This document shows positions 1 to 64,000 of a DNA stretch of 64,000 nucleotides, piece after piece. Every line of letters begins with the position of its first letter. The stretch's first letter is position 1. Under the pieces are notes generated by a model. The model worked only from the letters and a program-made list of their open reading frames with translations. It ran no database searches and was not told the DNA's origin. The stretch comes from Lentisphaera araneosa HTCC2155 (GTDB lineage Bacteria > Verrucomicrobiota > Lentisphaeria > Lentisphaerales > Lentisphaeraceae), in assembly GCF_000170755.1 (NCBI RefSeq), contig NZ_ABCK01000001.1:186001-250000 (forward strand), read 5' to 3'. Both the position numbers and the translations under genes were made by a program.

Positions 1-78
1 CATAGTACCTTTATTAGGCAGTTCACTAAACACATGGGAATGCTTCCTACTAAGTATCGTAAAGTCTATAAAAAATAA
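1..78 (+). CDS. AraC-type transcriptional regulator, C-terminal end only
   Basis: The window opens inside a reading frame whose last 25 codons read HSTFIRQFTKHMGMLPTKYR and then KVYKK before a TAA stop. The F-x-R-x-F-x-K-x-x-G-x-x-P-x-x-Y-R pattern is the second helix-turn-helix of the AraC/XylS family, which activates promoters of sugar and stress genes. The effector domain lies upstream of the window, so the ligand cannot be told. Its position next to a minus-strand sulfatase cluster would fit a local regulator of polysaccharide genes, but that is only inference from context. Confidence 0.75.
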   Translation, partial: HSTFIRQFTKHMGMLPTKYRKVYKK

Positions 79-142
79 GTCTTTTACAAAACTCGACCAA
101 GTTAGAAAAAGACTTAACTTATTCAACTAAATTAGCTAGAGT

Positions 143-1687
143 TTAAAACTCGCCGAATGTTCCCGGTTGCTCTTTGATATGATCACTTAAGAGTTTTTGC
201 ATTGATTTGAGCTTTTGAGCATATTCAGGGTTCTTAGCCAAATTGATTTGCTCTTTGCGGTCTTTGCGAAGATCGTAGAGCTGATCTTTATCCCAATAAG
301 CCTTGTAGTTTTTAGGGATTTTCTTTTCCAAGCCACGACCACCACGAGTGGAGGCAATATGATAAAGTGCTTTGTCTTTAATTTTGACGTCAAAATTCTT
401 TTCACGATCGGGATGAATTCTCCAAGCAATATATTTGAATTCATCCTTAAGCACTGCTCGTGTGGAACCAATTTGTAAGAAAACAGCCTCATTCACTGGC
501 TTATCATCACCTTTTAGGAGACTCACAAAACTTTTGCCATCCATTTTGGGCTGGAGCTCTTTGCGGATACCGCAGAGTTCATAAACTGTAGGTGCAAAAT
601 CAATATTGGCGAGCAATTGATTTAAGCGACGACCACCCTTGAGGGGCTTGCCCCAAACAAAAGTTGGAGAAAGTGCCCCGCCCTCGTAGAGAGCTCCTTT
701 AGCACCCATGCCATTATCGTTGAAGAAAAAGATGATTGTGTTATCGAGTTTGCCCATTTGGTCAATTTTATTGACTATAGCCGTGATGCCATCGTCCAAC
801 CAAAGTGGATCTGAATGATCTCCTTTATAGGGAATGCCGGCAGCCTTTAAACGTTCGATAATTGATTCCCTTGAAGGCTGAACACGAAGTTTTTCTTCCA
901 AAACTCCTGCAGCCGTGAAGCGCGGATCGGCCGAATACTTTTCACCTGCGGGGCCTGGTCCATGATTAAGTGTGGTACAAAAGTGGAGGTAAAAAGGCTT
1001 TTCTTGCTTTTCGGCGAGGTTTAAAAAATCAAGCCCAGCTTTAGTGACCCAATCCATATTGTGTGCTTCCATTTCGACAGGCATGTGTCCTGGAACATTG
1101 CCTGCGTAAATGCTACCTGCAAAATCAAAACCATTATTGAGTACACGTTGCACTTCGGCGGCCTGTTTTTTTTGTAGGTAAGCTTGTGTTTTAGCATCAA
1201 AGGGATCGGCATTTCTAAAAGGCTTAATACTTGGAACTTTAATAGCTTCATCGTGAATGACGTGATTTTTACCCGCAAAACCCGTGAAGTAACCATTAGC
1301 TTTCAGGACACTTCCCATATTCGCTTTGCCTGGAGTGATATGCACATTGAAGTGAGGGTTAGGCTGATTGCCGTAGTCTTTCATATCGCGCAAAAAACCG
1401 CTATCCAAACTACGACTCGGATATTCCCCACTCAAAATACTATAGCGACTGGGGGTGCAAACCGTCGAGGTGGCATACATGCGATCCAAAATAATACCTT
1501 CCGAAGAGAGTTTATCGATCGTGGGGGTTAAGTTACGTACTTTACCCTGGCCATCCCGTCCTTCGGGCAAAAAGTTAAACTCACGACGCCATTGATCATC
1601 AGTCATGATAAAAAGTATATTTGGGCGCTCTGCAGCAAAGCTTGCACAGCATAAAAAAAATAAAGTTGGTAAAAGCTTTCTCAGCAT
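143..1687 (-). CDS. Secreted formylglycine-dependent sulfatase
   Basis: A type I sulfatase of 514 residues with a signal peptide (about residues 1-19). The first metal-binding pair is D30-D31 in IMTDDQW. The formylglycine signature is C77-T-P-S-R81, in which Cys77 would be converted to formylglycine. A late D-N pair (FFFNDNGMG) supplies further metal ligands. It should hydrolyse sulfate esters on sugars in the periplasm or outside the cell; the actual substrate cannot be read from sequence. The ATG is supported by an AAGGA-like site about 8 bases upstream. It is the last gene of a minus-strand run, 81 bases after the EEP-family gene, and may be co-transcribed with it. No catalytic residue appears to be missing. 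Confidence 0.93.
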   Translation of the reverse strand: MLRKLLPTLFFLCCASFAAERPNILFIMTDDQWRREFNFLPEGRDGQGKVRNLTPTIDKLSSEGIILDRMYATSTVCTPSRYSILSGEYPSRSLDSGFLRDMKDYGNQPNPHFNVHITPGKANMGSVLKANGYFTGFAGKNHVIHDEAIKVPSIKPFRNADPFDAKTQAYLQKKQAAEVQRVLNNGFDFAGSIYAGNVPGHMPVEMEAHNMDWVTKAGLDFLNLAEKQEKPFYLHFCTTLNHGPGPAGEKYSADPRFTAAGVLEEKLRVQPSRESIIERLKAAGIPYKGDHSDPLWLDDGITAIVNKIDQMGKLDNTIIFFFNDNGMGAKGALYEGGALSPTFVWGKPLKGGRRLNQLLANIDFAPTVYELCGIRKELQPKMDGKSFVSLLKGDDKPVNEAVFLQIGSTRAVLKDEFKYIAWRIHPDREKNFDVKIKDKALYHIASTRGGRGLEKKIPKNYKAYWDKDQLYDLRKDRKEQINLAKNPEYAQKLKSMQKLLSDHIKEQPGTFGEF

Positions 1688-1768
1688 AAATGAGTCCTTG
1701 TTTGTTTAGTTCTAATACTCATTAGAACAAAAGAATTTAACTGATCTTTGTAGTTGATTTGAGTAAAT

Positions 1769-2629
1769 TCAATTATTTAATTCGATGATGATGGGGTAAT
1801 GATCGGAAATCTTTTCCAAGTCTCCCTCTTTAGGGATTGCCGCCTGACTTAAATTTTTTGCGCTAATCGCATCAGATAAAATGAAATCGATCCTACGTAA
1901 ATACTTTTCTTGAATTTCCTTATTGGGGATTTTCTCTAAAAGAGTACTAGGAAAACTACCTTGTAAGTCTTTTTGCCCCTGCAATTGCTGATGGCACAAC
2001 TCTACTAATCCGAGATCCTCAAAAGCAGTCATGATGCCTATATCAAAATTATTGTCATTTAAATTGGGCTTTTTTCTTGGGGTATTGCGCATTTCCTCTA
2101 ATAAGTCATCGAGTTCAGATAGGTGCTTCATATCCCGGGGACTCAAGGAGTTAAAGTCACCCAAGACAATGACTTTTCCTTTCTTTTTCAAGAGCTCACT
2201 TATTGTCGGGCTAATATAATTCAGTTCTTGTCTTCTAGCACTCAGGCGTTGGGAGGTCATATGCAATACAATGAAATCGATCCCCCTACACTTCAATTTT
2301 AAAAAGCCTCGCTTCACTCCTTTATGAAGTTCTTCGACTTCGCTTATAGGAAAACGTGAACTAAAGGCCAAAGGCATGCCATGTGGACGCTTATAAAAAT
2401 AACTGTGTTCATGACCCCAGGTCTTTGCGAGCTGCGCAAATTTATTAGCATCAAAGCCCTTCATTTCCTGCAGGGCAATAAAGTCGGCTTGCTGAGCTTT
2501 GAGCCAAGCTTGCCCCTCTTGGATATTCTTCCCATGATTAAAGCCGTAAAGTACATTGTAGGTAATGATTTTTACTGACTCGGCACCGCAGCTCAAAGTT
2601 ACATATAAAAGTAAAAGAAACTTATACAT
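1769..2629 (-). CDS. Endonuclease/exonuclease/phosphatase (EEP) family hydrolase
   Basis: A 286-residue protein with the EEP fold motifs in order: ITYNVLYGFN near the start (metal-ligand Asn), IALQEMKGFD (metal-ligand Glu), VIVLGDFNSLSP (catalytic Asp/Asn) and ISDHYPIII at the C-terminus (catalytic His). The N-terminus (MYKFLLLLYVTLSCGAE) looks like a signal peptide, so it probably acts outside the cytoplasm on a phosphodiester or phosphomonoester. Its start overlaps the stop of the upstream sulfatase by one base (TAATG), a strong sign of translational coupling in one operon. The family covers nucleases, inositol-phosphate phosphatases and sphingomyelinases, and the substrate is not assigned. 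Confidence 0.88.
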   Translation of the reverse strand: MYKFLLLLYVTLSCGAESVKIITYNVLYGFNHGKNIQEGQAWLKAQQADFIALQEMKGFDANKFAQLAKTWGHEHSYFYKRPHGMPLAFSSRFPISEVEELHKGVKRGFLKLKCRGIDFIVLHMTSQRLSARRQELNYISPTISELLKKKGKVIVLGDFNSLSPRDMKHLSELDDLLEEMRNTPRKKPNLNDNNFDIGIMTAFEDLGLVELCHQQLQGQKDLQGSFPSTLLEKIPNKEIQEKYLRRIDFILSDAISAKNLSQAAIPKEGDLEKISDHYPIIIELNN

Positions 2630-4074
2630 TAGAGTTTTTCGTCGTAATGCTTATAATCGCGATGATTGTGCAAGTGTTTCTCAATAGCCTTGGGATTAAC
2701 ATAAGTTTTGAGCCAAGCCTTACCTTTTTTTGTTTGAAACCAAGGATCATCTTTTTGGAGTGCAGGAAAATTCTGCAAAACTTTTCTCATCTGCTTTTGT
2801 GCTGCCGAGTGCTCGGGAAGCTTTTCGGCGCGGACATAACCCTTGCCCTGACGATTCGTTCCACAATAATAAAATCGTCCACCAGGAACACCCATAACTG
2901 GATTCATTACTTCGATTAGGTGAGTGCGAGTACGCAAGAGTTGCGAGGTAGAAGTGCAGCCATAAATCCATTCCCGGTGACTATCGCTATCGCCACTGAG
3001 GAAAGGCTTAAGACTTCTGCCATCAATATTCTGCGGAATGCTTCCCCCTGCCCAATCCACGAAAGTCGGAAGTATATCAGAGAAATCCATAATTTCATCT
3101 GTAGCACCACGTTGTTTGATACCAGGGCCTTTAAGAGTGAAGATCACATGACCTCCGCGTTCGACACCACGTGATTTTGCGGTAACCGCAGTGCCGTTAT
3201 CTGAAGCATAAATAATTATTGTATCATCTTCGATAGCGAGATCTTGAACTTTCTTCTTTATGCGGCCCACGAGGATATCAATGTAGTCATTGAGCGCACG
3301 AAAGCGACGTTCTTTCTCTTCTGGCTCAAGCTTTTTTGAACCAAGGTCGCCGACCTCACCATAAATAGGACAAGTTGGATATCCCTCGCGTGCACCATGG
3401 GGGCCCACCATGGGGTAATAAGCTAAAAACGGCTTTTCTTCTTTGACACTCTTTTCCATGAATTCACAGATGAATTCAGTGAATAAATCAGGACCAAAAT
3501 CTGAATTCTTAGTCTTCATTAAATGATGATTTTTTATGATGCACGGACCCCAAAAACGTGAAGGCGTACGATCGTCTTCCCAAAGTCCTGTGTGTTTGGG
3601 TTGGCCTGGTAGCGCTTCCAGTTGCTTTATGCCTTCCCAGAGGCAATATTCGTCGAAACCAACAATTTTCTCATGAGGTTCTTCTGCTGAACCCACGTGC
3701 CACTTACCAGCAACAGCGGTACGGTAGCCCTCTTTCTGCATCAGTTTAGCAAAGCTTGGATAAGCTTCGAAAAAACCTTCGCCATTTGCCGTTGGTTTAA
3801 AAAAACCATTGTAATAAGCGCCCGTGCGATTGGCATAGGAACCCGTCATTATCAAGGCTCGTGAAGGGCCGCAAATGGCCGATGACCATGCGGTCCGAAA
3901 CATCACGCCCTCTTGAGCAATTTTATCCAAGTTGGGAGTCTTCGCTTCTTTATTACCATAGAAGCCATACATATCTGGACTGACATCATCAGCTAGAATA
4001 AAAATGATATTGGGTTGTTTAGCATATAAGCTGAGCAAAGATAAAAAGCTGAGCAAAGTAAAAAGTTTAATCAT
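2629..4074 (-). CDS. Secreted formylglycine-dependent sulfatase
   Basis: A 481-residue type I sulfatase. A short signal peptide precedes PNIIFILADD, where D29-D30 are metal ligands. The formylglycine motif is C68-G-P-S-R72. AGKWHVGS and the later GPHGAREG and YASDNGT supply the lysine, histidine and aspartate expected in the active site. An AAAGGA ribosome site precedes the ATG. It leads a two- or three-gene operon, with the EEP gene coupled by a one-base overlap. The IS4-type element lies 69 bases upstream of its start codon, so its native promoter may have been displaced. The substrate is unknown; the genomic setting favours a sulfated algal or mucin-like glycan. Confidence 0.93.
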   Translation of the reverse strand: MIKLFTLLSFLSLLSLYAKQPNIIFILADDVSPDMYGFYGNKEAKTPNLDKIAQEGVMFRTAWSSAICGPSRALIMTGSYANRTGAYYNGFFKPTANGEGFFEAYPSFAKLMQKEGYRTAVAGKWHVGSAEEPHEKIVGFDEYCLWEGIKQLEALPGQPKHTGLWEDDRTPSRFWGPCIIKNHHLMKTKNSDFGPDLFTEFICEFMEKSVKEEKPFLAYYPMVGPHGAREGYPTCPIYGEVGDLGSKKLEPEEKERRFRALNDYIDILVGRIKKKVQDLAIEDDTIIIYASDNGTAVTAKSRGVERGGHVIFTLKGPGIKQRGATDEIMDFSDILPTFVDWAGGSIPQNIDGRSLKPFLSGDSDSHREWIYGCTSTSQLLRTRTHLIEVMNPVMGVPGGRFYYCGTNRQGKGYVRAEKLPEHSAAQKQMRKVLQNFPALQKDDPWFQTKKGKAWLKTYVNPKAIEKHLHNHRDYKHYDEKL

Positions 4075-4142
4075 AAAAAGTTCCTTTGGGGTTAACTAAA
4101 AAGTAATACAGAACTAATTGCAAAGATTTAACTATCTCGAAA

Positions 4143-5584
4143 CACAATCATCCCATAAATTTCTGAATTAGCTCATATCGCTTAATGTTTGTGCGTGTTA
4201 GCTATTATTTTCGTTGAAGGGGTTTGACGGTTTTAATTAAAACTGGACTTAATCAAACACATGCTGTCCCATAGAATGCCTTATCAAAGTTTGGTAGATA
4301 CGCTTGATCTGGAACGGCTTTGATCTTTGGCGGATCACTGGCTGTCCCACAAGTTTTTAAAAGTGAAGACAAATCGAAATAGCTCCATAACACTCCCCGT
4401 ATTAAAGTCGTAATTCTTGAGAAGGAATGTGGCCATTGAGATCTGAAAGCTAGAAACCTTAGTAAAACATAGGTAAGCAGAGCAGTCCAAACTTGCCATT
4501 GAATTGCATTTTTGTTATGTCCTAAAAAATCAGCTAACTTCAAGTTTTGTTTTAATTGCTTAAAAAAAACTTCAATGCCCCATCGCGATTGATAAATAGA
4601 AGCGATAGAGCTTGGTGCCCACTGTAAATTATTGCTTAGAAATTTCAGGACCTTCATTTTTCCATCAATCTCAACATTAGCGGCAACCAAACGGAGTATT
4701 TTGGGATAATGTTTTTCGGTATTCACACCATTCAGTTTAATGAGTTGATCTGATATAATATTACTTTTAGAGGATCGTTCCTCGATTATATCATAAGTCA
4801 TATTGTCTTTAGAACGGGTCACCCAATTGACTCCCCGGATATCAAGATGATAAAGGTGTTTGAAATCGACATAAGCTTTATCGAACACAACGATTTCACC
4901 GTCTTTAATAGTAGCACACATCTCCTTGGCTTCTGTTGAATCGTGAGTATTAGCTTCTTTAACAATTGCATAGGAAGGTAAAAAGGTCTGAAGGTTTAAT
5001 TGCATATGACATTTAGCCGCAGCTTTGCGGCGACGATGTTTAGCCCAGTCAAACAATGCGCTACTAACTGAATTGTCGTAGAATCAACCGCATATACGGC
5101 TCTTTTGAAACGTTTTGGGAAGTTTGAATTCTGTTTATCTAAACCAAAGCTAGGAAGTTGAGACTGCAGTGAATTTAAAACTTCCCAAAACAAATCTTCC
5201 GCCATTGCTGCATCCCGTGTTCGGTTGGCATTAGAGAAAGTGTTTCTTTTGGGTGCTGTCGCACCTCTAATCTGAAATAATGCACTGGAGTGATAATGTA
5301 AACCATCACATACATCATTTAAACTTAAAGCATGAGAGAGCTGAGTATATAATAAACTTACGACGTGACTCCACGAACTAAATTTTCGGGTCTTTATTCC
5401 ATGCTTCTTAGCAAGTTTATTGACTATGTGAGGTGGAATTAATTGGCAGATCTGTTTTAAGGTCGATAAATTACTCTTGTTTGGCTTCATTGTAGTTCCT
5501 TTATTTGTGGTAATCTAAAGTACTCAATGAAGTCAGACTTACTTTCAGTTAGTCCAAATTATAATTTCTTATGGGATGACTGTG
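4143..5584 (-). mobile_element. IS4-type insertion sequence with 9-bp target duplication
   Basis: The element is bounded by 16-base inverted ends, CACAATCATCCCATAA at 4143-4158 and its near-complement ending at 5584 (one mismatch). The same nine bases, ATCTCGAAA, sit at 4134-4142 and 5585-5593, directly outside the ends, and fit a target-site duplication; IS4 elements make 9-12 base duplications. The length is 1442 bp. It sits between a minus-strand sulfatase and the plus-strand kinase 1 gene, in what must have been their shared upstream region. The transposase it carries is frameshifted, so this copy is probably not active on its own. Confidence 0.9.
4253..5490 (-). pseudogene. IS4-family transposase, frameshifted
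   Basis: Two overlapping minus-strand frames together make one IS4-type DDE transposase of about 410 residues. The 5' frame (5490-4996) holds an N-terminal DUF4372-like region and reaches AVYAVDSTTIQLV, which carries the first catalytic Asp. The 3' frame (read from about 5056 to 4253) continues with FDWAKHRRRKAA, a second Asp in VVFDKAYVDF, and the Glu in YQSRWGIEVFFKQLKQNLK. The switch is a -1 step near 5056-5062 at a TTAGTAGC stretch, which is not a classical slippery heptamer, so a one-base loss is more likely than programmed frameshifting. All three catalytic residues survive, only in different frames. Confidence 0.88.
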
Positions 5585-5676
5585 ATCTCGAAACTAAAAT
5601 ATTCAAAAAAGAGTCTATCAGCAATGGCATTGTTTATAGCGGAAGTTTAGCTTACTAGAATGATAATGGGTGCACA

Positions 5677-7797
5677 GTGAGTAAAAAATATATTAAGCTC
5701 GATGATTTTTTTTCGGATTTCCAGGATGACCTAGGAGATCTCTACGATGGTGCCTTAGAACCTTCCAAGGAAGAACAGGAAGTACAAAAAATTATTGATC
5801 AGCTCCTAGAAAAGCGTTACCAAGGCGAAGTCTTTTTGGCTGAAGGGGGAATGAAGAAGATCATTCGCAGTCGTGATAGCCTTACCTCACGGGACGTCGC
5901 CATAGCCTTTCTCAAATCCGACGAAAAAGAAAAATTGAGTAGCTTTATCAAAGAAGCTCGCCTCAATGCCCGATTGCAGCATCCCAATATCATGACCGTG
6001 TATGATATCGGCGTCGACGATAAGAACGAAGTGTTTTTTACTATGAAGCTAATTGAGGGCCAAGAACTCGGTGACATTTTAAAAGATCTTCGTGAAGGAA
6101 AAAAATCTGCATACGACCTGCAAAAACTACTCTATATCTTTCTCAAGATTTGTGAAGCAATTGCCTTTGCTCATTCCAAAGCCATCCTTCATCTGGATCT
6201 CAAACCAGAGAATATTCAAGTAGGCGAATTTGGTGAGGTGCTCGTTTGCGACTGGGGCTTAGCCAAAGATCTCAAAGCAAACAAAGAAACTGCCGAAATT
6301 GAGCTCAATGAGCCACCAATTTTTAAAGCTGATAAAAACCTCGATTTGGATGTATGCTCCACCCTCGATGGTATAATCAAAGGTAGTCTCGGCTATATGG
6401 CACCGGAACAAGCCGAAGGACGCAATAAAGAAAAAGACGAACGCAGCGATATCTATAGCCTAGGTGCGATCCTCTACTCACTACTCACTTACGAAATTCC
6501 GGTAGATTCGAGCGACATTCACTCAGCCATACGTCAATGTGTCAGTGGAGCCATCGTCCTACCCTCAGTTCGAGCTTCGCACAAGATCCCCGAAGCCCTA
6601 GAAGCTGTCACCCTAAAAGCCATGGCAACTGATCCCAATCAGCGTTATCAGACGGTGGGTGCTTTGGTTAAAGATGTGGAAGCTTACCTAGGTGGTTTTG
6701 CGACCAGCGCAGAAGACGCCGACTTCATGACTCAAATCAAGCTCTTGATCAAAAGGAATAAGACAGCGAGCTCACTCATTGCGCTCTCATTTGTGATTAT
6801 TTCCCTGCTCATTGCTGCCTTTATTGATCAGATCTTCACTCGTGAAAAAGAAGCCGTACTTGCCAAAGAAAAAGCCCAAGAATTACAAGCTTTAGCAGAA
6901 AGTGAAACTCAACGTGCCGAAGCAGAAAATCAACTGCGTATGACCCTGAGTCGTAAAGCTGCTCCCGCTTTCTTTCGTCGCTCACAACTCACTTGGAAAA
7001 ATTATCAGTTCCTCGCTTTTGAGAACGCTATAAAAATGACTCTGGAGCTTGATGATAAATCAAAGAAGGCCTGGAACCTTTATGCCCTAAGCCTTTTGGG
7101 TGAAATGCAATTCGAAGCCGCTGATAAGGCATTTCAAAAGGGCTTTGGTGGCGAAGCTTACCAGCCATTTATCAGAAAATGGCGCCTGCTCAATATTCAA
7201 GAAACAAATGTGGCTCAATTTATTATCGACCTCCAAGAACTTGGGCTCAATCGAGAAATAGCCATCGTCATGAATCACTTTCAAAAAGATCGCGAATACA
7301 AAGATAAATACGTGTTTTTATCCACTATTATAAAAGCCACTTACGGTACGAAATCTAGCATAGAAGTCCAATACAATAGTAATGAACGCAGCATCAAGAT
7401 TGATGGTAAATACTTTCGTAAAATATCCCTCATAAATGGCATTGCCCTTAAAAAAATAGACCTTTCCAATACAGTGGTGACCAAGTTGGATTTGTTTCAT
7501 AGTTGGACACTACAAGAACTCAATTTAAGTAAAACAAAAGTCAGTGATATCCAAGCACTACAAAATAACCCCTTAGAAAACCTCGACATCTCTTACACCG
7601 CCGTAAATGATATCAATGTGCTTCAGGGTATGCCACTCAAAAAGCTAAATATTGCCGGCTTACGTCTCAAGAACCTCTCCCCCCTACTCAACTGCACACA
7701 ACTGGAACAACTTACCTTGAGTCAAGATATGGTCGCACGCGAGCCAAAAGTCGTCGAAGCCCTCAAAGAGAAATGTTCAGTCATCATTCTGGAATAA
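5677..7797 (+). CDS. Membrane Ser/Thr protein kinase 1 with leucine-rich tail, WNK-like lysine placement
   Basis: A 706-residue protein: N-terminal acidic segment (1-48), kinase domain (about 50-335), one membrane helix (about 362-385), coiled coil (390-425), a helical region, and a C-terminal leucine-rich part (about 590-690: LKKIDLSNT, LQELNLSKTKV, LENLDISYTAV, LKKLNIAGL). The catalytic loop is H172-L-D174-L-K-P-E-N179 and the metal-binding motif is D192-W-G rather than DFG. The VAIK lysine is replaced by alanine (VAIA, A77), while the glycine-rich loop carries K60 in GGMKKI. It starts with GTG; nearby ATGs are in other frames. It probably signals at the inner membrane with the leucine-rich part outside. 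Its promoter region was hit by the IS4 element. Confidence 0.9.
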   Translation: MSKKYIKLDDFFSDFQDDLGDLYDGALEPSKEEQEVQKIIDQLLEKRYQGEVFLAEGGMKKIIRSRDSLTSRDVAIAFLKSDEKEKLSSFIKEARLNARLQHPNIMTVYDIGVDDKNEVFFTMKLIEGQELGDILKDLREGKKSAYDLQKLLYIFLKICEAIAFAHSKAILHLDLKPENIQVGEFGEVLVCDWGLAKDLKANKETAEIELNEPPIFKADKNLDLDVCSTLDGIIKGSLGYMAPEQAEGRNKEKDERSDIYSLGAILYSLLTYEIPVDSSDIHSAIRQCVSGAIVLPSVRASHKIPEALEAVTLKAMATDPNQRYQTVGALVKDVEAYLGGFATSAEDADFMTQIKLLIKRNKTASSLIALSFVIISLLIAAFIDQIFTREKEAVLAKEKAQELQALAESETQRAEAENQLRMTLSRKAAPAFFRRSQLTWKNYQFLAFENAIKMTLELDDKSKKAWNLYALSLLGEMQFEAADKAFQKGFGGEAYQPFIRKWRLLNIQETNVAQFIIDLQELGLNREIAIVMNHFQKDREYKDKYVFLSTIIKATYGTKSSIEVQYNSNERSIKIDGKYFRKISLINGIALKKIDLSNTVVTKLDLFHSWTLQELNLSKTKVSDIQALQNNPLENLDISYTAVNDINVLQGMPLKKLNIAGLRLKNLSPLLNCTQLEQLTLSQDMVAREPKVVEALKEKCSVIILE

Positions 7798-7965
7798 AGT
7801 GAGCCCTTAGCTCTTTATCTTTATCCACTGCTTTTAACACTTGTAGATCAAAATCAATCACCCTTCCGCCCGTCGATCGCTGGCAAGCCTCGCAGGGATG
7901 GGGACGGAGTCCCTAAACTTCCAACTCAATTATTTTTTTAATTGCGAATCGCTCAATTCAAAGTT

Positions 7966-8715
7966 ACCCTTGATGTCTTTCTTGGTGACTCAGCGTCTTG
8001 GCGTGAAATAATATATCTATGTTTCAATTGAAGTGTGTAAATGAGACTTGTTCTTTAGTTTCTCTCGCGAAAGCACCAAGACACGAAGTTTATGTTCAGC
8101 AAATAATTTAAAGAAACTATTTCACCACAGAGTGCACGGAGTACTCAGAGAGGAGTTTTAAGATTGCTCTTTTTGAACAATTGGCAGATCGGCTTCGCAG
8201 GCTCGACTTGTTTTTTTTGCTGGGAGCGCGGGTGGCTCGCCCGCAACTGCGGACAATTCTTCCTATTAAAATGGCCTTTGATGTCTTTCTTGGTGACTCA
8301 GCGTCTTGGCGTGAAATAATACATCTATGTTTCAATTGAAGTGTGTAAATGAGACTCGTTATTTAGTTTCTCTCGCGAAGGCGCCAAGACACGAAGTTTA
8401 TGTTCAGCAAATAATTTAAAGAAACTATTTCACCACAGAGTGCACGGAGTACTCAGAGAGGAGTTTTAAGATTGCTCTTTTTGAACAATTGACAGATCGG
8501 CTTCGCAGGCTCGACTTGTTTTTTTTTTGCTGGGAGCGCGGGCGGCTCGCCCGCAATTGCGGACAACTCTTCCCATTCAAAATGGCCTTTGATGTCTTTC
8601 TTGGCGACTCAGCGTCTTGGCGTGAAATAATATATCTATATTTCAATTGAAGTGTGTAAATGAGACTTGTTCTTTAGTTTCTCTCGCGAAGTTGCTAGGA
8701 CACGAATTTTTTTAG
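7966..8715. repeat. 308-bp repeat array, about 2.4 copies
   Basis: A TGATGTCTTTCTTGG block recurs at 7971, 8279 and 8590, giving periods of 308 and 311 bases with only scattered differences. Each unit carries a CTCTCGCGAAGGCGCCAAGACAC-like block, an ACCACAGAGTGCACGGAG-like block, and a GC-rich inverted stretch around GGGAGCGCGGGCGGCTCGCC. The third copy is cut short at about 8715 after its CTCTCGCGAA block. No convincing gene lies inside; minus-strand frames of 72 and 73 codons are products of the repeat itself. The stretch from 7798 to 8973 otherwise holds no gene that I can support. Confidence 0.85.
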
Positions 8716-8931
8716 TTATTATAAAAGTTGGTAGATCTTTTTATTCGCATGCCTACTGCAGTGTTGGTATATTTAGAGGACGGAGTCAAGCATAAATAGC
8801 AAGAAATTGGAGTAGATAAGTTTCCTTGTGAGTCACAATTCAAATAGAAATCACTTGCTCAGCTTAGACCTTATGTAATAAATAAGTAATACCTACAGTG
8901 CTTTATTCGTTTAAACCACTAGAGTATAAAC

Positions 8932-8943
8932 GCACAATTGTGC
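8932..8943. promoter_or_regulatory. 12-bp perfect palindrome upstream of cold-shock gene
   Basis: GCACAATTGTGC is a perfect dyad 30 bases before the chosen cold-shock start codon. It could be an operator or part of a structured cold-shock leader. A 12-base palindrome can also occur by chance, so this is a weak call. Confidence 0.25.
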
Positions 8944-8973
8944 ACATTAAATAAATATATTATGGATTCTATT

Positions 8974-9177
8974 ATGGAAACTGGTACAGTTAAGTGGTTT
9001 GCCGATGACAAAGGCTTTGGTTTTATAACTCCAAATAGCGGTGACAAAGATCTTTTTGTTCACCACACTGAAATTCAAACAGGTGGTTTTAAATCTTTAG
9101 CCGAAGGTCAAAAGGTTGAGTACGAAGTTGGACAAGGTCAAAAAGGACCATGTGCAACTAATGTTACACCACTATAA
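8974..9177 (+). CDS. Cold-shock domain protein (CspA family)
   Basis: The 67-residue product [20 protein letters not shown]... has both RNA-binding motifs of the cold-shock domain: KGFGFI (RNP1) and DLFVHHTEI (RNP2). It binds single-stranded RNA or DNA and acts as an RNA chaperone in the cytoplasm. I chose ATG 8974 because family members nearly always begin Met-x-x-G-T-V-K-W-F. An in-frame ATG at 8962 and a TTG at 8938 would add residues with no counterpart in the family. A strong hairpin follows the stop, so it is probably a single-gene transcript. It has little relation to the polysaccharide genes around it. Confidence 0.95.
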
Positions 9178-9224
9178 CATAGTTTTCCGTCTCTCTACAG
9201 AGACACGACAAACGATTTGAAGAA

Positions 9225-9254
9225 ACGCCGAATTTACAAATGGAAATTCGGCGT
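9225..9254 (+). terminator. Hairpin terminator after the cold-shock gene
   Basis: ACGCCGAATTT at 9225-9235 pairs perfectly with AAATTCGGCGT at 9244-9254 across an 8-base loop. A pyrimidine-rich tail (CTCTCATTTCTC) follows instead of a clean T run. The position 47 bases after the stop fits an intrinsic terminator. Confidence 0.75.
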
Positions 9255-9334
9255 CTCTCATTTCTCAATCACTTATATTGATATGTAGCTTCTCTGCTAA
9301 ATATTCTATCTTTAAATCAACTTAAGAGATCACG

Positions 9335-9487
9335 ATGGCAAAACCCAACTATTCATATGAAAAACGACAGAAAGACCTTGCGAAAAAAAAGAAGAAAGAA
9401 GAAAAACGCTTGAAGAAACTCGCCATAAAGAATGAGAAACTAGCAAGCGATACACCTCCTTCAGATCTCCCGCCTAATAATACATAA
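9335..9487 (+). CDS. Small basic conserved protein (50 aa)
   Basis: ATG 9335 opens a 50-residue frame beginning MAKPNYSYEKRQKDLAKKKK and ending LPPNNT. The first two thirds are very lysine-rich and likely helical; the tail is proline-rich. An AAGAG ribosome site lies 6 bases upstream. The MAKPNY-x-(Y/F)-EKRQK-(D/E)-LAKKKK pattern is one I recognise from small proteins of unknown function in many proteobacteria, so it is likely a real gene that is easily missed because of its length. It may bind nucleic acid through its charge. It sits between the cold-shock terminator and the YdeI-like gene. Confidence 0.7.
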   Translation: MAKPNYSYEKRQKDLAKKKKKEEKRLKKLAIKNEKLASDTPPSDLPPNNT

Positions 9488-9572
9488 TAAACAATCAAGC
9501 TAATAGCTTCTATTCGATGTGCTCGCTCAAGCTATAGCTTACTTTTGAACTTATGATTAAGTTTAAAACAAT

Positions 9573-10148
9573 ATGCCAGAGCCCAATCCAGCAAGAATCA
9601 TAAGCTTTGCCTCCCCGAAAGATCTCGGCCAATGGCTCAAGAAAAATCACCACATCAAAAGCGAACTATGGGTGAAGATATTCAAGAAAAACACGGGCAT
9701 CCCGAGTGTAACTTGGGACGATGTAGTTATTGAGATATTATGTTGGGGCTGGATTGATGGCATCAAGAAGTCAATTGATGATAAAGCCTATCTTCAGCGA
9801 ATTACGCCAAGAAAAGTAAAAAGTAAATGGTCGAAACGAAACAGAGATCATGTTGAGCGTTTAATCAAAGATGGGCTAATGATGGAGTCAGGACTCGTGC
9901 ACGTTCGAGCGGCTAAAGCAGACGGTCGTTGGGCGAATGCTTATACGGCAAGTGAAATGAAAGTGCCCGCCGATTTCCTCGCAGCACTCGAGACTAAGCC
10001 TAAGGCGAAAATGTTTTTTGAAACACTCACGAAATCGAGTCGCTATCTTATTGCCTACGGATTAACAAGTGCGAAGAATCCCGAGACAAGGCAGAGACGA
10101 TTCGAGAAATTTTTAGAAATGCTTCGTCACAATCAAAAGCCGACTTAG
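9573..10148 (+). CDS. YdeI/OmpD-associated family protein
   Basis: A 191-residue cytoplasmic protein without signal peptide or membrane helix. The start SFASPKDLGQWLKKNHH, the motif LWVKIFKKNTGIPSVTWDD and the block CWGWIDGIKKSIDDKAYLQRITPRK are characteristic of the YdeI/OmpD-associated (OmdA) family. Family members have been linked to antimicrobial peptide and bacteriocin resistance, but the biochemical role is unclear. Length is normal for the family. The start ATG has no obvious ribosome site. A terminator-like hairpin follows 18 bases after the stop. The gene looks unrelated to its polysaccharide neighbours. Confidence 0.85.
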   Translation: MPEPNPARIISFASPKDLGQWLKKNHHIKSELWVKIFKKNTGIPSVTWDDVVIEILCWGWIDGIKKSIDDKAYLQRITPRKVKSKWSKRNRDHVERLIKDGLMMESGLVHVRAAKADGRWANAYTASEMKVPADFLAALETKPKAKMFFETLTKSSRYLIAYGLTSAKNPETRQRRFEKFLEMLRHNQKPT

Positions 10149-10165
10149 TCCTAGAAAGAGCACTC

Positions 10166-10184
10166 AAAAGCTAAAAGCTTTTTT
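10166..10184 (+). terminator. Short hairpin plus T-run after the YdeI-like gene
   Basis: AAAAGCT at 10166-10172 and AGCTTTT at 10176-10182 pair across AAA and continue into two more Ts. The stem is AT-rich and weak, so the call is moderate. Confidence 0.5.
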
Positions 10185-10300
10185 ATACTGCTAACTGATT
10201 TTGATAACTGTCGACTTTTTCAAACTGCAGTTAGTCTGCGAACGATCTGTAGCGAATGAAATGAGCGATCTTCAAACTTTTTTATACTGCTAACTGATTT
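10178..10300. repeat. 24-bp direct repeat pair
   Basis: CTTTTTTATACTGCTAACTG followed by ATTT occurs at 10178-10201 and again at 10277-10300. Between them is a GATCTGTAGCGAATGAAATG block that resembles the 42-bp tandem repeat at 60627-60752. No gene lies in 10149-10342. Confidence 0.7.
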
Positions 10301-10342
10301 CTGACGACTGCAACTTACCCTAAATAGTTAATTTAAAACAGC

Positions 10343-10942
10343 TTAAGAAATCTCTTCTTCGAGGCGTTTGATTTCTTTGAAGAGGACTTGTTCGACGCGC
10401 TTTTTGTAGACGTAGGCGGAGCCTTCTGTGACGCCGACGGTTTCTGCGATCTCCGCAACTTTTTTGCCTTCGCGGAACATCATGAAGGCATCGCGAGCAT
10501 TGGCATGGAGGTCGTCTTTAACATTCTTCCATGCGAGGTTGGCAATGTAAGTACGCCATTCGCTCTCGGCAATTGTTTCGATCTCTGGCAGGCTGACGCC
10601 ATTGAGGTAGCCTTCGACTTCCTGACGTTTCACTTTTTCGTAGCGCTTGAGGCGGGCTTGCTGTGATTTAAGGAAGTTTTTTACCGTATTGCCCGTGACC
10701 GTACAGAGCCAACCGCGAAAACGTCCCTTCTGCTGACTATAATCAAAGTCAGGCATCTTATCCCAGAGTTTGATCAAAACATTCTGACTGATTTCTTCGG
10801 CATCGTGATGATTGAGGTTCATGCGTCGGGCAATAACGTAGAGGTAGGGACGGTAGTAATAGACAAACTCTTCCCAAGCGGATTCATCATCGTGATTTTT
10901 CGCACGTAAGAGAAGGGTCTGTCGGGTATTCCAGTCAGTCAT
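10343..10942 (-). CDS. ECF-type RNA polymerase sigma factor
   Basis: A 199-residue sigma-70 family protein of the extracytoplasmic-function type. Region 2 covers about residues 20-95 (AWEEFVYYYRPYLYVIARRM, DAEEISQNVLIKLWDKMPDF, RFRGWLCTVTGNTVKNFL). Region 4 lies near 140-190 (AREGKKVAEIAETVG-like helix-turn-helix followed by SAYVYKKRVEQVL). It shares the N-terminal pattern T-R-x-T-L-L-x-x-x-K...AW-x-E-F with the sigma factors at 25987 and 47731. An AAGG ribosome site precedes the ATG. It follows the beta-helix lipoprotein gene by 74 bases on the same strand and could be co-transcribed. No anti-sigma gene is adjacent. Confidence 0.92.
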   Translation of the reverse strand: MTDWNTRQTLLLRAKNHDDESAWEEFVYYYRPYLYVIARRMNLNHHDAEEISQNVLIKLWDKMPDFDYSQQKGRFRGWLCTVTGNTVKNFLKSQQARLKRYEKVKRQEVEGYLNGVSLPEIETIAESEWRTYIANLAWKNVKDDLHANARDAFMMFREGKKVAEIAETVGVTEGSAYVYKKRVEQVLFKEIKRLEEEIS

Positions 10943-11016
10943 ATATCTACCTTAATTTTGAATAAATATATTTTACTGGTACAAGGCTTTTAACTCAAGG
11001 AAAAAAAGCCTTGGCT

Positions 11017-13647
11017 TTATTGAATTCCCGTGATTAAAGCTTGCTTTTCACGCTTCTTTGCGAGGCTCGTGCTTAGGGACTGCTTTAAAATTTCCACTTC
11101 TTGCTGATTGAGTTTCTGACTCGCTTCTTCAAGAATGAACTCTTGCTCCATCTTATAGAAATCCTGCAAGCGTTTCTGGACCTTGTCGTAGCCTCTTTTT
11201 CCGGGTTTTAATTTGGCTTTTTCAGCTTTGAGTTCTTTGTACCAATTGAGGTTCTCATCCCACCAAAAACGTTTGTATAAACCTAGGACCGCTTGCTTTG
11301 ATTCACTCGTTAAACTTGAGTTTTGGATACTGGCTGGAAGCTGATAGTCCTTAGCCATGGGGATCGGTTTCTCGGGGTAATCATAATCATAGTACTTTAC
11401 TTCTTCGACACCTCCAAAGGACCAGAGCTCACCCTTAATTTGTTTGCCTTTGTTAAATACATCTACACGCCAGTAATAAGTCTTTTGAGGATCGAGTTTT
11501 CCGGGTGTAAAAATATTACGGCTTTGCTGACCACGGAAAGCCGCGGCATCGCCCTTCTCTACTGCGAATTTGTCGGCGGAAAAATAGATATCAAAGGCTT
11601 CGTATTCACGTGCGGGGCGCCACATTAACTCAGCATCAGCTTTGACATTTTTAGCATTGAGCGCGGGAATCGGCATACTCGCTTTTGTATGCTTGTAACC
11701 AGGGATCCAATAATTTTCACTCGTACTATCATAGGGGCCCACATTCGCTAAAGTTTTGATCGGGCGAAAATCCAAATTGCTGGGATCGCGAAGTACAGAA
11801 CGTGGGTCGGTCTCTAAGTTATTTTCACTCTTGCAGAAAAGTGGAATACCGCGGCTCACGACAAAGTGACCATTGATCGCTCCCGCGAGGTTATTTTTCA
11901 CTGTTGAATAACGATTATAACCGCCCATGAGTGGCGCACAGGGAAGCGCAATATCAGTCTTGCCTGCAGAGAAAGCATCGAAGGAGAGATTATTATAAAC
12001 TTGGTGTCGATCACCTTTGAGTTTTAAACCAGCTGAATTCCAAGCGACGTTGTGATTGACGGTCCCGCCCTCGCCCCAATTGACAAAAGCCGTGAACATA
12101 CTGGAAGTATCGAATCGAATTGCGGCTTTACTGCGCAGGCCATGAATCCAGTTGTGACTGACTTTTACATCCTTAATAGCATAAACACCGCAGTTGATTG
12201 CCGAGCCATCGTGTTGGAGTAAGCTCATATTGTGAAGGTAATTGTATTCAACGATATCCGCAGGACCCGAACGGTAGCCCTCGGAATTACCCGCAGTATG
12301 CACCGTGTTGTAGCGGAAAGTTGTGTGACGTCCCTTGCCCATTTCTATGGTGCCACCATCTCCACCACCAATGCACGTGAAATCAATATGATGAAAGAGG
12401 TTATTCTCAACTATGTTTTTGTATCCCGTCATCTTGAGTGCTGGGCCATCAGCGTATTCAAAGACGCAATTGCTCACACGATTATTGCTGGGTTCCATTT
12501 CCGTCGACATAGAGTTCTCTATTTTGGTGTACTGATTCTTGCCAAATTCACCCAAGACAAATTTATTGAATGAGGGGTACTTAAAATGACAGTCATCCAC
12601 AGTCATATTGGCGCAGTTCGCAATATTGAGTGTGGAAGCAAAAAACTGAATACCCTGAATCTTGAGGTGCTGAGATTTTTTGATCAACAAATTAAAATCC
12701 TGCACTTTGGCGCGAATTTTTAAATCCTGAGGCTTTTGTCCCGCTTGGGGTTTGAGGTAGAGTTTCTTATCCTCTGGAGTGAAGTACCATTCCTTCTCCG
12801 CATCTAGGGCCATGAGTCCCTCGAGGTAATAATGGCCCAGCTTCTTTTTGTGAGCAAAGAACTTGTCGTTATTGAGCATGTTGAGGTTGCCCTTCATGGT
12901 CGTGGTATCGTAAGTGAATTGATCACTTCCCGCTTGGTGTTTGGCAACGTGCTGAGCGTAGCTCATCCAAGCATTGATATTGAGAACGGCTACAGCACCA
13001 GTGAAGTCGATACCCGTTTGGGCTAAAGTTTGTTGATTGACGCCCTCCTCTAGACCTTTGGGTCGAGCATCTACCATGGTGCCAAAAGTACTTTCTTTAC
13101 CTTGGTGGCGCCAAGTGGCTTCCATATCAAAGACGGAATCGTTTTCAAAAGAGGCGTTGGGCCAACGTGCGGTAATAGCCATTTCATCATTGATGAAGAG
13201 TTGGGTGATATCGCGATCAAGTGTGGTGCTAAATATACCTTTATCATCAGCTTGCCATTCTTGTTCTATGAGTACTGAACCATCGAAAATAACTTCTTCA
13301 CCAGGATAAGCCACGAGGCTGATAGGTTTATCTTGCTGACCCTCGAGGCCAGATATATCGATGACTTCAGAATAACGTCCCGCTCTTATGTAGACGCCAT
13401 CGCCGGGCTTTAAGCGTTTCGCTAAAGCATTGATAGATTTTAAGGGAGCATCAATGCTTCCCGAATTCTGATCATCGCCCTGGGCAGAGATAAAATAAGT
13501 TTGTCCAGAGAATTGAGGCAAAACAATTGCCTGATGCAGTTCAGTAGATTTATTTATACTCGCATGTGTAGCATCTTGAGCTTGATTACAGGAAGCAATG
13601 AGTCCCATGAGGCTCAGAGAGCTGAGTAAGCGCCATTTTTTATTCAT
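11017..13647 (-). CDS. Lipoprotein with right-handed parallel beta-helix
   Basis: An 876-residue protein. A lipoprotein signal (MNKKWRLLSSLSLMGLIASC) places Cys20 as the lipidated residue, so it is probably anchored in the outer membrane. Residues 50-110 hold a DUF1565-like start (YFISAQGDDQNSGSIDAPLK, KPGDGVYIRAGRY). Residues 320-600 are N-rich beta-helix rungs typical of polysaccharide lyases and epimerases. Residues about 660-760 resemble a fibronectin-III-like domain (TYYWRVDVF). The C-terminal 100 residues are charged and helical. It likely binds or cleaves a polysaccharide; no catalytic residues can be assigned with confidence. It lies 11 bases downstream of a sulfatase gene in the same operon. 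Confidence 0.85.
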   Translation of the reverse strand: MNKKWRLLSSLSLMGLIASCNQAQDATHASINKSTELHQAIVLPQFSGQTYFISAQGDDQNSGSIDAPLKSINALAKRLKPGDGVYIRAGRYSEVIDISGLEGQQDKPISLVAYPGEEVIFDGSVLIEQEWQADDKGIFSTTLDRDITQLFINDEMAITARWPNASFENDSVFDMEATWRHQGKESTFGTMVDARPKGLEEGVNQQTLAQTGIDFTGAVAVLNINAWMSYAQHVAKHQAGSDQFTYDTTTMKGNLNMLNNDKFFAHKKKLGHYYLEGLMALDAEKEWYFTPEDKKLYLKPQAGQKPQDLKIRAKVQDFNLLIKKSQHLKIQGIQFFASTLNIANCANMTVDDCHFKYPSFNKFVLGEFGKNQYTKIENSMSTEMEPSNNRVSNCVFEYADGPALKMTGYKNIVENNLFHHIDFTCIGGGDGGTIEMGKGRHTTFRYNTVHTAGNSEGYRSGPADIVEYNYLHNMSLLQHDGSAINCGVYAIKDVKVSHNWIHGLRSKAAIRFDTSSMFTAFVNWGEGGTVNHNVAWNSAGLKLKGDRHQVYNNLSFDAFSAGKTDIALPCAPLMGGYNRYSTVKNNLAGAINGHFVVSRGIPLFCKSENNLETDPRSVLRDPSNLDFRPIKTLANVGPYDSTSENYWIPGYKHTKASMPIPALNAKNVKADAELMWRPAREYEAFDIYFSADKFAVEKGDAAAFRGQQSRNIFTPGKLDPQKTYYWRVDVFNKGKQIKGELWSFGGVEEVKYYDYDYPEKPIPMAKDYQLPASIQNSSLTSESKQAVLGLYKRFWWDENLNWYKELKAEKAKLKPGKRGYDKVQKRLQDFYKMEQEFILEEASQKLNQQEVEILKQSLSTSLAKKREKQALITGIQ

Positions 13648-13658
13648 TATTGATGTCC

Positions 13659-15107
13659 TTAATGACTTTTCTTTTTAAACTTTTTGAGGGCCGCGTAATC
13701 AATGGGCGGCGGATTTTCGAAATCAAATTCATCTCCCATGCTGACCTGCAGTTTTTTGAGGTCCGACTTCAAAGTATCTAATACAGCTTTGTATTCTGGC
13801 TTATCTGCGAGGTCATGCATTTCTTTGGGATCCTTTTCCAAATTGTAGAGGCGGTATTTCTTGGCATAGGGATAAACCATTAACTTCCAATTATCTTTGA
13901 GGATCATGCGCTGATAATTGATGTACTTGCCATAAATAGCGGGATAATGCTGCTTGGTTTTCTCCTCAATGAGGGGAAGCAGACTTTTAAATTCCACGTA
14001 CTCTGGCTTGGCGATCGTCGCTAAATCAAGACTTGTTGCCATGGCATCCTGAATGTAAATAGAGGTGGCATTGCGCTGACCCTTAGGGATACTGGGACCC
14101 ACGATAATGAAGGGGGCACGCATGCTATGTTCATACATATTTTGCTTACCTACTAAACCGTGTTCCCCTACAGCTAAGCCGTGATCGGAAGTGAAAATGA
14201 CATAAGTATTGTCAGCTTTTCCAGAATCTTTAAGTGCCTTGAGTACACGGCCAATATTGTGATCCATGTGCGTTGTGGCCGCAAAGTATTCCTGACGGTT
14301 AATTTTAGTGGCGTATTCATTGCGGGGGAAAGGCATAATAGCGGCGTCGCGCAATTGCTTACCACAGCCAATTTGATCGCGGTAGGGATAAAGACCTAAA
14401 TGGTTTTTGGGTAATGAGATCTTATCGATGGGATACATATCCACATACTCTTTGGGTGCCTGACGTGGATCGTGGGGTGCGTTAAAACCCACGTACATGA
14501 AAAATGGTTGATCAATGTCTTTGGCATCATCCAAAAATTCTATCGCATCATCTGCGGTAACTTCTGTCCAGTGTTTTCCACCTTCCCAAAATCCGCCATG
14601 CTGTTTATCCCAAGGTTTCCAACCTTGTTCATAGTCCTGTGGATGGAGAGGACGATTCTGCCCTGCTTCTGTTTGAGCTGGCATTCCACCACGTACATTT
14701 TTTGTGATGTCAAAAGGAGGGTTTTTAAATGTTTTCCCTGGCACATGCCATTTGCCAGTCATGTAAGTTTTGTAGCCCGCAGCTTTCATGATCTGAGCCC
14801 ATTGAGGCTGCTTGCGTACAGTCTGATTAGCGCGATTAACAAAGGCACCCGAGTTAAACATGGCACGACTCGCCATGCAAACGGCACCACTCCAGGAACC
14901 CATATTATAAGCTCTAGTGAATAGTATGCCCTCTTTTGCCAAGCTATCTAAGTGGGGAGTCTGACATTCTAATTCCCACATGATCGACAAAGTTTCTAAG
15001 GCCTGGTCATCAGATAAAATAAAGAGAATATTAGGTTTTGCACTCTCCGCGAAAAGGCTATTCGCGAAGAGTGTAAGAAGAAGTGATATTTTTAAAAACT
15101 GAGTCAT
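13659..15107 (-). CDS. Secreted sulfatase with CxAxR signature
   Basis: A 482-residue type I sulfatase with signal peptide (about 1-20), metal ligands in ILSDDQ (D33-D34), GKWHVPG, NAPHDPRQ and TSDHGLAVGEHG in the expected order. The formylglycine site is C77-M-A-S-R81, with Ala where Pro is usual. It is closely similar to the sulfatase at 52424, which has the same departure (CAASR). CxAxR can be matured by anaerobic-type maturases and is not evidence of inactivity. The ATG has an AAGGA site. It is followed 11 bases later by the beta-helix lipoprotein, pointing to a shared polysaccharide target. Confidence 0.93.
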   Translation of the reverse strand: MTQFLKISLLLTLFANSLFAESAKPNILFILSDDQALETLSIMWELECQTPHLDSLAKEGILFTRAYNMGSWSGAVCMASRAMFNSGAFVNRANQTVRKQPQWAQIMKAAGYKTYMTGKWHVPGKTFKNPPFDITKNVRGGMPAQTEAGQNRPLHPQDYEQGWKPWDKQHGGFWEGGKHWTEVTADDAIEFLDDAKDIDQPFFMYVGFNAPHDPRQAPKEYVDMYPIDKISLPKNHLGLYPYRDQIGCGKQLRDAAIMPFPRNEYATKINRQEYFAATTHMDHNIGRVLKALKDSGKADNTYVIFTSDHGLAVGEHGLVGKQNMYEHSMRAPFIIVGPSIPKGQRNATSIYIQDAMATSLDLATIAKPEYVEFKSLLPLIEEKTKQHYPAIYGKYINYQRMILKDNWKLMVYPYAKKYRLYNLEKDPKEMHDLADKPEYKAVLDTLKSDLKKLQVSMGDEFDFENPPPIDYAALKKFKKKSH

Positions 15108-15190
15108 GAAAATTCCTTTTTGTTCTGATTTAACTCTAATACAAAGCTGAACTCAATCATTAAACTCAATTCAGTGATCATTTCCCCAGT

Positions 15191-17851
15191 TTATAGAGCG
15201 TACACTTTAACTTGCTTGAGTGCTAAAGCAGGTGCACGCATAGATTTGATGCGATCATCCTCTTTTTGCATTTGCAATTCAGATGTATTCTTCAAGCCAA
15301 TTTTTACATATTTAGCCTCAGTGTTCACTTTGGGTGTAATATGCCATTCGCGACCCATGGCAATATGATAAGGATCTGCCTGCCAAATTTCCTTCCAGTC
15401 CTTACCATCGAGGCTGGTCCAAACCGTTAAGCCACGCATGGCATTCTGACGATCTTTTGAATTGGCAATGATATGAAGGCCGTTAACTTTAGCCGAATCT
15501 TTGAGCTCGAGTTGAAACCAAGCGCCTTCACCTGGTTTAGATTCGAAAATCGGACCGCTTGAAGGTTCGTCAACGAGGTTGACCACATCAGAAACTTTAG
15601 CATTTGGGTTTCTTAGTGAGCTATAAGTGACTTTAGCATTTTTCGAAACGAGTTGGCCGCGTTTCTCAGGAAAAATAGCCGCTAGATATTGTTCAGGAAA
15701 ACCTGCTTGCAAACCGATTTTTGATGTATCAATTGGCTTAAAGCCCGATTTTAATGCAGGTGAATCCGCTGCTAACTTAAAATCTGCAGGAGTCATTTCT
15801 TTATTGAAATCTAAAGGCTTAGCAAATAGTGGATCGGCTAAGATAGAATTTTTTTCCTGACCTTTCCCCTTCCACGTTTCTAAATGCTTCTCAACTTTAT
15901 TTAAACCATTGGTCGCGAAAAATACATTGCTCTGTAAATCACAAGACTCTGGAGTCTTGATTGTATTCGATGATCGACCCGTATAAGGAGCGATGCCTGC
16001 TCTGGTGTGATAGAAAATATTGTTTTTCACTTTTGAGCCAGGGTTAGGTTGCTGGTCTGGGTAGAGGCTAAAACGAATATTTGTATTGATGAACATATTA
16101 TTTGTGACGTCATTATTACCTTTGTGAACCATTCCACCCGCAAGGATGAGGTTTTCTGTATATGTTGTGCCACGCTGCCAGTCATCACAACGCAAACCGT
16201 TACCTAAACTCATATAGAGAAAGTTACGGCGCATGATGTTACCCGTACCTGCACCCGAAACATTGAGTGCAGCGCCATCACCAATTTTTGTTCTCGCGCG
16301 ATAAACGTAGTTATTTTCAACGATATTATCTCTTGTGTGAAGGTAAGGAAGCGTTTTGTCCTGGATCTTATCCCCCTTAAACTCTTTCTCTTTAATTTCA
16401 TTCCAGCGCAAAGTTTTACTGGCTTCATCCCAGTCGACTTCTTTGCCTTCTTCGAAAATGGCGCCGCGAACTCCGCAAAGCCCAATAGCTTTACGAGGAA
16501 CATTGCGGATATGATTATTGGCAATATGATTCGCCCCACTCTGCCAGACAAAAATGGCGTGACCATGCCAAATCACTTCGCCGCAACGATCAATGAGATT
16601 GTTTTCAATTTTATTATTTTTATTGACGTCTTTCGTTCCTGGGCCATAACCACAGAGTAAGATTCCCATGTGGCCCACACGATCTATTAAATTATTCTTT
16701 ACTGTGATCTTTTGTGCGTGAAGATCGAGGCGAATTGCTGAGCTGCCGCCATTGGTGAAACGTGACTCACTTACGGAGCAGTTTTCCGCGCCACGAAAGC
16801 GCAACATGGCGTTGGCATAATCAAACTTATCCCAATCGTGCTGTATACCCCAGCCTTTATGATCGTCATACCAAGAGTAGCGATCTGTGTGGGTAAATGT
16901 TAAACCTTTGAGGTGAATATTTTTTACGGGTTGATCCACTGGACCATCATAATTAATTTTACCTTCGAGTTTCACGAGTTCGATGAGCGCTGGAGCTACG
17001 ATATTGGCACTTGGCTGAGCCGATTTAGGCCAGTAGTAAATCTTTCTAGTTTGGGTATTCACACACCACTCACCAGGAGTATCCAATACATCGATAACAT
17101 TCTCAACTCGCGTGGGGTTGTAGGGTTTAGGCGTAGTTGATGGAGGTGTATTGCCTTCGTATTTCAACCAAGCTACATTGCCCTCAAGTTTTTCGATCGT
17201 TGAAATATTTTGCGTCCATGGAACACCACAGAAAAAGGCTTCCACATCGCTTAAGTTTTCCCAGTTCTTAATTTTATCTCCTGGGAATTCGAGGCGTCGT
17301 AATAAGGGACGATCAGCTTCTAGGGCGACATTTCGCGTTGCAAATTTTTTGAAGTTCTGTTGTGGAGCCTGAAAACCACGACAACGAGCTCGTTCGAGCC
17401 TAAAATCGCCATCAAAGAGAACTTTAAAATCTTTTAAGCCTGTAGGCATATCGGCTACCCAGATTTTGCCTTTTGCGACTTCCGCAGTTCCTGTTGGATA
17501 ATCACTAACTTTCTTCCAATTAACTACGTTCACACCCGCGCTGAGCACTGGGCTTTCATTTTTATACGCCTGGTAAGTGTTTTTAAAACCATCTAAAGCA
17601 CTGTCTTCGAGTCCTAAAACAAAAGTCTTATCTCTTTTATATGTTCCCGCTCGAAGGTAGACATTGTGATCTTCTTTAATACCTTGAGCTTTTAATTTTC
17701 TAATGGATTCTCGAGCTTTCTCCAAGCTCTTAAAGGGAGCATTTAGTGATCCCTCGTTAGCATCTTTTCCCTGTGGGGAAACGTAAAAATCGGCTGCTTG
17801 AGCAGCACAGGCCAAAAGAGTCGAAGCGACTAATGACTTAATGAATTTCAT
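15191..17851 (-). CDS. Secreted beta-helix protein with discoidin-like C-terminus
   Basis: An 886-residue protein with signal peptide (MKFIKSLVASTLLACAAQA). FYVSPQGKDANEGSLNAPFK begins the N-terminal segment often seen before parallel beta-helices. Residues about 300-660 are rich in N-x-I/V rungs such as NNLIDRVGHMGILLCGYGPG and ENNYVYRARTKIGDG. The last 140 residues (from about 745) look like an F5/8 type C (discoidin) carbohydrate-binding domain: AWFQLELKDSAKVNGLHI and GLTVWTSLDGKDWKEIW. It probably acts on or binds a cell-surface or algal glycan. It leads the minus-strand set that continues with the sulfatase (83 bases apart). An AAGG ribosome site precedes the ATG. Confidence 0.85.
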   Translation of the reverse strand: MKFIKSLVASTLLACAAQAADFYVSPQGKDANEGSLNAPFKSLEKARESIRKLKAQGIKEDHNVYLRAGTYKRDKTFVLGLEDSALDGFKNTYQAYKNESPVLSAGVNVVNWKKVSDYPTGTAEVAKGKIWVADMPTGLKDFKVLFDGDFRLERARCRGFQAPQQNFKKFATRNVALEADRPLLRRLEFPGDKIKNWENLSDVEAFFCGVPWTQNISTIEKLEGNVAWLKYEGNTPPSTTPKPYNPTRVENVIDVLDTPGEWCVNTQTRKIYYWPKSAQPSANIVAPALIELVKLEGKINYDGPVDQPVKNIHLKGLTFTHTDRYSWYDDHKGWGIQHDWDKFDYANAMLRFRGAENCSVSESRFTNGGSSAIRLDLHAQKITVKNNLIDRVGHMGILLCGYGPGTKDVNKNNKIENNLIDRCGEVIWHGHAIFVWQSGANHIANNHIRNVPRKAIGLCGVRGAIFEEGKEVDWDEASKTLRWNEIKEKEFKGDKIQDKTLPYLHTRDNIVENNYVYRARTKIGDGAALNVSGAGTGNIMRRNFLYMSLGNGLRCDDWQRGTTYTENLILAGGMVHKGNNDVTNNMFINTNIRFSLYPDQQPNPGSKVKNNIFYHTRAGIAPYTGRSSNTIKTPESCDLQSNVFFATNGLNKVEKHLETWKGKGQEKNSILADPLFAKPLDFNKEMTPADFKLAADSPALKSGFKPIDTSKIGLQAGFPEQYLAAIFPEKRGQLVSKNAKVTYSSLRNPNAKVSDVVNLVDEPSSGPIFESKPGEGAWFQLELKDSAKVNGLHIIANSKDRQNAMRGLTVWTSLDGKDWKEIWQADPYHIAMGREWHITPKVNTEAKYVKIGLKNTSELQMQKEDDRIKSMRAPALALKQVKVYAL

Positions 17852-17962
17852 TATAAAACCTTAGTTATATTGGATTGCACCCATACTTACAGAATGAGCA
17901 ACAACGTTTAGATGTCTCAAAAACCCATCTGCTTAGATAAGGGTAATTGAGTAAATAAAATT

Positions 17963-18582
17963 TTAGCGAAAACTATCCCACATGGTATCGGACTCATCGC
18001 TAGATTCATAAGGGCTACGGAGGCCTAAAAAAGTTTGCATTAAACTCATCGCTTTAGCCGATCCATCGACCATCAAAAAATTGGCTTCACCGTATTCATG
18101 AGTCCAAAAGATACTGGCATCACCTTCTGCAGCTGCCATGTGAGCCGAACTTCTCACGCCACGGTTCATAGCGCCCAAGTTATTTCCTGCCCAGGGGTAA
18201 TCAAACATCAGCACTGTTTCTGAGCTTTTGTTCACTTCAGTCGTGGATTTACCATAGGTATTGCTGACCATGCCCAAGTAACGACTATCACTGTCAGTGC
18301 CTGAAGCATTGGCTTGATTCATTGTGTAGGAACGTATTTTTCTGTTGGCATTACTGCGGACAACATCATCAACGGGGCAAATATAAATATCCGATTGAGC
18401 TGGCCATACACCCGTCATATCGCCATCGCTTAAATTCCTTCCGTCATAGCCCTGACCTAGACGGTCGTCCCAAGTGATATTTCTTCCTTCATCGGGTGCA
18501 GTATTACCTGATTTTGGGACTCGTGAATCATTATCACCAGCATACATGGCAACAGCAAAACCAATTTGCTTCTGATTACTTA
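17963..18582 (-). pseudogene. Prepilin-like protein, C-terminal part separated by IS insertion
   Basis: This frame reads SNQKQIGFAVAMYAGDNDSR onward and ends DTMWDSFR, closely matching the intact prepilin-like protein at 23024 (SQQKQLGTAIFMYAGDN... DTMWDSHR). It has no start codon of its own with an N-terminal hydrophobic helix. That helix is encoded at 20464-20617, on the far side of a 1881-bp insertion sequence. A downstream ATG at 18547 could start a soluble 194-residue fragment but would lack the membrane and cleavage segment. Joining the two parts through one copy of the 6-base duplication restores an uninterrupted frame (IAVCLSNQKQIGF). The gene is probably inactive. Confidence 0.88.
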
Positions 18583-18760
18583 GTGCCTGACCGAAATGAA
18601 CCTAAGTCTTTTAAGTATAATAATTTATAAGGAAAATAAGTTGTGAGTTTTTCTAGAAAACAGTATTAAAGCACCCTATAAAACTTTTGTTTAAATGTAT
18701 AGTGCTTCATCATAAACTACTTTTATCCAATAGGATACAGATAAAATAAAAGAACCCAAG

Positions 18761-19519
18761 GTGTCATATAGCATGCGTAATTTTACAAGTACACAAGCAG
18801 AATTAGGAGAAAACCCACTTCTCGGAGTCACGCCAATTGAACAAGTGAGACTCGACACATACTGCCGTGATGAAATAACCAAAACTCTTCGTGGTTTACA
18901 AGAAATTTATCGAAACAAAGTTTTACTCAAAGAAATCCAAGATGTTTTGTCTGAATTAGTTCCTAAAGGAACATCCTGGAATGATGGACGTAAAGGAATG
19001 GATCTCTGGGTTATTTTTGTTTTAGGCACTTTGCGTTTGAGCTGTAATTGGGATTATGACAAGCTCAAAAGTTGCTATGATTATCATCACAAAATTCGGG
19101 AGATCTGTGGAGTTGATCTTTTTTGTGATGTCGACATAGTTACAGGACGCCAAACAATACACGATAACGTTAGCCTTTTTACAAAAGAAATTGCCAATAA
19201 AATTAGTAAGCTCGTAGTTGCTTTCAGCCATGAATTACTTTTCCCAGAAGAACGAGAATTACATAGTCGTTGCGATTCTTTTGTTTTTGAAACGAATGTT
19301 CATTTCCCCACTGATTTGAATCTATTAAAAGATTCTGTACGCAAAGTATTGAGCATCGGAGGCAAATTGGCTTCATCTTTGAAAATCACTGGCTGGCGTG
19401 AAGTAAAAAGCCAGCAAAAGAAATTCCATAGCCTTTATAATAAACTGAGCAAGATGCGTCACTCTAACTCGAAGAAAGAAGAGCGAAAGGAAAAACGTCG
19501 CTTAGAAATAGAGAGATAA
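18761..19519 (+). CDS. Transposase N-terminal part (ISNCY-like)
   Basis: A 252-residue frame starting at GTG (an ATG at 18773 is equally possible). It has an N-terminal helical region and the block ETNVHFPTDLNLL, where the Asp would be the first residue of the DDE triad; a similar ETN-x-H-(F/Y)-PTD pattern is familiar from ISNCY-type transposases. It ends in a lysine/arginine-rich helix (KKEERKEKRRLEIER). The remaining catalytic residues are in the following frame (19536-20252). The junction has stops in both frames, so the pair is either a natural two-frame arrangement or a broken gene. Confidence 0.7.
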   Translation: MSYSMRNFTSTQAELGENPLLGVTPIEQVRLDTYCRDEITKTLRGLQEIYRNKVLLKEIQDVLSELVPKGTSWNDGRKGMDLWVIFVLGTLRLSCNWDYDKLKSCYDYHHKIREICGVDLFCDVDIVTGRQTIHDNVSLFTKEIANKISKLVVAFSHELLFPEERELHSRCDSFVFETNVHFPTDLNLLKDSVRKVLSIGGKLASSLKITGWREVKSQQKKFHSLYNKLSKMRHSNSKKEERKEKRRLEIER

Positions 19520-19535
19520 TTAAGGATTACTTAGT

Positions 19536-20252
19536 GTGGCTCGAGCTCATTTACTCAAAGCAAGAACTCTCCAGAATTCTTTAGATGAAGAGTGTCCCAA
19601 GCTTCAGTTAAACATGGATTACACGGACTTATTCATTAAGCAAATAAGTCGTAGAGTTCTTAATGGAGAGACTATTTCACCCGATGAAAAGGTGTATTCG
19701 ATTTTTGAACCTCACACAGAATGGATATGCAAAGGAAAAGCTGGGATTCGTCAGGAACTTGGCGTGAAGGTATGTGTAGTTGAAGATCAGTTTGGCTTTA
19801 TTCTCGACCATAGGATCATGAAGGGCGAGCAGGATAAAGACGTGGCGGTTGAAATGGTTCGTAAAAGTAAGGAGCTGTACCCTGGGCTGACATCGATGAG
19901 TTTTGATAAGGGTTTTTATTCAAAGGTAGATAAGGATGGTCAAAATAATCACTCCCGCATTGAAGCATTAGAGGTAAGAGCTCACCTCCCTGTAAAAGGT
20001 CGCCGAAATAAAGCTGCTCAAGAGCGTGAAAGTAAGGAGGCCTTTGTCGTCGCTCGCAAACAACACCCCGCAGTTGAATCAGCTATTAACGCTCTTGAAA
20101 GTCATGGTTTTGACCGATGCCCTGATAAGGGTACTCCTAATTTCGAACGTTATGCCGCTATGGCGATAAGTGCCAGTAATATCCATCATCTTGGTGCTAT
20201 CATCATGGCCAGAGAAATCAAAGTCCTACGTAGAAAAAGAAAAAGCGCTTAA
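19536..20252 (+). CDS. Transposase C-terminal catalytic part (ISNCY-like)
   Basis: A 238-residue frame starting at GTG, 16 bases after the first frame stops. It has EPHTEWICKGKAGIRQELGVKV, then SFDKGFYSKVDKDGQ, which should supply the second catalytic Asp, and a late Glu in KGTPNFERYAAMAISASNIH. It lacks the N-terminal Asp block and so needs the upstream frame. The phase change between the two frames is +1, and both have a stop near 19517-19523, so simple readthrough would not join them. The element is probably disabled unless another copy supplies transposase. Confidence 0.7.
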   Translation: MARAHLLKARTLQNSLDEECPKLQLNMDYTDLFIKQISRRVLNGETISPDEKVYSIFEPHTEWICKGKAGIRQELGVKVCVVEDQFGFILDHRIMKGEQDKDVAVEMVRKSKELYPGLTSMSFDKGFYSKVDKDGQNNHSRIEALEVRAHLPVKGRRNKAAQERESKEAFVVARKQHPAVESAINALESHGFDRCPDKGTPNFERYAAMAISASNIHHLGAIIMAREIKVLRRKRKSA

Positions 20253-20463
20253 AGCTCTTCATAATAATAAAAACGCCATTCACGACGTACTTTCTCCTGC
20301 CTTGACTTAGTGAATAAATAGAAAAAAAGCCTTTGTTCTGACGCCTAGGCCTTAAAAAAATGATAATACTATGACTGCACGACACGTATAGCCATATTTT
20401 GAATTTTTATATTAACTTAAAATCATCAACAAACTCATAAACACTGGGTTTTCGGTCACGCAC

Positions 20464-20617
20464 TACTTAAACAAACGGCAATTCGACTTTTATGTCGAGC
20501 TTTTCCTAAAACAGGCAATAATAAACTCGCTAAAATCCCAATAATTGCCACGACGACAAGAACCTCGATCAAAGTGAAGCGAGCTCTGGGAAAATTTCTA
20601 ATGTTTTGTTGATGCAT
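20464..20617 (-). pseudogene. Prepilin-like protein, N-terminal part separated by IS insertion
   Basis: From ATG 20617 this reads [20 protein letters not shown], then [20 protein letters not shown] and [11 protein letters not shown] before running into the insertion sequence. FTLIE is the prepilin peptidase cleavage and methylation motif (cut before Phe, with Glu at +5), followed by the hydrophobic helix of type II/IV pseudopilins. The remaining part is at 17963-18582. This shows that the gene was full length before transposition. Confidence 0.88.
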
Positions 20618-20699
20618 TTATTACTCCATGAAAGTTCTTTATATGGATAGTAAGAAACTCAAAGCCCTCTTTTCTCAGGCTCTTTAAAAAAATTATGAA

Positions 20700-20747
20700 A
20701 AATCTATTTTAAGCCCGTTAATTTTATGAACGGAACTTTGTCTTAAG
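20700..20747. promoter_or_regulatory. Upstream block shared with the 23024 prepilin/kinase 2 intergenic region
   Basis: About 48 bases here, containing CTATTTTAAGCCCGTTAATT, match 23827-23874 at all but about six positions. In both places the block lies 80-130 bases upstream of a prepilin-like gene; at the second locus it also ends 20 bases before kinase 2. It may be a promoter or leader kept after duplication of the locus. No kinase follows it here: an intron-bearing repeat occupies the position. Confidence 0.5.
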
Positions 20748-20811
20748 GCGAATGACTCAGATTCTGAAAAGTGTTATTGAAAAGCAAAATCCAAACTGAC
20801 TTAGAAATTAA

Positions 20812-20865
20812 CTATTAATCTGGAGATGAATTAGATTTACTTTTGAGTGCTGAAAGCACGGTATA
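20812..20865 (+). repeat. Repeat fragment forming the 5' flank of intron A
   Basis: These 54 bases match 58315-58368 with one difference, and end TGAAAGCACGGTATA like the 71-bp units at 60349 and 60420. GTGCT and AGCAC form a small hairpin just before the intron insertion point. Confidence 0.8.
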
Positions 20866-22774
20866 GTACGCCTATGCGTACACAACATCAGCGAGGTGAA
20901 AGACCTCGTCAGGGTTGACCGTCAGCCCTGTAGTCGAAGTCAACTGCGTCGTTGTGAAACGGGGTGGGTAGTAGGGCCTAGACGAAATATCAGTCCGTAG
21001 GATGACGAACGCGTTTCGGCCGGTCAGGGTGTCGAGCCTGCTATATCATGGCGAAGACCAGAGAGCGGGAGGAAGAGCTGCGTAGCCTGAGGGCGAAGTA
21101 AGCCAACTGCTCAAGTTATACACGCTGAAGAAAGGCGGAAAGAAAAGCGGTGTATAGACGCTGACAGGTGTTTGGTGACGGAATGGTGTGAAGGTGTTGT
21201 GGATCAAGTAGGGAGACCTGTGTGGGCAGTACGGATTAATCCGCCACGCAGGAGTCAGAGCCCTCATAGTAGCGATGAAGGTGGTGAAAGTCACTGGAGC
21301 AAAGGGGGGCAGGAAGGTGAAACTGAGAAGAAAAGAATAGAAGGAATATAAGAATGTCAGAAATGGCTAAACAAATATTACGACGAGATGAACGCTTTGT
21401 TGAAATACAAGCGTGGGCGTCACCTTCTGTCTGGACGGATCAGATGCTGAAAACTCTTCATAGAGGAGTTGAAAGAGGCAAGTGGTACAGCTTATCAGAT
21501 AAGCTGATGCGTAAGAATAATATTATGGAGGCTTGGGAGAAAGTGTGTTCAAATAAGGGCAAACATGGAGTGGACATGGTATCAATCGAGCGCTACGAAT
21601 CAGAGCTGGAGTATAATAATGCTAAGCTTCTCGAAGAACTGCAAGATGGAAGGTATGATCCCAGTGCAGTGCGCCGAGTGGAAATCCCAAAAGGTGATGG
21701 TCGAAAGACCAGACCTTTGGGAATACCCACAGTGCGTGATCGAGTAGTTCAAACAGCTCTGAAACATGTGATAGAGCCGATATTCGATATCGACTTCTCG
21801 CCCTACAGTTTTGGATTTCGTCCAAAGCTGGGTTGCAAGGATGCACTTAGACGAGTGAATGAATTGTTAAAGCAGGGCTATCTCTATGTTATGGATGCCG
21901 ACATCCAAAGCTACTTCGATACTATACCACATGAGAAACTCATGAGTCGAGTCAAGGAAAAGATCATTGATGGTAAAATTCTTGATCTGATCGAACAATT
22001 CCTCAAAGCCAATATCTTTGATGGTCTCAAACATTGGGAACCTGAAGAAGGTACACCGCAGGGAGGAATTATCAGTCCTCTGTTAGCAAATATCTATCTT
22101 GATCTCTTTGATCACAAGATGACCGAGGCTGGATTCGAGATAGTGCGCTATGCAGACGATTTCCTGATCATGTGTAAAAGTAAAGAATCAGCCAAAAGGG
22201 CATTGCGCAAAACGCGAAGGTGGATGAAAGCCAATGGGCTGAAACTTCATCCAGAAAAAACGCGAATTGCCGACATGACAGAGAAGTGCGAGTACTTCGA
22301 GTTTCTCGGATACCATTTCGAGAGAACGCGAAATACACATCGCATTAAACGTTGGCCAAGGAAGCAGAGCCTGAAGAAATGCAAAGATGCCATACGCAAG
22401 AAAACGAGGAGAAGCAATAAGGACTCAATAGAGGACATAATTGCTTACCTTCGGCCAAATCTTCTCGGATGGTATCAATACTTCAAGCACTCCACTGTGT
22501 ATGCAATGCGAGGTATAGATGAATTTACACGCAGAAGACTGCGCAGTATTATAGCCAAATATAATCGCAAGAAAGGTTCTCATCGCATGATTGATACTCG
22601 TAAATACAATAAAGCCTACTTTACAGATCTAGGCTTCTTTTCACTGGAGGAAGCCTGGAAACTGGAATTTCAGTCTCTTCGGAGTAAGCACTGACTGGAG
22701 AGCCGTATGCGGGAGAACCGCACGTACGGTTCGGAAGGAGGGGAGACTCCGCAAGGAGTCTTCCCTACCCTTAT
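20866..22774 (+). mobile_element. Group II intron, copy A
   Basis: The 1909-bp element starts GTACGCC and ends CTACCCTTAT, fitting the GU...AY ends of group II introns. I placed the ends by comparison with uninterrupted 71-bp repeats at 60349-60560, where CACGGTATA is followed directly by AATTAGCC. The first 490 bases are the structured 5' domains. An RT/maturase frame follows (21354-22694). Domain V is at 22700-22732, beginning GAGCCGTATGC and closing GCACGTACGGTTC, with domain VI after it. The encoded protein is identical to that of copy B at 58369-60277, so movement or duplication was recent. Confidence 0.92.
21354..22694 (+). CDS. ltrA: Group II intron reverse transcriptase/maturase (copy A)
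   Basis: A 446-residue protein with reverse transcriptase blocks in order: RPLGIPTVRDRVVQTALKHV (block 2), SFGFRPKLGCKDAL (block 3), MDADIQSYFDTIPHEKL (block 4, first catalytic Asp), GTPQGGIISPLLANIYL (block 4-5), VRYADDFLI (block 5, the YADD pair), LHPEKTRI and FEFLGYHF. The maturase (X) domain follows, with LGWYQYFKHS. I see no HNH endonuclease domain; the frame stops six bases before domain V. It splices the intron RNA and copies it into DNA at the target. It has 100% protein identity to the frame at 58857. Confidence 0.96.
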   Translation: MSEMAKQILRRDERFVEIQAWASPSVWTDQMLKTLHRGVERGKWYSLSDKLMRKNNIMEAWEKVCSNKGKHGVDMVSIERYESELEYNNAKLLEELQDGRYDPSAVRRVEIPKGDGRKTRPLGIPTVRDRVVQTALKHVIEPIFDIDFSPYSFGFRPKLGCKDALRRVNELLKQGYLYVMDADIQSYFDTIPHEKLMSRVKEKIIDGKILDLIEQFLKANIFDGLKHWEPEEGTPQGGIISPLLANIYLDLFDHKMTEAGFEIVRYADDFLIMCKSKESAKRALRKTRRWMKANGLKLHPEKTRIADMTEKCEYFEFLGYHFERTRNTHRIKRWPRKQSLKKCKDAIRKKTRRSNKDSIEDIIAYLRPNLLGWYQYFKHSTVYAMRGIDEFTRRRLRSIIAKYNRKKGSHRMIDTRKYNKAYFTDLGFFSLEEAWKLEFQSLRSKH

Positions 22775-22864
22775 AATTAGCCTAGCTCGTGAAAGCTAGG
22801 TATATGTGAAACAAAAAAATTACGAGTTCTGAAGGAACGGCATAGTGCTCTAATCCATGCATAC
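22775..22864 (+). repeat. Single 71-bp hairpin repeat unit, 3' flank of intron A
   Basis: The unit starts AATTAGCCTAGCTCGTG and ends ACGGCATA, matching the 71-bp units at 60278-60560 with a few changes. CCTAGCT and AGCTAGG form a hairpin. After it, 22865-23023 holds a CCCAAGGC...GCC...TTGGGC hairpin related to one near 39957-39980, and no gene. Confidence 0.8.
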
Positions 22865-23023
22865 AGCATTCATAATATGACTATGTACATTATTATCCCA
22901 AGGCTTACGCCATTGGGCTAGATTGAGTCATGCTTTCAGCATTATACTAAACTAGTAAAAAATCAAGGCCAGTATTTTCTCAATCTATATACTTGCCGAA
23001 GTAATAGACCTACGCCTAAGGGC

Positions 23024-23743
23024 TTACCTATGACTATCCCACATGGTATCTGATGGATTGCTATTATCCCATGGGTAGCGTTGCCCTAAAAATGTTTGAG
23101 TGAGGGAAAGTCCCTTTGCGGAGCCATCGGTCATTAAATAATTCATTTCCCCCCAGCCATGTGACCAAAAGGAATCGCCACCATCTGGGTTCGTTACATG
23201 ACTAGTTTTCCTCACATGTCGATTAGGGGTTCCCAAATCATTTGCTGGAGCGGGATAATCCAGCAACATAATTGTCTCTGTAGGATTATTGATTTCGACA
23301 AGCCTTCTAACTACATCCTCATCACCATTGGTCATGCCCAATTGCGATCCTGGACCTGCTTGAGTCATCGAGTAAGAACGTGGGTGGCGACCACTTGGCG
23401 TTTCATCTAAAGGGCAAACATAGAGCTCTGAAGTTGTTGGCCACACTCCATCCATTTGATTTTCTGTTAAGTTCCGACCATCATAACCACCGCCTAAGCG
23501 ATCATCCCAGGTCTTAGTGGAACTTTGGGGCACATAATCATTATTGTCACCTGCGTACATAAATATGGCTGTGCCTAGCTGTTTTTGTTGGCTTAGGCAA
23601 ACAACTATTCTGCTTTGTTTTCTAGCTTTACTTAAAACTGGCATTAAAAAACTGGCTAAAATACCAATAATGGCGACCACCACGAGTATTTCAATTAAGC
23701 TGAATTTTACCGTTCTAAGAATTGTTTGTTTATTGTTTGTCAT
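23024..23743 (-). CDS. Prepilin-like (pseudopilin) surface protein
   Basis: A 239-residue protein from ATG 23743, chosen because GGAG lies 7 bases upstream; a TTG 12 bases earlier is less likely. Residues 14-40 hold [20 protein letters not shown], the prepilin cleavage/methylation motif plus hydrophobic helix. The C-terminal part has HGWGEMNYLMTDG, close to the H-X9-DG signature of the large planctomycete/Lentisphaera prepilin-like family, though with ten spacer residues. It is probably a type II secretion-like or surface filament subunit. It is transcribed divergently from kinase 2 across 151 bases. Its paralogue, split by an IS, lies at 17963-20617. Confidence 0.9.
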   Translation of the reverse strand: MTNNKQTILRTVKFSLIEILVVVAIIGILASFLMPVLSKARKQSRIVVCLSQQKQLGTAIFMYAGDNNDYVPQSSTKTWDDRLGGGYDGRNLTENQMDGVWPTTSELYVCPLDETPSGRHPRSYSMTQAGPGSQLGMTNGDEDVVRRLVEINNPTETIMLLDYPAPANDLGTPNRHVRKTSHVTNPDGGDSFWSHGWGEMNYLMTDGSAKGLSLTQTFLGQRYPWDNSNPSDTMWDSHR

Positions 23744-23826
23744 GTCTTGCTCCAATTAAACTTATATACTTAAAGTAAGAAATGAAAGTGTATGTTTTCT
23801 CAGCTAGTACTAAGTTTTTGTAAGAA

Positions 23827-23874
23827 AATCTATTTTCAGCCCAGTTGATTTTATGAATGGAGCATTGTATTAAG
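23827..23874. promoter_or_regulatory. Conserved block between prepilin-like gene and kinase 2
   Basis: This is the second copy of the roughly 48-base block described at 20700-20747, including TTGATTTTATGAATGGAG. It ends 20 bases before the kinase 2 start codon, so it may be the kinase leader or a shared divergent promoter. Confidence 0.5.
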
Positions 23875-23894
23875 ATATATAAGCCCGAGGAAAT

Positions 23895-25979
23895 ATGTCA
23901 GATTTAGAAGAATCATTTCAAGAACTGGACTGCGACTTTCAGAAATTCTATCAAAGCGATGAATTAAGTGAATTTGCGGAATCAAGTTACCCCATTTTAG
24001 AAAGCTTAAAGTCGAGTAGCAAGCATTACTCAGACGAGGAATTCATTGCTCAGGGGGGCGAGAAAAAGATTTTCAAAGTAAAGGATACTCAGGCCGATCG
24101 CTTTATCGCCCTCGCACGACCTTTGGATTCAGCTGAACCCCAACAAATTGAATCCTTTCTTCGCGAAGCCCGCATAAGTTCCTTTCTTCAGCATCCCAAT
24201 ATTCTCAGTGTATATGAAATGAGTCTTGACCAAGAAGGCGAGCCCTTTTTTACTATGGAGCTCATGAAAGGTGAAAGCCTCTTAAGTATACTCAATAAAA
24301 TCAAAGATAATGATGCGCAAAGCATCGAAAAATACCCCTTGCCAAAACGTATTGATATTTTTCAAAAAATCTGCAGCGCGCTTTCCTATGCGCATTCCAA
24401 AAATATTCTTCACCTCGATATTAAACCCGCCAACATCCAAGTTGGAGAACACGGAGAAGTCTTACTCTGTGATTGGGGACTCGCTAAAATCATGAAGAAT
24501 TTCGAAAAACAAAATTCACAAGCCATTGACCTCTCTCAAATCAGCCCAGACCCCTTATTACTCAATGAACATACACTTGTGGGGCAAATTAAGGGAACCC
24601 CGGGTTTTATGAGTCCTGAGCAAATTAACCACCAAGAGGAACTGAGCCCCGCTAGTGATATCTATGCTTTAGGTTCATTGCTTTACTCATTACTGACTCA
24701 TAAAAATGCCTTTGATGGTAGCCACCAAGATATTCTTACTCGCACTCTGGAAGCTCCTCCTCTAGCACCCAGTGTGAAATGTTCCCACAAAGTCCCACGT
24801 GCCTTAGAGGCTATCTGCTTAAAAGCCATGTCTCTAATACCCACAGATCGTTATGCTCAACTTGCAGATTTGGAAAAAGACCTCGAACTTTATCAGCAAG
24901 GCTACCCCGTCAAAGCCCAGAAAGCGCGACTCTCGCTTTATCTCAGCTCTTGGTTTAAGAGACATAAAAAGACGGTGGGTTTAAGTAGCTTTTTCCTCCT
25001 GCTTATCAGCGCCATTATTTTCTTATCTTTCAAGGAAATCCAAGAAGAACGCAATGAGGCCATTAGTGAAAAAGTTCGTGCCGAAGAAAACCTTAGACTC
25101 TTTCGACAAGAACAAGCCATTGCCGAAAAAAACCGCCAGCTCTATGAACAGGAAAATAACTTAAATACAGTTCAAGCCGATTACTTTTACGAAACGATCA
25201 ACAATCTCTATGAGCTTGATAACTACACCGATGCGACTAAGAGAATTAAAGCCATAAATAAACACCTTGAGCGAGAAAAAGATCCCAAACGCTTAGAAAA
25301 AATATTTGCCTATAAAGCAGGTTTGTATTTTGTTTTGCAAGATTATTCCCAATGCCTCGAGACGCTCAAGAAAATTGATATTAGCAAGTATGGGAAATTA
25401 AAGTCACTCTATGATATCTCACACAATTTTGCTCCTCGCTTAAACAAAAACTCGCGTCTTTCAGGCGAAGACCTCGAGCAACTCGCTTTACGATTCCCTA
25501 ATCATATTACTAGCATGCTCTATTATACCTATTACTATCACACCATGATGGGACCTAGGAAACCCGAGGAGAATCTAAAAACAGTCAAAGTTCTTCTCAA
25601 TCGAATCAATTTGCTCACGTCGAAAACTGATCGCCCTATTACGCTCACGAAAAGCCTTGATGCTAGCTATCAACTCGATTTAAGCCATCATAAATACAGT
25701 CACTTAGCCATGCCCATTCCCGTGAATCGACGCCAAAGGAATTTGCTTTTAGGCCTCAATGTAAACAAGCTAGATTTGAGCTACAGCAAATTTAATGATG
25801 GCACTCAACTTATAGGCTATAATTTAGACGAACTTCATATTCGAGGAATTCATAAAGTCAATAATTTACGCTTACTCACTACGGGTAAAATTAAAATGAT
25901 TTACCACAACTTAGAGCTCTCAGATCAAGACTTGGCTGAATTATATCCGAAGACTCAATTCCTACGAATCCAGGATTAA
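23895..25979 (+). CDS. Membrane Ser/Thr protein kinase 2, WNK-like lysine placement
   Basis: A 694-residue protein built like kinase 1: N-terminal acidic segment, kinase domain (about 48-335), one membrane helix (about 356-376), coiled coil, helical repeats and a leucine-rich tail (NKLDLSYSKF, LDELHIRGIHKV). The catalytic loop is HLDIKPANI and the metal site is CDWGLAK. The usual beta-3 lysine is alanine (IALA, A74), while the glycine-rich loop has K57 in GGEKKI; the helix-C Glu is E91. A GAGGAA ribosome site precedes the ATG. It ends 7 bases from the end of the convergent sigma factor gene, which may be its functional partner. It is divergent from a prepilin-like gene. Confidence 0.92.
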   Translation: MSDLEESFQELDCDFQKFYQSDELSEFAESSYPILESLKSSSKHYSDEEFIAQGGEKKIFKVKDTQADRFIALARPLDSAEPQQIESFLREARISSFLQHPNILSVYEMSLDQEGEPFFTMELMKGESLLSILNKIKDNDAQSIEKYPLPKRIDIFQKICSALSYAHSKNILHLDIKPANIQVGEHGEVLLCDWGLAKIMKNFEKQNSQAIDLSQISPDPLLLNEHTLVGQIKGTPGFMSPEQINHQEELSPASDIYALGSLLYSLLTHKNAFDGSHQDILTRTLEAPPLAPSVKCSHKVPRALEAICLKAMSLIPTDRYAQLADLEKDLELYQQGYPVKAQKARLSLYLSSWFKRHKKTVGLSSFFLLLISAIIFLSFKEIQEERNEAISEKVRAEENLRLFRQEQAIAEKNRQLYEQENNLNTVQADYFYETINNLYELDNYTDATKRIKAINKHLEREKDPKRLEKIFAYKAGLYFVLQDYSQCLETLKKIDISKYGKLKSLYDISHNFAPRLNKNSRLSGEDLEQLALRFPNHITSMLYYTYYYHTMMGPRKPEENLKTVKVLLNRINLLTSKTDRPITLTKSLDASYQLDLSHHKYSHLAMPIPVNRRQRNLLLGLNVNKLDLSYSKFNDGTQLIGYNLDELHIRGIHKVNNLRLLTTGKIKMIYHNLELSDQDLAELYPKTQFLRIQD

Positions 25980-25986
25980 GAAGTGC

Positions 25987-26577
25987 TTATTCTAAGTCTT
26001 GTCTAAGTTTATTAATTTCCTTAGCAAAACGCTCTTTCATGCGAAAACGTAGATTATAAACTACTTTTTCCTCAGCCTCCATATATTTAGCGACTTCCGC
26101 AACCGATGCCCCCTTGAGGCACATTCTAAAACCTTCTACAGCGAGCTCATCATAATCTTTTGCCATGATCGCAAAAGCTCGATTGGTCAGATAAATTTGC
26201 CATTCACTTTTCGCAATTGTTTCAATTTCGGGAAGGCGAATTGAGTTTAAGTAATCTTCATCAAAAGCTTTTTGATCACGCTTAACTTGACGTTTGCCTT
26301 GGTCAATAAAATCTAAAACCTCATGTTTAGTGACCACGCTCAAAAAAGCTCGAAAGCTCTTTTGTTCATCGTACGTCATTGTCGGAAGCTTTTTCCATAA
26401 GTTCATCATAATGCGCTGAACGATGTCATCTGCATCAGCGGCATTGATATTCATGCGTCGGATAATGGCATAGATATAGCGTTTATAGACTTCAGAAAAC
26501 TCAGCCCACGCATCATCATTATATTGATCTTTGATACGCAAAAGAAGTGTTTTTCTGGTTTTGTAAATATCGCTCAT
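25987..26577 (-). CDS. ECF-type RNA polymerase sigma factor
   Basis: A 196-residue sigma factor of the same subfamily as those at 10343 and 47731. Region 2 runs AWAEFSEVYKRYIYAIIRRM, then DADDIVQRIMMNLWKKLPTM and SFRAFLSVVTKHEVLDFI; region 4 is AVEGFRMCLKGASVAEVAKY with VVYNLRFRMKERF. It lies tail to tail with kinase 2 with only 7 bases between the stops. It has no adjacent anti-sigma gene. Some ECF groups are controlled by Ser/Thr kinases instead of anti-sigma factors, so kinase 2 is a plausible regulator, though nothing in the sequence proves this. The leader GGTAGATTTATATG resembles that of the sigma gene at 10942. Confidence 0.93.
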   Translation of the reverse strand: MSDIYKTRKTLLLRIKDQYNDDAWAEFSEVYKRYIYAIIRRMNINAADADDIVQRIMMNLWKKLPTMTYDEQKSFRAFLSVVTKHEVLDFIDQGKRQVKRDQKAFDEDYLNSIRLPEIETIAKSEWQIYLTNRAFAIMAKDYDELAVEGFRMCLKGASVAEVAKYMEAEEKVVYNLRFRMKERFAKEINKLRQDLE

Positions 26578-26734
26578 ATAAATCTACCCATAATTCTTAT
26601 AAAAAATAATACATGGTTTATGGACTTCACTTAACTAAAAAATGTGAATAATTAAAATTTTTCTTAGATTAATTGAGAAAAAGCAGGAAGTCGTTCGGTA
26701 TTATAATTAATTGATAAGAATTATAAGGCTAGCC

Positions 26735-27877
26735 ATGACCATGAAAACCAAATTATTAAAGATCATACTGCTCTCTTCTCTTGCATTTGTAAGCTACGCC
26801 GTAGAGCAAGGTTCATTTGAAGAGAAATCCAATCGTTATAGTTGGGCATGCTCACCCATCGAAGGTTTACCTAATGTACTTCTCGTCGGTGATTCTATCT
26901 CTATTGGGTATACACTTCAGGTTCGCCAGTACTTAAAGGGCAAAGCCAACCTCTACCGACCGATGACTGATGATGGCGGTCCACAAAATGGTGGTGATGC
27001 GGGTGGTGGTAAACGCAGCCTGAAAAAATGGCTCGGCGATACAAAGTGGGATGTGATTCATTTTAACTGGGGGCTTCATGACCTTAAACGAATGGGTCGA
27101 GAAAATGGTAAAAGCGTCAGCCGTGCAGACATTTCACCACGTGTTTCCATCGAACAATACAAACAAGATTTACAAGACTGTATTGATATTATGAATGCTA
27201 GTGGAGCTAAGCTAATCTTTGGCAATACCACTGCTTATCCTGCAGGAGTTCAGCCCGTACGCTTACCCGAAGACGCCATCAAGTACAATGCGGCTGCCGC
27301 AGAAGTCATGCAAAAGAACGCTATTCCTATAAACGACCTCTATGCCCTCACACATAATCGTTTGGCAGAACTTCAAAGCCCCAAAAATGTTCATTTTACT
27401 GAGTTAGGTTCTGCAGTTATAGGCAAGCAAGTGGCCTCTGTTATTTCTAAGCACTTGGGAATAGAAATCACTCTCCCCCTCTATAACACGGCAAAAGAAG
27501 CCCTCGATGCAGGTGATAAATTTAAAAAAGAAGAGGAATTTGAGGAAGCTATTGAGGCTTACAAATTCTCTGCCTCACTCGCCCTGAGTCGCGCGGGCAA
27601 ATTTAGACCACTCAAATACATTTCTGATTTAAGCTACAAAATGCAAGTGTGGGAAGATAATTACGAAGCGAACCAGGCTATTATTGCTTTACCAAGAGCC
27701 TCAAATCGAGATCGCGCTATTGCCTATTTACACGAAGCTAAAATGAATGATCAGTTAAATAAACCCGAAAAGACGAAAGCCTCGCTCAATAAACTTAAAG
27801 AAATCGAGAAGGATATCCCGCCCTATTTAAAAAATTTATACCTCACATTAAAACAATGCTTAGTTACAAGCATATAA
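26735..27877 (+). CDS. Secreted SGNH/GDSL-type esterase
   Basis: From ATG 26735 (AAGG about 8 bases upstream; a TTG at 26711 is less likely) this gives 380 residues. A signal peptide (about 1-22) is followed by LLVGDSISIGYT, with Ser54 as the nucleophile, then WDVIHFNWGLHDLKR (oxyanion-hole Asn block) and NVHFTELGSAV (catalytic His). Residues 250-380 form a helical, TPR-like extension (EEEFEEAIEAYKFSASLALS). It probably removes acetyl groups from polysaccharide in the periplasm. The start of the protein resembles the broken esterase at 32645. It is divergent from the sigma factor gene across 157 bases. Confidence 0.85.
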   Translation: MTMKTKLLKIILLSSLAFVSYAVEQGSFEEKSNRYSWACSPIEGLPNVLLVGDSISIGYTLQVRQYLKGKANLYRPMTDDGGPQNGGDAGGGKRSLKKWLGDTKWDVIHFNWGLHDLKRMGRENGKSVSRADISPRVSIEQYKQDLQDCIDIMNASGAKLIFGNTTAYPAGVQPVRLPEDAIKYNAAAAEVMQKNAIPINDLYALTHNRLAELQSPKNVHFTELGSAVIGKQVASVISKHLGIEITLPLYNTAKEALDAGDKFKKEEEFEEAIEAYKFSASLALSRAGKFRPLKYISDLSYKMQVWEDNYEANQAIIALPRASNRDRAIAYLHEAKMNDQLNKPEKTKASLNKLKEIEKDIPPYLKNLYLTLKQCLVTSI

Positions 27878-28030
27878 ATAGACCTACAGGCTTATTATAA
27901 AGTTAATTCATCGTTTAGATGACCATGCAAATAATTTATTTGAACCTTTTTTTTTTAAATGATCAAACAGAATCAAAAGTCGCTAAACAATTCTGTTTGT
28001 CTTTAATAAGCTTAAAATAAGGATTAGTAC

Positions 28031-28741
28031 ATGACTAAAAAAATACATAATAGCTTTACACTTATTGAACTGCTAGTGGTTATTGCCATTATCGGAATAT
28101 TAGCAAGCCTGCTACTCCCCTCTTTAAGTAAAGCCAGAAAAACGTCTCTCTCTGCAGTTTGTAACAAGCAGATGAGACAAATTATCATCGCTGAACACAT
28201 GTACACCTCAGATAACAATGGTGAGTTCGTCTATGTCAGGGATGACAGCGGAACAGGCGTGTGGGATATGTATTTAGCCCAAAATTATATGAATGCCCCC
28301 ATAAGTGATGCTGTACGCAAACCTGTAAATATCAATATTACTGAAACAAGTCACCCTGCTATTTATAATGCTATGAAAAAAATCATTCTCTGCCCCAATG
28401 ACACAAAATGGAAAAGCAGTATTGCCGGAACTTTGCGCAGGACCTACGCGAAAAGTATGAGAACTTCTGGTGTTAATACCATTTACGACAATTTAAATAT
28501 TACAAGTATTGAGAGACCCTCAGAAATATTTCAGTTTATTGAACAACAATACAGCACTAATATCTTAGCAAAAGTTAGTCATGCCGGCTATCTCGATGCT
28601 GCACGCTGGCAACTCATGGCAAACGCTCTCCCCAAACTCACTTTTCACAAAAGTTCTCACTATAACTACGCCTTTGTCGACGGGTCAGTACGACTCAAGG
28701 AAGCTTTCACCGCCGCCGCCGGTGATCACTGGCGCCCCTAA
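28031..28741 (+). CDS. Prepilin-like (pseudopilin) surface protein
   Basis: A 236-residue protein with [20 protein letters not shown] at residues 9-28, the prepilin peptidase motif and hydrophobic helix. Its C-terminus HKSSHYNYAFVDGSVRL is a variant of the H-X9-DG signature of this family. An AAGGAT site lies 8 bases before the ATG. It stands between two carbohydrate-esterase genes on the same strand, so it may be co-expressed with the polysaccharide machinery. It is more distant in sequence from the other four prepilin-like genes in the window than they are from their own pairs. Confidence 0.9.
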   Translation: MTKKIHNSFTLIELLVVIAIIGILASLLLPSLSKARKTSLSAVCNKQMRQIIIAEHMYTSDNNGEFVYVRDDSGTGVWDMYLAQNYMNAPISDAVRKPVNINITETSHPAIYNAMKKIILCPNDTKWKSSIAGTLRRTYAKSMRTSGVNTIYDNLNITSIERPSEIFQFIEQQYSTNILAKVSHAGYLDAARWQLMANALPKLTFHKSSHYNYAFVDGSVRLKEAFTAAAGDHWRP

Positions 28742-28754
28742 CTTTAGCTTTATT

Positions 28755-29034
28755 ATGAAATTCACTCACATTGCTCTAGTCAGTGCTATTTCTTTGTCAG
28801 TACTTAGTGCTTAAGAGAAGCGTACACCACTGAGTTCGATAAATTAGTTAGCCAAGATCTGGGCCCCCTATATTCGAGAGCTCAAATCACTCATAACGAT
28901 AATATCTACACACTAAAATCGAGGAACTAGCAAAGGAAAAACTGTTCTTAGAGTACTCATCCAACCCGAGGGTGGCAACAATACCGAAGGGACTCTACGA
29001 CTCACAAAAATTAATAAAAAAATTACTATTTAAA
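28755..29034 (+). pseudogene. Decayed small secreted-protein gene
   Basis: ATG 28755 starts a good signal peptide (MKFTHIALVSAISLSVLSA) and then meets TAA at 28812. In the next frame the sequence continues EAYTTEFDKLVSQDLGPLYS, then RAQITHNDNIYTLKSRN and a stop. A further frame gives LRVLIQPEGGNNTEGTLRLT and KINKKITI before TAA at about 29032-29034. The pieces read like one secreted protein of about 90 residues broken by two indels. I do not recognise the family. The last part overlaps the spurious 5' extension of the next gene. Confidence 0.55.
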
Positions 29035-29046
29035 GGAAGTATGTTA

Positions 29047-30798
29047 ATGAATTTATTTAAAAAGCTTACGCTATTCATCCTCTGTACATCAGCATTTTCA
29101 TTAAGTGCAGAAATTACTGTTTCCAAAATATTTTCCAGTGACATGATGCTGCAAAGAGATAAGGCCGTCACAGTTTGGGGTACTGCCGATAGTGGTGAAA
29201 AAATCAGTGTGAAAATTGCTGGTCAAAAACATGAGACTCAGGTAAGTTCTGGCAAGTGGAGTCTAAAACTCGAACCACTCAAAGTTAGCGGGCCGCACAA
29301 AATGCTTATTGAGGGTAGCAATAAAATCGAATTCGATAATATCCTAGTGGGAGATATATGGCTCTGCGGTGGTCAATCGAATATGGATTATGATATCCGT
29401 TCCTACGTAAACTGGGGAAGAAAACCCCATAAGGAGTACACTTCCATCGTTAATAACTTTGCCTCATACGATCAAATTCGTCTAGCAAAAATGAACAAAA
29501 TTTCGACTCTTCCCAATCAATACGACGTCCCCTTTGTCGAAGATAAAACCTTCAAAGGAAAGTGGATGAAAGCGAGTGATAATAAGGAGCTTATCTTAGG
29601 TAGTTCTGCCGTGGGCTTCGTCTTTGCAAAAAAACTTCAGGCAGATCTAAAAATCCCTATTGGTCTCATCGATGCTAATAAAGGGGGAAGCTTTATCAAA
29701 TTTTGGGAACCACCCCACGCCCTGAAAGCTCGTGGTGAATCACGTCCTGCACGCAACATGTTTAATTCTATGCTTGGCTCATATGCCCATGGCTTCCCAA
29801 TAAAAGGCTTTATTTGGTACCAAGGCGAGAGTGATGCCATCAACCTTCAAAAAGCTCAAGAATATGAAAAAACTTTTAAAACCATGATAGAAGGCTGGCG
29901 ACATGAATTTAAAGACCCAGAAATGCCTTTCCTCTTTGTTCAACTCGCTAGTTTTGAACGAAACCCTTATATGCATGGGATCACTTACCCCGTTTTGCGA
30001 GATGCGCAAACGGCTGCACTTGAACTCGATAATACGGGCATGGCCGTGGCCATTGATTTAGGGATGATTCACGATATTCACCCTCCGCAAAAAATTGAAG
30101 TCAGTGAACGACTTTTTCTCGCCGCTAAAAAAGTCGCCTATAATAAAGACATCGAATTCAGTGGTCCCCTTTACAAGAGCCATGAAATCAAAGGCAATAA
30201 ATTCAACGTCAGTTTTGCGCACAGCGCAAAAGGCCTCAAAGCCAAAAGCATTGAACTCAACGGCACTCAACTGAGTGCGGATAAAGTCCAAGGTTTTGAA
30301 CTCGCAGGGCAAAACCAAGTTTTTCACCCTGCAGAAGCTAAAATCAAGGGAGATAAGGTAGAAGTCACTTGTGCTCAAGTCAAAAAGCCCATTGCTCTTC
30401 GTTATGCCTACAAGGGCTTTCCCTATGCCAATCTTTATAACTCAGTAGATTTGCCCTGCTCCCCCTTCCGTACCGATTCCTTTGAAATCAAATTCAATCC
30501 GAATGATGCCAAAGTCTATGCTCGCAACCTCTTTCTCTCACCCAAGCTACGCAAAATAAAAATGACTTTGGCACAAAAACGTCAGCTTGTGATAATCCAC
30601 GATAAACACCTCAATCCAGAAATGGAGAAAAAACGGCAATTGCTTTGGAAAACTCGAATAAATGCCATGAAAAAATATGGTTCTAGTTCGCAAGAAATGA
30701 TAAAAGCTATTGCCAATTATGATAATTTTTTAAACCCTTTGATAAAAGCTATTGATTCTGAAGTCGTGAATCAGGGCATTTTCAAAGATCAAATATAA
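29047..30798 (+). CDS. Sialate O-acetylesterase-type esterase
   Basis: From ATG 29047 (AGGA 9 bases upstream) this gives 583 residues with a signal peptide ending near SLSA. An N-terminal beta domain (SSDMMLQRDKAVTVWGTADS, typical of the family) is followed by GDIWLCGGQSNMDYDI, where the Ser of GQSN is the nucleophile, and IWYQGESDAI, a conserved SASA/DUF303 block. The DIGMIHDIHPPQK region supplies the Asp-x-x-His pair. The last 90 residues form an extra charged helical tail. The enzyme should remove acetyl groups from sialic acid or from polysaccharide. It lies 12 bases upstream of a paralogue, so they form an operon. An ATG at 29041 is an alternative start. Confidence 0.9.
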   Translation: MNLFKKLTLFILCTSAFSLSAEITVSKIFSSDMMLQRDKAVTVWGTADSGEKISVKIAGQKHETQVSSGKWSLKLEPLKVSGPHKMLIEGSNKIEFDNILVGDIWLCGGQSNMDYDIRSYVNWGRKPHKEYTSIVNNFASYDQIRLAKMNKISTLPNQYDVPFVEDKTFKGKWMKASDNKELILGSSAVGFVFAKKLQADLKIPIGLIDANKGGSFIKFWEPPHALKARGESRPARNMFNSMLGSYAHGFPIKGFIWYQGESDAINLQKAQEYEKTFKTMIEGWRHEFKDPEMPFLFVQLASFERNPYMHGITYPVLRDAQTAALELDNTGMAVAIDLGMIHDIHPPQKIEVSERLFLAAKKVAYNKDIEFSGPLYKSHEIKGNKFNVSFAHSAKGLKAKSIELNGTQLSADKVQGFELAGQNQVFHPAEAKIKGDKVEVTCAQVKKPIALRYAYKGFPYANLYNSVDLPCSPFRTDSFEIKFNPNDAKVYARNLFLSPKLRKIKMTLAQKRQLVIIHDKHLNPEMEKKRQLLWKTRINAMKKYGSSSQEMIKAIANYDNFLNPLIKAIDSEVVNQGIFKDQI

Positions 30799-30810
30799 AG
30801 AGGTCCAATT

Positions 30811-32427
30811 ATGTTAAAAATATCTTTAGTTATAACAATTTTATTGTCCTATTCCAACTTGATGGCAGACCTCAAAGTTCACCAGCTCTTTAGTAAAGGA
30901 GCCGTTCTGCAGAGAAACCAAGAAGTACCTGTGTGGGGCTGGGCCAAGCCAGGAGACCAGATTACGATTTCTTTTGCTAGTCAGAAAGAAAGTACGCAAA
31001 CAGATTCCGAAGGTAAATGGATGATCAAACTCAAGCCCATGCCCGCTTCTAGTGAAAGTCGTTCTATAATAATAAGCGATGGTAATAAGACTCTTAATAT
31101 CGACGATGTTTTAGTAGGTGAAGTTTGGCTTTGCTCTGGTCAATCCAATATGGATTTTGGCCTTGGTGGTGTTTGCCGTAAGACCAGGAACCCAAAATAT
31201 CAGCCCATTGCCGATTTCATGAATGAAGAGATCAAAGATATTAATGATACACTCTTTCGTCAAATGACTGTTCGCCGCGAGCTCTCACCACTTAGTGAAA
31301 AAGAGAATGTCGCTGGTGCTTGGTACCCGGCTAATCAACGTTTTGTCAAAGGTTTCACTGCGGTAGGTTTTAATTTTGGTCGCGAACTTCGCAAAGAACT
31401 CAAAATCCCCGTAGGACTCATCAAATGTGCTTGGGGCGGGACTCGGGTTGAGGCTTGGTTGCCAACAGCGCAATACCAAAGTGATGATGAGCTTAAACAA
31501 TATTATGATGCGGAGATCGCAAAGCTCAAGGACACCCTTTCCTCTTGGGACAAAGATAAAGTAGCGGCTGAAAACAAAGCCAAAATTGAAGCTCATAAAA
31601 TAGCTGGAGAGAAAGCTAAAGTGGCAGGTAAAAAACGTCCGCATTATCCGCGACTACAGAAGAACCCAGACGAGAACAACACTCTTCCTTCTACACTATA
31701 TTATGCGATGATTGCCCCACTCGTTCCCTACGCCATGAAAGGAGCGATTTGGTATCAGGGCGAAGCCAATGCGAGTTTTGCTACAGATCAGTACGAAAAA
31801 CGTTTTAGTAAAATGATTGAGGGTTGGCGTCAGGCTTGGGATTTGCCTCTAGATTTTTATTGGTGCCAATTAGCTCAGTTTAAAAAAACACTCAAAGAAC
31901 CCGCTCCAGCAAGCACATGGGTTCAGATTCAGCACCAACAAAGTCTATGTATGAAACTTCCAAATTCTGGCATGGCGGTACTCAATGATATTGGCGACGC
32001 AGCCGATATTCACCCCATTAATAAAATTGATGCGGGTAAAAGACTCGCTCTTTGGGCACTCAATAAATCCTATAAGAAAAAAGATGTCGTTCATAGCGGT
32101 CCGACTTATAAATCTCACGAAATCAAAGCGAATAAATTCATCATTACTTTCGATAATACGGGTTCCGGTTTAATGACTGCAAAGAAAGTTCTACACCTGC
32201 CAGTTGAACAAAGTGATGAAGCTCCTGAGATGTTTCAGATTTGTGGATCAGATGGCGTTTGGCAATGGGCTGAGACAAAAATCATCTCTTCCAATCAAGT
32301 TGAAGTGAGTCACCCTAAAATTTCTCAGCCCCTTGAAGTTCGTTATGCTTGGGGATCCAATCCAGAAGGCGCCAACCTTTATAACAAAGAAGGCCTTTCC
32401 ACAGGGCTATTCAAAACAGATAAGTAG
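30811..32427 (+). CDS. Sialate O-acetylesterase-type esterase
   Basis: A 538-residue paralogue of the preceding gene. A signal peptide is followed by LFSKGAVLQRNQEVPVWGWA, the active-site GEVWLCSGQSNMDFGLG, then GLIKCAWGGTRVEAW, IWYQGEANASF and NDIGDAADIHPINK, with the Asp-x-x-His in the last block. A charged insert near residues 230-285 (AENKAKIEAHKIAGEKAKVA) is not present in its neighbour. AGAGG precedes the ATG. Together the two enzymes suggest that the target glycan carries acetyl groups at more than one position. Confidence 0.9.
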   Translation: MLKISLVITILLSYSNLMADLKVHQLFSKGAVLQRNQEVPVWGWAKPGDQITISFASQKESTQTDSEGKWMIKLKPMPASSESRSIIISDGNKTLNIDDVLVGEVWLCSGQSNMDFGLGGVCRKTRNPKYQPIADFMNEEIKDINDTLFRQMTVRRELSPLSEKENVAGAWYPANQRFVKGFTAVGFNFGRELRKELKIPVGLIKCAWGGTRVEAWLPTAQYQSDDELKQYYDAEIAKLKDTLSSWDKDKVAAENKAKIEAHKIAGEKAKVAGKKRPHYPRLQKNPDENNTLPSTLYYAMIAPLVPYAMKGAIWYQGEANASFATDQYEKRFSKMIEGWRQAWDLPLDFYWCQLAQFKKTLKEPAPASTWVQIQHQQSLCMKLPNSGMAVLNDIGDAADIHPINKIDAGKRLALWALNKSYKKKDVVHSGPTYKSHEIKANKFIITFDNTGSGLMTAKKVLHLPVEQSDEAPEMFQICGSDGVWQWAETKIISSNQVEVSHPKISQPLEVRYAWGSNPEGANLYNKEGLSTGLFKTDK

Positions 32428-32443
32428 GAACTACAAATTTTTA

Positions 32444-32584
32444 GTATGCCCGCGGGGGCTCCCCGCCCGCCGGAGGCATTTATATATGGGGCTGGCCCCG
32501 AGATAAAATATTAAATAGGAAAAATAAATTTAACTGCCAGTTGAGGGTGGCAACCCTCACAGGGTTCGGGGCTGGCCCCGAGAT
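32444..32584. repeat. GC-rich hairpin repeats downstream of the acetylesterase operon
   Basis: GGGGCTGGCCCCGAGAT occurs at 32488-32504 and 32568-32584. GAGGGTGGCAACCCTC at 32543-32558 forms a hairpin. The GCCCGCGGGGGCTCCCCGCC stretch at the start is the complement of one near 58211-58231. No gene lies in 32428-32644. Confidence 0.65.
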
Positions 32585-32644
32585 CTTAGCTCAATTATCA
32601 GTATGTTAACCCCACTCAATCTAAAATTTAGCAAAGGAACTCAT

Positions 32645-33368
32645 ATGAAACATAATCCAATCAAACTTTTACTTAGCCTAATGCTGACTTGTTCAGCGCT
32701 TTTTGCTGTAGAACCTGGTAGTGCTGAAGAAAAAGCCAAAGGAAAAAAGTGGATCCCCACTCCCATTGAAGGAAAACCAAATGCCTTAATCATTGGTGAT
32801 TCTATTTCCATTGGTTACACCCTACAAGTTCGTGAATTACTCGAAAGTAAAGTCAATGTTTATCACCCAATATTAGCAGGTACTGACCAACCCTGGAATT
32901 GCGGCCATACAAGTAGTATAAATGGAGGCCTTGAGCGTATGCTCAAAGGACCAAAGTGGGATGTGATTCATTTCAATACTGGACTCCATGATCTCAAACG
33001 AATCAACCGTAAAAAGGGTGCCCGTTCAGATGATCCCAGTGGTCATTTCACTTGAAAAATATCGTGAGGGTCTCGAGAAGATTGTCATACGTTTAAAAGC
33101 TACTGGCGCCAAAGTCATTTTCGCCACAACAACTCCCTATCCCGATGGAGTTTATCCCTGCCGCATCCCCGAAGACGCCGTAAAATATAATCAGGTAGCC
33201 ATCGAAGTTATGAAAAAGCACGACGTGGCTATCAACGACCTCTACACTGCTTGCCTCCCGAACTTAAAAGAATGGCAACAAAATAAAAATGTGCACTTCA
33301 ATGAAGTTGGAAAACAAAAATTAGCCGAGCTCGTAGCGGAAAGTATAAAAACAGAAATAATGCACTAG
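32645..33368 (+). pseudogene. SGNH/GDSL-type esterase, frameshifted
   Basis: The first frame (from ATG 32645, AAAGGA site) has a signal peptide, LIIGDSISIGYTLQVRELLE with the nucleophile Ser, and WDVIHFNTGLHDLKR, then stops at 33055 after DDPSGHFT. The second frame, open from 32988, continues VVISLEKYREGLEKIVIRLK and reaches NVHFNEVGKQKLAELVAESI with the catalytic His. Alignment with the intact paralogue at 26735 (SPRVSIEQYKQDL) puts a one-base change at about 33035-33050. The protein would otherwise be about 240 residues, without the helical tail of the paralogue. It follows the acetylesterase pair on the same strand. Confidence 0.85.
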
Positions 33369-33404
33369 AGCCCTTTTTCACTGAAGACTCATCAAATAAA
33401 TTTT

Positions 33405-33493
33405 AATCATAAATGTAGATCAGTAATACCAAATCAAGTCTTTTTAAGGCTGTATTTGATAAGACCCGCACATATTGATCTACATTTATGATT
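33405..33493. repeat. 18-bp perfect inverted repeat, possible MITE or terminator
   Basis: AATCATAAATGTAGATCA at 33405-33422 is the exact complement of 33476-33493, with 53 bases between and a T-run directly after the right arm. It could be a strong terminator for the plus-strand esterase genes or a small transposon relic. The rest of 33494-33703 holds only a 22-codon frame (33634-33702), which I cannot support as a gene. Confidence 0.7.
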
Positions 33494-33703
33494 TTTTGAA
33501 TTGATTTCATTCCCTTCTGAAGCAACGATTCGCCAGAGTGTTGCAATGACTTAATAAGCGTATTGAGAATACACTACAGGATAGATCTGTATAGTATAAT
33601 GAGCTTAGCAAGTTAAACTTAAAAAAACTCATTATGAACCACTATTTAGCAAATGACCCCAATCTCACACGGGGGAAAATTAAGAGAACAAAAAATCATT
33701 AGA

Positions 33704-34705
33704 TTATTGAATACTTACTCTCAGTAAGGCTTTACGAAGAAGTTGTAAAGAAGAAGTTAAACCACTGTGGGAACGGGTCAGTTCCCCGTCCTCCCCTGCG
33801 ACGTCGCTATGTCCGAGGAACTCCAAAAGTGAGTACTCATTTCTGTATTCTGTATGTAAATCAATATAGGAAGAATAGATCACCGATGGCTGACCAATAC
33901 CTTTTGGACTTTTTGCCATAAAGTTTTGACTATCTTCCCTGTATAATTCATTTTCATCGTTTAATTGATTCAGTTCTAAGCAAACTCTAAAATTTGAAAG
34001 CCCTTCTTTTATTGTCGTGTCCAATGAAAAAGATCCATAAATAGAGGCAGACGAAAGTGCCATGACCTCATTGTCTTGCGACGCAATTTTTTGTTCTTTA
34101 ATCATCTCACGCCATTTGTACCACCAAACGGGGAGTAAAAGCCGGCGCGACAAATTAAAGCCCTGAAAGTTAAACTTTTCCTGATACGCGAGTTGGGGGC
34201 TTAAATAAAGTGTTTCTATCAAACGCCCACGATCATCTTCCACCCAAATCGAAATAGCTAGGTCATCGTAATTTAAATCATCCCAAAATTCAATCTCCAA
34301 ATACGCATCTACGTTTTCGTCTGATCGCTTGACTTTTATTCCCTCACTCAGGTTTTGATATGTTGTTTTGGGATGAGCTCGAAATATTTCTGTCTTGTGG
34401 CTTTCCTCATAAGAATAAGACATCATTTTTTGAATAAGGCCGAGATTCATCCAAGAGATAGATAAGAGGAGAGTGAAAAGTCCACAAGCCCATGCAATAG
34501 CTTTCAGCTTCTTGATTTTCCAATACGTCAAAAAACGCGATTTTTGCTGAATGACATGAACAATTGCAACAAGACCAAAAAGGACTCCAAAAACAATATG
34601 TAATCGCGCATTTAAAGACGAAAAGGGCTGAAAAAAAGCCACTCCCCCTGTAATTAAGATTAGGAGACTAGTCAAAGTCATAAAAATGATGACGAAGCTT
34701 TTCAT
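33704..34705 (-). CDS. Membrane protein of unknown function
   Basis: A 333-residue protein with three predicted membrane helices in the first 90 residues (IIFMTLTSLLILITGGVAFF, ARLHIVFGVLFGLVAIVHVI and LKAIAWACGLFTLLLSISWM). A histidine in the second helix, INARLHIVFG-like, recalls DUF4405-type membrane anchors. The rest (about 100-333) is a soluble domain with many aromatic residues and no motif I recognise. Its start lies 3 bases after the stop of the double FAD oxidoreductase, so the two are almost certainly co-transcribed. It may anchor or pass electrons to or from that enzyme; this is context only. Confidence 0.7.
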   Translation of the reverse strand: MKSFVIIFMTLTSLLILITGGVAFFQPFSSLNARLHIVFGVLFGLVAIVHVIQQKSRFLTYWKIKKLKAIAWACGLFTLLLSISWMNLGLIQKMMSYSYEESHKTEIFRAHPKTTYQNLSEGIKVKRSDENVDAYLEIEFWDDLNYDDLAISIWVEDDRGRLIETLYLSPQLAYQEKFNFQGFNLSRRLLLPVWWYKWREMIKEQKIASQDNEVMALSSASIYGSFSLDTTIKEGLSNFRVCLELNQLNDENELYREDSQNFMAKSPKGIGQPSVIYSSYIDLHTEYRNEYSLLEFLGHSDVAGEDGELTRSHSGLTSSLQLLRKALLRVSIQ

Positions 34706-34708
34706 CTT

Positions 34709-37648
34709 TTATTGATTCCCGTACAGCACCTTGCGGGCATGAGTGGCATATACACCCCTTAAATCATTGGCATAAATCTTGAGTATTTTTTCTCCTAGGC
34801 CCTCATAATCTCCAGTTTTGTACAAAGCCCTAGCCAAAATTAATTCACGTAGTGATCCACGACGCTCCATTACATCATTTTTATCAGAGGGGGTCTTGGC
34901 GATAGCATCCTCATAATTCATAACTTGATGACCCATAATTTTGTCCTTCTTCAAAAAATCATAGAGCACTTTTTTCACCTCTTCACCCCCAAGTTTTTCG
35001 AAGGCAATCGCACAGGAACGCACGTGTGAAAAAGCGGAAGAATTATCCAGTAAAAGAAATTTACTGATGATGAGTTTTGTGGCTTCCTGAGCATTACATT
35101 CTGCCAAGGCTATAATTTTAGAATCTAGGTCTGAATAACCTGAACCATGGTTGCCCATACCTTGCATTGACCAACCGTGCTCCCAAACTTGAGTTTTTAT
35201 ATTCTCTAATAAAATCCCTTTCCCTGAGTCATCCCCAAAATATGCTAGAATATGAGCAGCAGGTACAGCCAAATCTGGCTTATTGATTGCTTTCTGCAAT
35301 TTATCTATCGCCAATTGACGATTTGCGGCGAGAATGAAACATACTGACTCATAAGATTTTGCGAGATCCGCAATCGCTTTATCAAGTTTAGCTTCATCAG
35401 TCATTTTTGTATCAGTTTCATATATCCCCTTTATATCAAGGATACCTTTTTTAATCAGTTTTCGTTGCAGGCTTTGGATATTTACATCACGTACATTGAC
35501 ACCATCTCGAAGTGCTATCACGGCAGCTAAACCAGCTGCATAGCCATTATTTTGAATATCTGGTTGCATCCGTATTATTGGAGATGAATCTCGGTCGGCA
35601 CTGAAACCAATCCCTGCAACTAAAACGTTCTCTACACCTTTCGGTAAAAGCATACGATAAGGAATGTAAGTTCCATAAACCTTTTTCCTGTTGGGAAACC
35701 AAAATCTAAAGAGCAAATGATTGGAGTAACCATGTGAATCCCAGTTACTTTTAGAATAGCCTATTGCATCATAGTACATTTTACCGCAGGCAATATCCAC
35801 TGGCGTAATTTCGTAATCACCAACAATATGACGTCTCTCACGGCTATCTATATGTTGAGCCACATCCCAGTAATCTTTAAACTTTAGACGAGATAAAACA
35901 TAGGCACGACGACGGTCTAGCATGTCTAAATCATCGACAAAAGTCCAATCAGAGTTTTCATAATCTACACCCGGAGACAAAGGAGAGAGTCCCGTCCCTT
36001 GATAACCGAATTCATTCCCATTAATAAATTTGTAATCGGCTCCCGCTAAAATAGCTAAATCGGCATTGCCCGTTGCATCTATGAGATTTTTGCACAGCAC
36101 CACACCACGTCCTTGAGGTGTCATGACAATGACACCTTTAACAAACTTTCCTTCGACAAGTACACCAGCTCCAATTGAGTGAGTCCATAAAGTCCCGCCT
36201 GCTTCTACAAATTCTTTAAACAGCCAATGTGATTTTTTCTGCACATCCCAACTGCGACTATCCCTATTAACTGCGTCATCGACTTCTTTAGTAAAACCAA
36301 CTCGGTTACCATACCAATACTTACCTATGAGGCCCATAGTTCCCACCCCTCCGAGACTATGATTAGCCTCCACCATCAAGACTTTTGCCCCCTCACGAGC
36401 TGCTGCAATACCTGCAGGAGCACCTCCCGTACCACCGCCGACGACCACTGTATCAAATTCGCCTAATACGGCTAGAGTCCCCCCGTCTGTTTGTATAAAC
36501 TCGGAAGTGCTTTTTAGATTGCCACGGGGTCCATTTAACAATTCTTTTATTTCGCCGAGTTTTTCACTTTCTTGACTTACATTAGCTAATTTCACAGCTT
36601 GTCGATCGGCTCTGTTTGCGAGACTTGCCAAAACTTCCTTACTTATAAATTCTGCTAATCTGACCTTCGTATGCGGACGCATTAAAGATTTTGCTAAAGC
36701 CTGATCAAGGTTAGCGGCTGGTCCTGCCACAAAGATATAAGGCTGTGATTTTGAGAAGAAGCTCTCTCGGTGGAATTTTTCAATACTGGAAACTTGTTCA
36801 GTCGTCAGCTTCTTTTGAGGTAAGCCAATCATTAACTCAGATGAGAATTCTTGATCTTCCTGATATGACTTTAAGCGAAGTTGGTGATCTAAATTTATGA
36901 GCTCGGCAAAACTTTCTTCCTTTAAAGTATAAGATGCGCCATACTCATAAACTGCCATAAAAGAAGTTTTTGCTTTCGTATTTTTTTTACTGCGGCTCAA
37001 GACTTTTATTTCCCAGTCTAGTTTTTTTGCTTCAGGCCTAGCTTTTCCACCCATAATAAGGCGTTTAAAATCAACACTCTGATTATTCAATGGACTAAAA
37101 TTAAGTTTAGCTAATTTTGCGAACCACGCATAATGGCTTGCATCAACAATAACTTTTGCTTTTATAGCTTGTCGCCCAGAGCGATTACCAACAAGTGCAC
37201 CTGCACTGTAACCTTTTTCATCTACTAATAAATCAGTTGCATAAGTCTCGTATAAAAAATCGACTTTGGCCGCAATTAATTTCTTATCAAAGACACTCTT
37301 GATATGGTTAGGACTCACAGTGAGTATTGAGTTTTGTCTGACTTTATCATTTTTTGAAATTTTAAATAAATCATTGATCAAAGCTTGATCAATAATTTCC
37401 TCAGGTTTTAAATAAATCTTCCCACTTCCAGTAAGGTCACTCCCCATGTAGGAACGGTTCTCTACAATAAATACAGACTTACCCTGTTCTGCTAATTCTA
37501 ATGCGAGGGCTACACCACAAGTGCTACCCCCAATAATCAATACATCAACTTCTTTCAAAAGCGGGATTTTTCGCGGTGACTCAGTCAGAAAGTCAAGAGC
37601 ACAAACTTGCAACGAAATAGTGAATAAGAGGACTAAAAATTTCTTCAT
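34709..37648 (-). CDS. Secreted double FAD-dependent oxidoreductase
   Basis: From ATG 37648 (AGGA 8 bases upstream) this gives 979 residues; a longer in-frame extension to 37744 would bury a clear signal peptide (MKKFLVLLFTISLQVCA). Two dinucleotide-binding folds are visible: VDVLIIGGSTCGVALALELA near residue 30, and FDTVVVGGGTGGAPAGIAAA near residue 400, the latter followed by the GGVGTMGLIGKYWYGNRVGF block of the FAD_oxidored (PF12831) family. The first fold lacks a clear partner for that block and may be degenerate. The C-terminal 200 residues are helical, HEAT-like. Such proteins are common in Lentisphaera and planctomycetes, with unknown substrate. Confidence 0.85.
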   Translation of the reverse strand: MKKFLVLLFTISLQVCALDFLTESPRKIPLLKEVDVLIIGGSTCGVALALELAEQGKSVFIVENRSYMGSDLTGSGKIYLKPEEIIDQALINDLFKISKNDKVRQNSILTVSPNHIKSVFDKKLIAAKVDFLYETYATDLLVDEKGYSAGALVGNRSGRQAIKAKVIVDASHYAWFAKLAKLNFSPLNNQSVDFKRLIMGGKARPEAKKLDWEIKVLSRSKKNTKAKTSFMAVYEYGASYTLKEESFAELINLDHQLRLKSYQEDQEFSSELMIGLPQKKLTTEQVSSIEKFHRESFFSKSQPYIFVAGPAANLDQALAKSLMRPHTKVRLAEFISKEVLASLANRADRQAVKLANVSQESEKLGEIKELLNGPRGNLKSTSEFIQTDGGTLAVLGEFDTVVVGGGTGGAPAGIAAAREGAKVLMVEANHSLGGVGTMGLIGKYWYGNRVGFTKEVDDAVNRDSRSWDVQKKSHWLFKEFVEAGGTLWTHSIGAGVLVEGKFVKGVIVMTPQGRGVVLCKNLIDATGNADLAILAGADYKFINGNEFGYQGTGLSPLSPGVDYENSDWTFVDDLDMLDRRRAYVLSRLKFKDYWDVAQHIDSRERRHIVGDYEITPVDIACGKMYYDAIGYSKSNWDSHGYSNHLLFRFWFPNRKKVYGTYIPYRMLLPKGVENVLVAGIGFSADRDSSPIIRMQPDIQNNGYAAGLAAVIALRDGVNVRDVNIQSLQRKLIKKGILDIKGIYETDTKMTDEAKLDKAIADLAKSYESVCFILAANRQLAIDKLQKAINKPDLAVPAAHILAYFGDDSGKGILLENIKTQVWEHGWSMQGMGNHGSGYSDLDSKIIALAECNAQEATKLIISKFLLLDNSSAFSHVRSCAIAFEKLGGEEVKKVLYDFLKKDKIMGHQVMNYEDAIAKTPSDKNDVMERRGSLRELILARALYKTGDYEGLGEKILKIYANDLRGVYATHARKVLYGNQ

Positions 37649-37875
37649 CGGATATTTCCTATTTATTATAAATGAATTATGTCGGTTTGAGCTCATATAT
37701 GAAAAAAGGTACAATTCTGCCAAGCATAATTTAAAAAAAATCATTTTTTTATCAAAATCTCCATCTTTTATCGGCAGATTTCACTAAAATCACATATATA
37801 AGTAAAAACATCTGTCCGAAGCAAAGCCCCAAATTTTTGGACATAATTGTTTTATAAGGCCAAAATAAAAACTTT

Positions 37876-38382
37876 ATGACTTTTGAACAAATGCTCACTG
37901 AAGCTCAGCCCAGGCTCTATGCCTACTTACTCAAACGCATCAGAAAACCTGATGTCGTTAAAGATCTATTGCAGGAAGTTAATATCGTGATCTGGATGAA
38001 AAAAAACAATTTCATTGCTGGGAGCAATTTCAATTCGTGGACTTATACAATCGCTCACTATCAACTCCTCAAGTATCTTCAGAAAAATAAAAAATCACCT
38101 TTAGTGTTTGATAATGAGCTTATTCAATCATTTAATGATGAGAGCTACGCAGATAAGGATTTTATTATGGCACGAAAGGAAGCTTTAGATAAATGCATGA
38201 AACATTTGTCAGATGAGAGCCGTCTTATTATAAATGTACGCTACAGCAAAACTAAATCGGTCAATGAAATTGCTGCTGAGCAAAACAAGTCCCCCAATGC
38301 AATAAGCAAAGTCCTGCACCGCAGTCGCCTCTTCTTACTCAAATGCATTTCACAAAATATAGCTGAGGGTAAATCTATATGA
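37876..38382 (+). CDS. ECF sigma factor, Rhodopirellula/Verrucomicrobium type
   Basis: A 168-residue sigma factor. Region 2 includes RLYAYLLKRIRKPDVVKDLL and NFNSWTYTIAHYQLLKYLQ; region 4 is CMKHLSDESRLIINVRYSKT and SVNEIAAEQNKSPNAISKVL. It differs in length and pattern from the other three sigma factors here. The stop overlaps the start of the FecR/LamG gene by four bases (ATGA), the usual coupling of a sigma factor and its membrane anti-sigma regulator. It is divergent from the FAD oxidoreductase gene, which may be a target. The leader at about 37813-37842 has a TGTCC...GGACA inverted pair. Confidence 0.92.
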   Translation: MTFEQMLTEAQPRLYAYLLKRIRKPDVVKDLLQEVNIVIWMKKNNFIAGSNFNSWTYTIAHYQLLKYLQKNKKSPLVFDNELIQSFNDESYADKDFIMARKEALDKCMKHLSDESRLIINVRYSKTKSVNEIAAEQNKSPNAISKVLHRSRLFLLKCISQNIAEGKSI

Positions 38383-39809
38383 ATAATAAGAAAGAACTGG
38401 AAAAGCTCTTAGAAGCTTTAGTGGACAATCGCCTCGAAAAGGAAGATAATGAACGTTTAAATTTGCTTCTCAATGAGCCTAATCTTCTTAAAATCTATGA
38501 GGATTACATCGAGTTACACGCCGATTTAGAGCATAGATCTAAAAAGCCTATCGTACTTAAAAAACAAAAAAAATGGCAGAGAAAAACTTGGGCAGCATCT
38601 TTAGCAGCCATTTTAGTCATTGCCTTTATTCTGCAAAAACCAAAAATTCACGGTGAGATTATCAATAGTCGAGAAGCCGTGTGGCAGGATCAGACTTTTA
38701 TTACTAAAAATAGCTATAAGCTAATTACAGGCATAGCTCAAATCAAGCTGGATAAAGTTATTCTTACCTTGGAAGCTCCACTGGAACTCGAACTTATAAG
38801 TTCAAAAAAAGTTCATTTGAAGTACGGTAATTTAGTGGCTCGGGTAAAAAAAGGTGGTGAAGGCTTTGAATTAAAAACCAATAAGGCCAAGATCATTGAT
38901 TTAGGTACAGAGTTTTGTGTCAATGCTTCAAAAGATAAAACGGAAGTACACGTAAGCAAAGGCAAAGTTTTAAGCCAAGGTTCTGCCCAACAAGTAGAGC
39001 TCAATGAAAATCAGGGGATAGTCTATGAAAACAAGATAGAACGGAGAATTCATGCGCAACCTGAACTCTTTGTTCGTGCCCTGCCTGGATCGAGTACTGA
39101 GAACCCAAATTATATTCACTGGAGTTTCGACAAGCTTCAGAAACAAGAGGTTTTGAGTCGTTCTCAAGGCTTTGATCCCTACCCCGCTACTATTCACTCA
39201 AATCCACTATTCACACCAGGTGTATTCGGTAATGCAATAAACTTTGATGGGGATGATGATTTTTTGAGTACTTCTTTCCCAGGCATAGAAGGACATTCAC
39301 CGCGAACCATAAGTTTTTGGGTGAAAATCCCTAAAAATGCTCCTATTAAAAATGCCATATCTATGTTAGCCTGGGGCTCATATAAATATCCTGGCAACAC
39401 TTTTCAAATTTCCTGGAACTGGAATAAAAAAGAAGGGAACTTTGGTGCACTTCGTGCAGGACTCTGGAAAGGACAAATTGTCGCCAAAAACGACCTCAGA
39501 GATGACCAGTGGCACCATGTTGCAATCGTTGTTTATGGTGGTTCAAAAGCCGACGTATCTAGCCACATTCTTCTTTATCTAGACGGTGAATTACAAACAA
39601 CTGCCCAAAAATCTGTATTGCCTATTGCCACCGATACTCAAAGTGACGAGTCCATTAAACTACTCATGGGACGTGATGCAAAAAATTATTTATTAAATAA
39701 AGATAATCCAAAAACATTTCTTGGAAGCCTAGATGAAGTTTACCTCTTCGATGCGGCATTAAGCTCCGAGCAAATCCGTTCTCTGCAGAGTAAAAACTCT
39801 CTGCACTAA
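38379..39809 (+). CDS. FecR-type anti-sigma regulator with LamG domain
   Basis: A 476-residue protein: short cytoplasmic N-terminal segment (1-65), membrane helix (KTWAASLAAILVIAFIL, about 70-88), FecR domain (about 95-220, VHLKYGNLVARVKKGGEGFE and KIIDLGTEFCVNASKDKTEV) and a LamG/concanavalin-type lectin domain (about 250-470, INFDGDDDFLSTSFPGIEGH, DDQWHHVAIVVYGG, LGSLDEVYLFDAAL). The arrangement implies a sugar or surface signal sensed outside by the LamG part and passed to the cytoplasmic end that holds the sigma factor. It overlaps the sigma gene by four bases. This pairing is well known in planctomycetes and Lentisphaerae. Confidence 0.92.
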   Translation: MNNKKELEKLLEALVDNRLEKEDNERLNLLLNEPNLLKIYEDYIELHADLEHRSKKPIVLKKQKKWQRKTWAASLAAILVIAFILQKPKIHGEIINSREAVWQDQTFITKNSYKLITGIAQIKLDKVILTLEAPLELELISSKKVHLKYGNLVARVKKGGEGFELKTNKAKIIDLGTEFCVNASKDKTEVHVSKGKVLSQGSAQQVELNENQGIVYENKIERRIHAQPELFVRALPGSSTENPNYIHWSFDKLQKQEVLSRSQGFDPYPATIHSNPLFTPGVFGNAINFDGDDDFLSTSFPGIEGHSPRTISFWVKIPKNAPIKNAISMLAWGSYKYPGNTFQISWNWNKKEGNFGALRAGLWKGQIVAKNDLRDDQWHHVAIVVYGGSKADVSSHILLYLDGELQTTAQKSVLPIATDTQSDESIKLLMGRDAKNYLLNKDNPKTFLGSLDEVYLFDAALSSEQIRSLQSKNSLH

Positions 39810-40250
39810 TGCCGAAGGCATGGATTAGGACCTTAACTCGTTCCTTCAGAACTCCTATATTTATCACATACGCTAATCCTAGCTCTCACGAGCCAGGCTA
39901 TGTTAAGCCGTCCCTTCGGGACTCAAATATGAATGCCGAAGGCATGGCTTAACTTAGCCCAATGGCGTCAGCCTTGGGAGATCACAAACCCAAACAGAAG
40001 TGAATGCCGAAGGCATGGATTAGGGCCTTAACTCGTTCCTTCAGAACTCCTATATTTATCACATACGCTAATCCTAGCTCTCACGAGCCAGGCTATGTTA
40101 AGCCGTCCCTTCGGGACTCTCATTTTACTCTATCTTCTAATCCTAGCTCTCACGAGCCAGGCTATGTTAAGCCGTCCCTTCGGGACTCTCATTTTACTCT
40201 ACCTTCTAATCCTAGCTCTGACGAGCTAGGCTAAGTTAATACGTACTTAC
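39805..40250. repeat. Cluster of hairpin repeats (195-bp and 69-bp periods)
   Basis: A block starting ATGCCGAAGGCATGGATTAG occurs at 39809 and 40004 (period 195). Within and after it, a 69-bp unit starting TAATCCTAGCTC recurs at 40069, 40138 and 40207. Each contains small hairpins: TGCC-GAA-GGCA, CCTAGCTC-TCAC-GAGC, GTCCC-TTC-GGGAC, and CCCAA...TTGGG. On the other strand the sequence is related to the 71-bp repeats at 60278 (GAGTTCTGAAGGAAC). A 76-codon frame across it is a repeat product, not a gene. Confidence 0.85.
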
Positions 40251-40300
40251 AGCACTCCAATTCAATCTGATTCCTTATCGAAGTAATAACTAATAGTTAT

Positions 40301-40411
40301 TTATTTTGCCTGAGTGATTTTCAGGGTGAAGATATTTTTAGAGAGTGTTTTAGTTGGGTTCAGTTGAGGAATAATGACTTCAATTTCCTTAGCGGTCTTG
40401 GCAAAGTTGAA
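40301..40411 (-). pseudogene. Relic of a GH29 fucosidase C-terminus
   Basis: On the minus strand 36 codons read FNFAKTAKEIEVIIPQLNPT, then KTLSKNIFTLKITQAK and TAA. The fucosidase at 44500 ends KFAKTAKGIEVILPQLNPT, LPCKDIFTLKVTKAK. A stop codon stands directly upstream, so only this tail survives. A second sulfatase-fucosidase or fucosidase gene must once have ended here. The remainder of 40251-40570 shows a small AAGCTGA/TCAGCTT hairpin and no gene. Confidence 0.85.
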
Positions 40412-40520
40412 TTAAAATGGAAATGAAAAGCTGATTTTACTCAGCTTCTATTATTCTACAGGGCTAATTATGTAGTGATTAATAAGTTTTTTTAAATAAA
40501 GTTTGTGTTCCCCTTTTAAG

Positions 40521-40526
40521 TATAAT
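40521..40526 (+). promoter_or_regulatory. Possible -10 box for the barrel/kinase operon
   Basis: TATAAT stands 45 bases before the start codon at 40571, inside CTTTTAAGTATAATAATTTA, a 20-base string also found in the IS near 18610. No clear -35 box is seen at the right distance. Confidence 0.3.
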
Positions 40527-40570
40527 AATTTAATTTGTGTAGCGGTGTTATTATATTTAGGGGTATCTAT

Positions 40571-41548
40571 ATGAAGAAGTTTTTTTTAATCTTTTGTTTT
40601 TTACTGACAAGTGTTTATGCAGACAGAGAGTTTCCTGGTATTGAAAATAGTAGGCTGTCATTCGATTTAAGTTCGCGTAGTTCATATTGGAACGAAGCAG
40701 ATGAGTTGACTCTGCAGCATTTTATTGGTATTGATTTTTATAAAATAATAACTGTTGATGGTGCGGACTTTGGTAGTTTGACTATTCAGCCATTTATCAA
40801 TCGGATTGATAATGGCTACAGAACTCCTGGAGTTTATGATGACAACCACGACTGGGAATTTTTGTTTAGAACATTTGCTTTAAATATTAATGCGTGGGGA
40901 GTTGATAAGCCTTACTTTAAATTGGGTCATTTTGAAATCCCTTTTGGTGGAGAATACAACAAAGATACATTTGGTGATTTACATCAATATGGCCAAGGCC
41001 TAAAAATGGGTATGAAAATGGATTGGGGTTTTGCTGTTGGACAAGAACTTAAAGATTGGAATTATGAGTTTGCATTAACAAGAGGTTCAGGTATGAAGTA
41101 TAGAGACAGAGAGGATCCTTATGCAATTTCTGGTCGAATCGGCACCCTAAACGATGATACGTTTGTTTATGGCCTATCGATTTTTCATGGCGAAATTCTC
41201 AAAGATAAAACAACTATTAAAAGAGATGTTCTAGGCTTAGATTTTGAATATTTTTTAGGCAACAAAAGTATTCTTGTTGAGTTGTATGGCGGGCAAGTGG
41301 AAGATGATGATTTATTGGGTAGTTTACTTGAATTTAATATAAAAACTTATGATGAAAGAGCTGAGTTTTATGTGCAACACTTTTATCAAAACCTTGAAAA
41401 TAACACTTATTTGTCTAGCGCCGGATTTGGCGTAAGTTATCAATATAATAATCAGTTAAACCTCAGTGCTCAGTTTATGAAAGAATTTGAGTCTCCCCCG
41501 GATGTTCAAGAAGAATTAATAGAATTCCAATTACGTTATAGATTTTAG
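40571..41548 (+). CDS. Outer-membrane beta-barrel (porin-like) protein
   Basis: From ATG 40571 this gives 325 residues with a signal peptide (MKKFFLIFCFLLTSVYA). The body shows alternating hydrophobic and aromatic strands (LTLQHFIGIDFYKI, FAVGQELKDWNYEFALTRGS, VLGLDFEYFL, LNLSAQFMKEF) and ends in RYRF, with the terminal Phe typical of outer-membrane barrels. No family name is clear to me. It is followed 9 bases later by a periplasmic protein gene and then by a histidine kinase gene, forming an operon. The DNA is more AT-rich than the polysaccharide genes nearby, which may mean acquisition from elsewhere. Confidence 0.75.
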   Translation: MKKFFLIFCFLLTSVYADREFPGIENSRLSFDLSSRSSYWNEADELTLQHFIGIDFYKIITVDGADFGSLTIQPFINRIDNGYRTPGVYDDNHDWEFLFRTFALNINAWGVDKPYFKLGHFEIPFGGEYNKDTFGDLHQYGQGLKMGMKMDWGFAVGQELKDWNYEFALTRGSGMKYRDREDPYAISGRIGTLNDDTFVYGLSIFHGEILKDKTTIKRDVLGLDFEYFLGNKSILVELYGGQVEDDDLLGSLLEFNIKTYDERAEFYVQHFYQNLENNTYLSSAGFGVSYQYNNQLNLSAQFMKEFESPPDVQEELIEFQLRYRF

Positions 41549-41557
41549 GAGTCAATC

Positions 41558-42412
41558 ATGATCAAACTTTTTATATTATTTATTGCCGTAACATTTAACT
41601 CCGTTTATGGACAAGGTTATTGTGCTCTTCGGCATCCACAAGCAAAAATAGTCAGCCTTTATCCCGATTGTAAAAATTATGAAACGATCATTTCTACCGT
41701 TGATGATGAAACTCGCTTAACTGTTGAAAAACACCTTGGGTTCCCACTTTATTTTTATGAAATTGGAAGGCATAACTTGTATGCGATTAAAAAAGACTCA
41801 CAACCACTCGGTATAATTCATTCGAGGTCCGAAAAAAGTCAATGGGGTTTAGTAGAAATAATATGGGCATTAGATTTGGAGCTCAACATTTGTAACTTCG
41901 ATTTTCAACGTTGCAGAACAAGTGCAAAAACAAAGTTACTCGAAAGTGAATTTAAAAAATTGTTAGTTAAAAAGGATTTTTTTGAATTAAAAGAATCCTT
42001 CCATGAATTTGCCAACAGTGATTTATACAAAACTTTAAATACGAATGAAAAAACTTTGGCAAATATAATGTTCAAGTCTGCTATCAAAACTATTGCTTTA
42101 ACTGAGGCCTCATGGACCAAGCAAATTGAATCATTGCGATTAAAAAAACTCACTAATAAGGATTTGAAAGATATCAAATTCACAAATAGCACCAATACTT
42201 TACCTAATACAAGGCTTGATTTTTTTAAAGGAATTGAAAATCAAACCTACTTTAAATTAACTGATGATAAAGCTGAGACTTCGTGCATTGGCACCTTTGA
42301 AAATGAAAAATTTAAAATTTTATACATTGGTTTATTTGAAGAAAAACCATATGATTATAAAAATATTTCAAAATTAGAAAAATCACTTAATGATTTAAAA
42401 ATAAAATTATAA
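41558..42412 (+). CDS. Periplasmic protein of unknown function
   Basis: A 284-residue protein with signal peptide (MIKLFILFIAVTFNSVYGQ). The first 130 residues include a compact region with GYCALRHPQAKIVSLYPDCK, HNLYAIKKDSQPLGIIHSRS and WGLVEIIWALDLELNICNFD, followed by FQRCRTSAK. It has a faint resemblance to FMN-binding type domains, but the SGATxTS flavin site is absent, so I leave the function open. The second half is helical and lysine-rich. It has an AGGAG ribosome site, lies 9 bases after the barrel gene and 4 bases before the histidine kinase, and could be a sensor partner of that kinase. Confidence 0.65.
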   Translation: MIKLFILFIAVTFNSVYGQGYCALRHPQAKIVSLYPDCKNYETIISTVDDETRLTVEKHLGFPLYFYEIGRHNLYAIKKDSQPLGIIHSRSEKSQWGLVEIIWALDLELNICNFDFQRCRTSAKTKLLESEFKKLLVKKDFFELKESFHEFANSDLYKTLNTNEKTLANIMFKSAIKTIALTEASWTKQIESLRLKKLTNKDLKDIKFTNSTNTLPNTRLDFFKGIENQTYFKLTDDKAETSCIGTFENEKFKILYIGLFEEKPYDYKNISKLEKSLNDLKIKL

Positions 42413-42416
42413 ACTA

Positions 42417-44318
42417 ATGAAGATTAGCTTCTACACGATCATACTTGTCATATCGTGTACATTAGTCGGCTTTACTTCGGTTGGAATTGTCTTGTACAAT
42501 TCTAACAAACTTAATATTCAACAGCAAAAGATTCAGACTTTAGAAAAAGAATTTCTACGCACAAAAGAAACTACTATTTTACTAAACCAATGGTTGATGT
42601 CTCTCGATTTATATCTTATTAACCGTCAAGCTTATATTTATGATAGTCTTGCAGCTCAATCTGAAGCTATTCAGTTTTTAACTACACAATTTAACGTTAA
42701 GAACGACCTTAAAGATCTTAGTAATAAAATCAATAGAGTTATTAGATTATGCTCTAATGTACATAGTCCAGGCAGGCGTAGCCTAAATGATAATGAGTGG
42801 AATGAAATTATTTCTCAGAGTGATGTAATCACTCAAGATATATATTTACCTTTAGAAAAACATCAAAAAGCTCTCTCTAATGAAATTTTAAATTACAAAA
42901 GTAAAATTGAGACTAGCCAAGTAGTCTTTAAGAGGACCATATTTATTTGTCCTACCATTTTCCTGCTATTTGCATTTTTAATGATAAAATGGTCAAATAG
43001 TACAATCGCTAAGCCCATAAAATTATTAAAAGAATTAGCTCTTAATGAAGAGATTTCATCAGATAATTTCCCCTATGAAAACCCAATAGAATTAAAAAGT
43101 CTTGCCGAAATACTAAGCAAACATGTAAAGGATTTAGAAAAAGCTAAGGAATTTGCTTGGACCAAAGCTAAACAAGCTGAACATGCAAATACGCGAATTA
43201 GCAACATAATGGAAACGGCTGCCGATGCAATTATCTGTACAGATTCTAAGGGGCAAATAATTCAAATGAATGCTGCATTTAGAGAAATTAGTTCCGTGAA
43301 TGATGAAGCTATCGAAAAAGGCCTTTCATGTTATGATTTTCTTGATGGAATTCAGTTTGAGAATTATGAATTTGATGGAAATGAAGTTTCAGTTAAACAA
43401 ACTTTACTTAAGGACTCTAAAGGTGAGCAGATAAAAATTGAATTATCCCTTAGTAAATTTAACATTGATGATGCGACATATTTTACTTTAATATTTAGAG
43501 ATATTAGAGAAAGAGAAAAAATGCAACAGCAACTACTACAATCTCAGAAATTGGATTCAATCGGCATATTGGCTTCCGGTATTGCTCACGAAATTAATAC
43601 ACCAGTTCAATATATAACTAATTATAGTTTGTTTTTGCAAGACTCATATTTAGATATTATGACTTACTTAGAAAAATCAAATAACTCTGATCCATCAGAA
43701 CTAAAAGAACTATATGATGAACTTGATATAGACTTTATTAAAGAAGAAGTTCCTTCTGCTCTTAAGGGGAGCTTAGAAGGTTTAAGTAAAGTTAGTGAAA
43801 TTGTAAAATCTATGAAAGTCATGGCACACCCATCTCAAGCGAAAAAAGTGAGTTATAGCATAAATTCTTTATTAAAGGAAGCGGTAGTTTTATCCAAAAA
43901 CCAATGGAATCAATTTGCGGATATTAAAATGTCGTTTGACGAAGATTTACCAGAAATATTGTGCTATCCAGGCTATCTTTCTCAAACCTTCTTAAATATT
44001 ATTATAAATGCTTCACATGCAATTGAAGCACAAATAAATACACAAACCATAAAAACTCAAGGAACTATTACTATCAGTACCAAATCCGAGAACAATCACG
44101 TTATTATAAAGTTTTCTGATACCGGCATTGGCATTAGTGATAAAATTAGAACAAAAGTTTTTGATCCATTTTTTACGACCAAAGATGTTGGAGTTGGAAC
44201 AGGACAAGGCTTAGCCCTATCACATGATTTCATTGTGAATAAACATCTTGGCAGTATTGATTTTAAATCAAATAGAGGGCAAGGTTGTACATTTAAAATC
44301 ATTTTACCAATCTCATAA
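42417..44318 (+). CDS. Membrane sensor histidine kinase with PAS domain
   Basis: A 633-residue protein: membrane helix 1 (about 5-27), periplasmic helical sensor (30-170), membrane helix 2 (about 175-192, IFICPTIFLLFAFLMIKW), linker, PAS domain (about 260-365), and HisKA with GILASGIAHEINTPVQYI, where His391 is the phosphorylated residue. The ATPase part has an N box (FLNIIINASHAIEA), DTGIGIS and GTGQGLALSHDFIV. The HEINTPVQYI variant is typical of a subgroup of orphan kinases. No response regulator gene is next to it. It is translationally linked to the upstream periplasmic protein gene (4-base gap). Confidence 0.93.
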   Translation: MKISFYTIILVISCTLVGFTSVGIVLYNSNKLNIQQQKIQTLEKEFLRTKETTILLNQWLMSLDLYLINRQAYIYDSLAAQSEAIQFLTTQFNVKNDLKDLSNKINRVIRLCSNVHSPGRRSLNDNEWNEIISQSDVITQDIYLPLEKHQKALSNEILNYKSKIETSQVVFKRTIFICPTIFLLFAFLMIKWSNSTIAKPIKLLKELALNEEISSDNFPYENPIELKSLAEILSKHVKDLEKAKEFAWTKAKQAEHANTRISNIMETAADAIICTDSKGQIIQMNAAFREISSVNDEAIEKGLSCYDFLDGIQFENYEFDGNEVSVKQTLLKDSKGEQIKIELSLSKFNIDDATYFTLIFRDIREREKMQQQLLQSQKLDSIGILASGIAHEINTPVQYITNYSLFLQDSYLDIMTYLEKSNNSDPSELKELYDELDIDFIKEEVPSALKGSLEGLSKVSEIVKSMKVMAHPSQAKKVSYSINSLLKEAVVLSKNQWNQFADIKMSFDEDLPEILCYPGYLSQTFLNIIINASHAIEAQINTQTIKTQGTITISTKSENNHVIIKFSDTGIGISDKIRTKVFDPFFTTKDVGVGTGQGLALSHDFIVNKHLGSIDFKSNRGQGCTFKIILPIS

Positions 44319-44447
44319 AGTTTCATTGAAAAAGCATATCAACTTCTTTTAAATAGATTGACAAGACAATATAATTTTGTGATGTATATGATGTAATCTT
44401 AAAAAGAAATTAGAGTTATTTTCTCTTTGCGCTCATAGGCTACAAAT

Positions 44448-44482
44448 AAAAAGAGCTCTGAAAGTTTCAGAGCTCTTTTTTT
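44448..44482. terminator. Bidirectional terminator between histidine kinase and sulfatase-fucosidase
   Basis: AAAAAGAGCTCTGAAA at 44448-44463 and TTTCAGAGCTCTTTTT at 44465-44480 form a long stem with A and T runs on either side, so it can stop transcription from both strands. Confidence 0.88.
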
Positions 44483-44499
44483 AGTGATTGATAGTTATT

Positions 44500-47400
44500 T
44501 TATTTAGCTTTCGTCACTTTCAGTGTGAAAATATCCTTACAGGGTAGTTTAGTTGGGTTCAGTTGAGGAAGGATAACTTCAATGCCCTTAGCGGTCTTGG
44601 CAAATTTAAGTTGTCCTTCTACACCAAGCATGGTCACTTTTGTATCAGAGCTTACTTCAATATCGCGGATCTCAATCTTACCACTATCTGGCCAGACGGG
44701 AAGAAGCCCGTAAATTGTATCTGCTTTCTTAGTGAAATAGAGCTCTTTGTGGGCATTGCCGGGCTTAGGTTCTAGGGTCATTTCATAGATTGGGAAACCG
44801 GATTTAAAATCAGATGCAGTGAATTTGGGTAGTGTTCCTTCACTCCATTGGCAAGCCTTTTTCCAAACAACGCTATCATAAATAGCTTCACCATTTACTT
44901 CTAACCATTTGCCCATATCAATTAAACGATTTTGCATAACAACTGGAATACGGCCATCACCTGTTGGACCAATATTGAGAAGTAAGTTACCACCGCGACT
45001 TACGAGGTCAACGAGCATAAAAACGAGCTTACGAGTGCTATTATACTGAGTGTAATCTTCGTTGCGGTTGAAACCAAAGGAATGGCCCATGCCACGGTTT
45101 TCTTCCCAAGGCTTATCAATGCCCTCGAAACCCGAACCATACTCCGTGGTAAAATAGCCACCATGCTTACCGCGACCCTTGCCCCAACGATCGTTAATAA
45201 CCACTTCATCACGATTCATGGCTCCATTAAATAATTGAGCTAGGAGTGGTTTAGTTTGCCAAAAGTTGTCATCAGCCCACCAATCACCATCCGAGAAAAT
45301 GAGCGCTGGTTTATATTTTTTCACGAGCTCACGAAATTGTGGATACATGACTTCACGTACATATTTATTATGCTTTTTCATGTCAATATATTTAGCTTTC
45401 TTTTTGATATCAATGCGGTCGTCATATGGATTGAACCAATCCCAGATTGAGTAGTAATACCCCATCTTCATACCACCCACAGAGCGCACGGCATCACCAA
45501 GTTCTTGGCAAAGGTCGCGGCCAGGCCCCGAATCAACTGTATTCCAAGGCATGCCAAAAGATTTACTAGCTTCTTTATTGGGCCAAAGGGTGTAGCCATC
45601 ATGGTGCTTGGCAGTTAACACAACATATTTTGCCCCTGATTTCTTGAAGATATCGGCCCATTGATTCGGGTCGAACATTTCACAGGTGAATTGCTCGCGG
45701 AAGTCTTCATAGCCAAAATCTTTGCCATAGACGCGATTGTGGAATTCGTTAACTTTGAGGTGACGAGACATCTTGATTTCTTTCTTGCCCACGGGCTTAA
45801 CTTTAAGTGCATTCCAGTACCATTCAGCATAAGTTCCATGGGGAGCAAAAGCTGGAACTGAGTAAAGTCCCCAGTGAATAAAAATACCAAATTTAGCTTT
45901 ATTGTACCAAGCTGGGACTGGACGCGAGTCCAATGAATCCCAGTCGGCGCTATAGCGTTCTTTCATGGGTGAAGCCGCAAATCTCTTAGAGATTTCTAAT
46001 GCCTTGCGTCGGTCTTCTTCATCGTAGTCCCAGAAATCTTCGATAATTTCATTAAAGGGGAATTTCTTATCGTCTTCTTTATAATCCGCACGCATCTGCT
46101 TGAGTTGATCTTTGAGTTGCTTGATGAGTTCGACGTTTTCTGACTTATCATAAACATTATTCATCTCACTTGGATCCTTAACTAAGTCGTAAAGTTCCCA
46201 TGCCGGAGGTGTCAGAGGCTCATTGGACCATGATGAACCATAGAACATAATTAGCTTGTGAGTCTTTGTGCGAATGGCAATATGAGCTGGGTTATCATGG
46301 TGGAACATGTTCATCCAATAATGGTAATAAGCTGCTTGCTTTGTGCTGGCGTTTTCTTTTCCAGTCTCCAATTCATCTTTAAAGCTGCTGCCCTGCATGT
46401 ATTCAGGAGTTGCGACGCCCGCAAAATCCAACATTGTGGGAGCAAAGTCCACGTTCTCATTAATGAAATCGTACTTTGAACCCGCTTTAACACTCTTAGG
46501 ATAACGAATAATCATCGGCATGCGCATGGTCTCTTCATAAGCCCAGCGTTTGTCAATGTAGTCGTGCTCACCGAGCATAAAGCCTTGATCACCAGTGTAA
46601 ATAATAACTGTATTATCGTAGAGACCTTCTTTTTTAAGATAATCCACAACGCGTTTCACATTGTCATCGACACCCTTGACACAACGCAAATATTTTTTGA
46701 TATAAGTTTGGTAAGCTTGTTTCTTATATTGTTTATCACTTAGTTCTTGACTAATGGCTTCATCAGGAAAAACTTTACTCAAATCTAAACCCATATTTCT
46801 ACGAGGGTTACGCTTGCCAATTGATGTACCAATTTTATGAATTAATTCATCATTGTGACCACGAGTAGCAATTGAGCCATGATTACCACGCTCCCACATA
46901 TTGGCTGGTTCGGGGATGACGGCATCCTTTAGATAGGAGTCATAACGCGGAGCATTTTCAAACATATCATGAGGTGCTTTAAAATGATACTTAAGGAAGA
47001 AGGGTTTAGTTTTATCGCGATTCTCTAGATAATCTAAAACGGAATCGGTGATGCAATCTGAGCTATGTCCTTGCATTTTCACCATGCCTTTTTTACCCGT
47101 TTCAAAAAAACTAGGATCAAAATACTTACCCTGTCCTTTCAGTACTTTGTAGTAGTCAAAGGCATCGGGTCGATCGTGTAAATGCCACTTACCAATTACG
47201 GCCGTACTATAGCCCGCTTTTTTCATTTCTTGTGCAAGGTATTGCTTTTCTTTCGGAAGTGAATCCGCAAGAATGGGAGCTCCATTCACCGCACTATACT
47301 GACCGGTCATAATTGAAGCCCGACTCGGGGTGCAAATACCATTTGTACAAAAAGTGTTGCTGAGTAAAGCACCCTCTTCTGCTAAGGTATCGATGGTTGG

Positions 47401-47559
47401 AGTGGGGTTAAATTTAGCGAGGCGCCCACCATAAGCTCCTATGCCTTGTGTTGTGTGATCATCAGACATGATGAACAAGATATTAGGTTGCTCTGCTGCG
47501 ATCGCCGCAAAACTTCCCGCTGCAAAGCTCAGTTTAAGTAAAAACTTAGCAAATTTCAT
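44500..47559 (-). CDS. Fused sulfatase and GH29 alpha-L-fucosidase
   Basis: A 1019-residue secreted protein (signal peptide 1-22). Residues 24-495 are a complete type I sulfatase: SDD at 32-34, C76-T-P-S-R80, GKWHLHDRP, and TGDQGFMLGEHD near 323. Residues 540-1000 are a GH29 fucosidase: AKFGIFIHWGLYSVPAF, VVLTAKHHDGYTLWP, YYYSIWDW, and PALIFSDGDW, where D757 is the candidate nucleophile, then RGGNLLLNIGPTGDG. The linker (495-540) is short and charged. One protein would remove sulfate and then fucose, as needed for fucoidan-like glycans. GGAG precedes the ATG. It ends at a bidirectional terminator and is divergent from a sigma factor gene. Confidence 0.93.
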   Translation of the reverse strand: MKFAKFLLKLSFAAGSFAAIAAEQPNILFIMSDDHTTQGIGAYGGRLAKFNPTPTIDTLAEEGALLSNTFCTNGICTPSRASIMTGQYSAVNGAPILADSLPKEKQYLAQEMKKAGYSTAVIGKWHLHDRPDAFDYYKVLKGQGKYFDPSFFETGKKGMVKMQGHSSDCITDSVLDYLENRDKTKPFFLKYHFKAPHDMFENAPRYDSYLKDAVIPEPANMWERGNHGSIATRGHNDELIHKIGTSIGKRNPRRNMGLDLSKVFPDEAISQELSDKQYKKQAYQTYIKKYLRCVKGVDDNVKRVVDYLKKEGLYDNTVIIYTGDQGFMLGEHDYIDKRWAYEETMRMPMIIRYPKSVKAGSKYDFINENVDFAPTMLDFAGVATPEYMQGSSFKDELETGKENASTKQAAYYHYWMNMFHHDNPAHIAIRTKTHKLIMFYGSSWSNEPLTPPAWELYDLVKDPSEMNNVYDKSENVELIKQLKDQLKQMRADYKEDDKKFPFNEIIEDFWDYDEEDRRKALEISKRFAASPMKERYSADWDSLDSRPVPAWYNKAKFGIFIHWGLYSVPAFAPHGTYAEWYWNALKVKPVGKKEIKMSRHLKVNEFHNRVYGKDFGYEDFREQFTCEMFDPNQWADIFKKSGAKYVVLTAKHHDGYTLWPNKEASKSFGMPWNTVDSGPGRDLCQELGDAVRSVGGMKMGYYYSIWDWFNPYDDRIDIKKKAKYIDMKKHNKYVREVMYPQFRELVKKYKPALIFSDGDWWADDNFWQTKPLLAQLFNGAMNRDEVVINDRWGKGRGKHGGYFTTEYGSGFEGIDKPWEENRGMGHSFGFNRNEDYTQYNSTRKLVFMLVDLVSRGGNLLLNIGPTGDGRIPVVMQNRLIDMGKWLEVNGEAIYDSVVWKKACQWSEGTLPKFTASDFKSGFPIYEMTLEPKPGNAHKELYFTKKADTIYGLLPVWPDSGKIEIRDIEVSSDTKVTMLGVEGQLKFAKTAKGIEVILPQLNPTKLPCKDIFTLKVTKAK

Positions 47560-47670
47560 TGTATTCTCCGTTTATTATTTGATTCAGTTCATCTAGGAGA
47601 CGAAGAGCCATAAAGCTTTTAGACAGCTTTTTAATTTTATTTCATGTGAGCAATTCCTTAAGTATCGAGC

Positions 47671-47700
47671 TTGACATCTGATTCATTCCCCAAGTATAGT
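47671..47700 (+). promoter_or_regulatory. Candidate housekeeping-type promoter for sigma factor gene
   Basis: TTGACA at 47671-47676 and TATAGT at 47695-47700 are 18 bases apart, 30 bases before the sigma factor start codon. Both boxes are near consensus. Confidence 0.65.
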
Positions 47701-47730
47701 ATTTGACTTATTCAAAGCTCAGGATTATCT

Positions 47731-48324
47731 ATGGAAGACGTCTACAAAACTCGTCAAACACTCATTCAAAAAGTCAAAAACCAACACGACGAAAATGCAT
47801 GGGAAGAATTCCTTCAGGTCTATAACAAATACATCTATGCCATTATTCGTGGTTCCGGCTTAAACAAAGATGACGCTGGCGATATCATGCAGGATATACT
47901 CTTGCGTTTATGGAATCGCCTTCCCGAAATGGATGAAGGTGAGATTCGTCGTTTTAGAAGTTATTTAGCAACAATCACAAAAAATTGTATAACTGACTTT
48001 TTGCGTAAAAAGATGCGCCATAAAGGCAAGCTTGAACACGTTGCGGATAAGGCAGTTGATCTGCACAGCAGTGAACTCCCCGAAATTGATGAAATCGCCA
48101 CTCGAGAATGGGAAAACTACCTGACGAACCAGGCACTGAAAAATATTGCCCCAGCTTTTTCCGGCAAGGCAATCGAAGCTTTCAAGCTTACAGTCCAGGG
48201 AAAAGAATTAGAGGAGATTGCCACCATTCTCGATATTCAAAGTCAATCGGTTTATCGTTTGAGAGGTCGTGTAAAGGCGAAGCTGATCGAGGAAGTCGCT
48301 CGTCTCAGAAAAGAACTCGAGTAA
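47731..48324 (+). CDS. ECF-type RNA polymerase sigma factor
   Basis: A 197-residue sigma factor like those at 10343 and 25987: N-terminal VYKTRQTLIQKVKNQHDENA and AWEEFLQVYNKYIYAIIRGS, region 2 DDAGDIMQDILLRLWNRLPE and RFRSYLATITKNCITDFLRK, region 4 AIEAFKLTVQGKELEEIATI and SVYRLRGRVKAKLIEEV. AGGAT precedes the ATG, and a near-consensus promoter lies upstream. It is divergent from the sulfatase-fucosidase gene (171 bases) and back to back at the stop with the DUF1592 gene: the two stop codons are adjacent (TAA then CTA). It probably regulates one of these polysaccharide genes. Confidence 0.93.
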   Translation: MEDVYKTRQTLIQKVKNQHDENAWEEFLQVYNKYIYAIIRGSGLNKDDAGDIMQDILLRLWNRLPEMDEGEIRRFRSYLATITKNCITDFLRKKMRHKGKLEHVADKAVDLHSSELPEIDEIATREWENYLTNQALKNIAPAFSGKAIEAFKLTVQGKELEEIATILDIQSQSVYRLRGRVKAKLIEEVARLRKELE

Positions 48325-50886
48325 CTACTTCCTACTAAGAGAATCCGAGCTCAATACCTCTAAAAGTAAGTCATGAAAACGGTACTTATTTTCCGCACTC
48401 TGATTTAAAATTATCTTCAGCTCATGCTTATCCTTCAGGGTCAAATGACGACCCGTTGAATACTGTAATAATTTGAACGCTAATTTGCGAGCAATAAGAT
48501 CTTGCCGTTTAACGAGCGATTCTTTCAAACTTTTTAAATCGTGGACTTCATCACCATTCGGAAGCATAGAATGCCCATCGATTTTCTTGCCCTTATGTTT
48601 GACCTTGAGGTTTTTCCGAGGAATCCAATAATTTTTATTGTACTGATGGCGGTACTCTCCAATGGGATCATAATATTCTAGAGGAAAGCCATAGGGATCA
48701 ATCTTGGCATGGCAATCAGCACAGGTTTCAACATCGCGATGTTTTGATAAACGCTCGCGCAAAGTCTTGGCACCACGTATGTCCGGCTCTAGAGCTTCAA
48801 CATCAGGGGGAGGAGGTGCAGGTGGAGTACCGAGTATATTTTCTAATATCCATACCCCTCGAATGACGGGCGAGGTATCAACGCCATTAGCCGTAACGGT
48901 CAAAATACCCGCTTGTCCCATAAGTCCACCGCGTTGACTCTTTTCAGAAAACTGCACTTTTCTGAAATTTGATTGATCTATTCCAGGAACGCCATAGAGC
49001 TCGGCCAATGGTTTATTGAGGAAGCTATAATTAGAGTCAATAAACTCGGCTATAGGAAGGTTATTTGTTAAGATGTGATCAAAGTACATATAACTTTCTT
49101 TTTTCATGAGTCGCTCAAGATCATCACGGTAATAATTAAAGAACTTTTTCTTATCTGGGGCCATGATACCGAGCTTTGATAGTTGTAGCCAAGAATCAGA
49201 GAAAGCCTTAGTGAAATAGTTGGCTTTGGGATTTCGTAACATTCTCTTGACTTGAGCTCTCATGATCTCTTTATCATCTAGTTGGTCTTTTTTGGCTAAA
49301 TCTAAAAGTTCTTCATCGGGAATAGAACCCCACAAAGCATAGGAAAGACGACTCGCCATTTGATAAGAGTTGATCTTATCGCCCTCTTGTTGATCTTCCG
49401 TGAGGTAGAGGAAATCACGAGAAACCATGATCGCTTGCATGGTCATGATGAAGGCTTCACGCATTGATTTTCTTTTATCAGCTATCAAACTACGTGCCAT
49501 CGTGATATAGGGATCCATTTCACCCTCTTTTAGTGGTCGACGATAAGCTTTTTCTGCAAAGTCTTTTATTCCCTTAGCGATAAATAGATTGCTACGCTGA
49601 CCAGCTAAAAAGCGATCATTGGCGGTGGGTAAGTTATCTAAGGGTCCTTCGAGTTCTAAGCTATGCATACGAATCACGGGTCCCTTCCAAGATTCGGAAA
49701 CCATTCGTCCAGGCACAGCATTTTTCCCCGTAATGGTGTAGCGGTGAGCCCCCTGCTTTGCTGAATAAGTTATATCGTCATGATACTTTGCCACCACATA
49801 ACGCATCCAACTATCAGATATACTCGGTCCATTCTGCCAGTTAAAAAACAGGAATTCGCCCTTGTTGAGCCAAAGGGTAAATTCATAGTCAGATTTATGA
49901 TTATCAGTGAGTTCATAAACTTTTACTAATTTACGGTTCGCTTCACCAGAAGGACTGATTCCTACATGGGAGTCAGCCACATAAATGCCGAGCTGCATGG
50001 GCTCGGATAAATCACAAGGAATCATTTTGGGGTCGTAGGGATGAGTTAAACGATTAATTGCAGCAGCACTTAATCGAACTTTATAATAACCCGAGCGAAT
50101 ATGATGGCGTCGATAAATAAGTTTCTTTGGTGCCGTTGCTAGAGAATTTTTATCTGAAAGTAAGCGTGAACCCGAACCTATATCAATGAATTGATCTTGA
50201 TTATTGAACTTAAAAACCCAATCGCCATTAGTTTTTTTATCTAAGCCCCAATCTTCGGGTTTTAGAGAAGTGACTTTGGCTTCTCGTCGCGGACCAAACT
50301 GAAAAGCAATTTCCAGGTACTTTTTGGCGGCATCTAAATAGGCGTCTAAATGGACTTCAGACATGAACTGACTTTCTCCGATATTCTTTAAGCCATGAAC
50401 ATCAGAGTCTGCAGGGAATTTTTTGGTGTAGTCAAGTAATTCAGTATCAATACCAAGTAAGTCTCGGACAGTATTTTTATATTCTTGAATAGTGAGGCGT
50501 CGCATCACCGTGCCCGATTTCTTTTTGCTCTCTTCTAATGCCAATAAGCTTGTGCTCAAATAATCTGTTATATCTTTAACTTCACTAGAACTAGGATGCT
50601 TATCAGCTTTCTTGGGCGGCATTTCTCCTAGGTGAAGTTGGTCGAGTATATCGCCTAAATTATAGAGGACTTCTTCTGAGGCTAAATTAATACTCTCGCT
50701 TCCATCAGCTTTTTTGCTGAAGAGTTGATCGAGTCGGACATCGCCCTTTTGCTTTTCTTCTCCATGACAACTTATGCAATAAGTCTCTAGGAAAGGCTTG
50801 AGGACTTCTGCCTTAATATGAGTATTCTGTTCACTAGAAAAGCCTGTAAAACATGTAAGAAGGCTGATTATAAAAATGTATTTCAT
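48325..50886 (-). CDS. DUF1592-type secreted cytochrome-like protein
   Basis: An 853-residue protein from ATG 50886, chosen because it overlaps the upstream stop as TAATG; a GTG nine bases earlier is possible. A signal peptide is followed by a heme-type C37-I-S-C-H41. The rest matches the planctomycete set of domains DUF1587, DUF1595, DUF1592, DUF1588 and DUF1585 in order; DUF1588 contains a second CxxCH in ETCADCHAKIDPYGFPLEYY. The C-terminus GRHLTLKDKHELKIIL is DUF1585-like. These proteins accompany DUF1552 partners; their enzymatic role is unsettled, perhaps redox or glycan-related. The stop codon abuts that of the convergent sigma factor gene. Confidence 0.92.
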   Translation of the reverse strand: MKYIFIISLLTCFTGFSSEQNTHIKAEVLKPFLETYCISCHGEEKQKGDVRLDQLFSKKADGSESINLASEEVLYNLGDILDQLHLGEMPPKKADKHPSSSEVKDITDYLSTSLLALEESKKKSGTVMRRLTIQEYKNTVRDLLGIDTELLDYTKKFPADSDVHGLKNIGESQFMSEVHLDAYLDAAKKYLEIAFQFGPRREAKVTSLKPEDWGLDKKTNGDWVFKFNNQDQFIDIGSGSRLLSDKNSLATAPKKLIYRRHHIRSGYYKVRLSAAAINRLTHPYDPKMIPCDLSEPMQLGIYVADSHVGISPSGEANRKLVKVYELTDNHKSDYEFTLWLNKGEFLFFNWQNGPSISDSWMRYVVAKYHDDITYSAKQGAHRYTITGKNAVPGRMVSESWKGPVIRMHSLELEGPLDNLPTANDRFLAGQRSNLFIAKGIKDFAEKAYRRPLKEGEMDPYITMARSLIADKRKSMREAFIMTMQAIMVSRDFLYLTEDQQEGDKINSYQMASRLSYALWGSIPDEELLDLAKKDQLDDKEIMRAQVKRMLRNPKANYFTKAFSDSWLQLSKLGIMAPDKKKFFNYYRDDLERLMKKESYMYFDHILTNNLPIAEFIDSNYSFLNKPLAELYGVPGIDQSNFRKVQFSEKSQRGGLMGQAGILTVTANGVDTSPVIRGVWILENILGTPPAPPPPDVEALEPDIRGAKTLRERLSKHRDVETCADCHAKIDPYGFPLEYYDPIGEYRHQYNKNYWIPRKNLKVKHKGKKIDGHSMLPNGDEVHDLKSLKESLVKRQDLIARKLAFKLLQYSTGRHLTLKDKHELKIILNQSAENKYRFHDLLLEVLSSDSLSRK

Positions 50887-52175
50887 TAAGTCCACTCCAG
50901 ACCTTTTAGAGTTCCTGTGGAAGTATTGAACTTATCTATTTTGAGTCCAAATTTTTGTAGCATGGATAAATACAAATTATTTAATTCGACTGAGCGACCA
51001 TTACTGCGCGCATATTTTTTATGTTCACCATGTTTAAAACCCCCACCAGCAAGAACAACAGGTAAGTTGCGGTTGCTATGAGAATTGCCGCTACTCATGC
51101 CACAGCCAAAGAGCGACATAGTTGAATCAAACAAAGTTTTGCCCGAAGGTTCCTTAATTTGCTTCAGCTTGTCGAGAAAATAAGCGAAGCCTTCCATATA
51201 TGCCTTTTCGATAATTAATAACTCCTCCATGGTCTCTGGAACATTCCCGTGATGGGATAAGCTATGGTAGTCGTGACTTACACCAGTGAAGCCACCATAA
51301 TTTGGTCCCAAAGCAGAGAAACTCAAAGAAATCACTCGAGTTGAATCAGTCTGTAAAGCTAAAACCATGAGGTCATAATAATACTTCATACGCTGAGCAA
51401 TATCTAAAGAATCAACCTCGTCAGATAAAACATAATCCGTACTTGGCTTGGGTTTATCTAGCCAATTGCGTGATTGTTTAGCTCTTTTCTCTAACTCGCG
51501 AATGGAAGTGAAGTATTGATCCAGTTTTTCTTTATCAGCCTTGCTGAATTTATCCTGATGTTTGCGGGCATCCTGACGAACGAGATCTAAAATTGAGTTT
51601 TTGTCATTCAAACTCTTTTCAAATTTCGCTTTTTGACGAGGTCCTAGTTGGCTAAACAGTTTTCTATGGAGCTCAGATACCTTAGTAACTTGAGCCTTTG
51701 GAATACTATTTTCTGACCAAGAGATTAAATTAAAGTCATTGCTTGTGGCACCTAAAACTAATGAGGGGTAACGCGTTTGTGTACCTATGAAGTTTGCCGC
51801 TTTCTGATCCACTGAAATATTGCCCTGTTCGAAAGCAGCTGCCTGAGAGATTTGAATGCCATTGAGGAAATAGCGTGTACTGTGATGCCCACCACCCATA
51901 TTGTGATCCAAACCGCTAAAGACTGTCATGTCTTGTTTGTGCTGAGATAAAGGTTGTAATAAAGGCGTCAGTTGATAATCCTTTCCCACTTCAACAGGAT
52001 TAAAAAACTTCGGCATTAAACCATAAAATACAGCGCCACAAATCATGCGTGTTGGTGAACTTAGATCTTCTTCTGAGGCGGCCATCGATTCCAATAAAGG
52101 TAAGGACAGAGCGACGCCCCCAGCTCCTTTGAGGAAAGTTCGACGATCTATGGGCGTATATTTTTTAATATTCAT
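50886..52175 (-). CDS. DUF1552 protein with Tat signal
   Basis: A 429-residue protein with a twin-arginine signal (IDRRTFLKGAGGVALSLPLL), so it is exported folded. GVSHDYHSLSHHGN, PNYGGFT and the near C-terminal HSNRNLPVVLAGGGFKHGEH are typical of the DUF1552 family. The gene overlaps the DUF1592 gene by one base and is its standard partner in planctomycetes and Lentisphaerae. The family is related to the DUF1501/alkaline-phosphatase-like group, though the catalytic residues here are not clear. The two are most likely transcribed from a promoter in 52176-52423; I see no conclusive promoter there. Confidence 0.92.
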   Translation of the reverse strand: MNIKKYTPIDRRTFLKGAGGVALSLPLLESMAASEEDLSSPTRMICGAVFYGLMPKFFNPVEVGKDYQLTPLLQPLSQHKQDMTVFSGLDHNMGGGHHSTRYFLNGIQISQAAAFEQGNISVDQKAANFIGTQTRYPSLVLGATSNDFNLISWSENSIPKAQVTKVSELHRKLFSQLGPRQKAKFEKSLNDKNSILDLVRQDARKHQDKFSKADKEKLDQYFTSIRELEKRAKQSRNWLDKPKPSTDYVLSDEVDSLDIAQRMKYYYDLMVLALQTDSTRVISLSFSALGPNYGGFTGVSHDYHSLSHHGNVPETMEELLIIEKAYMEGFAYFLDKLKQIKEPSGKTLFDSTMSLFGCGMSSGNSHSNRNLPVVLAGGGFKHGEHKKYARSNGRSVELNNLYLSMLQKFGLKIDKFNTSTGTLKGLEWT

Positions 52176-52423
52176 AAGTGCTCACCTACTTTATCTATTA
52201 TACGTCAAAAATGTTTAGTCTCTTACACGAACTACAATCTTTAACATTTTTTCTAACAGTTTTACTCTATAAGACATCCGCAATGATTAATTTTAGACAG
52301 CGTCTTTGTAGAAAAGCGAGAAAATTTCAACCTTGTTACTCAATAAGTTGAAGAAAGCTATCTATTGAGTTTAAAATTTAGTGGCTATAAAATTATTAAG
52401 CACAATTTAGTCTTTTATCACTA

Positions 52424-53848
52424 CTAATGACTTCCCGAACGCTTTTTGTTTTTCTTGATCGTGGGATCCCAGAAAGGTAGTGGATTTTCGATATCAAAAT
52501 CGTCTCCCATTTCTTTCTGTAAGACTTTTAAGTCTTTTTTAAGACTTGCCAATATAGAGGCATACTCAGGCTTATTGGAGAGGTCCTGTAATTCTTTGGG
52601 ATCTTTCTGGAGATTATATAAAATCTCTCTCTTGGCATGAGGGTAAACGATGTATTTCCAGTCGCCTTTCGTGATCATGCGTTGATGATCAATATATTTC
52701 CCGTAAATACGCTCGTATTGAACTTTGCGCTCTCCGCGAATGAGGGGCAACAGACTTTTAAACTCGATATGCTTAGGTGGATTAATTTCCGCTAAGTCAA
52801 GAGATGTGGCCATGGCGTCTTGGAGGTAAATTGGACTTGATATTTTTTGAGCTTTTTTGATTCCAGGCCCCGAAATTAGAAAGGGAACGCGAACACTATG
52901 ATCATACATATTTTGCTTGCCAATAAAGCCATGACGTCCTACGGCTAAGCCATGATCTGCAGTAAAAATCACAATGGTATTATCTGCCTGACCCGAATCC
53001 GCTAAGGCTTTTAGTAGCCTTCCAATTTCAGCATCCATGTAGCTAATGCAGGCAAAGTATTCCTGGCGATTGACTTTCACTGCATACTCAGTTCTAGGAA
53101 AGGGTGCTAGGCGTGCATCACGCTGCAGCGGTCCACAGCCAATCAGCTCTTTATCCGGATATTCAGCTAAGAAATTTTCTGGTACAGAAATTGACTCCAA
53201 GGGGTACATATCCACAAATTCTTTGGGAGCTTGTCTAGGGTCATGGGGAGCATTATAAGCGATATACATAAAGAATGGTTTGTCATCATTTTTGGCTTCA
53301 TCAATAAAGTCAATACCATGATTGGTGACAATTTCTGTCCAATGTACACCCCCCTCCCAAAAGCCGCCTTTAGACTTATCCCAGGGTTTCCAGCCCTTTG
53401 CATAAGCTTCGGGGTTTAAGGGACGGTTGTAGCCCTCTTCAGTTTGTTTCGGCATTCCAGGTCGTGGATCTTTGACCACATCAAAACGAGGTGCACCCGG
53501 AACATGCCATTTCCCCGTCATGTAAGTTTTATAACCCGCATTAGACATGAGTTCTGACCAATGGGGGTATTGCCGAATCCCCTTCTGCGCCCTGTTGACA
53601 AATGTTCCTGAGTTCAACATGGCACGACTCGCAGCACAAACGGCACCATTCCATGCCCCCATATTATAAGCGTGGGTAAAGTTCACTCCTGCGTTCATTA
53701 ACTTATCGAGATGCGGGGTTTGGCATTCCGTCTGATTACCTATGGTTTCGTAAGCTTGGTCATCTGCAAAAATAAATAAAATGTTGGGTTTCTCTGCCGC
53801 TAGCAAGACACAGTTAAATATAGCTAGAAGATAAAAAAAGCGTTTCAT
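52424..53848 (-). CDS. Secreted sulfatase with CxAxR signature
   Basis: A 474-residue type I sulfatase closely similar to the one at 13659. A short signal peptide precedes PNILFIFADDQAYE (metal ligands). The formylglycine site is C71-A-A-S-R75, again with Ala for Pro. YMTGKWHVPG, NAPHDPRQ and FTADHGLAVGRHG follow in the usual order. AAAGGA precedes the ATG. It is a single-gene unit between the DUF1552 pair and a small secreted protein. The likeness to 13659 suggests the same substrate class and the same maturation route. Confidence 0.93.
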   Translation of the reverse strand: MKRFFYLLAIFNCVLLAAEKPNILFIFADDQAYETIGNQTECQTPHLDKLMNAGVNFTHAYNMGAWNGAVCAASRAMLNSGTFVNRAQKGIRQYPHWSELMSNAGYKTYMTGKWHVPGAPRFDVVKDPRPGMPKQTEEGYNRPLNPEAYAKGWKPWDKSKGGFWEGGVHWTEIVTNHGIDFIDEAKNDDKPFFMYIAYNAPHDPRQAPKEFVDMYPLESISVPENFLAEYPDKELIGCGPLQRDARLAPFPRTEYAVKVNRQEYFACISYMDAEIGRLLKALADSGQADNTIVIFTADHGLAVGRHGFIGKQNMYDHSVRVPFLISGPGIKKAQKISSPIYLQDAMATSLDLAEINPPKHIEFKSLLPLIRGERKVQYERIYGKYIDHQRMITKGDWKYIVYPHAKREILYNLQKDPKELQDLSNKPEYASILASLKKDLKVLQKEMGDDFDIENPLPFWDPTIKKNKKRSGSH

Positions 53849-53991
53849 AAAGTCCTTTAAATTAATGTTCTCTTTAATAACAGACTCAATGAAACCACTT
53901 TTTTGGACAGTCCTTGTCTAAAATTAGTACTTGGAGAAGTCTTATCATTCTAACTGACCCAAAACGGGTTGATAAAAATAAGGATTACAAA

Positions 53992-54414
53992 ATGAAAAAA
54001 CTTACTTTAGCTATTTTATGCCTCACGAGTTCGGCCACTATTTTTGCCGCTGATTACAAAAGCGAAAATGAAAAATATAAAGAAATGCGCAAGCAATCTA
54101 TGGAAAAACATAGTCAAAACAATACTGAACTTAGCAAACTCAATGCTCGAACAAAAGAATTAAGTCAAAAACTCATGACACACGCGATGATCATTGAACC
54201 GAAATTAAAAGAAATTGAGGCAGATAAACGCTGGGAAAAATTAAGCAAGTCTCTCCCTAAGCTCATAAATCAAAACGAAGAATTAAAGAATATTTTTAAT
54301 GAAAGAAAGGCCGCATATGAAAAAATTGCCTTAATCTTACATGAGTTAGATCCACAATTGCACGAACAAGGAAAGCGAACTTGGGAAGCTAAAAATGCTT
54401 CACAAAATATTTAA
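53992..54414 (+). CDS. Small secreted coiled-coil protein
   Basis: From ATG 53992 (AAGGAT 9 bases upstream) this gives 140 residues; the frame is open to 53914 but the extra residues precede a clear signal peptide (MKKLTLAILCLTSSATIFA). The mature part is charged and helical with heptad-like spacing (KYKEMRKQSMEKHSQNNTEL, LNARTKELSQKLMTHAMIIE). No family is recognised. It is divergent from the sulfatase at 53848 and ends just before the convergent kinase 3. A periplasmic structural or chaperone-like role is possible but not shown. Confidence 0.7.
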   Translation: MKKLTLAILCLTSSATIFAADYKSENEKYKEMRKQSMEKHSQNNTELSKLNARTKELSQKLMTHAMIIEPKLKEIEADKRWEKLSKSLPKLINQNEELKNIFNERKAAYEKIALILHELDPQLHEQGKRTWEAKNASQNI

Positions 54415-54423
54415 ATAAGAAAT

Positions 54424-54455
54424 GGCTCGGAGTCTACTTTTGATCCGGGCCTTTT
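54424..54455 (+). terminator. Hairpin terminator between secreted protein and kinase 3
   Basis: GGCTCGGA at 54424-54431 pairs with TCCGGGCC at 54444-54451 (one G-T pair), followed by TTTTCTTTC. It overlaps the 3' end of the minus-strand kinase gene. Confidence 0.7.
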
Positions 54456-56488
54456 CTTTCTTCGACAATAATATTCTTACGCATTTGCTTGAGGTCTTTA
54501 GCGTCAAATTGTCCGGGGATAATAATTATTTTTTTTAGGTCAACCCTATCCTGAAGAAGTCGAAATTTTTCGAATCTAACTTTAGTCCAACGGATATCTA
54601 TGGTGTGTAGTTTTAGGCCCAAGAGCCGCTCAAGATCATCGGTACGACTATTTCTGAGGTCGAGTGAATTTACCTTGAGTGGACTCAATGCATTAAAAGG
54701 TTTTTCTGTCGCAATCGGTAAAATATACATTTGGTAAGGTGCCCCCCTCAAGCTGAGGTGCCCCGACTGATCACTCTCCAAGTCAAAGCCTTCGTAAGTC
54801 CAGTGGGCCACATTGTTGAGTAAATCTAAAATATTTTTAACGGCTTTTAGATATGATTGCGGCGAATCATCTGTACTTCGCAGGACGTGATAATAAAAGG
54901 TTTGGTAAGCCACGTGCTTATCTTGAAAACTGATAAAACGTTCTAGTAAATCACCCAATTGATGGTTAGTCAAAAGAGCTTGATCATCACTTTTTATCTT
55001 TGCATAATCACTCGCTATTTTGTGGAGCTCTGTATTTAAGCCCTCATAGGATTTTGCTGCTTGATTGAATTCTTGCAGAGTAAAATGTAAGTCTCCTTTA
55101 AAACTCGAAAGTTGATTCTTATCTAAGTCGCTATCGGGATCCGATAGGGCTTTATCCACTGACTCAATCATGATCCGTGTCGTTTCGTAATGTCCACCAA
55201 GCGAACTTTGGTGCACGACCGAACGCAAATCTTTATCAAGCTTTTGTTTGAGTTCGTTTTCAATCTTATAGAGGCGGAAATTTTCTTCTGCTTTATGCTG
55301 TGCAAGGAGTGCCTGATTCTTTTCAGAACTAATGCGTATGAATGAGTAAATGGCAAAAACAAAGAGTAGACAAAGAAAGATAAAACTTAGGCTTACCGTT
55401 TTCTGGTGTCGCTTCAGTAAGAGTTGAATCTGTACCCAAGTTGACGCATGCTGAGCCTCGGTTGCATAGCCATCTTTAAATTTTACAATTTCTTCACGAA
55501 GTTCATCCACTGATTGATAACGATGACTCATTTCAAGGGATAAAGCTTTCATCGCCACCGCACTCAAGCTAGCCGGGATATTTCGGTCCGGTGACATCTG
55601 CTCTGGAGGGATAATGAGCCCTTGCTTTGTTTTGCAAATGAGTTCTTCTAAATCATCTGCGTTTACAGGTGCTTTTGTACTAAGTATGGTGTAAAGAATG
55701 GCGCCCAAAGCATAAACATCGGTCAAAGTACTTTTTTCACAATCATCACCAATTTGTTCGGGTGCCAAGTACCCAGGAGTTCCCTTAATGAGCCCAGAGA
55801 GAGTTAAATCATTAAGGATTTCGAGGTCCTCTATTTCCTGGTGAGAGTTGGTGGGTGTGGGCTTAGTATTAACAATTTTTGCCAAGCCCCAGTCATACAA
55901 AATTACTTCACCAAAGTCACCCACATTTATATTATCTGGCTTGAGGTCGAGATGGATAACATCCCTGGAATGGGCATAGGCCATGGCATCACAAACTTTA
56001 ATGAAGATATCTAAAAGTTCATTTAAACTGATTTTAGGCGACTTGTTTAGTGCCTGATTTTTAATGAGCTGTCCTAAACTTTGCCCAGAAATATAATCCA
56101 TGGTAAAAAAAGGCTGGCCCTGATCATTAAGTCCGATGTCATGAATCGACATAATATTAGGGTGTTGTAAACGAGCAGTGATTCGCGCTTCTCGCAAAAA
56201 GTCTTCGTAATCTATTTGATTGTCTTCTTTTAGGGAGCTCGCTAAGGCAACTTCGCGACCTGCGCAAAAATCATAAACGCGATCAATTCTTTTTTCACCT
56301 CCACTCACTGAAGATAGAACTTCTCCATAACGTTGACGGTCAATGCGCAAGGAACTTAAGAGAGGTGTGACTTCACACATTTCATTTTCATCTAAATTCG
56401 TGAAGTCGTATAGATCTCTTAAATTTAGTTGTTCACTAAATTCGCTTTCTAATTCATCTAAATTCTGTAATTTCTTTGAAAGGTCCAT
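54434..56488 (-). CDS. Membrane Ser/Thr protein kinase 3, WNK-like lysine placement
   Basis: From ATG 56488 (MDLSKKLQNLDELESEF, matching the start of kinase 2) this gives 684 residues; a GTG at 56548 is less likely. Domains are as in kinases 1 and 2: kinase (about 55-340), membrane helix (TVSLSFIFLCLLFVFAIYSF), coiled coil and leucine-rich tail (VNSLDLRNSRTDDLERLLGL). The catalytic loop is HLDLKPDNI and the metal site is YDWGLAK. The VAIK lysine is alanine (VALA, A83), and K66 is in the glycine-rich GGEKRI. Two prepilin-like genes lie upstream on the same strand, the first 190 bases away. Confidence 0.9.
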   Translation of the reverse strand: MDLSKKLQNLDELESEFSEQLNLRDLYDFTNLDENEMCEVTPLLSSLRIDRQRYGEVLSSVSGGEKRIDRVYDFCAGREVALASSLKEDNQIDYEDFLREARITARLQHPNIMSIHDIGLNDQGQPFFTMDYISGQSLGQLIKNQALNKSPKISLNELLDIFIKVCDAMAYAHSRDVIHLDLKPDNINVGDFGEVILYDWGLAKIVNTKPTPTNSHQEIEDLEILNDLTLSGLIKGTPGYLAPEQIGDDCEKSTLTDVYALGAILYTILSTKAPVNADDLEELICKTKQGLIIPPEQMSPDRNIPASLSAVAMKALSLEMSHRYQSVDELREEIVKFKDGYATEAQHASTWVQIQLLLKRHQKTVSLSFIFLCLLFVFAIYSFIRISSEKNQALLAQHKAEENFRLYKIENELKQKLDKDLRSVVHQSSLGGHYETTRIMIESVDKALSDPDSDLDKNQLSSFKGDLHFTLQEFNQAAKSYEGLNTELHKIASDYAKIKSDDQALLTNHQLGDLLERFISFQDKHVAYQTFYYHVLRSTDDSPQSYLKAVKNILDLLNNVAHWTYEGFDLESDQSGHLSLRGAPYQMYILPIATEKPFNALSPLKVNSLDLRNSRTDDLERLLGLKLHTIDIRWTKVRFEKFRLLQDRVDLKKIIIIPGQFDAKDLKQMRKNIIVEERKGPDQK

Positions 56489-56678
56489 TATTGCGTAAGG
56501 CTCACTTTTAAAAGCTAATAAGATGAATGAATAGAACGAATGCTTCACTCATATAGTACAGCTAAAGATAAAGGCTCTTTGAGTCTTTGTTCAAGTAAAG
56601 TACTCTAAAAAAGAAATTTATTCACAATAATGAGTTCCCGTACACAAGTTCAGATATTATATCGAGAACTAAGAGATA

Positions 56679-57314
56679 TTAGGGTGTCCAAGTATCATCT
56701 CGGTAATTCTTTGAGGCCATATAAAGCAGCTGTATTGCTGAAGTCGCTTCAACGTGGCCATCTATAAATGCCACGTTACCTTTACCTTGATGACGTGCGA
56801 CGCGAAACCCCTCTTCTACATTATAAACGGCATCTTCATCTAAACCGCCTTTCCAGAGGATAGCATTATTATTATAGGCATCGAGAAAAAATACTGTTGA
56901 GGAAGCGTGAGTTGATTCTAAGCTCAGGTTAGCATGCCAGTCCTCTTGCACAGCAACGCCATTATCCCAACCCAGTCGCCAATTCATCCCGTAATTGATC
57001 CCCCAGTAATCCGTTATATCCGCTCCATTTGGACACTTATATATGTTCGAAGTATCGTCGAGGTCAATCGCGGGCAAAAAGTCATTAATCGATAATTTTT
57101 TCGCCCAAGGGTCACTATTTTCATTTATGGGCGCAAAATTATCCTCATCATCGGAATACATTAAAGCGGCTAGACTAATCTGTTTAAGTTTGTTCACACA
57201 GACAGCTGCTTGTGAACGTTCTCTGGCTTTGCCCAAGGCGGGTAAAAGCATCGAGGCTAAAATCCCGATAATGGCAATAACGACTAATAATTCTATAAGT
57301 GTAAACTTTTTCAT
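56679..57314 (-). CDS. Prepilin-like (pseudopilin) surface protein
   Basis: A 211-residue protein. [20 protein letters not shown] at residues 4-23 is the prepilin cleavage/methylation motif and helix, and [12 protein letters not shown] is an exact H-X9-DG signature. GAGAG precedes the ATG. It is a close paralogue of the next gene upstream (57402), with matching blocks such as [17 protein letters not shown] against YWGMNYAMNWRLGYDNG. It is probably a surface or secretion filament subunit; the pair looks like a tandem duplication. Confidence 0.92.
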
Positions 57315-57401
57315 AACATCTCTCAGTTAGCTTCAATATATAAGCTGAGACGTAAGGAAGAAATAAGTTTAGACAAAAAAAGTTAAATTATATCAAAAAA
57401 C

Positions 57402-58037
57402 TTATGGCTTCCAGATTTCATCGGAGTCAGTAACTGAACCCATATACAGCCACTGCTCACCTGTACGCGACTCTACATGACCATCGAGAAAAGATACATT
57501 ACCCTTATTTGCATGGCGAGCCACATTTAAGCCTGGTCCAGTATTATAAACGGCATTTTCATCGAGCCCACCTCTCCACATGATTGCATTATTATTGTAA
57601 GCATCCATAAAAAAGACAGTTTCAGACGCATGAGTACTCAAAATTGAAAAATTCTCGTGGAACCCAGTTTGTTCATCTGTTCCATTATCATAGCCAAGAC
57701 GCCAGTTCATGGCATAATTCATCCCCCAGTAATCAATTAAATCGGCACCCTCTGGGCAGCTGTAGATATTACTCTTATTGCTTATATCAATTTCAGGTAA
57801 ATAATTATTCAGAGAGAGTTTTCTACCCCAAGGACTCCCTCCCTCATTGAGGGGGGCATAATCATCGGACTCTTCTGAGTAGATAAAGGCAGCCATGGAA
57901 ATTTGTTTGAGTTTATTCATACAAACCGTCGTCTGAGACTTCTTTCTAGCTTTTCCTAAAGCTGGTAAAAGTAGGGACGATAAAATACCGATTATGGCGA
58001 TCACCACGAGTAATTCTATCAGTGTAAATTTTTTCAT
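57402..58037 (-). CDS. Prepilin-like (pseudopilin) surface protein
   Basis: From ATG 58037 (GAGAGG upstream) this gives 211 residues with [20 protein letters not shown] and the signature HANKGNVSFLDG. It lies 87 bases upstream of its paralogue on the same strand, and both precede kinase 3. The mature domain has conserved aromatic residues (CPEGADLIDYWG) shared with the paralogue. The upstream region 58050-58314 has no gene but carries a GGGAGCCCCCGCGGGCGG block related to 32444. Confidence 0.92.
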   Translation of the reverse strand: MKKFTLIELLVVIAIIGILSSLLLPALGKARKKSQTTVCMNKLKQISMAAFIYSEESDDYAPLNEGGSPWGRKLSLNNYLPEIDISNKSNIYSCPEGADLIDYWGMNYAMNWRLGYDNGTDEQTGFHENFSILSTHASETVFFMDAYNNNAIMWRGGLDENAVYNTGPGLNVARHANKGNVSFLDGHVESRTGEQWLYMGSVTDSDEIWKP

Positions 58038-58314
58038 TATGCCTCTCAATAAGATTAGTTTAAACAGAAGACGAAAGATCTATGAGAGTTTAGACAAATC
58101 ACTCAAATAATTTCAAAAAGACTCATCATAAAATTTATACTCAGTCGGTAAGCTCAAGTGATTTTTCTTTTGGCTTTTACTATTATAATGTTTATCGCTT
58201 ATCAGCGGGATGCGGGGAGCCCCCGCGGGCGGTTTAATAATTTTAATAGAAATTTTAAATGATCTGAGTTAATCAGTGAAATCTGTGGATGAAGTCTTAT
58301 CCGCAATTGCCAAG

Positions 58315-58368
58315 CTATTAATCTGGCGATGAATTAGATTTACTTTTGAGTGCTGAAAGCACGGTATA
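58315..58368 (+). repeat. Repeat fragment forming the 5' flank of intron B
   Basis: This matches 20812-20865 with one base different and ends GAAAGCACGGTATA. Just before it, ATCCGCAATTGCCAAGCT (58300-58317) recurs with one change at 60801-60818, after the whole intron and repeat block. Confidence 0.8.
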
Positions 58369-60277
58369 GTACGCCTATGCGTACACAACATCAGCGAGGT
58401 GAAAGACCTCGTCAGGGTTGACCGTCAGCCCTGTAGTCGAAGTCAACTGCGTCGTTGTGAAACGGGGTGGGTAGTAGGGCCTAGACGAAATATCAGTCCG
58501 TAGGATGACGAACGCGTTTCGGCCGGTCAGGGTGTCGAGCCTGCTATATCATGGCGAAGACCAGAGAGCGGGAGGAAGAGCTGCGTAGCCTGAGGGCGAA
58601 GTAAGCCAACTGCTCAAGTTATACACGCTGAAGAAAGGCGGAAAGAAAAGCGGTGTATAGACGCTGACAGGTGTTTGGTGACGGAATGGTGTGAAGGTGT
58701 TGTGGATCAAGTAGGGAGACCTGTGTGGGCAGTACGGATTAATCCGCCACGCAGGAGTCAGAGCCCTCATAGTAGCGATGAAGGTGGTGAAAGTCACTGG
58801 AGCAAAGGGGGGCAGGAAGGTGAAACTGAGAAGAAAAGAATAGAAGGAATATAAGAATGTCAGAAATGGCTAAACAAATATTACGACGAGATGAACGCTT
58901 TGTTGAAATACAAGCGTGGGCGTCACCTTCTGTCTGGACGGATCAGATGCTGAAAACTCTTCATAGAGGAGTTGAAAGAGGCAAGTGGTACAGCTTATCA
59001 GATAAGCTGATGCGTAAGAATAATATTATGGAGGCTTGGGAGAAAGTGTGTTCAAATAAGGGCAAACATGGAGTGGACATGGTATCAATCGAGCGCTACG
59101 AATCAGAGCTGGAGTATAATAATGCTAAGCTTCTCGAAGAACTGCAAGATGGAAGGTATGATCCCAGTGCAGTGCGCCGAGTGGAAATCCCAAAAGGTGA
59201 TGGTCGAAAGACCAGACCTTTGGGAATACCCACAGTGCGTGATCGAGTAGTTCAAACAGCTCTGAAACATGTGATAGAGCCGATATTCGATATCGACTTC
59301 TCGCCCTACAGTTTTGGATTTCGTCCAAAGCTGGGTTGCAAGGATGCACTTAGACGAGTGAATGAATTGTTAAAGCAGGGCTATCTCTATGTTATGGATG
59401 CCGACATCCAAAGCTACTTCGATACTATACCACATGAGAAACTCATGAGTCGAGTCAAGGAAAAGATCATTGATGGTAAAATTCTTGATCTGATCGAACA
59501 ATTCCTCAAAGCCAATATCTTTGATGGTCTCAAACATTGGGAACCTGAAGAAGGTACACCGCAGGGAGGAATTATCAGTCCTCTGTTAGCAAATATCTAT
59601 CTTGATCTCTTTGATCACAAGATGACCGAGGCTGGATTCGAGATAGTGCGCTATGCAGACGATTTCCTGATCATGTGTAAAAGTAAAGAATCAGCCAAAA
59701 GGGCATTGCGCAAAACGCGAAGGTGGATGAAAGCCAATGGGCTGAAACTTCATCCAGAAAAAACGCGAATTGCCGACATGACAGAGAAGTGCGAGTACTT
59801 CGAGTTTCTCGGATACCATTTCGAGAGAACGCGAAATACACATCGCATTAAACGTTGGCCAAGGAAGCAGAGCCTGAAGAAATGCAAAGATGCCATACGC
59901 AAGAAAACGAGGAGAAGCAATAAGGACTCAATAGAGGACATAATTGCTTACCTTCGGCCAAATCTTCTCGGATGGTATCAATACTTCAAGCACTCCACTG
60001 TGTATGCAATGCGAGGTATAGATGAATTTACACGCAGAAGACTGCGCAGTATTATAGCCAAATATAATCGCAAGAAAGGTTCTCATCGCATGATTGATAC
60101 TCGTAAATACAATAAAGCCTACTTTACAGATCTAGGCTTCTTTTCACTGGAGGAAGCCTGGAAACTGGAATTTCAGTCTCTTCGGAGTAAGCACTGACTG
60201 GAGAGCCGTATGCGGGAGAACCGCACGTACGGTTCGGAAGGAGGGGAGACTCCGCAAGGAGTCTTCCCTACCCTTAT
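58369..60277 (+). mobile_element. Group II intron, copy B
   Basis: The same 1909-bp element as copy A, starting GTACGCC and ending CCCTTAT, at a constant offset of 37503 bases. It is inserted after CACGGTATA and before AATTAGCC, at the junction of two 71-bp repeat units. Domain V is at 60203-60235. The RT/maturase frame is identical in protein to copy A. Confidence 0.93.
58857..60197 (+). CDS. ltrA: Group II intron reverse transcriptase/maturase (copy B)
   Basis: A 446-residue protein identical to the frame at 21354, including MDADIQSYFDTIPHEKL, GTPQGGIISPLLANIYL, VRYADDFLI and the maturase block LGWYQYFKHS. It has no HNH endonuclease domain. Identity over the full protein and the shared intron ends indicate that one copy was derived from the other recently, or that gene conversion keeps them identical. 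Confidence 0.96.
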   Translation: MSEMAKQILRRDERFVEIQAWASPSVWTDQMLKTLHRGVERGKWYSLSDKLMRKNNIMEAWEKVCSNKGKHGVDMVSIERYESELEYNNAKLLEELQDGRYDPSAVRRVEIPKGDGRKTRPLGIPTVRDRVVQTALKHVIEPIFDIDFSPYSFGFRPKLGCKDALRRVNELLKQGYLYVMDADIQSYFDTIPHEKLMSRVKEKIIDGKILDLIEQFLKANIFDGLKHWEPEEGTPQGGIISPLLANIYLDLFDHKMTEAGFEIVRYADDFLIMCKSKESAKRALRKTRRWMKANGLKLHPEKTRIADMTEKCEYFEFLGYHFERTRNTHRIKRWPRKQSLKKCKDAIRKKTRRSNKDSIEDIIAYLRPNLLGWYQYFKHSTVYAMRGIDEFTRRRLRSIIAKYNRKKGSHRMIDTRKYNKAYFTDLGFFSLEEAWKLEFQSLRSKH

Positions 60278-60560
60278 AATTAGCCTAGCTCGTGAGAGCT
60301 AGGTATATGTGAAACAAGGAAAATCACGAGTTCTGAAGGAACGGCATAAATTAGCCTAGCTCGTGAGAGCTAGGTATATGTGAAACAAGGAAAATCACGA
60401 GTTCTGAAAGCACGGTATAAATTAGCCTATCTCGTGGAGCTAGGTATATGTGAAACAAGGAAAATCACGAGTTCTGAAAGCACGGTATAAATTAGCCTAG
60501 CTCGTGAGAGCTAGGTATATGTGAAACAAGGAAAATCACGAGTTCTGAAGGAACGGCATA
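60278..60560 (+). repeat. Four tandem 71-bp hairpin repeat units
   Basis: Units start AATTAGCCTAGCTCGTG at 60278, 60349, 60420 (70 bases long) and 60490. Each has a CCTAGCTC...GAGCTAGG hairpin and a GAGTTCTGAAxGxACGGxATA end, in two variants: GAAGGAACGGCATA and GAAAGCACGGTATA. The intron sits at the exact boundary before the first unit. After the last unit comes GTGCTCTAATCCA, as in copy A. Confidence 0.9.
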
Positions 60561-60626
60561 GTGCTCTAATCCACACTAATTGGCACTAAAATGACAGGTG
60601 GCAGGTAACTGCAGGCTCTTCGAGCC

Positions 60627-60752
60627 GATCTGCAGGGCGAAGCCCGATCTGCAGCGAATGTAATGAGCGATCTGCAGGGCGAAGCCCGATCTGCAGCGAA
60701 TGTAATGAGCGATCTGCAGGGCAAAGCCCGATCTGCAGCGAATGTAATGAGC
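60627..60752. repeat. Three tandem 42-bp repeats
   Basis: The unit, GATCTGCAGGGCGAAGCCC followed by GATCTGCAGCGAATGTAATG and AGC, starts at 60627, 60669 and 60711 with one change in the third copy. A degenerate tail continues to about 60790. Minus-strand frames of 60-88 codons are artefacts of the repeat. The rest of 60791-60975 shows no gene. Confidence 0.88.
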
Positions 60753-60975
60753 GATCTGCAGTGAGCAACGCGAACGATCTTTGAGCCCAGCGGTCTTTCT
60801 ATCCGCAATTGCCAAACTAGTGCTTGGCGCACCCATGGCGGGTAATTTTAATTTGTATACATTTACGAAATTGTTTTTTAGACAAATGTTTGAGTTTGAT
60901 GTCCATTATTTTATCAATGCAGCGTCTCATCCTGTAAATTCACTGCAGTGTCAATTATCTAAGTTAAGGTTCCTT

Positions 60976-62703
60976 ATGTTCAAAACTCTTTTTATTATAT
61001 TTATTACAAGTCTTTCTTTAATGGCTGACAAGCCCAATATCATTCTAATCATCACTGACGATCAGGGCTATGGTGACTTAGCTTGTCATGGAAATCCTTG
61101 GATTAAAACTCCTCATCTCGATAAATTTCACAGTGAAAGTTTAAGACTCAATAATTATCATGTGGACCCCACATGTGCCCCTACTCGAGCCGCACTTATG
61201 ACGGGGCGGTATTCGGGACGCAATGGCGTATGGCATACAGTAAATGGTCGGAATATGCTCCGCAGTAGAGAAAAAACCATGGCCTCTGTACTCAAAGATA
61301 ATGGCTACACTAACGGTATCTTCGGCAAATGGCACTTAGGTGATTCCTACCCCTTCCGTCCCCAAGATCGTGGTTTTGATCAGGTGGTGATTCACGGTGC
61401 CGGTGGAATTCATCAGACTCCTGATTATTTCGGCAACGATTATTTTGACGATACTTATTTAGTGAATGGCAAGTGGAAGAAGTTTGAGGGTTACTGCACC
61501 GACATTTGGTTTGATCAGGCCATTGACTTTATAAAGAAGAATAAATCGCGTCCTTTCTTCGCCTATATTTCTCCGAATGCACCGCACACACCACTGAACT
61601 GCCCCGAAGAATACGAAGCCCCCTATCGCGGCAACCCAAATATTGCGGAGCCCGCATTTTATGGCATGGTCACAAATATTGACGACAATTTTGCCAAGCT
61701 CGAAAAATTTCTAAAAGCCGAAGGACTCTATGAAAATACTCTGGTCATTTTTACCACAGATAACGGCTCAGCTAAAGGTATTGTCTACGACAAAAAAGCT
61801 AAGAAAAAACTAGGTTTCACCGCTAATATGCGAGGGCAAAAAGGCTCGCAATACGAAGGAGGTCATCGCGTCCCCTTTTTTATGCGCTGGCCTGCCGGTA
61901 AAATCGGTGGCAACCGCGACATTAACACCTTAAGTGCACATATCGATATCCTGCCCACTCTCATCGATATGATCTCTTTAAAAAGCGATACGCCTAAGCT
62001 TGATGGAAGCTCACTCAAAGATTTAATTTATACGCAGCAGAATAACTTAGCTGAGCGAACTTTAATCGTGGAAAACCAACGTCTTGTGACACCCGAAAAA
62101 TGGCGCCGCTGCTCAGTCATGTACAAGGACTGGAGACTCGTGGATGGCAAAGAACTTTATAAGTTAAGCAGTGACCCTGAACAGAAGAACGACATTGCTA
62201 AATCACACCCGGAAATTGTTGCTCGTTTAAGAGAGACTTATGAACAATTTTGGATGAGTACTTCTGCCGACCATCACCTCAACTCATCAATCATTGTTGG
62301 TTCTGAAAAAGAAAACCCCCTCACACTCACCAGCCATGATCTTTTAAGTTCAAAAACCCCCTGGAATCATCGCCAGGTTGAACAAGGGATGAAAACTCGA
62401 GGTAAATGGATGCTCAAAGTTGCTGAAGCTGGAAAATACAAAATAACTTTCAGTCGTTGGCCCAAAGAACTGGATAAACCCATCAATTCCGATGGCGGAG
62501 TCAAAGGCAAAATCATCCATGCGCAATCGGCCCACCTTGAAATACAAGGACAAAAGAGAAGTACCAAGCTATCTACTCAGGATAAGTCAATAAGTTTCAC
62601 CATAGAACTCAAACAGGAACTCTCTGAACTCGTCACCGAATTTCAATTGACCGACGGCAGCTTCATGTCAGCTTATTACTGTTATGTAGAACTTATCGAA
62701 TAA
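60976..62703 (+). CDS. Secreted formylglycine-dependent sulfatase
   Basis: From ATG 60976 (AAGG about 6 bases upstream) this gives 575 residues; the frame is open to 60781 but the extra 65 residues are not expected. A signal peptide precedes PNIILIITDDQGYGD (metal ligands). The formylglycine motif is C67-A-P-T-R71. FGKWHLGD, SPNAPHTPL and FTTDNGSAKG follow. The C-terminal 110 residues (from about 465) form an additional beta-rich domain seen in some arylsulfatase-type enzymes. It lies just after the tandem repeats and 70 bases before the end of the third group II intron. Confidence 0.93.
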   Translation: MFKTLFIIFITSLSLMADKPNIILIITDDQGYGDLACHGNPWIKTPHLDKFHSESLRLNNYHVDPTCAPTRAALMTGRYSGRNGVWHTVNGRNMLRSREKTMASVLKDNGYTNGIFGKWHLGDSYPFRPQDRGFDQVVIHGAGGIHQTPDYFGNDYFDDTYLVNGKWKKFEGYCTDIWFDQAIDFIKKNKSRPFFAYISPNAPHTPLNCPEEYEAPYRGNPNIAEPAFYGMVTNIDDNFAKLEKFLKAEGLYENTLVIFTTDNGSAKGIVYDKKAKKKLGFTANMRGQKGSQYEGGHRVPFFMRWPAGKIGGNRDINTLSAHIDILPTLIDMISLKSDTPKLDGSSLKDLIYTQQNNLAERTLIVENQRLVTPEKWRRCSVMYKDWRLVDGKELYKLSSDPEQKNDIAKSHPEIVARLRETYEQFWMSTSADHHLNSSIIVGSEKENPLTLTSHDLLSSKTPWNHRQVEQGMKTRGKWMLKVAEAGKYKITFSRWPKELDKPINSDGGVKGKIIHAQSAHLEIQGQKRSTKLSTQDKSISFTIELKQELSELVTEFQLTDGSFMSAYYCYVELIE

Positions 62704-62773
62704 ACAATATGATTATCTCTTAAGGAATAGATCACTCTCCTACAGTCTAAGCTCGGAACGAGCGCCCCCCTGG

Positions 62774-64000
62774 ATAAGGGTAGGGAAAGCTCCTTGCGGA
62801 GCCTCCCCTCCTTCCGAACCGTACGTGCGGATCTCCCGCATACGGCTCTCCGGTCAATGCTTACTCCGAAGAGACTGAGATTCCAATAGCCAAGCCTCTT
62901 CCAGTGAAAAGAACCCTAGCTCTGCAAAGTATTTCTTGGTATATTTCCTGTTATCTATAAAGCGATGTGAACCTTTCTTACGATTGTACTTAGCGATAAT
63001 ACTTCGTAACCTTCGACGAAAGAAAGCATCAACTTCGAGCATAGCCCAACGATTTGAGTGTTTGAAGTACTCATACCAACCTTTGAGACTAGGCCTGAGA
63101 CCTTTAATGATTTCTTCTACCGATTGCCAGTTACAACGCCTCGTATGCTTTCGCACAGTGTCTTTCATTTTAGCCATACTCTGTTTTCTTGGCCACCTAT
63201 TTATCCTGCCCGTTCTTTTCGAGCGCTCAAAGTGATAACCTAGAAATTCAAAGTACTCATCCTGCTGATTCATGTCGGCAATTCGGGTTTTATCGGGATG
63301 GAGGTTCAGACCATGAGCCTTCATCCAACGCTTGATTTTGCGCAAGCCCCGCTTAGCCGATTTCGCATTATCACACATCACCAGAAAGTCATCCGCATAC
63401 CTTACGATTTCAAAGCCAGCCGCTGTCATCCTGTGGTCGAATTCATTGAGGTAAATATTGGCAAGTAGTGGGCTAATTACGCCTCCTTGCGGAGTCCCTT
63501 TCTCGGGCTCCCACTCCTTGATCCCATCAAATATTCCTGCTTTGAGGAAAGCTTCTATAAGATCTAGGGTCTTGCCATCGCTTATTTTCTCTTTGACTCG
63601 TTCCATGAGTTTGTCGTGCGGTATCATATCAAAGTAACTTTGAATATCCGCATCAATGACGTAGAGCTGTCCCTGCGTAAGTAGATGATGAACACGCCGA
63701 AGCGCATCTTTACATCCACGTTGCGGACGAAAACCAAAACTTTGTGTAGAAAAATCCACATCATATATCGGTTCAATAACATTCTTGAGCGCAGTCTGAA
63801 CAACTCTATCGCGCACGGTCGGTATTCCCAAAGCACGCGTTTTACCATCTGCTTTTGGGATCTCTACCCTGCGAACGCATTGTGGCAGGTAAGTCCCTGC
63901 CTGCAGTTGCTTCATCAATTGCTTTGTATTGTGCTCTAGCTCTGATTCGTAACGATCCAAGCTCACCATATCCACCCCGTGACTCCCGCCGTTTGCACGA
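62774..64000 (-). mobile_element. Group II intron, divergent third copy, 5' end beyond window
   Basis: Read on the minus strand it ends CTACCCTTAT at 62774. Domain V at 62848-62816 differs from copies A and B in one loop base (GGGAGATCC against GGGAGAACC). The 3' exon begins CCAGGGGGGCGC, unlike the 71-bp repeat. A GCTCG-TTC-CGAGC hairpin lies just downstream of the junction. The encoded protein differs from A and B at many positions, so this is a related but separate lineage. Confidence 0.88.
62854..64000 (-). CDS. ltrA: Group II intron reverse transcriptase/maturase, N-terminus beyond window
   Basis: At least 382 residues are in view, starting CANGGSHGVDMVSLDRYESE at the window edge (compare SNKGKHGVDMVSIERYESE in copies A and B). 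The catalytic blocks IDADIQSYFDMIPHDKL, GTPQGGVISPLLANIYL and VRYADDFLVM are intact, as is the maturase end LKGWYEYFKHSNRW. An internal ATG at 63975 is not the real start. It appears functional. Confidence 0.93.
   Translation of the reverse strand, partial: RANGGSHGVDMVSLDRYESELEHNTKQLMKQLQAGTYLPQCVRRVEIPKADGKTRALGIPTVRDRVVQTALKNVIEPIYDVDFSTQSFGFRPQRGCKDALRRVHHLLTQGQLYVIDADIQSYFDMIPHDKLMERVKEKISDGKTLDLIEAFLKAGIFDGIKEWEPEKGTPQGGVISPLLANIYLNEFDHRMTAAGFEIVRYADDFLVMCDNAKSAKRGLRKIKRWMKAHGLNLHPDKTRIADMNQQDEYFEFLGYHFERSKRTGRINRWPRKQSMAKMKDTVRKHTRRCNWQSVEEIIKGLRPSLKGWYEYFKHSNRWAMLEVDAFFRRRLRSIIAKYNRKKGSHRFIDNRKYTKKYFAELGFFSLEEAWLLESQSLRSKH

Follow-up and report, generated by a model that had tools for sequence, protein, structure and literature searches.

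The three kinases encoded in the window, that is, the whole 64,000-nucleotide stretch of Lentisphaera araneosa HTCC2155 DNA analyzed here (contig NZ_ABCK01000001.1, positions 186,001 to 250,000), belong to an unusually expanded family of Hanks-type kinases with a convergent WNK-type active site, and this family is tied to sigma factors. In its members, hereinafter referred to as A72/K55 kinases (PKA numbering), the canonical lysine of beta strand 3 (K72) is replaced by alanine, and a lysine is found at position 55 in the glycine-rich loop. We consider it likely that these kinases form a transmembrane family of single origin, which carries a WNK-type lysine swap, has stayed catalytically competent, and phosphorylates its partner sigma factors; within this picture, ATP contact, catalysis, and sigma phosphorylation are the steps that we infer.

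The three kinases (K1, K2, and K3; Table 1) all matched Pfam Pkinase with E-values of 2e-30 to 4e-35, and the ORF of K3 can be extended to a GTG at 56548. The glycine loop and beta-3 motifs were GGMKKI and VAIA in K1, GGEKKI and IALA in K2, and GGEKRI and VALA in K3, and the helix-C Glu, the HLDxKPxN catalytic loop, and the DWG motif were found in all three. The ORFs and motifs were as given in an earlier note on this DNA, which had reported the replacement of the beta-3 lysine by alanine and the retention of the catalytic motifs; both were seen again in each of the three proteins. The same note had spoken of three paralogues. Related kinases do exist, but the number was far too low, as the genome of this organism alone encodes 60; family size, paired ECF sigma genes, and other coupled active-site changes had not been part of that account.

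Table 1. Positions of the kinases, their key codons, and the neighboring sigma factor gene in the window.
Feature	Position	Strand	Details
K1, second A72/K55 kinase of the window	5677..7797	+	706 aa; loop Lys K60, beta-3 Ala A77
Codon of K1 K60, glycine-loop lysine	5854..5856	+	
K2, transmembrane Hanks-type kinase with A72/K55 swap	23895..25979	+	694 aa; ORF, Pfam Pkinase, motifs, WNK1/PknB alignment, AF2 pLDDT 89
K2 key residues			Loop Lys K57, beta-3 Ala A74, helix-C Glu E91, D175, N180, D193
Codon of K2 K57, glycine-loop lysine at the WNK1 Lys233 position	24063..24065	+	Invariant in 114/114 family domains
Codon of K2 A74, the counterpart of the canonical beta-3 lysine (PKA K72)	24114..24116	+	Ala in 114/114
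Part of K2 beyond the membrane helix, with coiled coil, TPR-like helices, and LRR-like repeats	25032..25976	+	AF2 model
ECF sigma factor gene in convergent orientation to K2, with 8 bp between them	25987..26577	-	Pfam Sigma70_r2 E 4e-13; NCBIfam sigma70-ECF
K3, third A72/K55 kinase	54434..56488	-	684 aa from ATG; loop Lys K66, beta-3 Ala A83
Codon of K3 K66, glycine-loop lysine	56291..56293	-	

The position of the relocated lysine was determined by alignment of K2 with WNK1 (6cn9) and PknB (3f61), in which no gap occurred between the glycine loop and beta 3. K57 of K2 was paired with Lys233 of WNK1 and a Ser of PknB, and A74 was paired with Cys250 of WNK1 and Lys40 of PknB, so that the WNK-like placement previously proposed for the loop lysine of all three kinases was borne out. 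An AF2 model of K2 residues 1-345 (114 sequences in the alignment, pLDDT 89.2) gave a complete kinase fold, in which beta 3 contains A74, helix C contains E91, and K57 sits where beta 2 begins; its nearest solved fold in a comparison with the PDB was PknB. Across 114 aligned kinase domains of the family, K57, A74, E91, H173, D175, N180, D193, and G195 were invariant. Since the mean column identity of this alignment was only 40%, the swap is not due to chance. K57 was also the sole invariant lysine of the N-lobe. This family-wide invariance, together with the lack of any other conserved N-lobe lysine, upholds, at the sequence level, the idea of a WNK-type lysine in enzymes that are probably active.

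The exchange was equally strict in larger sets of kinases. In the L. araneosa genome (6.02 Mb, 81 contigs), 105 protein kinase matches were identified; by motif, 60 carried A72 with K55, 27 carried K72 with G55, and seven carried K72 with Ala or Ser at position 55. Thus, K55 was present in 60 of 60 A72 kinases and in none of the 34 K72 kinases. Among 338 distinct kinase domains that were fetched, 164 were of the A72/K55 type and 170 of the K72 type, the others being one A72 sequence truncated before the loop and three without the whole N-lobe. The beta-3 position was Ala in all 164 family members; K55 occurred in 0/170 K72 kinases, and there was no complete A72 kinase that lacked K55. Complete sequences therefore had a lysine at 72 or at 55, never at both and never at neither. 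In addition, three proteins of about 1100-1200 aa from the L. araneosa genome (L093, L095, and L096) had degraded kinase domains with Arg at the beta-3 place and Asn or Ser in place of the catalytic Asp; judged from these residues, they look like true pseudokinases.

Three further active-site changes, affecting the HRD arginine, the floor of the adenine pocket, and the residue before the DFG-type motif, travel with the lysine swap. The positions (K2 numbering) that differed most from K72 relatives with DWG were 74 and 57, followed by 182, 174, 284, 233, and 192. Position 174, the HRD arginine, was Leu in 159 of 164 A72/K55 kinases, which makes them non-RD kinases. Position 182, two residues after the catalytic Asn, was mostly Gln (100 of 164), Arg (29), or His (7), whereas nearly all K72 kinases had a hydrophobic residue there, such as Met or Leu. 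The residue that immediately precedes DWG, at position 192, was Cys in 114/164, as against Met in most K72 relatives with DWG. From PKA and PknB structures, we take position 182 to correspond to PKA L173 in the floor of the adenine pocket and position 192 to belong to this pocket as well. A polar residue is uncommon at this floor position, and nucleotides could be bound weakly or in an altered way as a result. The DWG motif itself was considered as a part of the swap and rejected, because it was common in the K72 relatives (97/147).

The main alternative is that the A72/K55 kinases are pseudokinases, in which catalysis was lost together with the beta-3 lysine, the loop lysine is structural, and the protein binds the sigma factor or serves as a scaffold. 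A kinase without its beta-3 lysine is, as commonly defined, a pseudokinase (PMC12599244), and the altered adenine-floor and DFG-1 residues and the lost HRD arginine point in the same direction. However, the helix-C Glu (E91), the catalytic Asp, and the metal-binding Asp of the DFG-type motif were retained in 164/164 members, and N180 in 114/114 at the column identity mentioned above, and the lysine is fixed exactly at the place where it rescues WNK. The bacterial pseudokinase families described so far (DYD, DLHK, ActPs1-3, GLW, and CP1), many of which resemble the A72/K55 kinases in having no canonical beta-3 lysine, mostly show a degraded HRD and/or DFG motif or no helix-C Glu, and for none of them has a shift of a lysine into the glycine loop been described (PMC12599244). 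As every other catalytic residue is invariant in a widely radiated family, we regard the pseudokinase explanation as rather unlikely.

A different role can be considered for the cavity left at beta 3. Along with the alterations of the adenine floor (Gln or Arg at PKA L173 and Cys in front of DWG), it might form a regulatory ligand site, an idea to which we give little credence. If it were true, each cell would have dozens of kinase-sigma pairs gated in parallel by an anion or a small metabolite, and a ligand inside the kinase active site would be a convergent bacterial counterpart of halide sensing by WNK.

It is also conceivable that the enzymes are active but hold the ATP phosphates by R69 or by a lysine after beta 3, with the loop lysine being incidental. 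R69 was Arg in 113/114 domains, and basic residues after beta 3 were frequent. However, R69 is an improbable substitute because it lies before beta 3 and is also present in PknB beside the normal lysine. The residues after beta 3 were not conserved: in the column of K80 of K1, which had been named earlier as a possible competing ATP lysine and can be set aside as such, only 30 and 23 of 114 domains had Lys and Arg, respectively. K57, in contrast, is invariant and was gained on the same tree branch that lost K72, and we therefore find this alternative very unlikely.

In a tree of 103 kinases, for which the three trait columns had been masked out, all A72/K55 kinases fell on one side of a single branch (SH-aLRT 93), so only one origin is needed for the swap; one change was observed on this tree, compared with 34.6 expected when the trait was shuffled. 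Because the coupling traces to one evolutionary event, the counts given above reflect strict retention and not 164 independent tests. The family branched from within bacterial K72 kinases that carry DWG, most of them members of the PVC group. PknB/Stk1-type kinases (3f61) and kinases of the PVC group such as chlamydial PknD (NF009651) were its nearest relatives in fold and sequence. The PVC K72 relatives share DWG with the A72/K55 kinases, but the K72 relatives that were fetched differ in having the beta-3 lysine, Gly, Ser, or Ala at position 55, mostly the HRD arginine, and mostly Met in the adenine pocket.

The swap spans the class Lentisphaeria, part of the classes of Pontiella and of Verrucomicrobiota JB023, and one genome of Planctomycetota. 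In the class Lentisphaeria, 24 of the 25 best new loci, from many families, carried it. It was also found in Pontiellaceae B1224 and in Verrucomicrobiota JB023. In the class of the former, all complete strong-match loci that were checked (about 27 genomes of 240 searched) had the swap; in the class of JB023, it was carried by the strongest matches, which came from about 12 of 335 genomes, and was missing from the weaker ones. In the Planctomycetota sample, it was found in one of 343 genomes, and no A72/K55 kinase was present among 24 relatives found on viral contigs.

The likeness to WNK1 lies in the active site, namely a lysine at the place of PKA G55, no beta-3 lysine, and retention of the helix-C Glu and of the catalytic and metal-binding Asp. 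In WNK1, Lys233 takes the place of Lys72 and the enzyme is active (PMC4718504, PMC1821047). The A72/K55 family differs from WNK in its separate bacterial origin, beta-3 Ala (Cys in WNK), DWG (DLG in WNK), absence of the HRD arginine, changed adenine floor, transmembrane layout, TPR/LRR-like tail, and link to ECF sigma factors. When PAK1, NEK7, and PKA were added to the tree, WNK1 grouped with the eukaryotic kinases (support 98), and a joint clade of WNK1 and the A72/K55 kinases was rejected (p-AU 0.00097; for WNK1 and NEK7, masking of the beta-3 column missed the correct position by one in this alignment). All four eukaryotic sequences, those of WNK1, PAK1, NEK7, and PKA, were checked against PDB entries. 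With WNK1 as the only eukaryote, a joint clade had a p-AU of 0.64, but this test is uninformative because of the very long branch of WNK1. Since the joint clade was rejected once other eukaryotic kinases were included, the relocation of the lysine is convergent with that in WNK, and membership in or descent from WNK is not supported. That the family derives from or was exchanged with eukaryotic WNK, as a bacterial WNK with chloride sensing, is thus extremely unlikely; the identical ungapped positions of the loop lysine and the missing beta-3 lysine would fit such a history, as would the test with WNK1 alone, but the rejection of the joint clade, the nesting among bacterial DWG kinases, and the Ala and DWG in place of Cys and DLG speak against it. 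Chloride sensing, suggested earlier by analogy with WNK, is likewise not supported by the sequences and has a low probability: at the DLGL positions of the chloride pocket, the residue equivalent to WNK1 Leu369 was Trp in 113/114 domains, although the second Leu (WNK1 Leu371) was kept in 96/114, and DWG is common in K72 relatives.

A single membrane helix, already noted for the three window kinases, was predicted in each of them and in 141 of 146 long family members. In the AF2 model of K2 residues 380-694 (pLDDT 93), a long coiled coil was followed by TPR-like helical hairpins and then by short LRR-like beta repeats; compared with the PDB, this tail model gave no strong match (best E 0.02). 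The leucine-rich tail described before was therefore partly recovered, in the Pfam LRR_4 match of K1 and the LRR-like repeats of K2, but the tail of K2 is also coiled-coil and TPR-like. In the single-pass layout, the kinase domain would lie on one side of the membrane, and the coiled-coil/TPR-like/LRR-like region, which may sense or dimerize, on the other.

The sigma factor gene that converges on K2 is likely the partner of this kinase. In the L. araneosa genome, an ECF sigma gene was located within about 1 kb of 50 of 60 A72/K55 kinases, compared with 5 of 33 K72 kinases, as counted from genome-wide positions, with about 7% expected from gene density. Seen from the other side, 50 of the 90 Sigma70_r2 matches of this genome adjoin an A72/K55 kinase. 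In the usual layout, the sigma gene immediately precedes the kinase gene on the same strand, and the two often overlap by a few bases at the kinase start; the convergent layout, as at K2, is a second type. An adjacent sigma gene was also found for 15/15 kinases in the class of JB023, 23/27 in the class of Pontiella, and 20/23 in other Lentisphaeraceae. In the remaining class Lentisphaeria (outside Lentisphaeraceae), it was found for 3/24, with flanks of only 1.5 kb. Neither K1 nor K3 had a sigma gene within about 1 kb. Directly upstream of K1, a DUF4372-type transposase gene (4253-5490) was apparently split over two frames, and an insertion at this place may have separated K1 from a former neighbor.

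Phosphorylation of an ECF sigma factor by a neighboring Hanks kinase has been shown for PknS and EcfK (PMC13147305), and EcfP of ECF43 provides a second precedent for a Hanks kinase acting on a neighboring ECF sigma factor (PMC8999054). In the ECF43 systems PknS-EcfK (Xanthomonas) and PknT-EcfP (Vibrio), as in the A72/K55 family, a Hanks kinase gene adjoins an ECF sigma gene; PknS, however, is described as having a canonical Hanks kinase fold, whereas the A72/K55 kinases carry the swap. Planctomycetes also have kinase-linked sigma groups (ECF59, ECF61, ECF62, and ECF217), likened here to the partner sigma factors by kinase neighborhood only. By analogy with PknS and EcfK, the A72/K55 kinases probably switch their neighboring ECF sigma factors by Ser/Thr phosphorylation. 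The switch is not exactly that of ECF43, since sigma factors of that group have no DAED motif (PMC8999054) and in the Lentisphaera partner sigma factors, region 2.2 is still acidic and DAED-like, with an acidic residue at position 51 in 58/58 and at position 50 in 79%. In addition, all 56 alignable partner sigma factors had in common a T-R-x-(T/S)-L-(L/I)-like motif near the N terminus, in which Thr7 is invariant and position 10 is Thr or Ser. From its conservation, the invariant N-terminal Thr is a possible target of the kinase.

In the mechanism that we favor, the lysine that anchors ATP no longer resides in beta 3, where Ala now occupies the place of PKA K72, but has taken over the site of the third loop glycine (PKA G55) at the beginning of beta 2. 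From there, it most likely contacts the ATP phosphates and pairs with the retained helix-C Glu; the proposed catalytic competence of the A72/K55 enzymes would depend on these two contacts. The enzymes would operate as non-RD kinases with a remodeled adenine pocket; without the HRD arginine, they are unlikely to be switched by phosphorylation of the activation loop. A signal across the membrane would most likely be read by the coiled-coil/TPR-like/LRR-like region and would change the oligomeric or folded state of the kinase, which would bind ATP by the loop lysine and then phosphorylate the neighboring sigma factor.

Other genes in the window and around the kinases were also inspected. Two 446-aa ORFs (21354-22694 and 58857-60197) had the same first 90 and last 29 residues, and the ORF at 62854-63975 was related to this pair; all three look like group II intron reverse transcriptases. 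Pseudopilin-like genes with an N-terminal methylation motif were located at 23024-23755, 28031-28741, 56679-57314, and 57402-58049, beside kinases and sulfatases, and two such genes lay upstream of K3. A pilin-like gene was present within 1.2 kb of 16/60 A72/K55 kinases and 0/34 K72 kinases, and a sulfatase gene was detected by BLAST within 1.2 kb of 23/60 and 1/34, respectively; in both comparisons, many flanks of the K72 kinases were short. For sulfatases, this 6-Mb genome gave at least 151 matches and 340 first-look candidates, and the sulfatase enrichment near the kinases was therefore given little weight. A role in a defense system was rejected, as the PADLOC matches were general kinase matches and nothing near the genes suggested defense.

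WNK has been described as the sole functional family of eukaryotic-type protein kinases without K72 (PMC1821047). A shift of the positive charge from position 72 to 55 was reported for CAK-chloro (PMC1821047; Kannan 2007), which resembles the A72/K55 kinases in this respect but has Arg at 55, Met at 72, and Phe in place of the helix-C Glu. The members of CAK-chloro are choline/aminoglycoside-kinase-like enzymes and do not belong to the eukaryotic-type protein kinases. In a 2025 review of pseudokinase families in bacteria, WNK was mentioned only as an analogy, and no Lentisphaerae, Verrucomicrobia, or Planctomycetes were named (PMC12599244). In the literature, no report of bacterial protein kinases with a WNK lysine was found, although a 42-family atlas of bacterial kinases may list them otherwise.

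If the favored reading is true, the A72/K55 family would be a second, independent, and highly amplified case, and would show that so central a catalytic residue can change its place in a lineage that remains active and can persist there through several classes. With more than 160 natural sequences, the family can teach which other residues have to change, such as the HRD arginine, the adenine floor, and the DFG-1 residue. Standard annotation would label some 60 proteins per genome as pseudokinases, though their conserved residues suggest that they are probably active. Whether relocation of the lysine comes with ligand sensing becomes testable in bacteria. For the biology of L. araneosa, the adjacency counts mean that A72/K55 kinases may control half of the ECF sigma factors of the cell.
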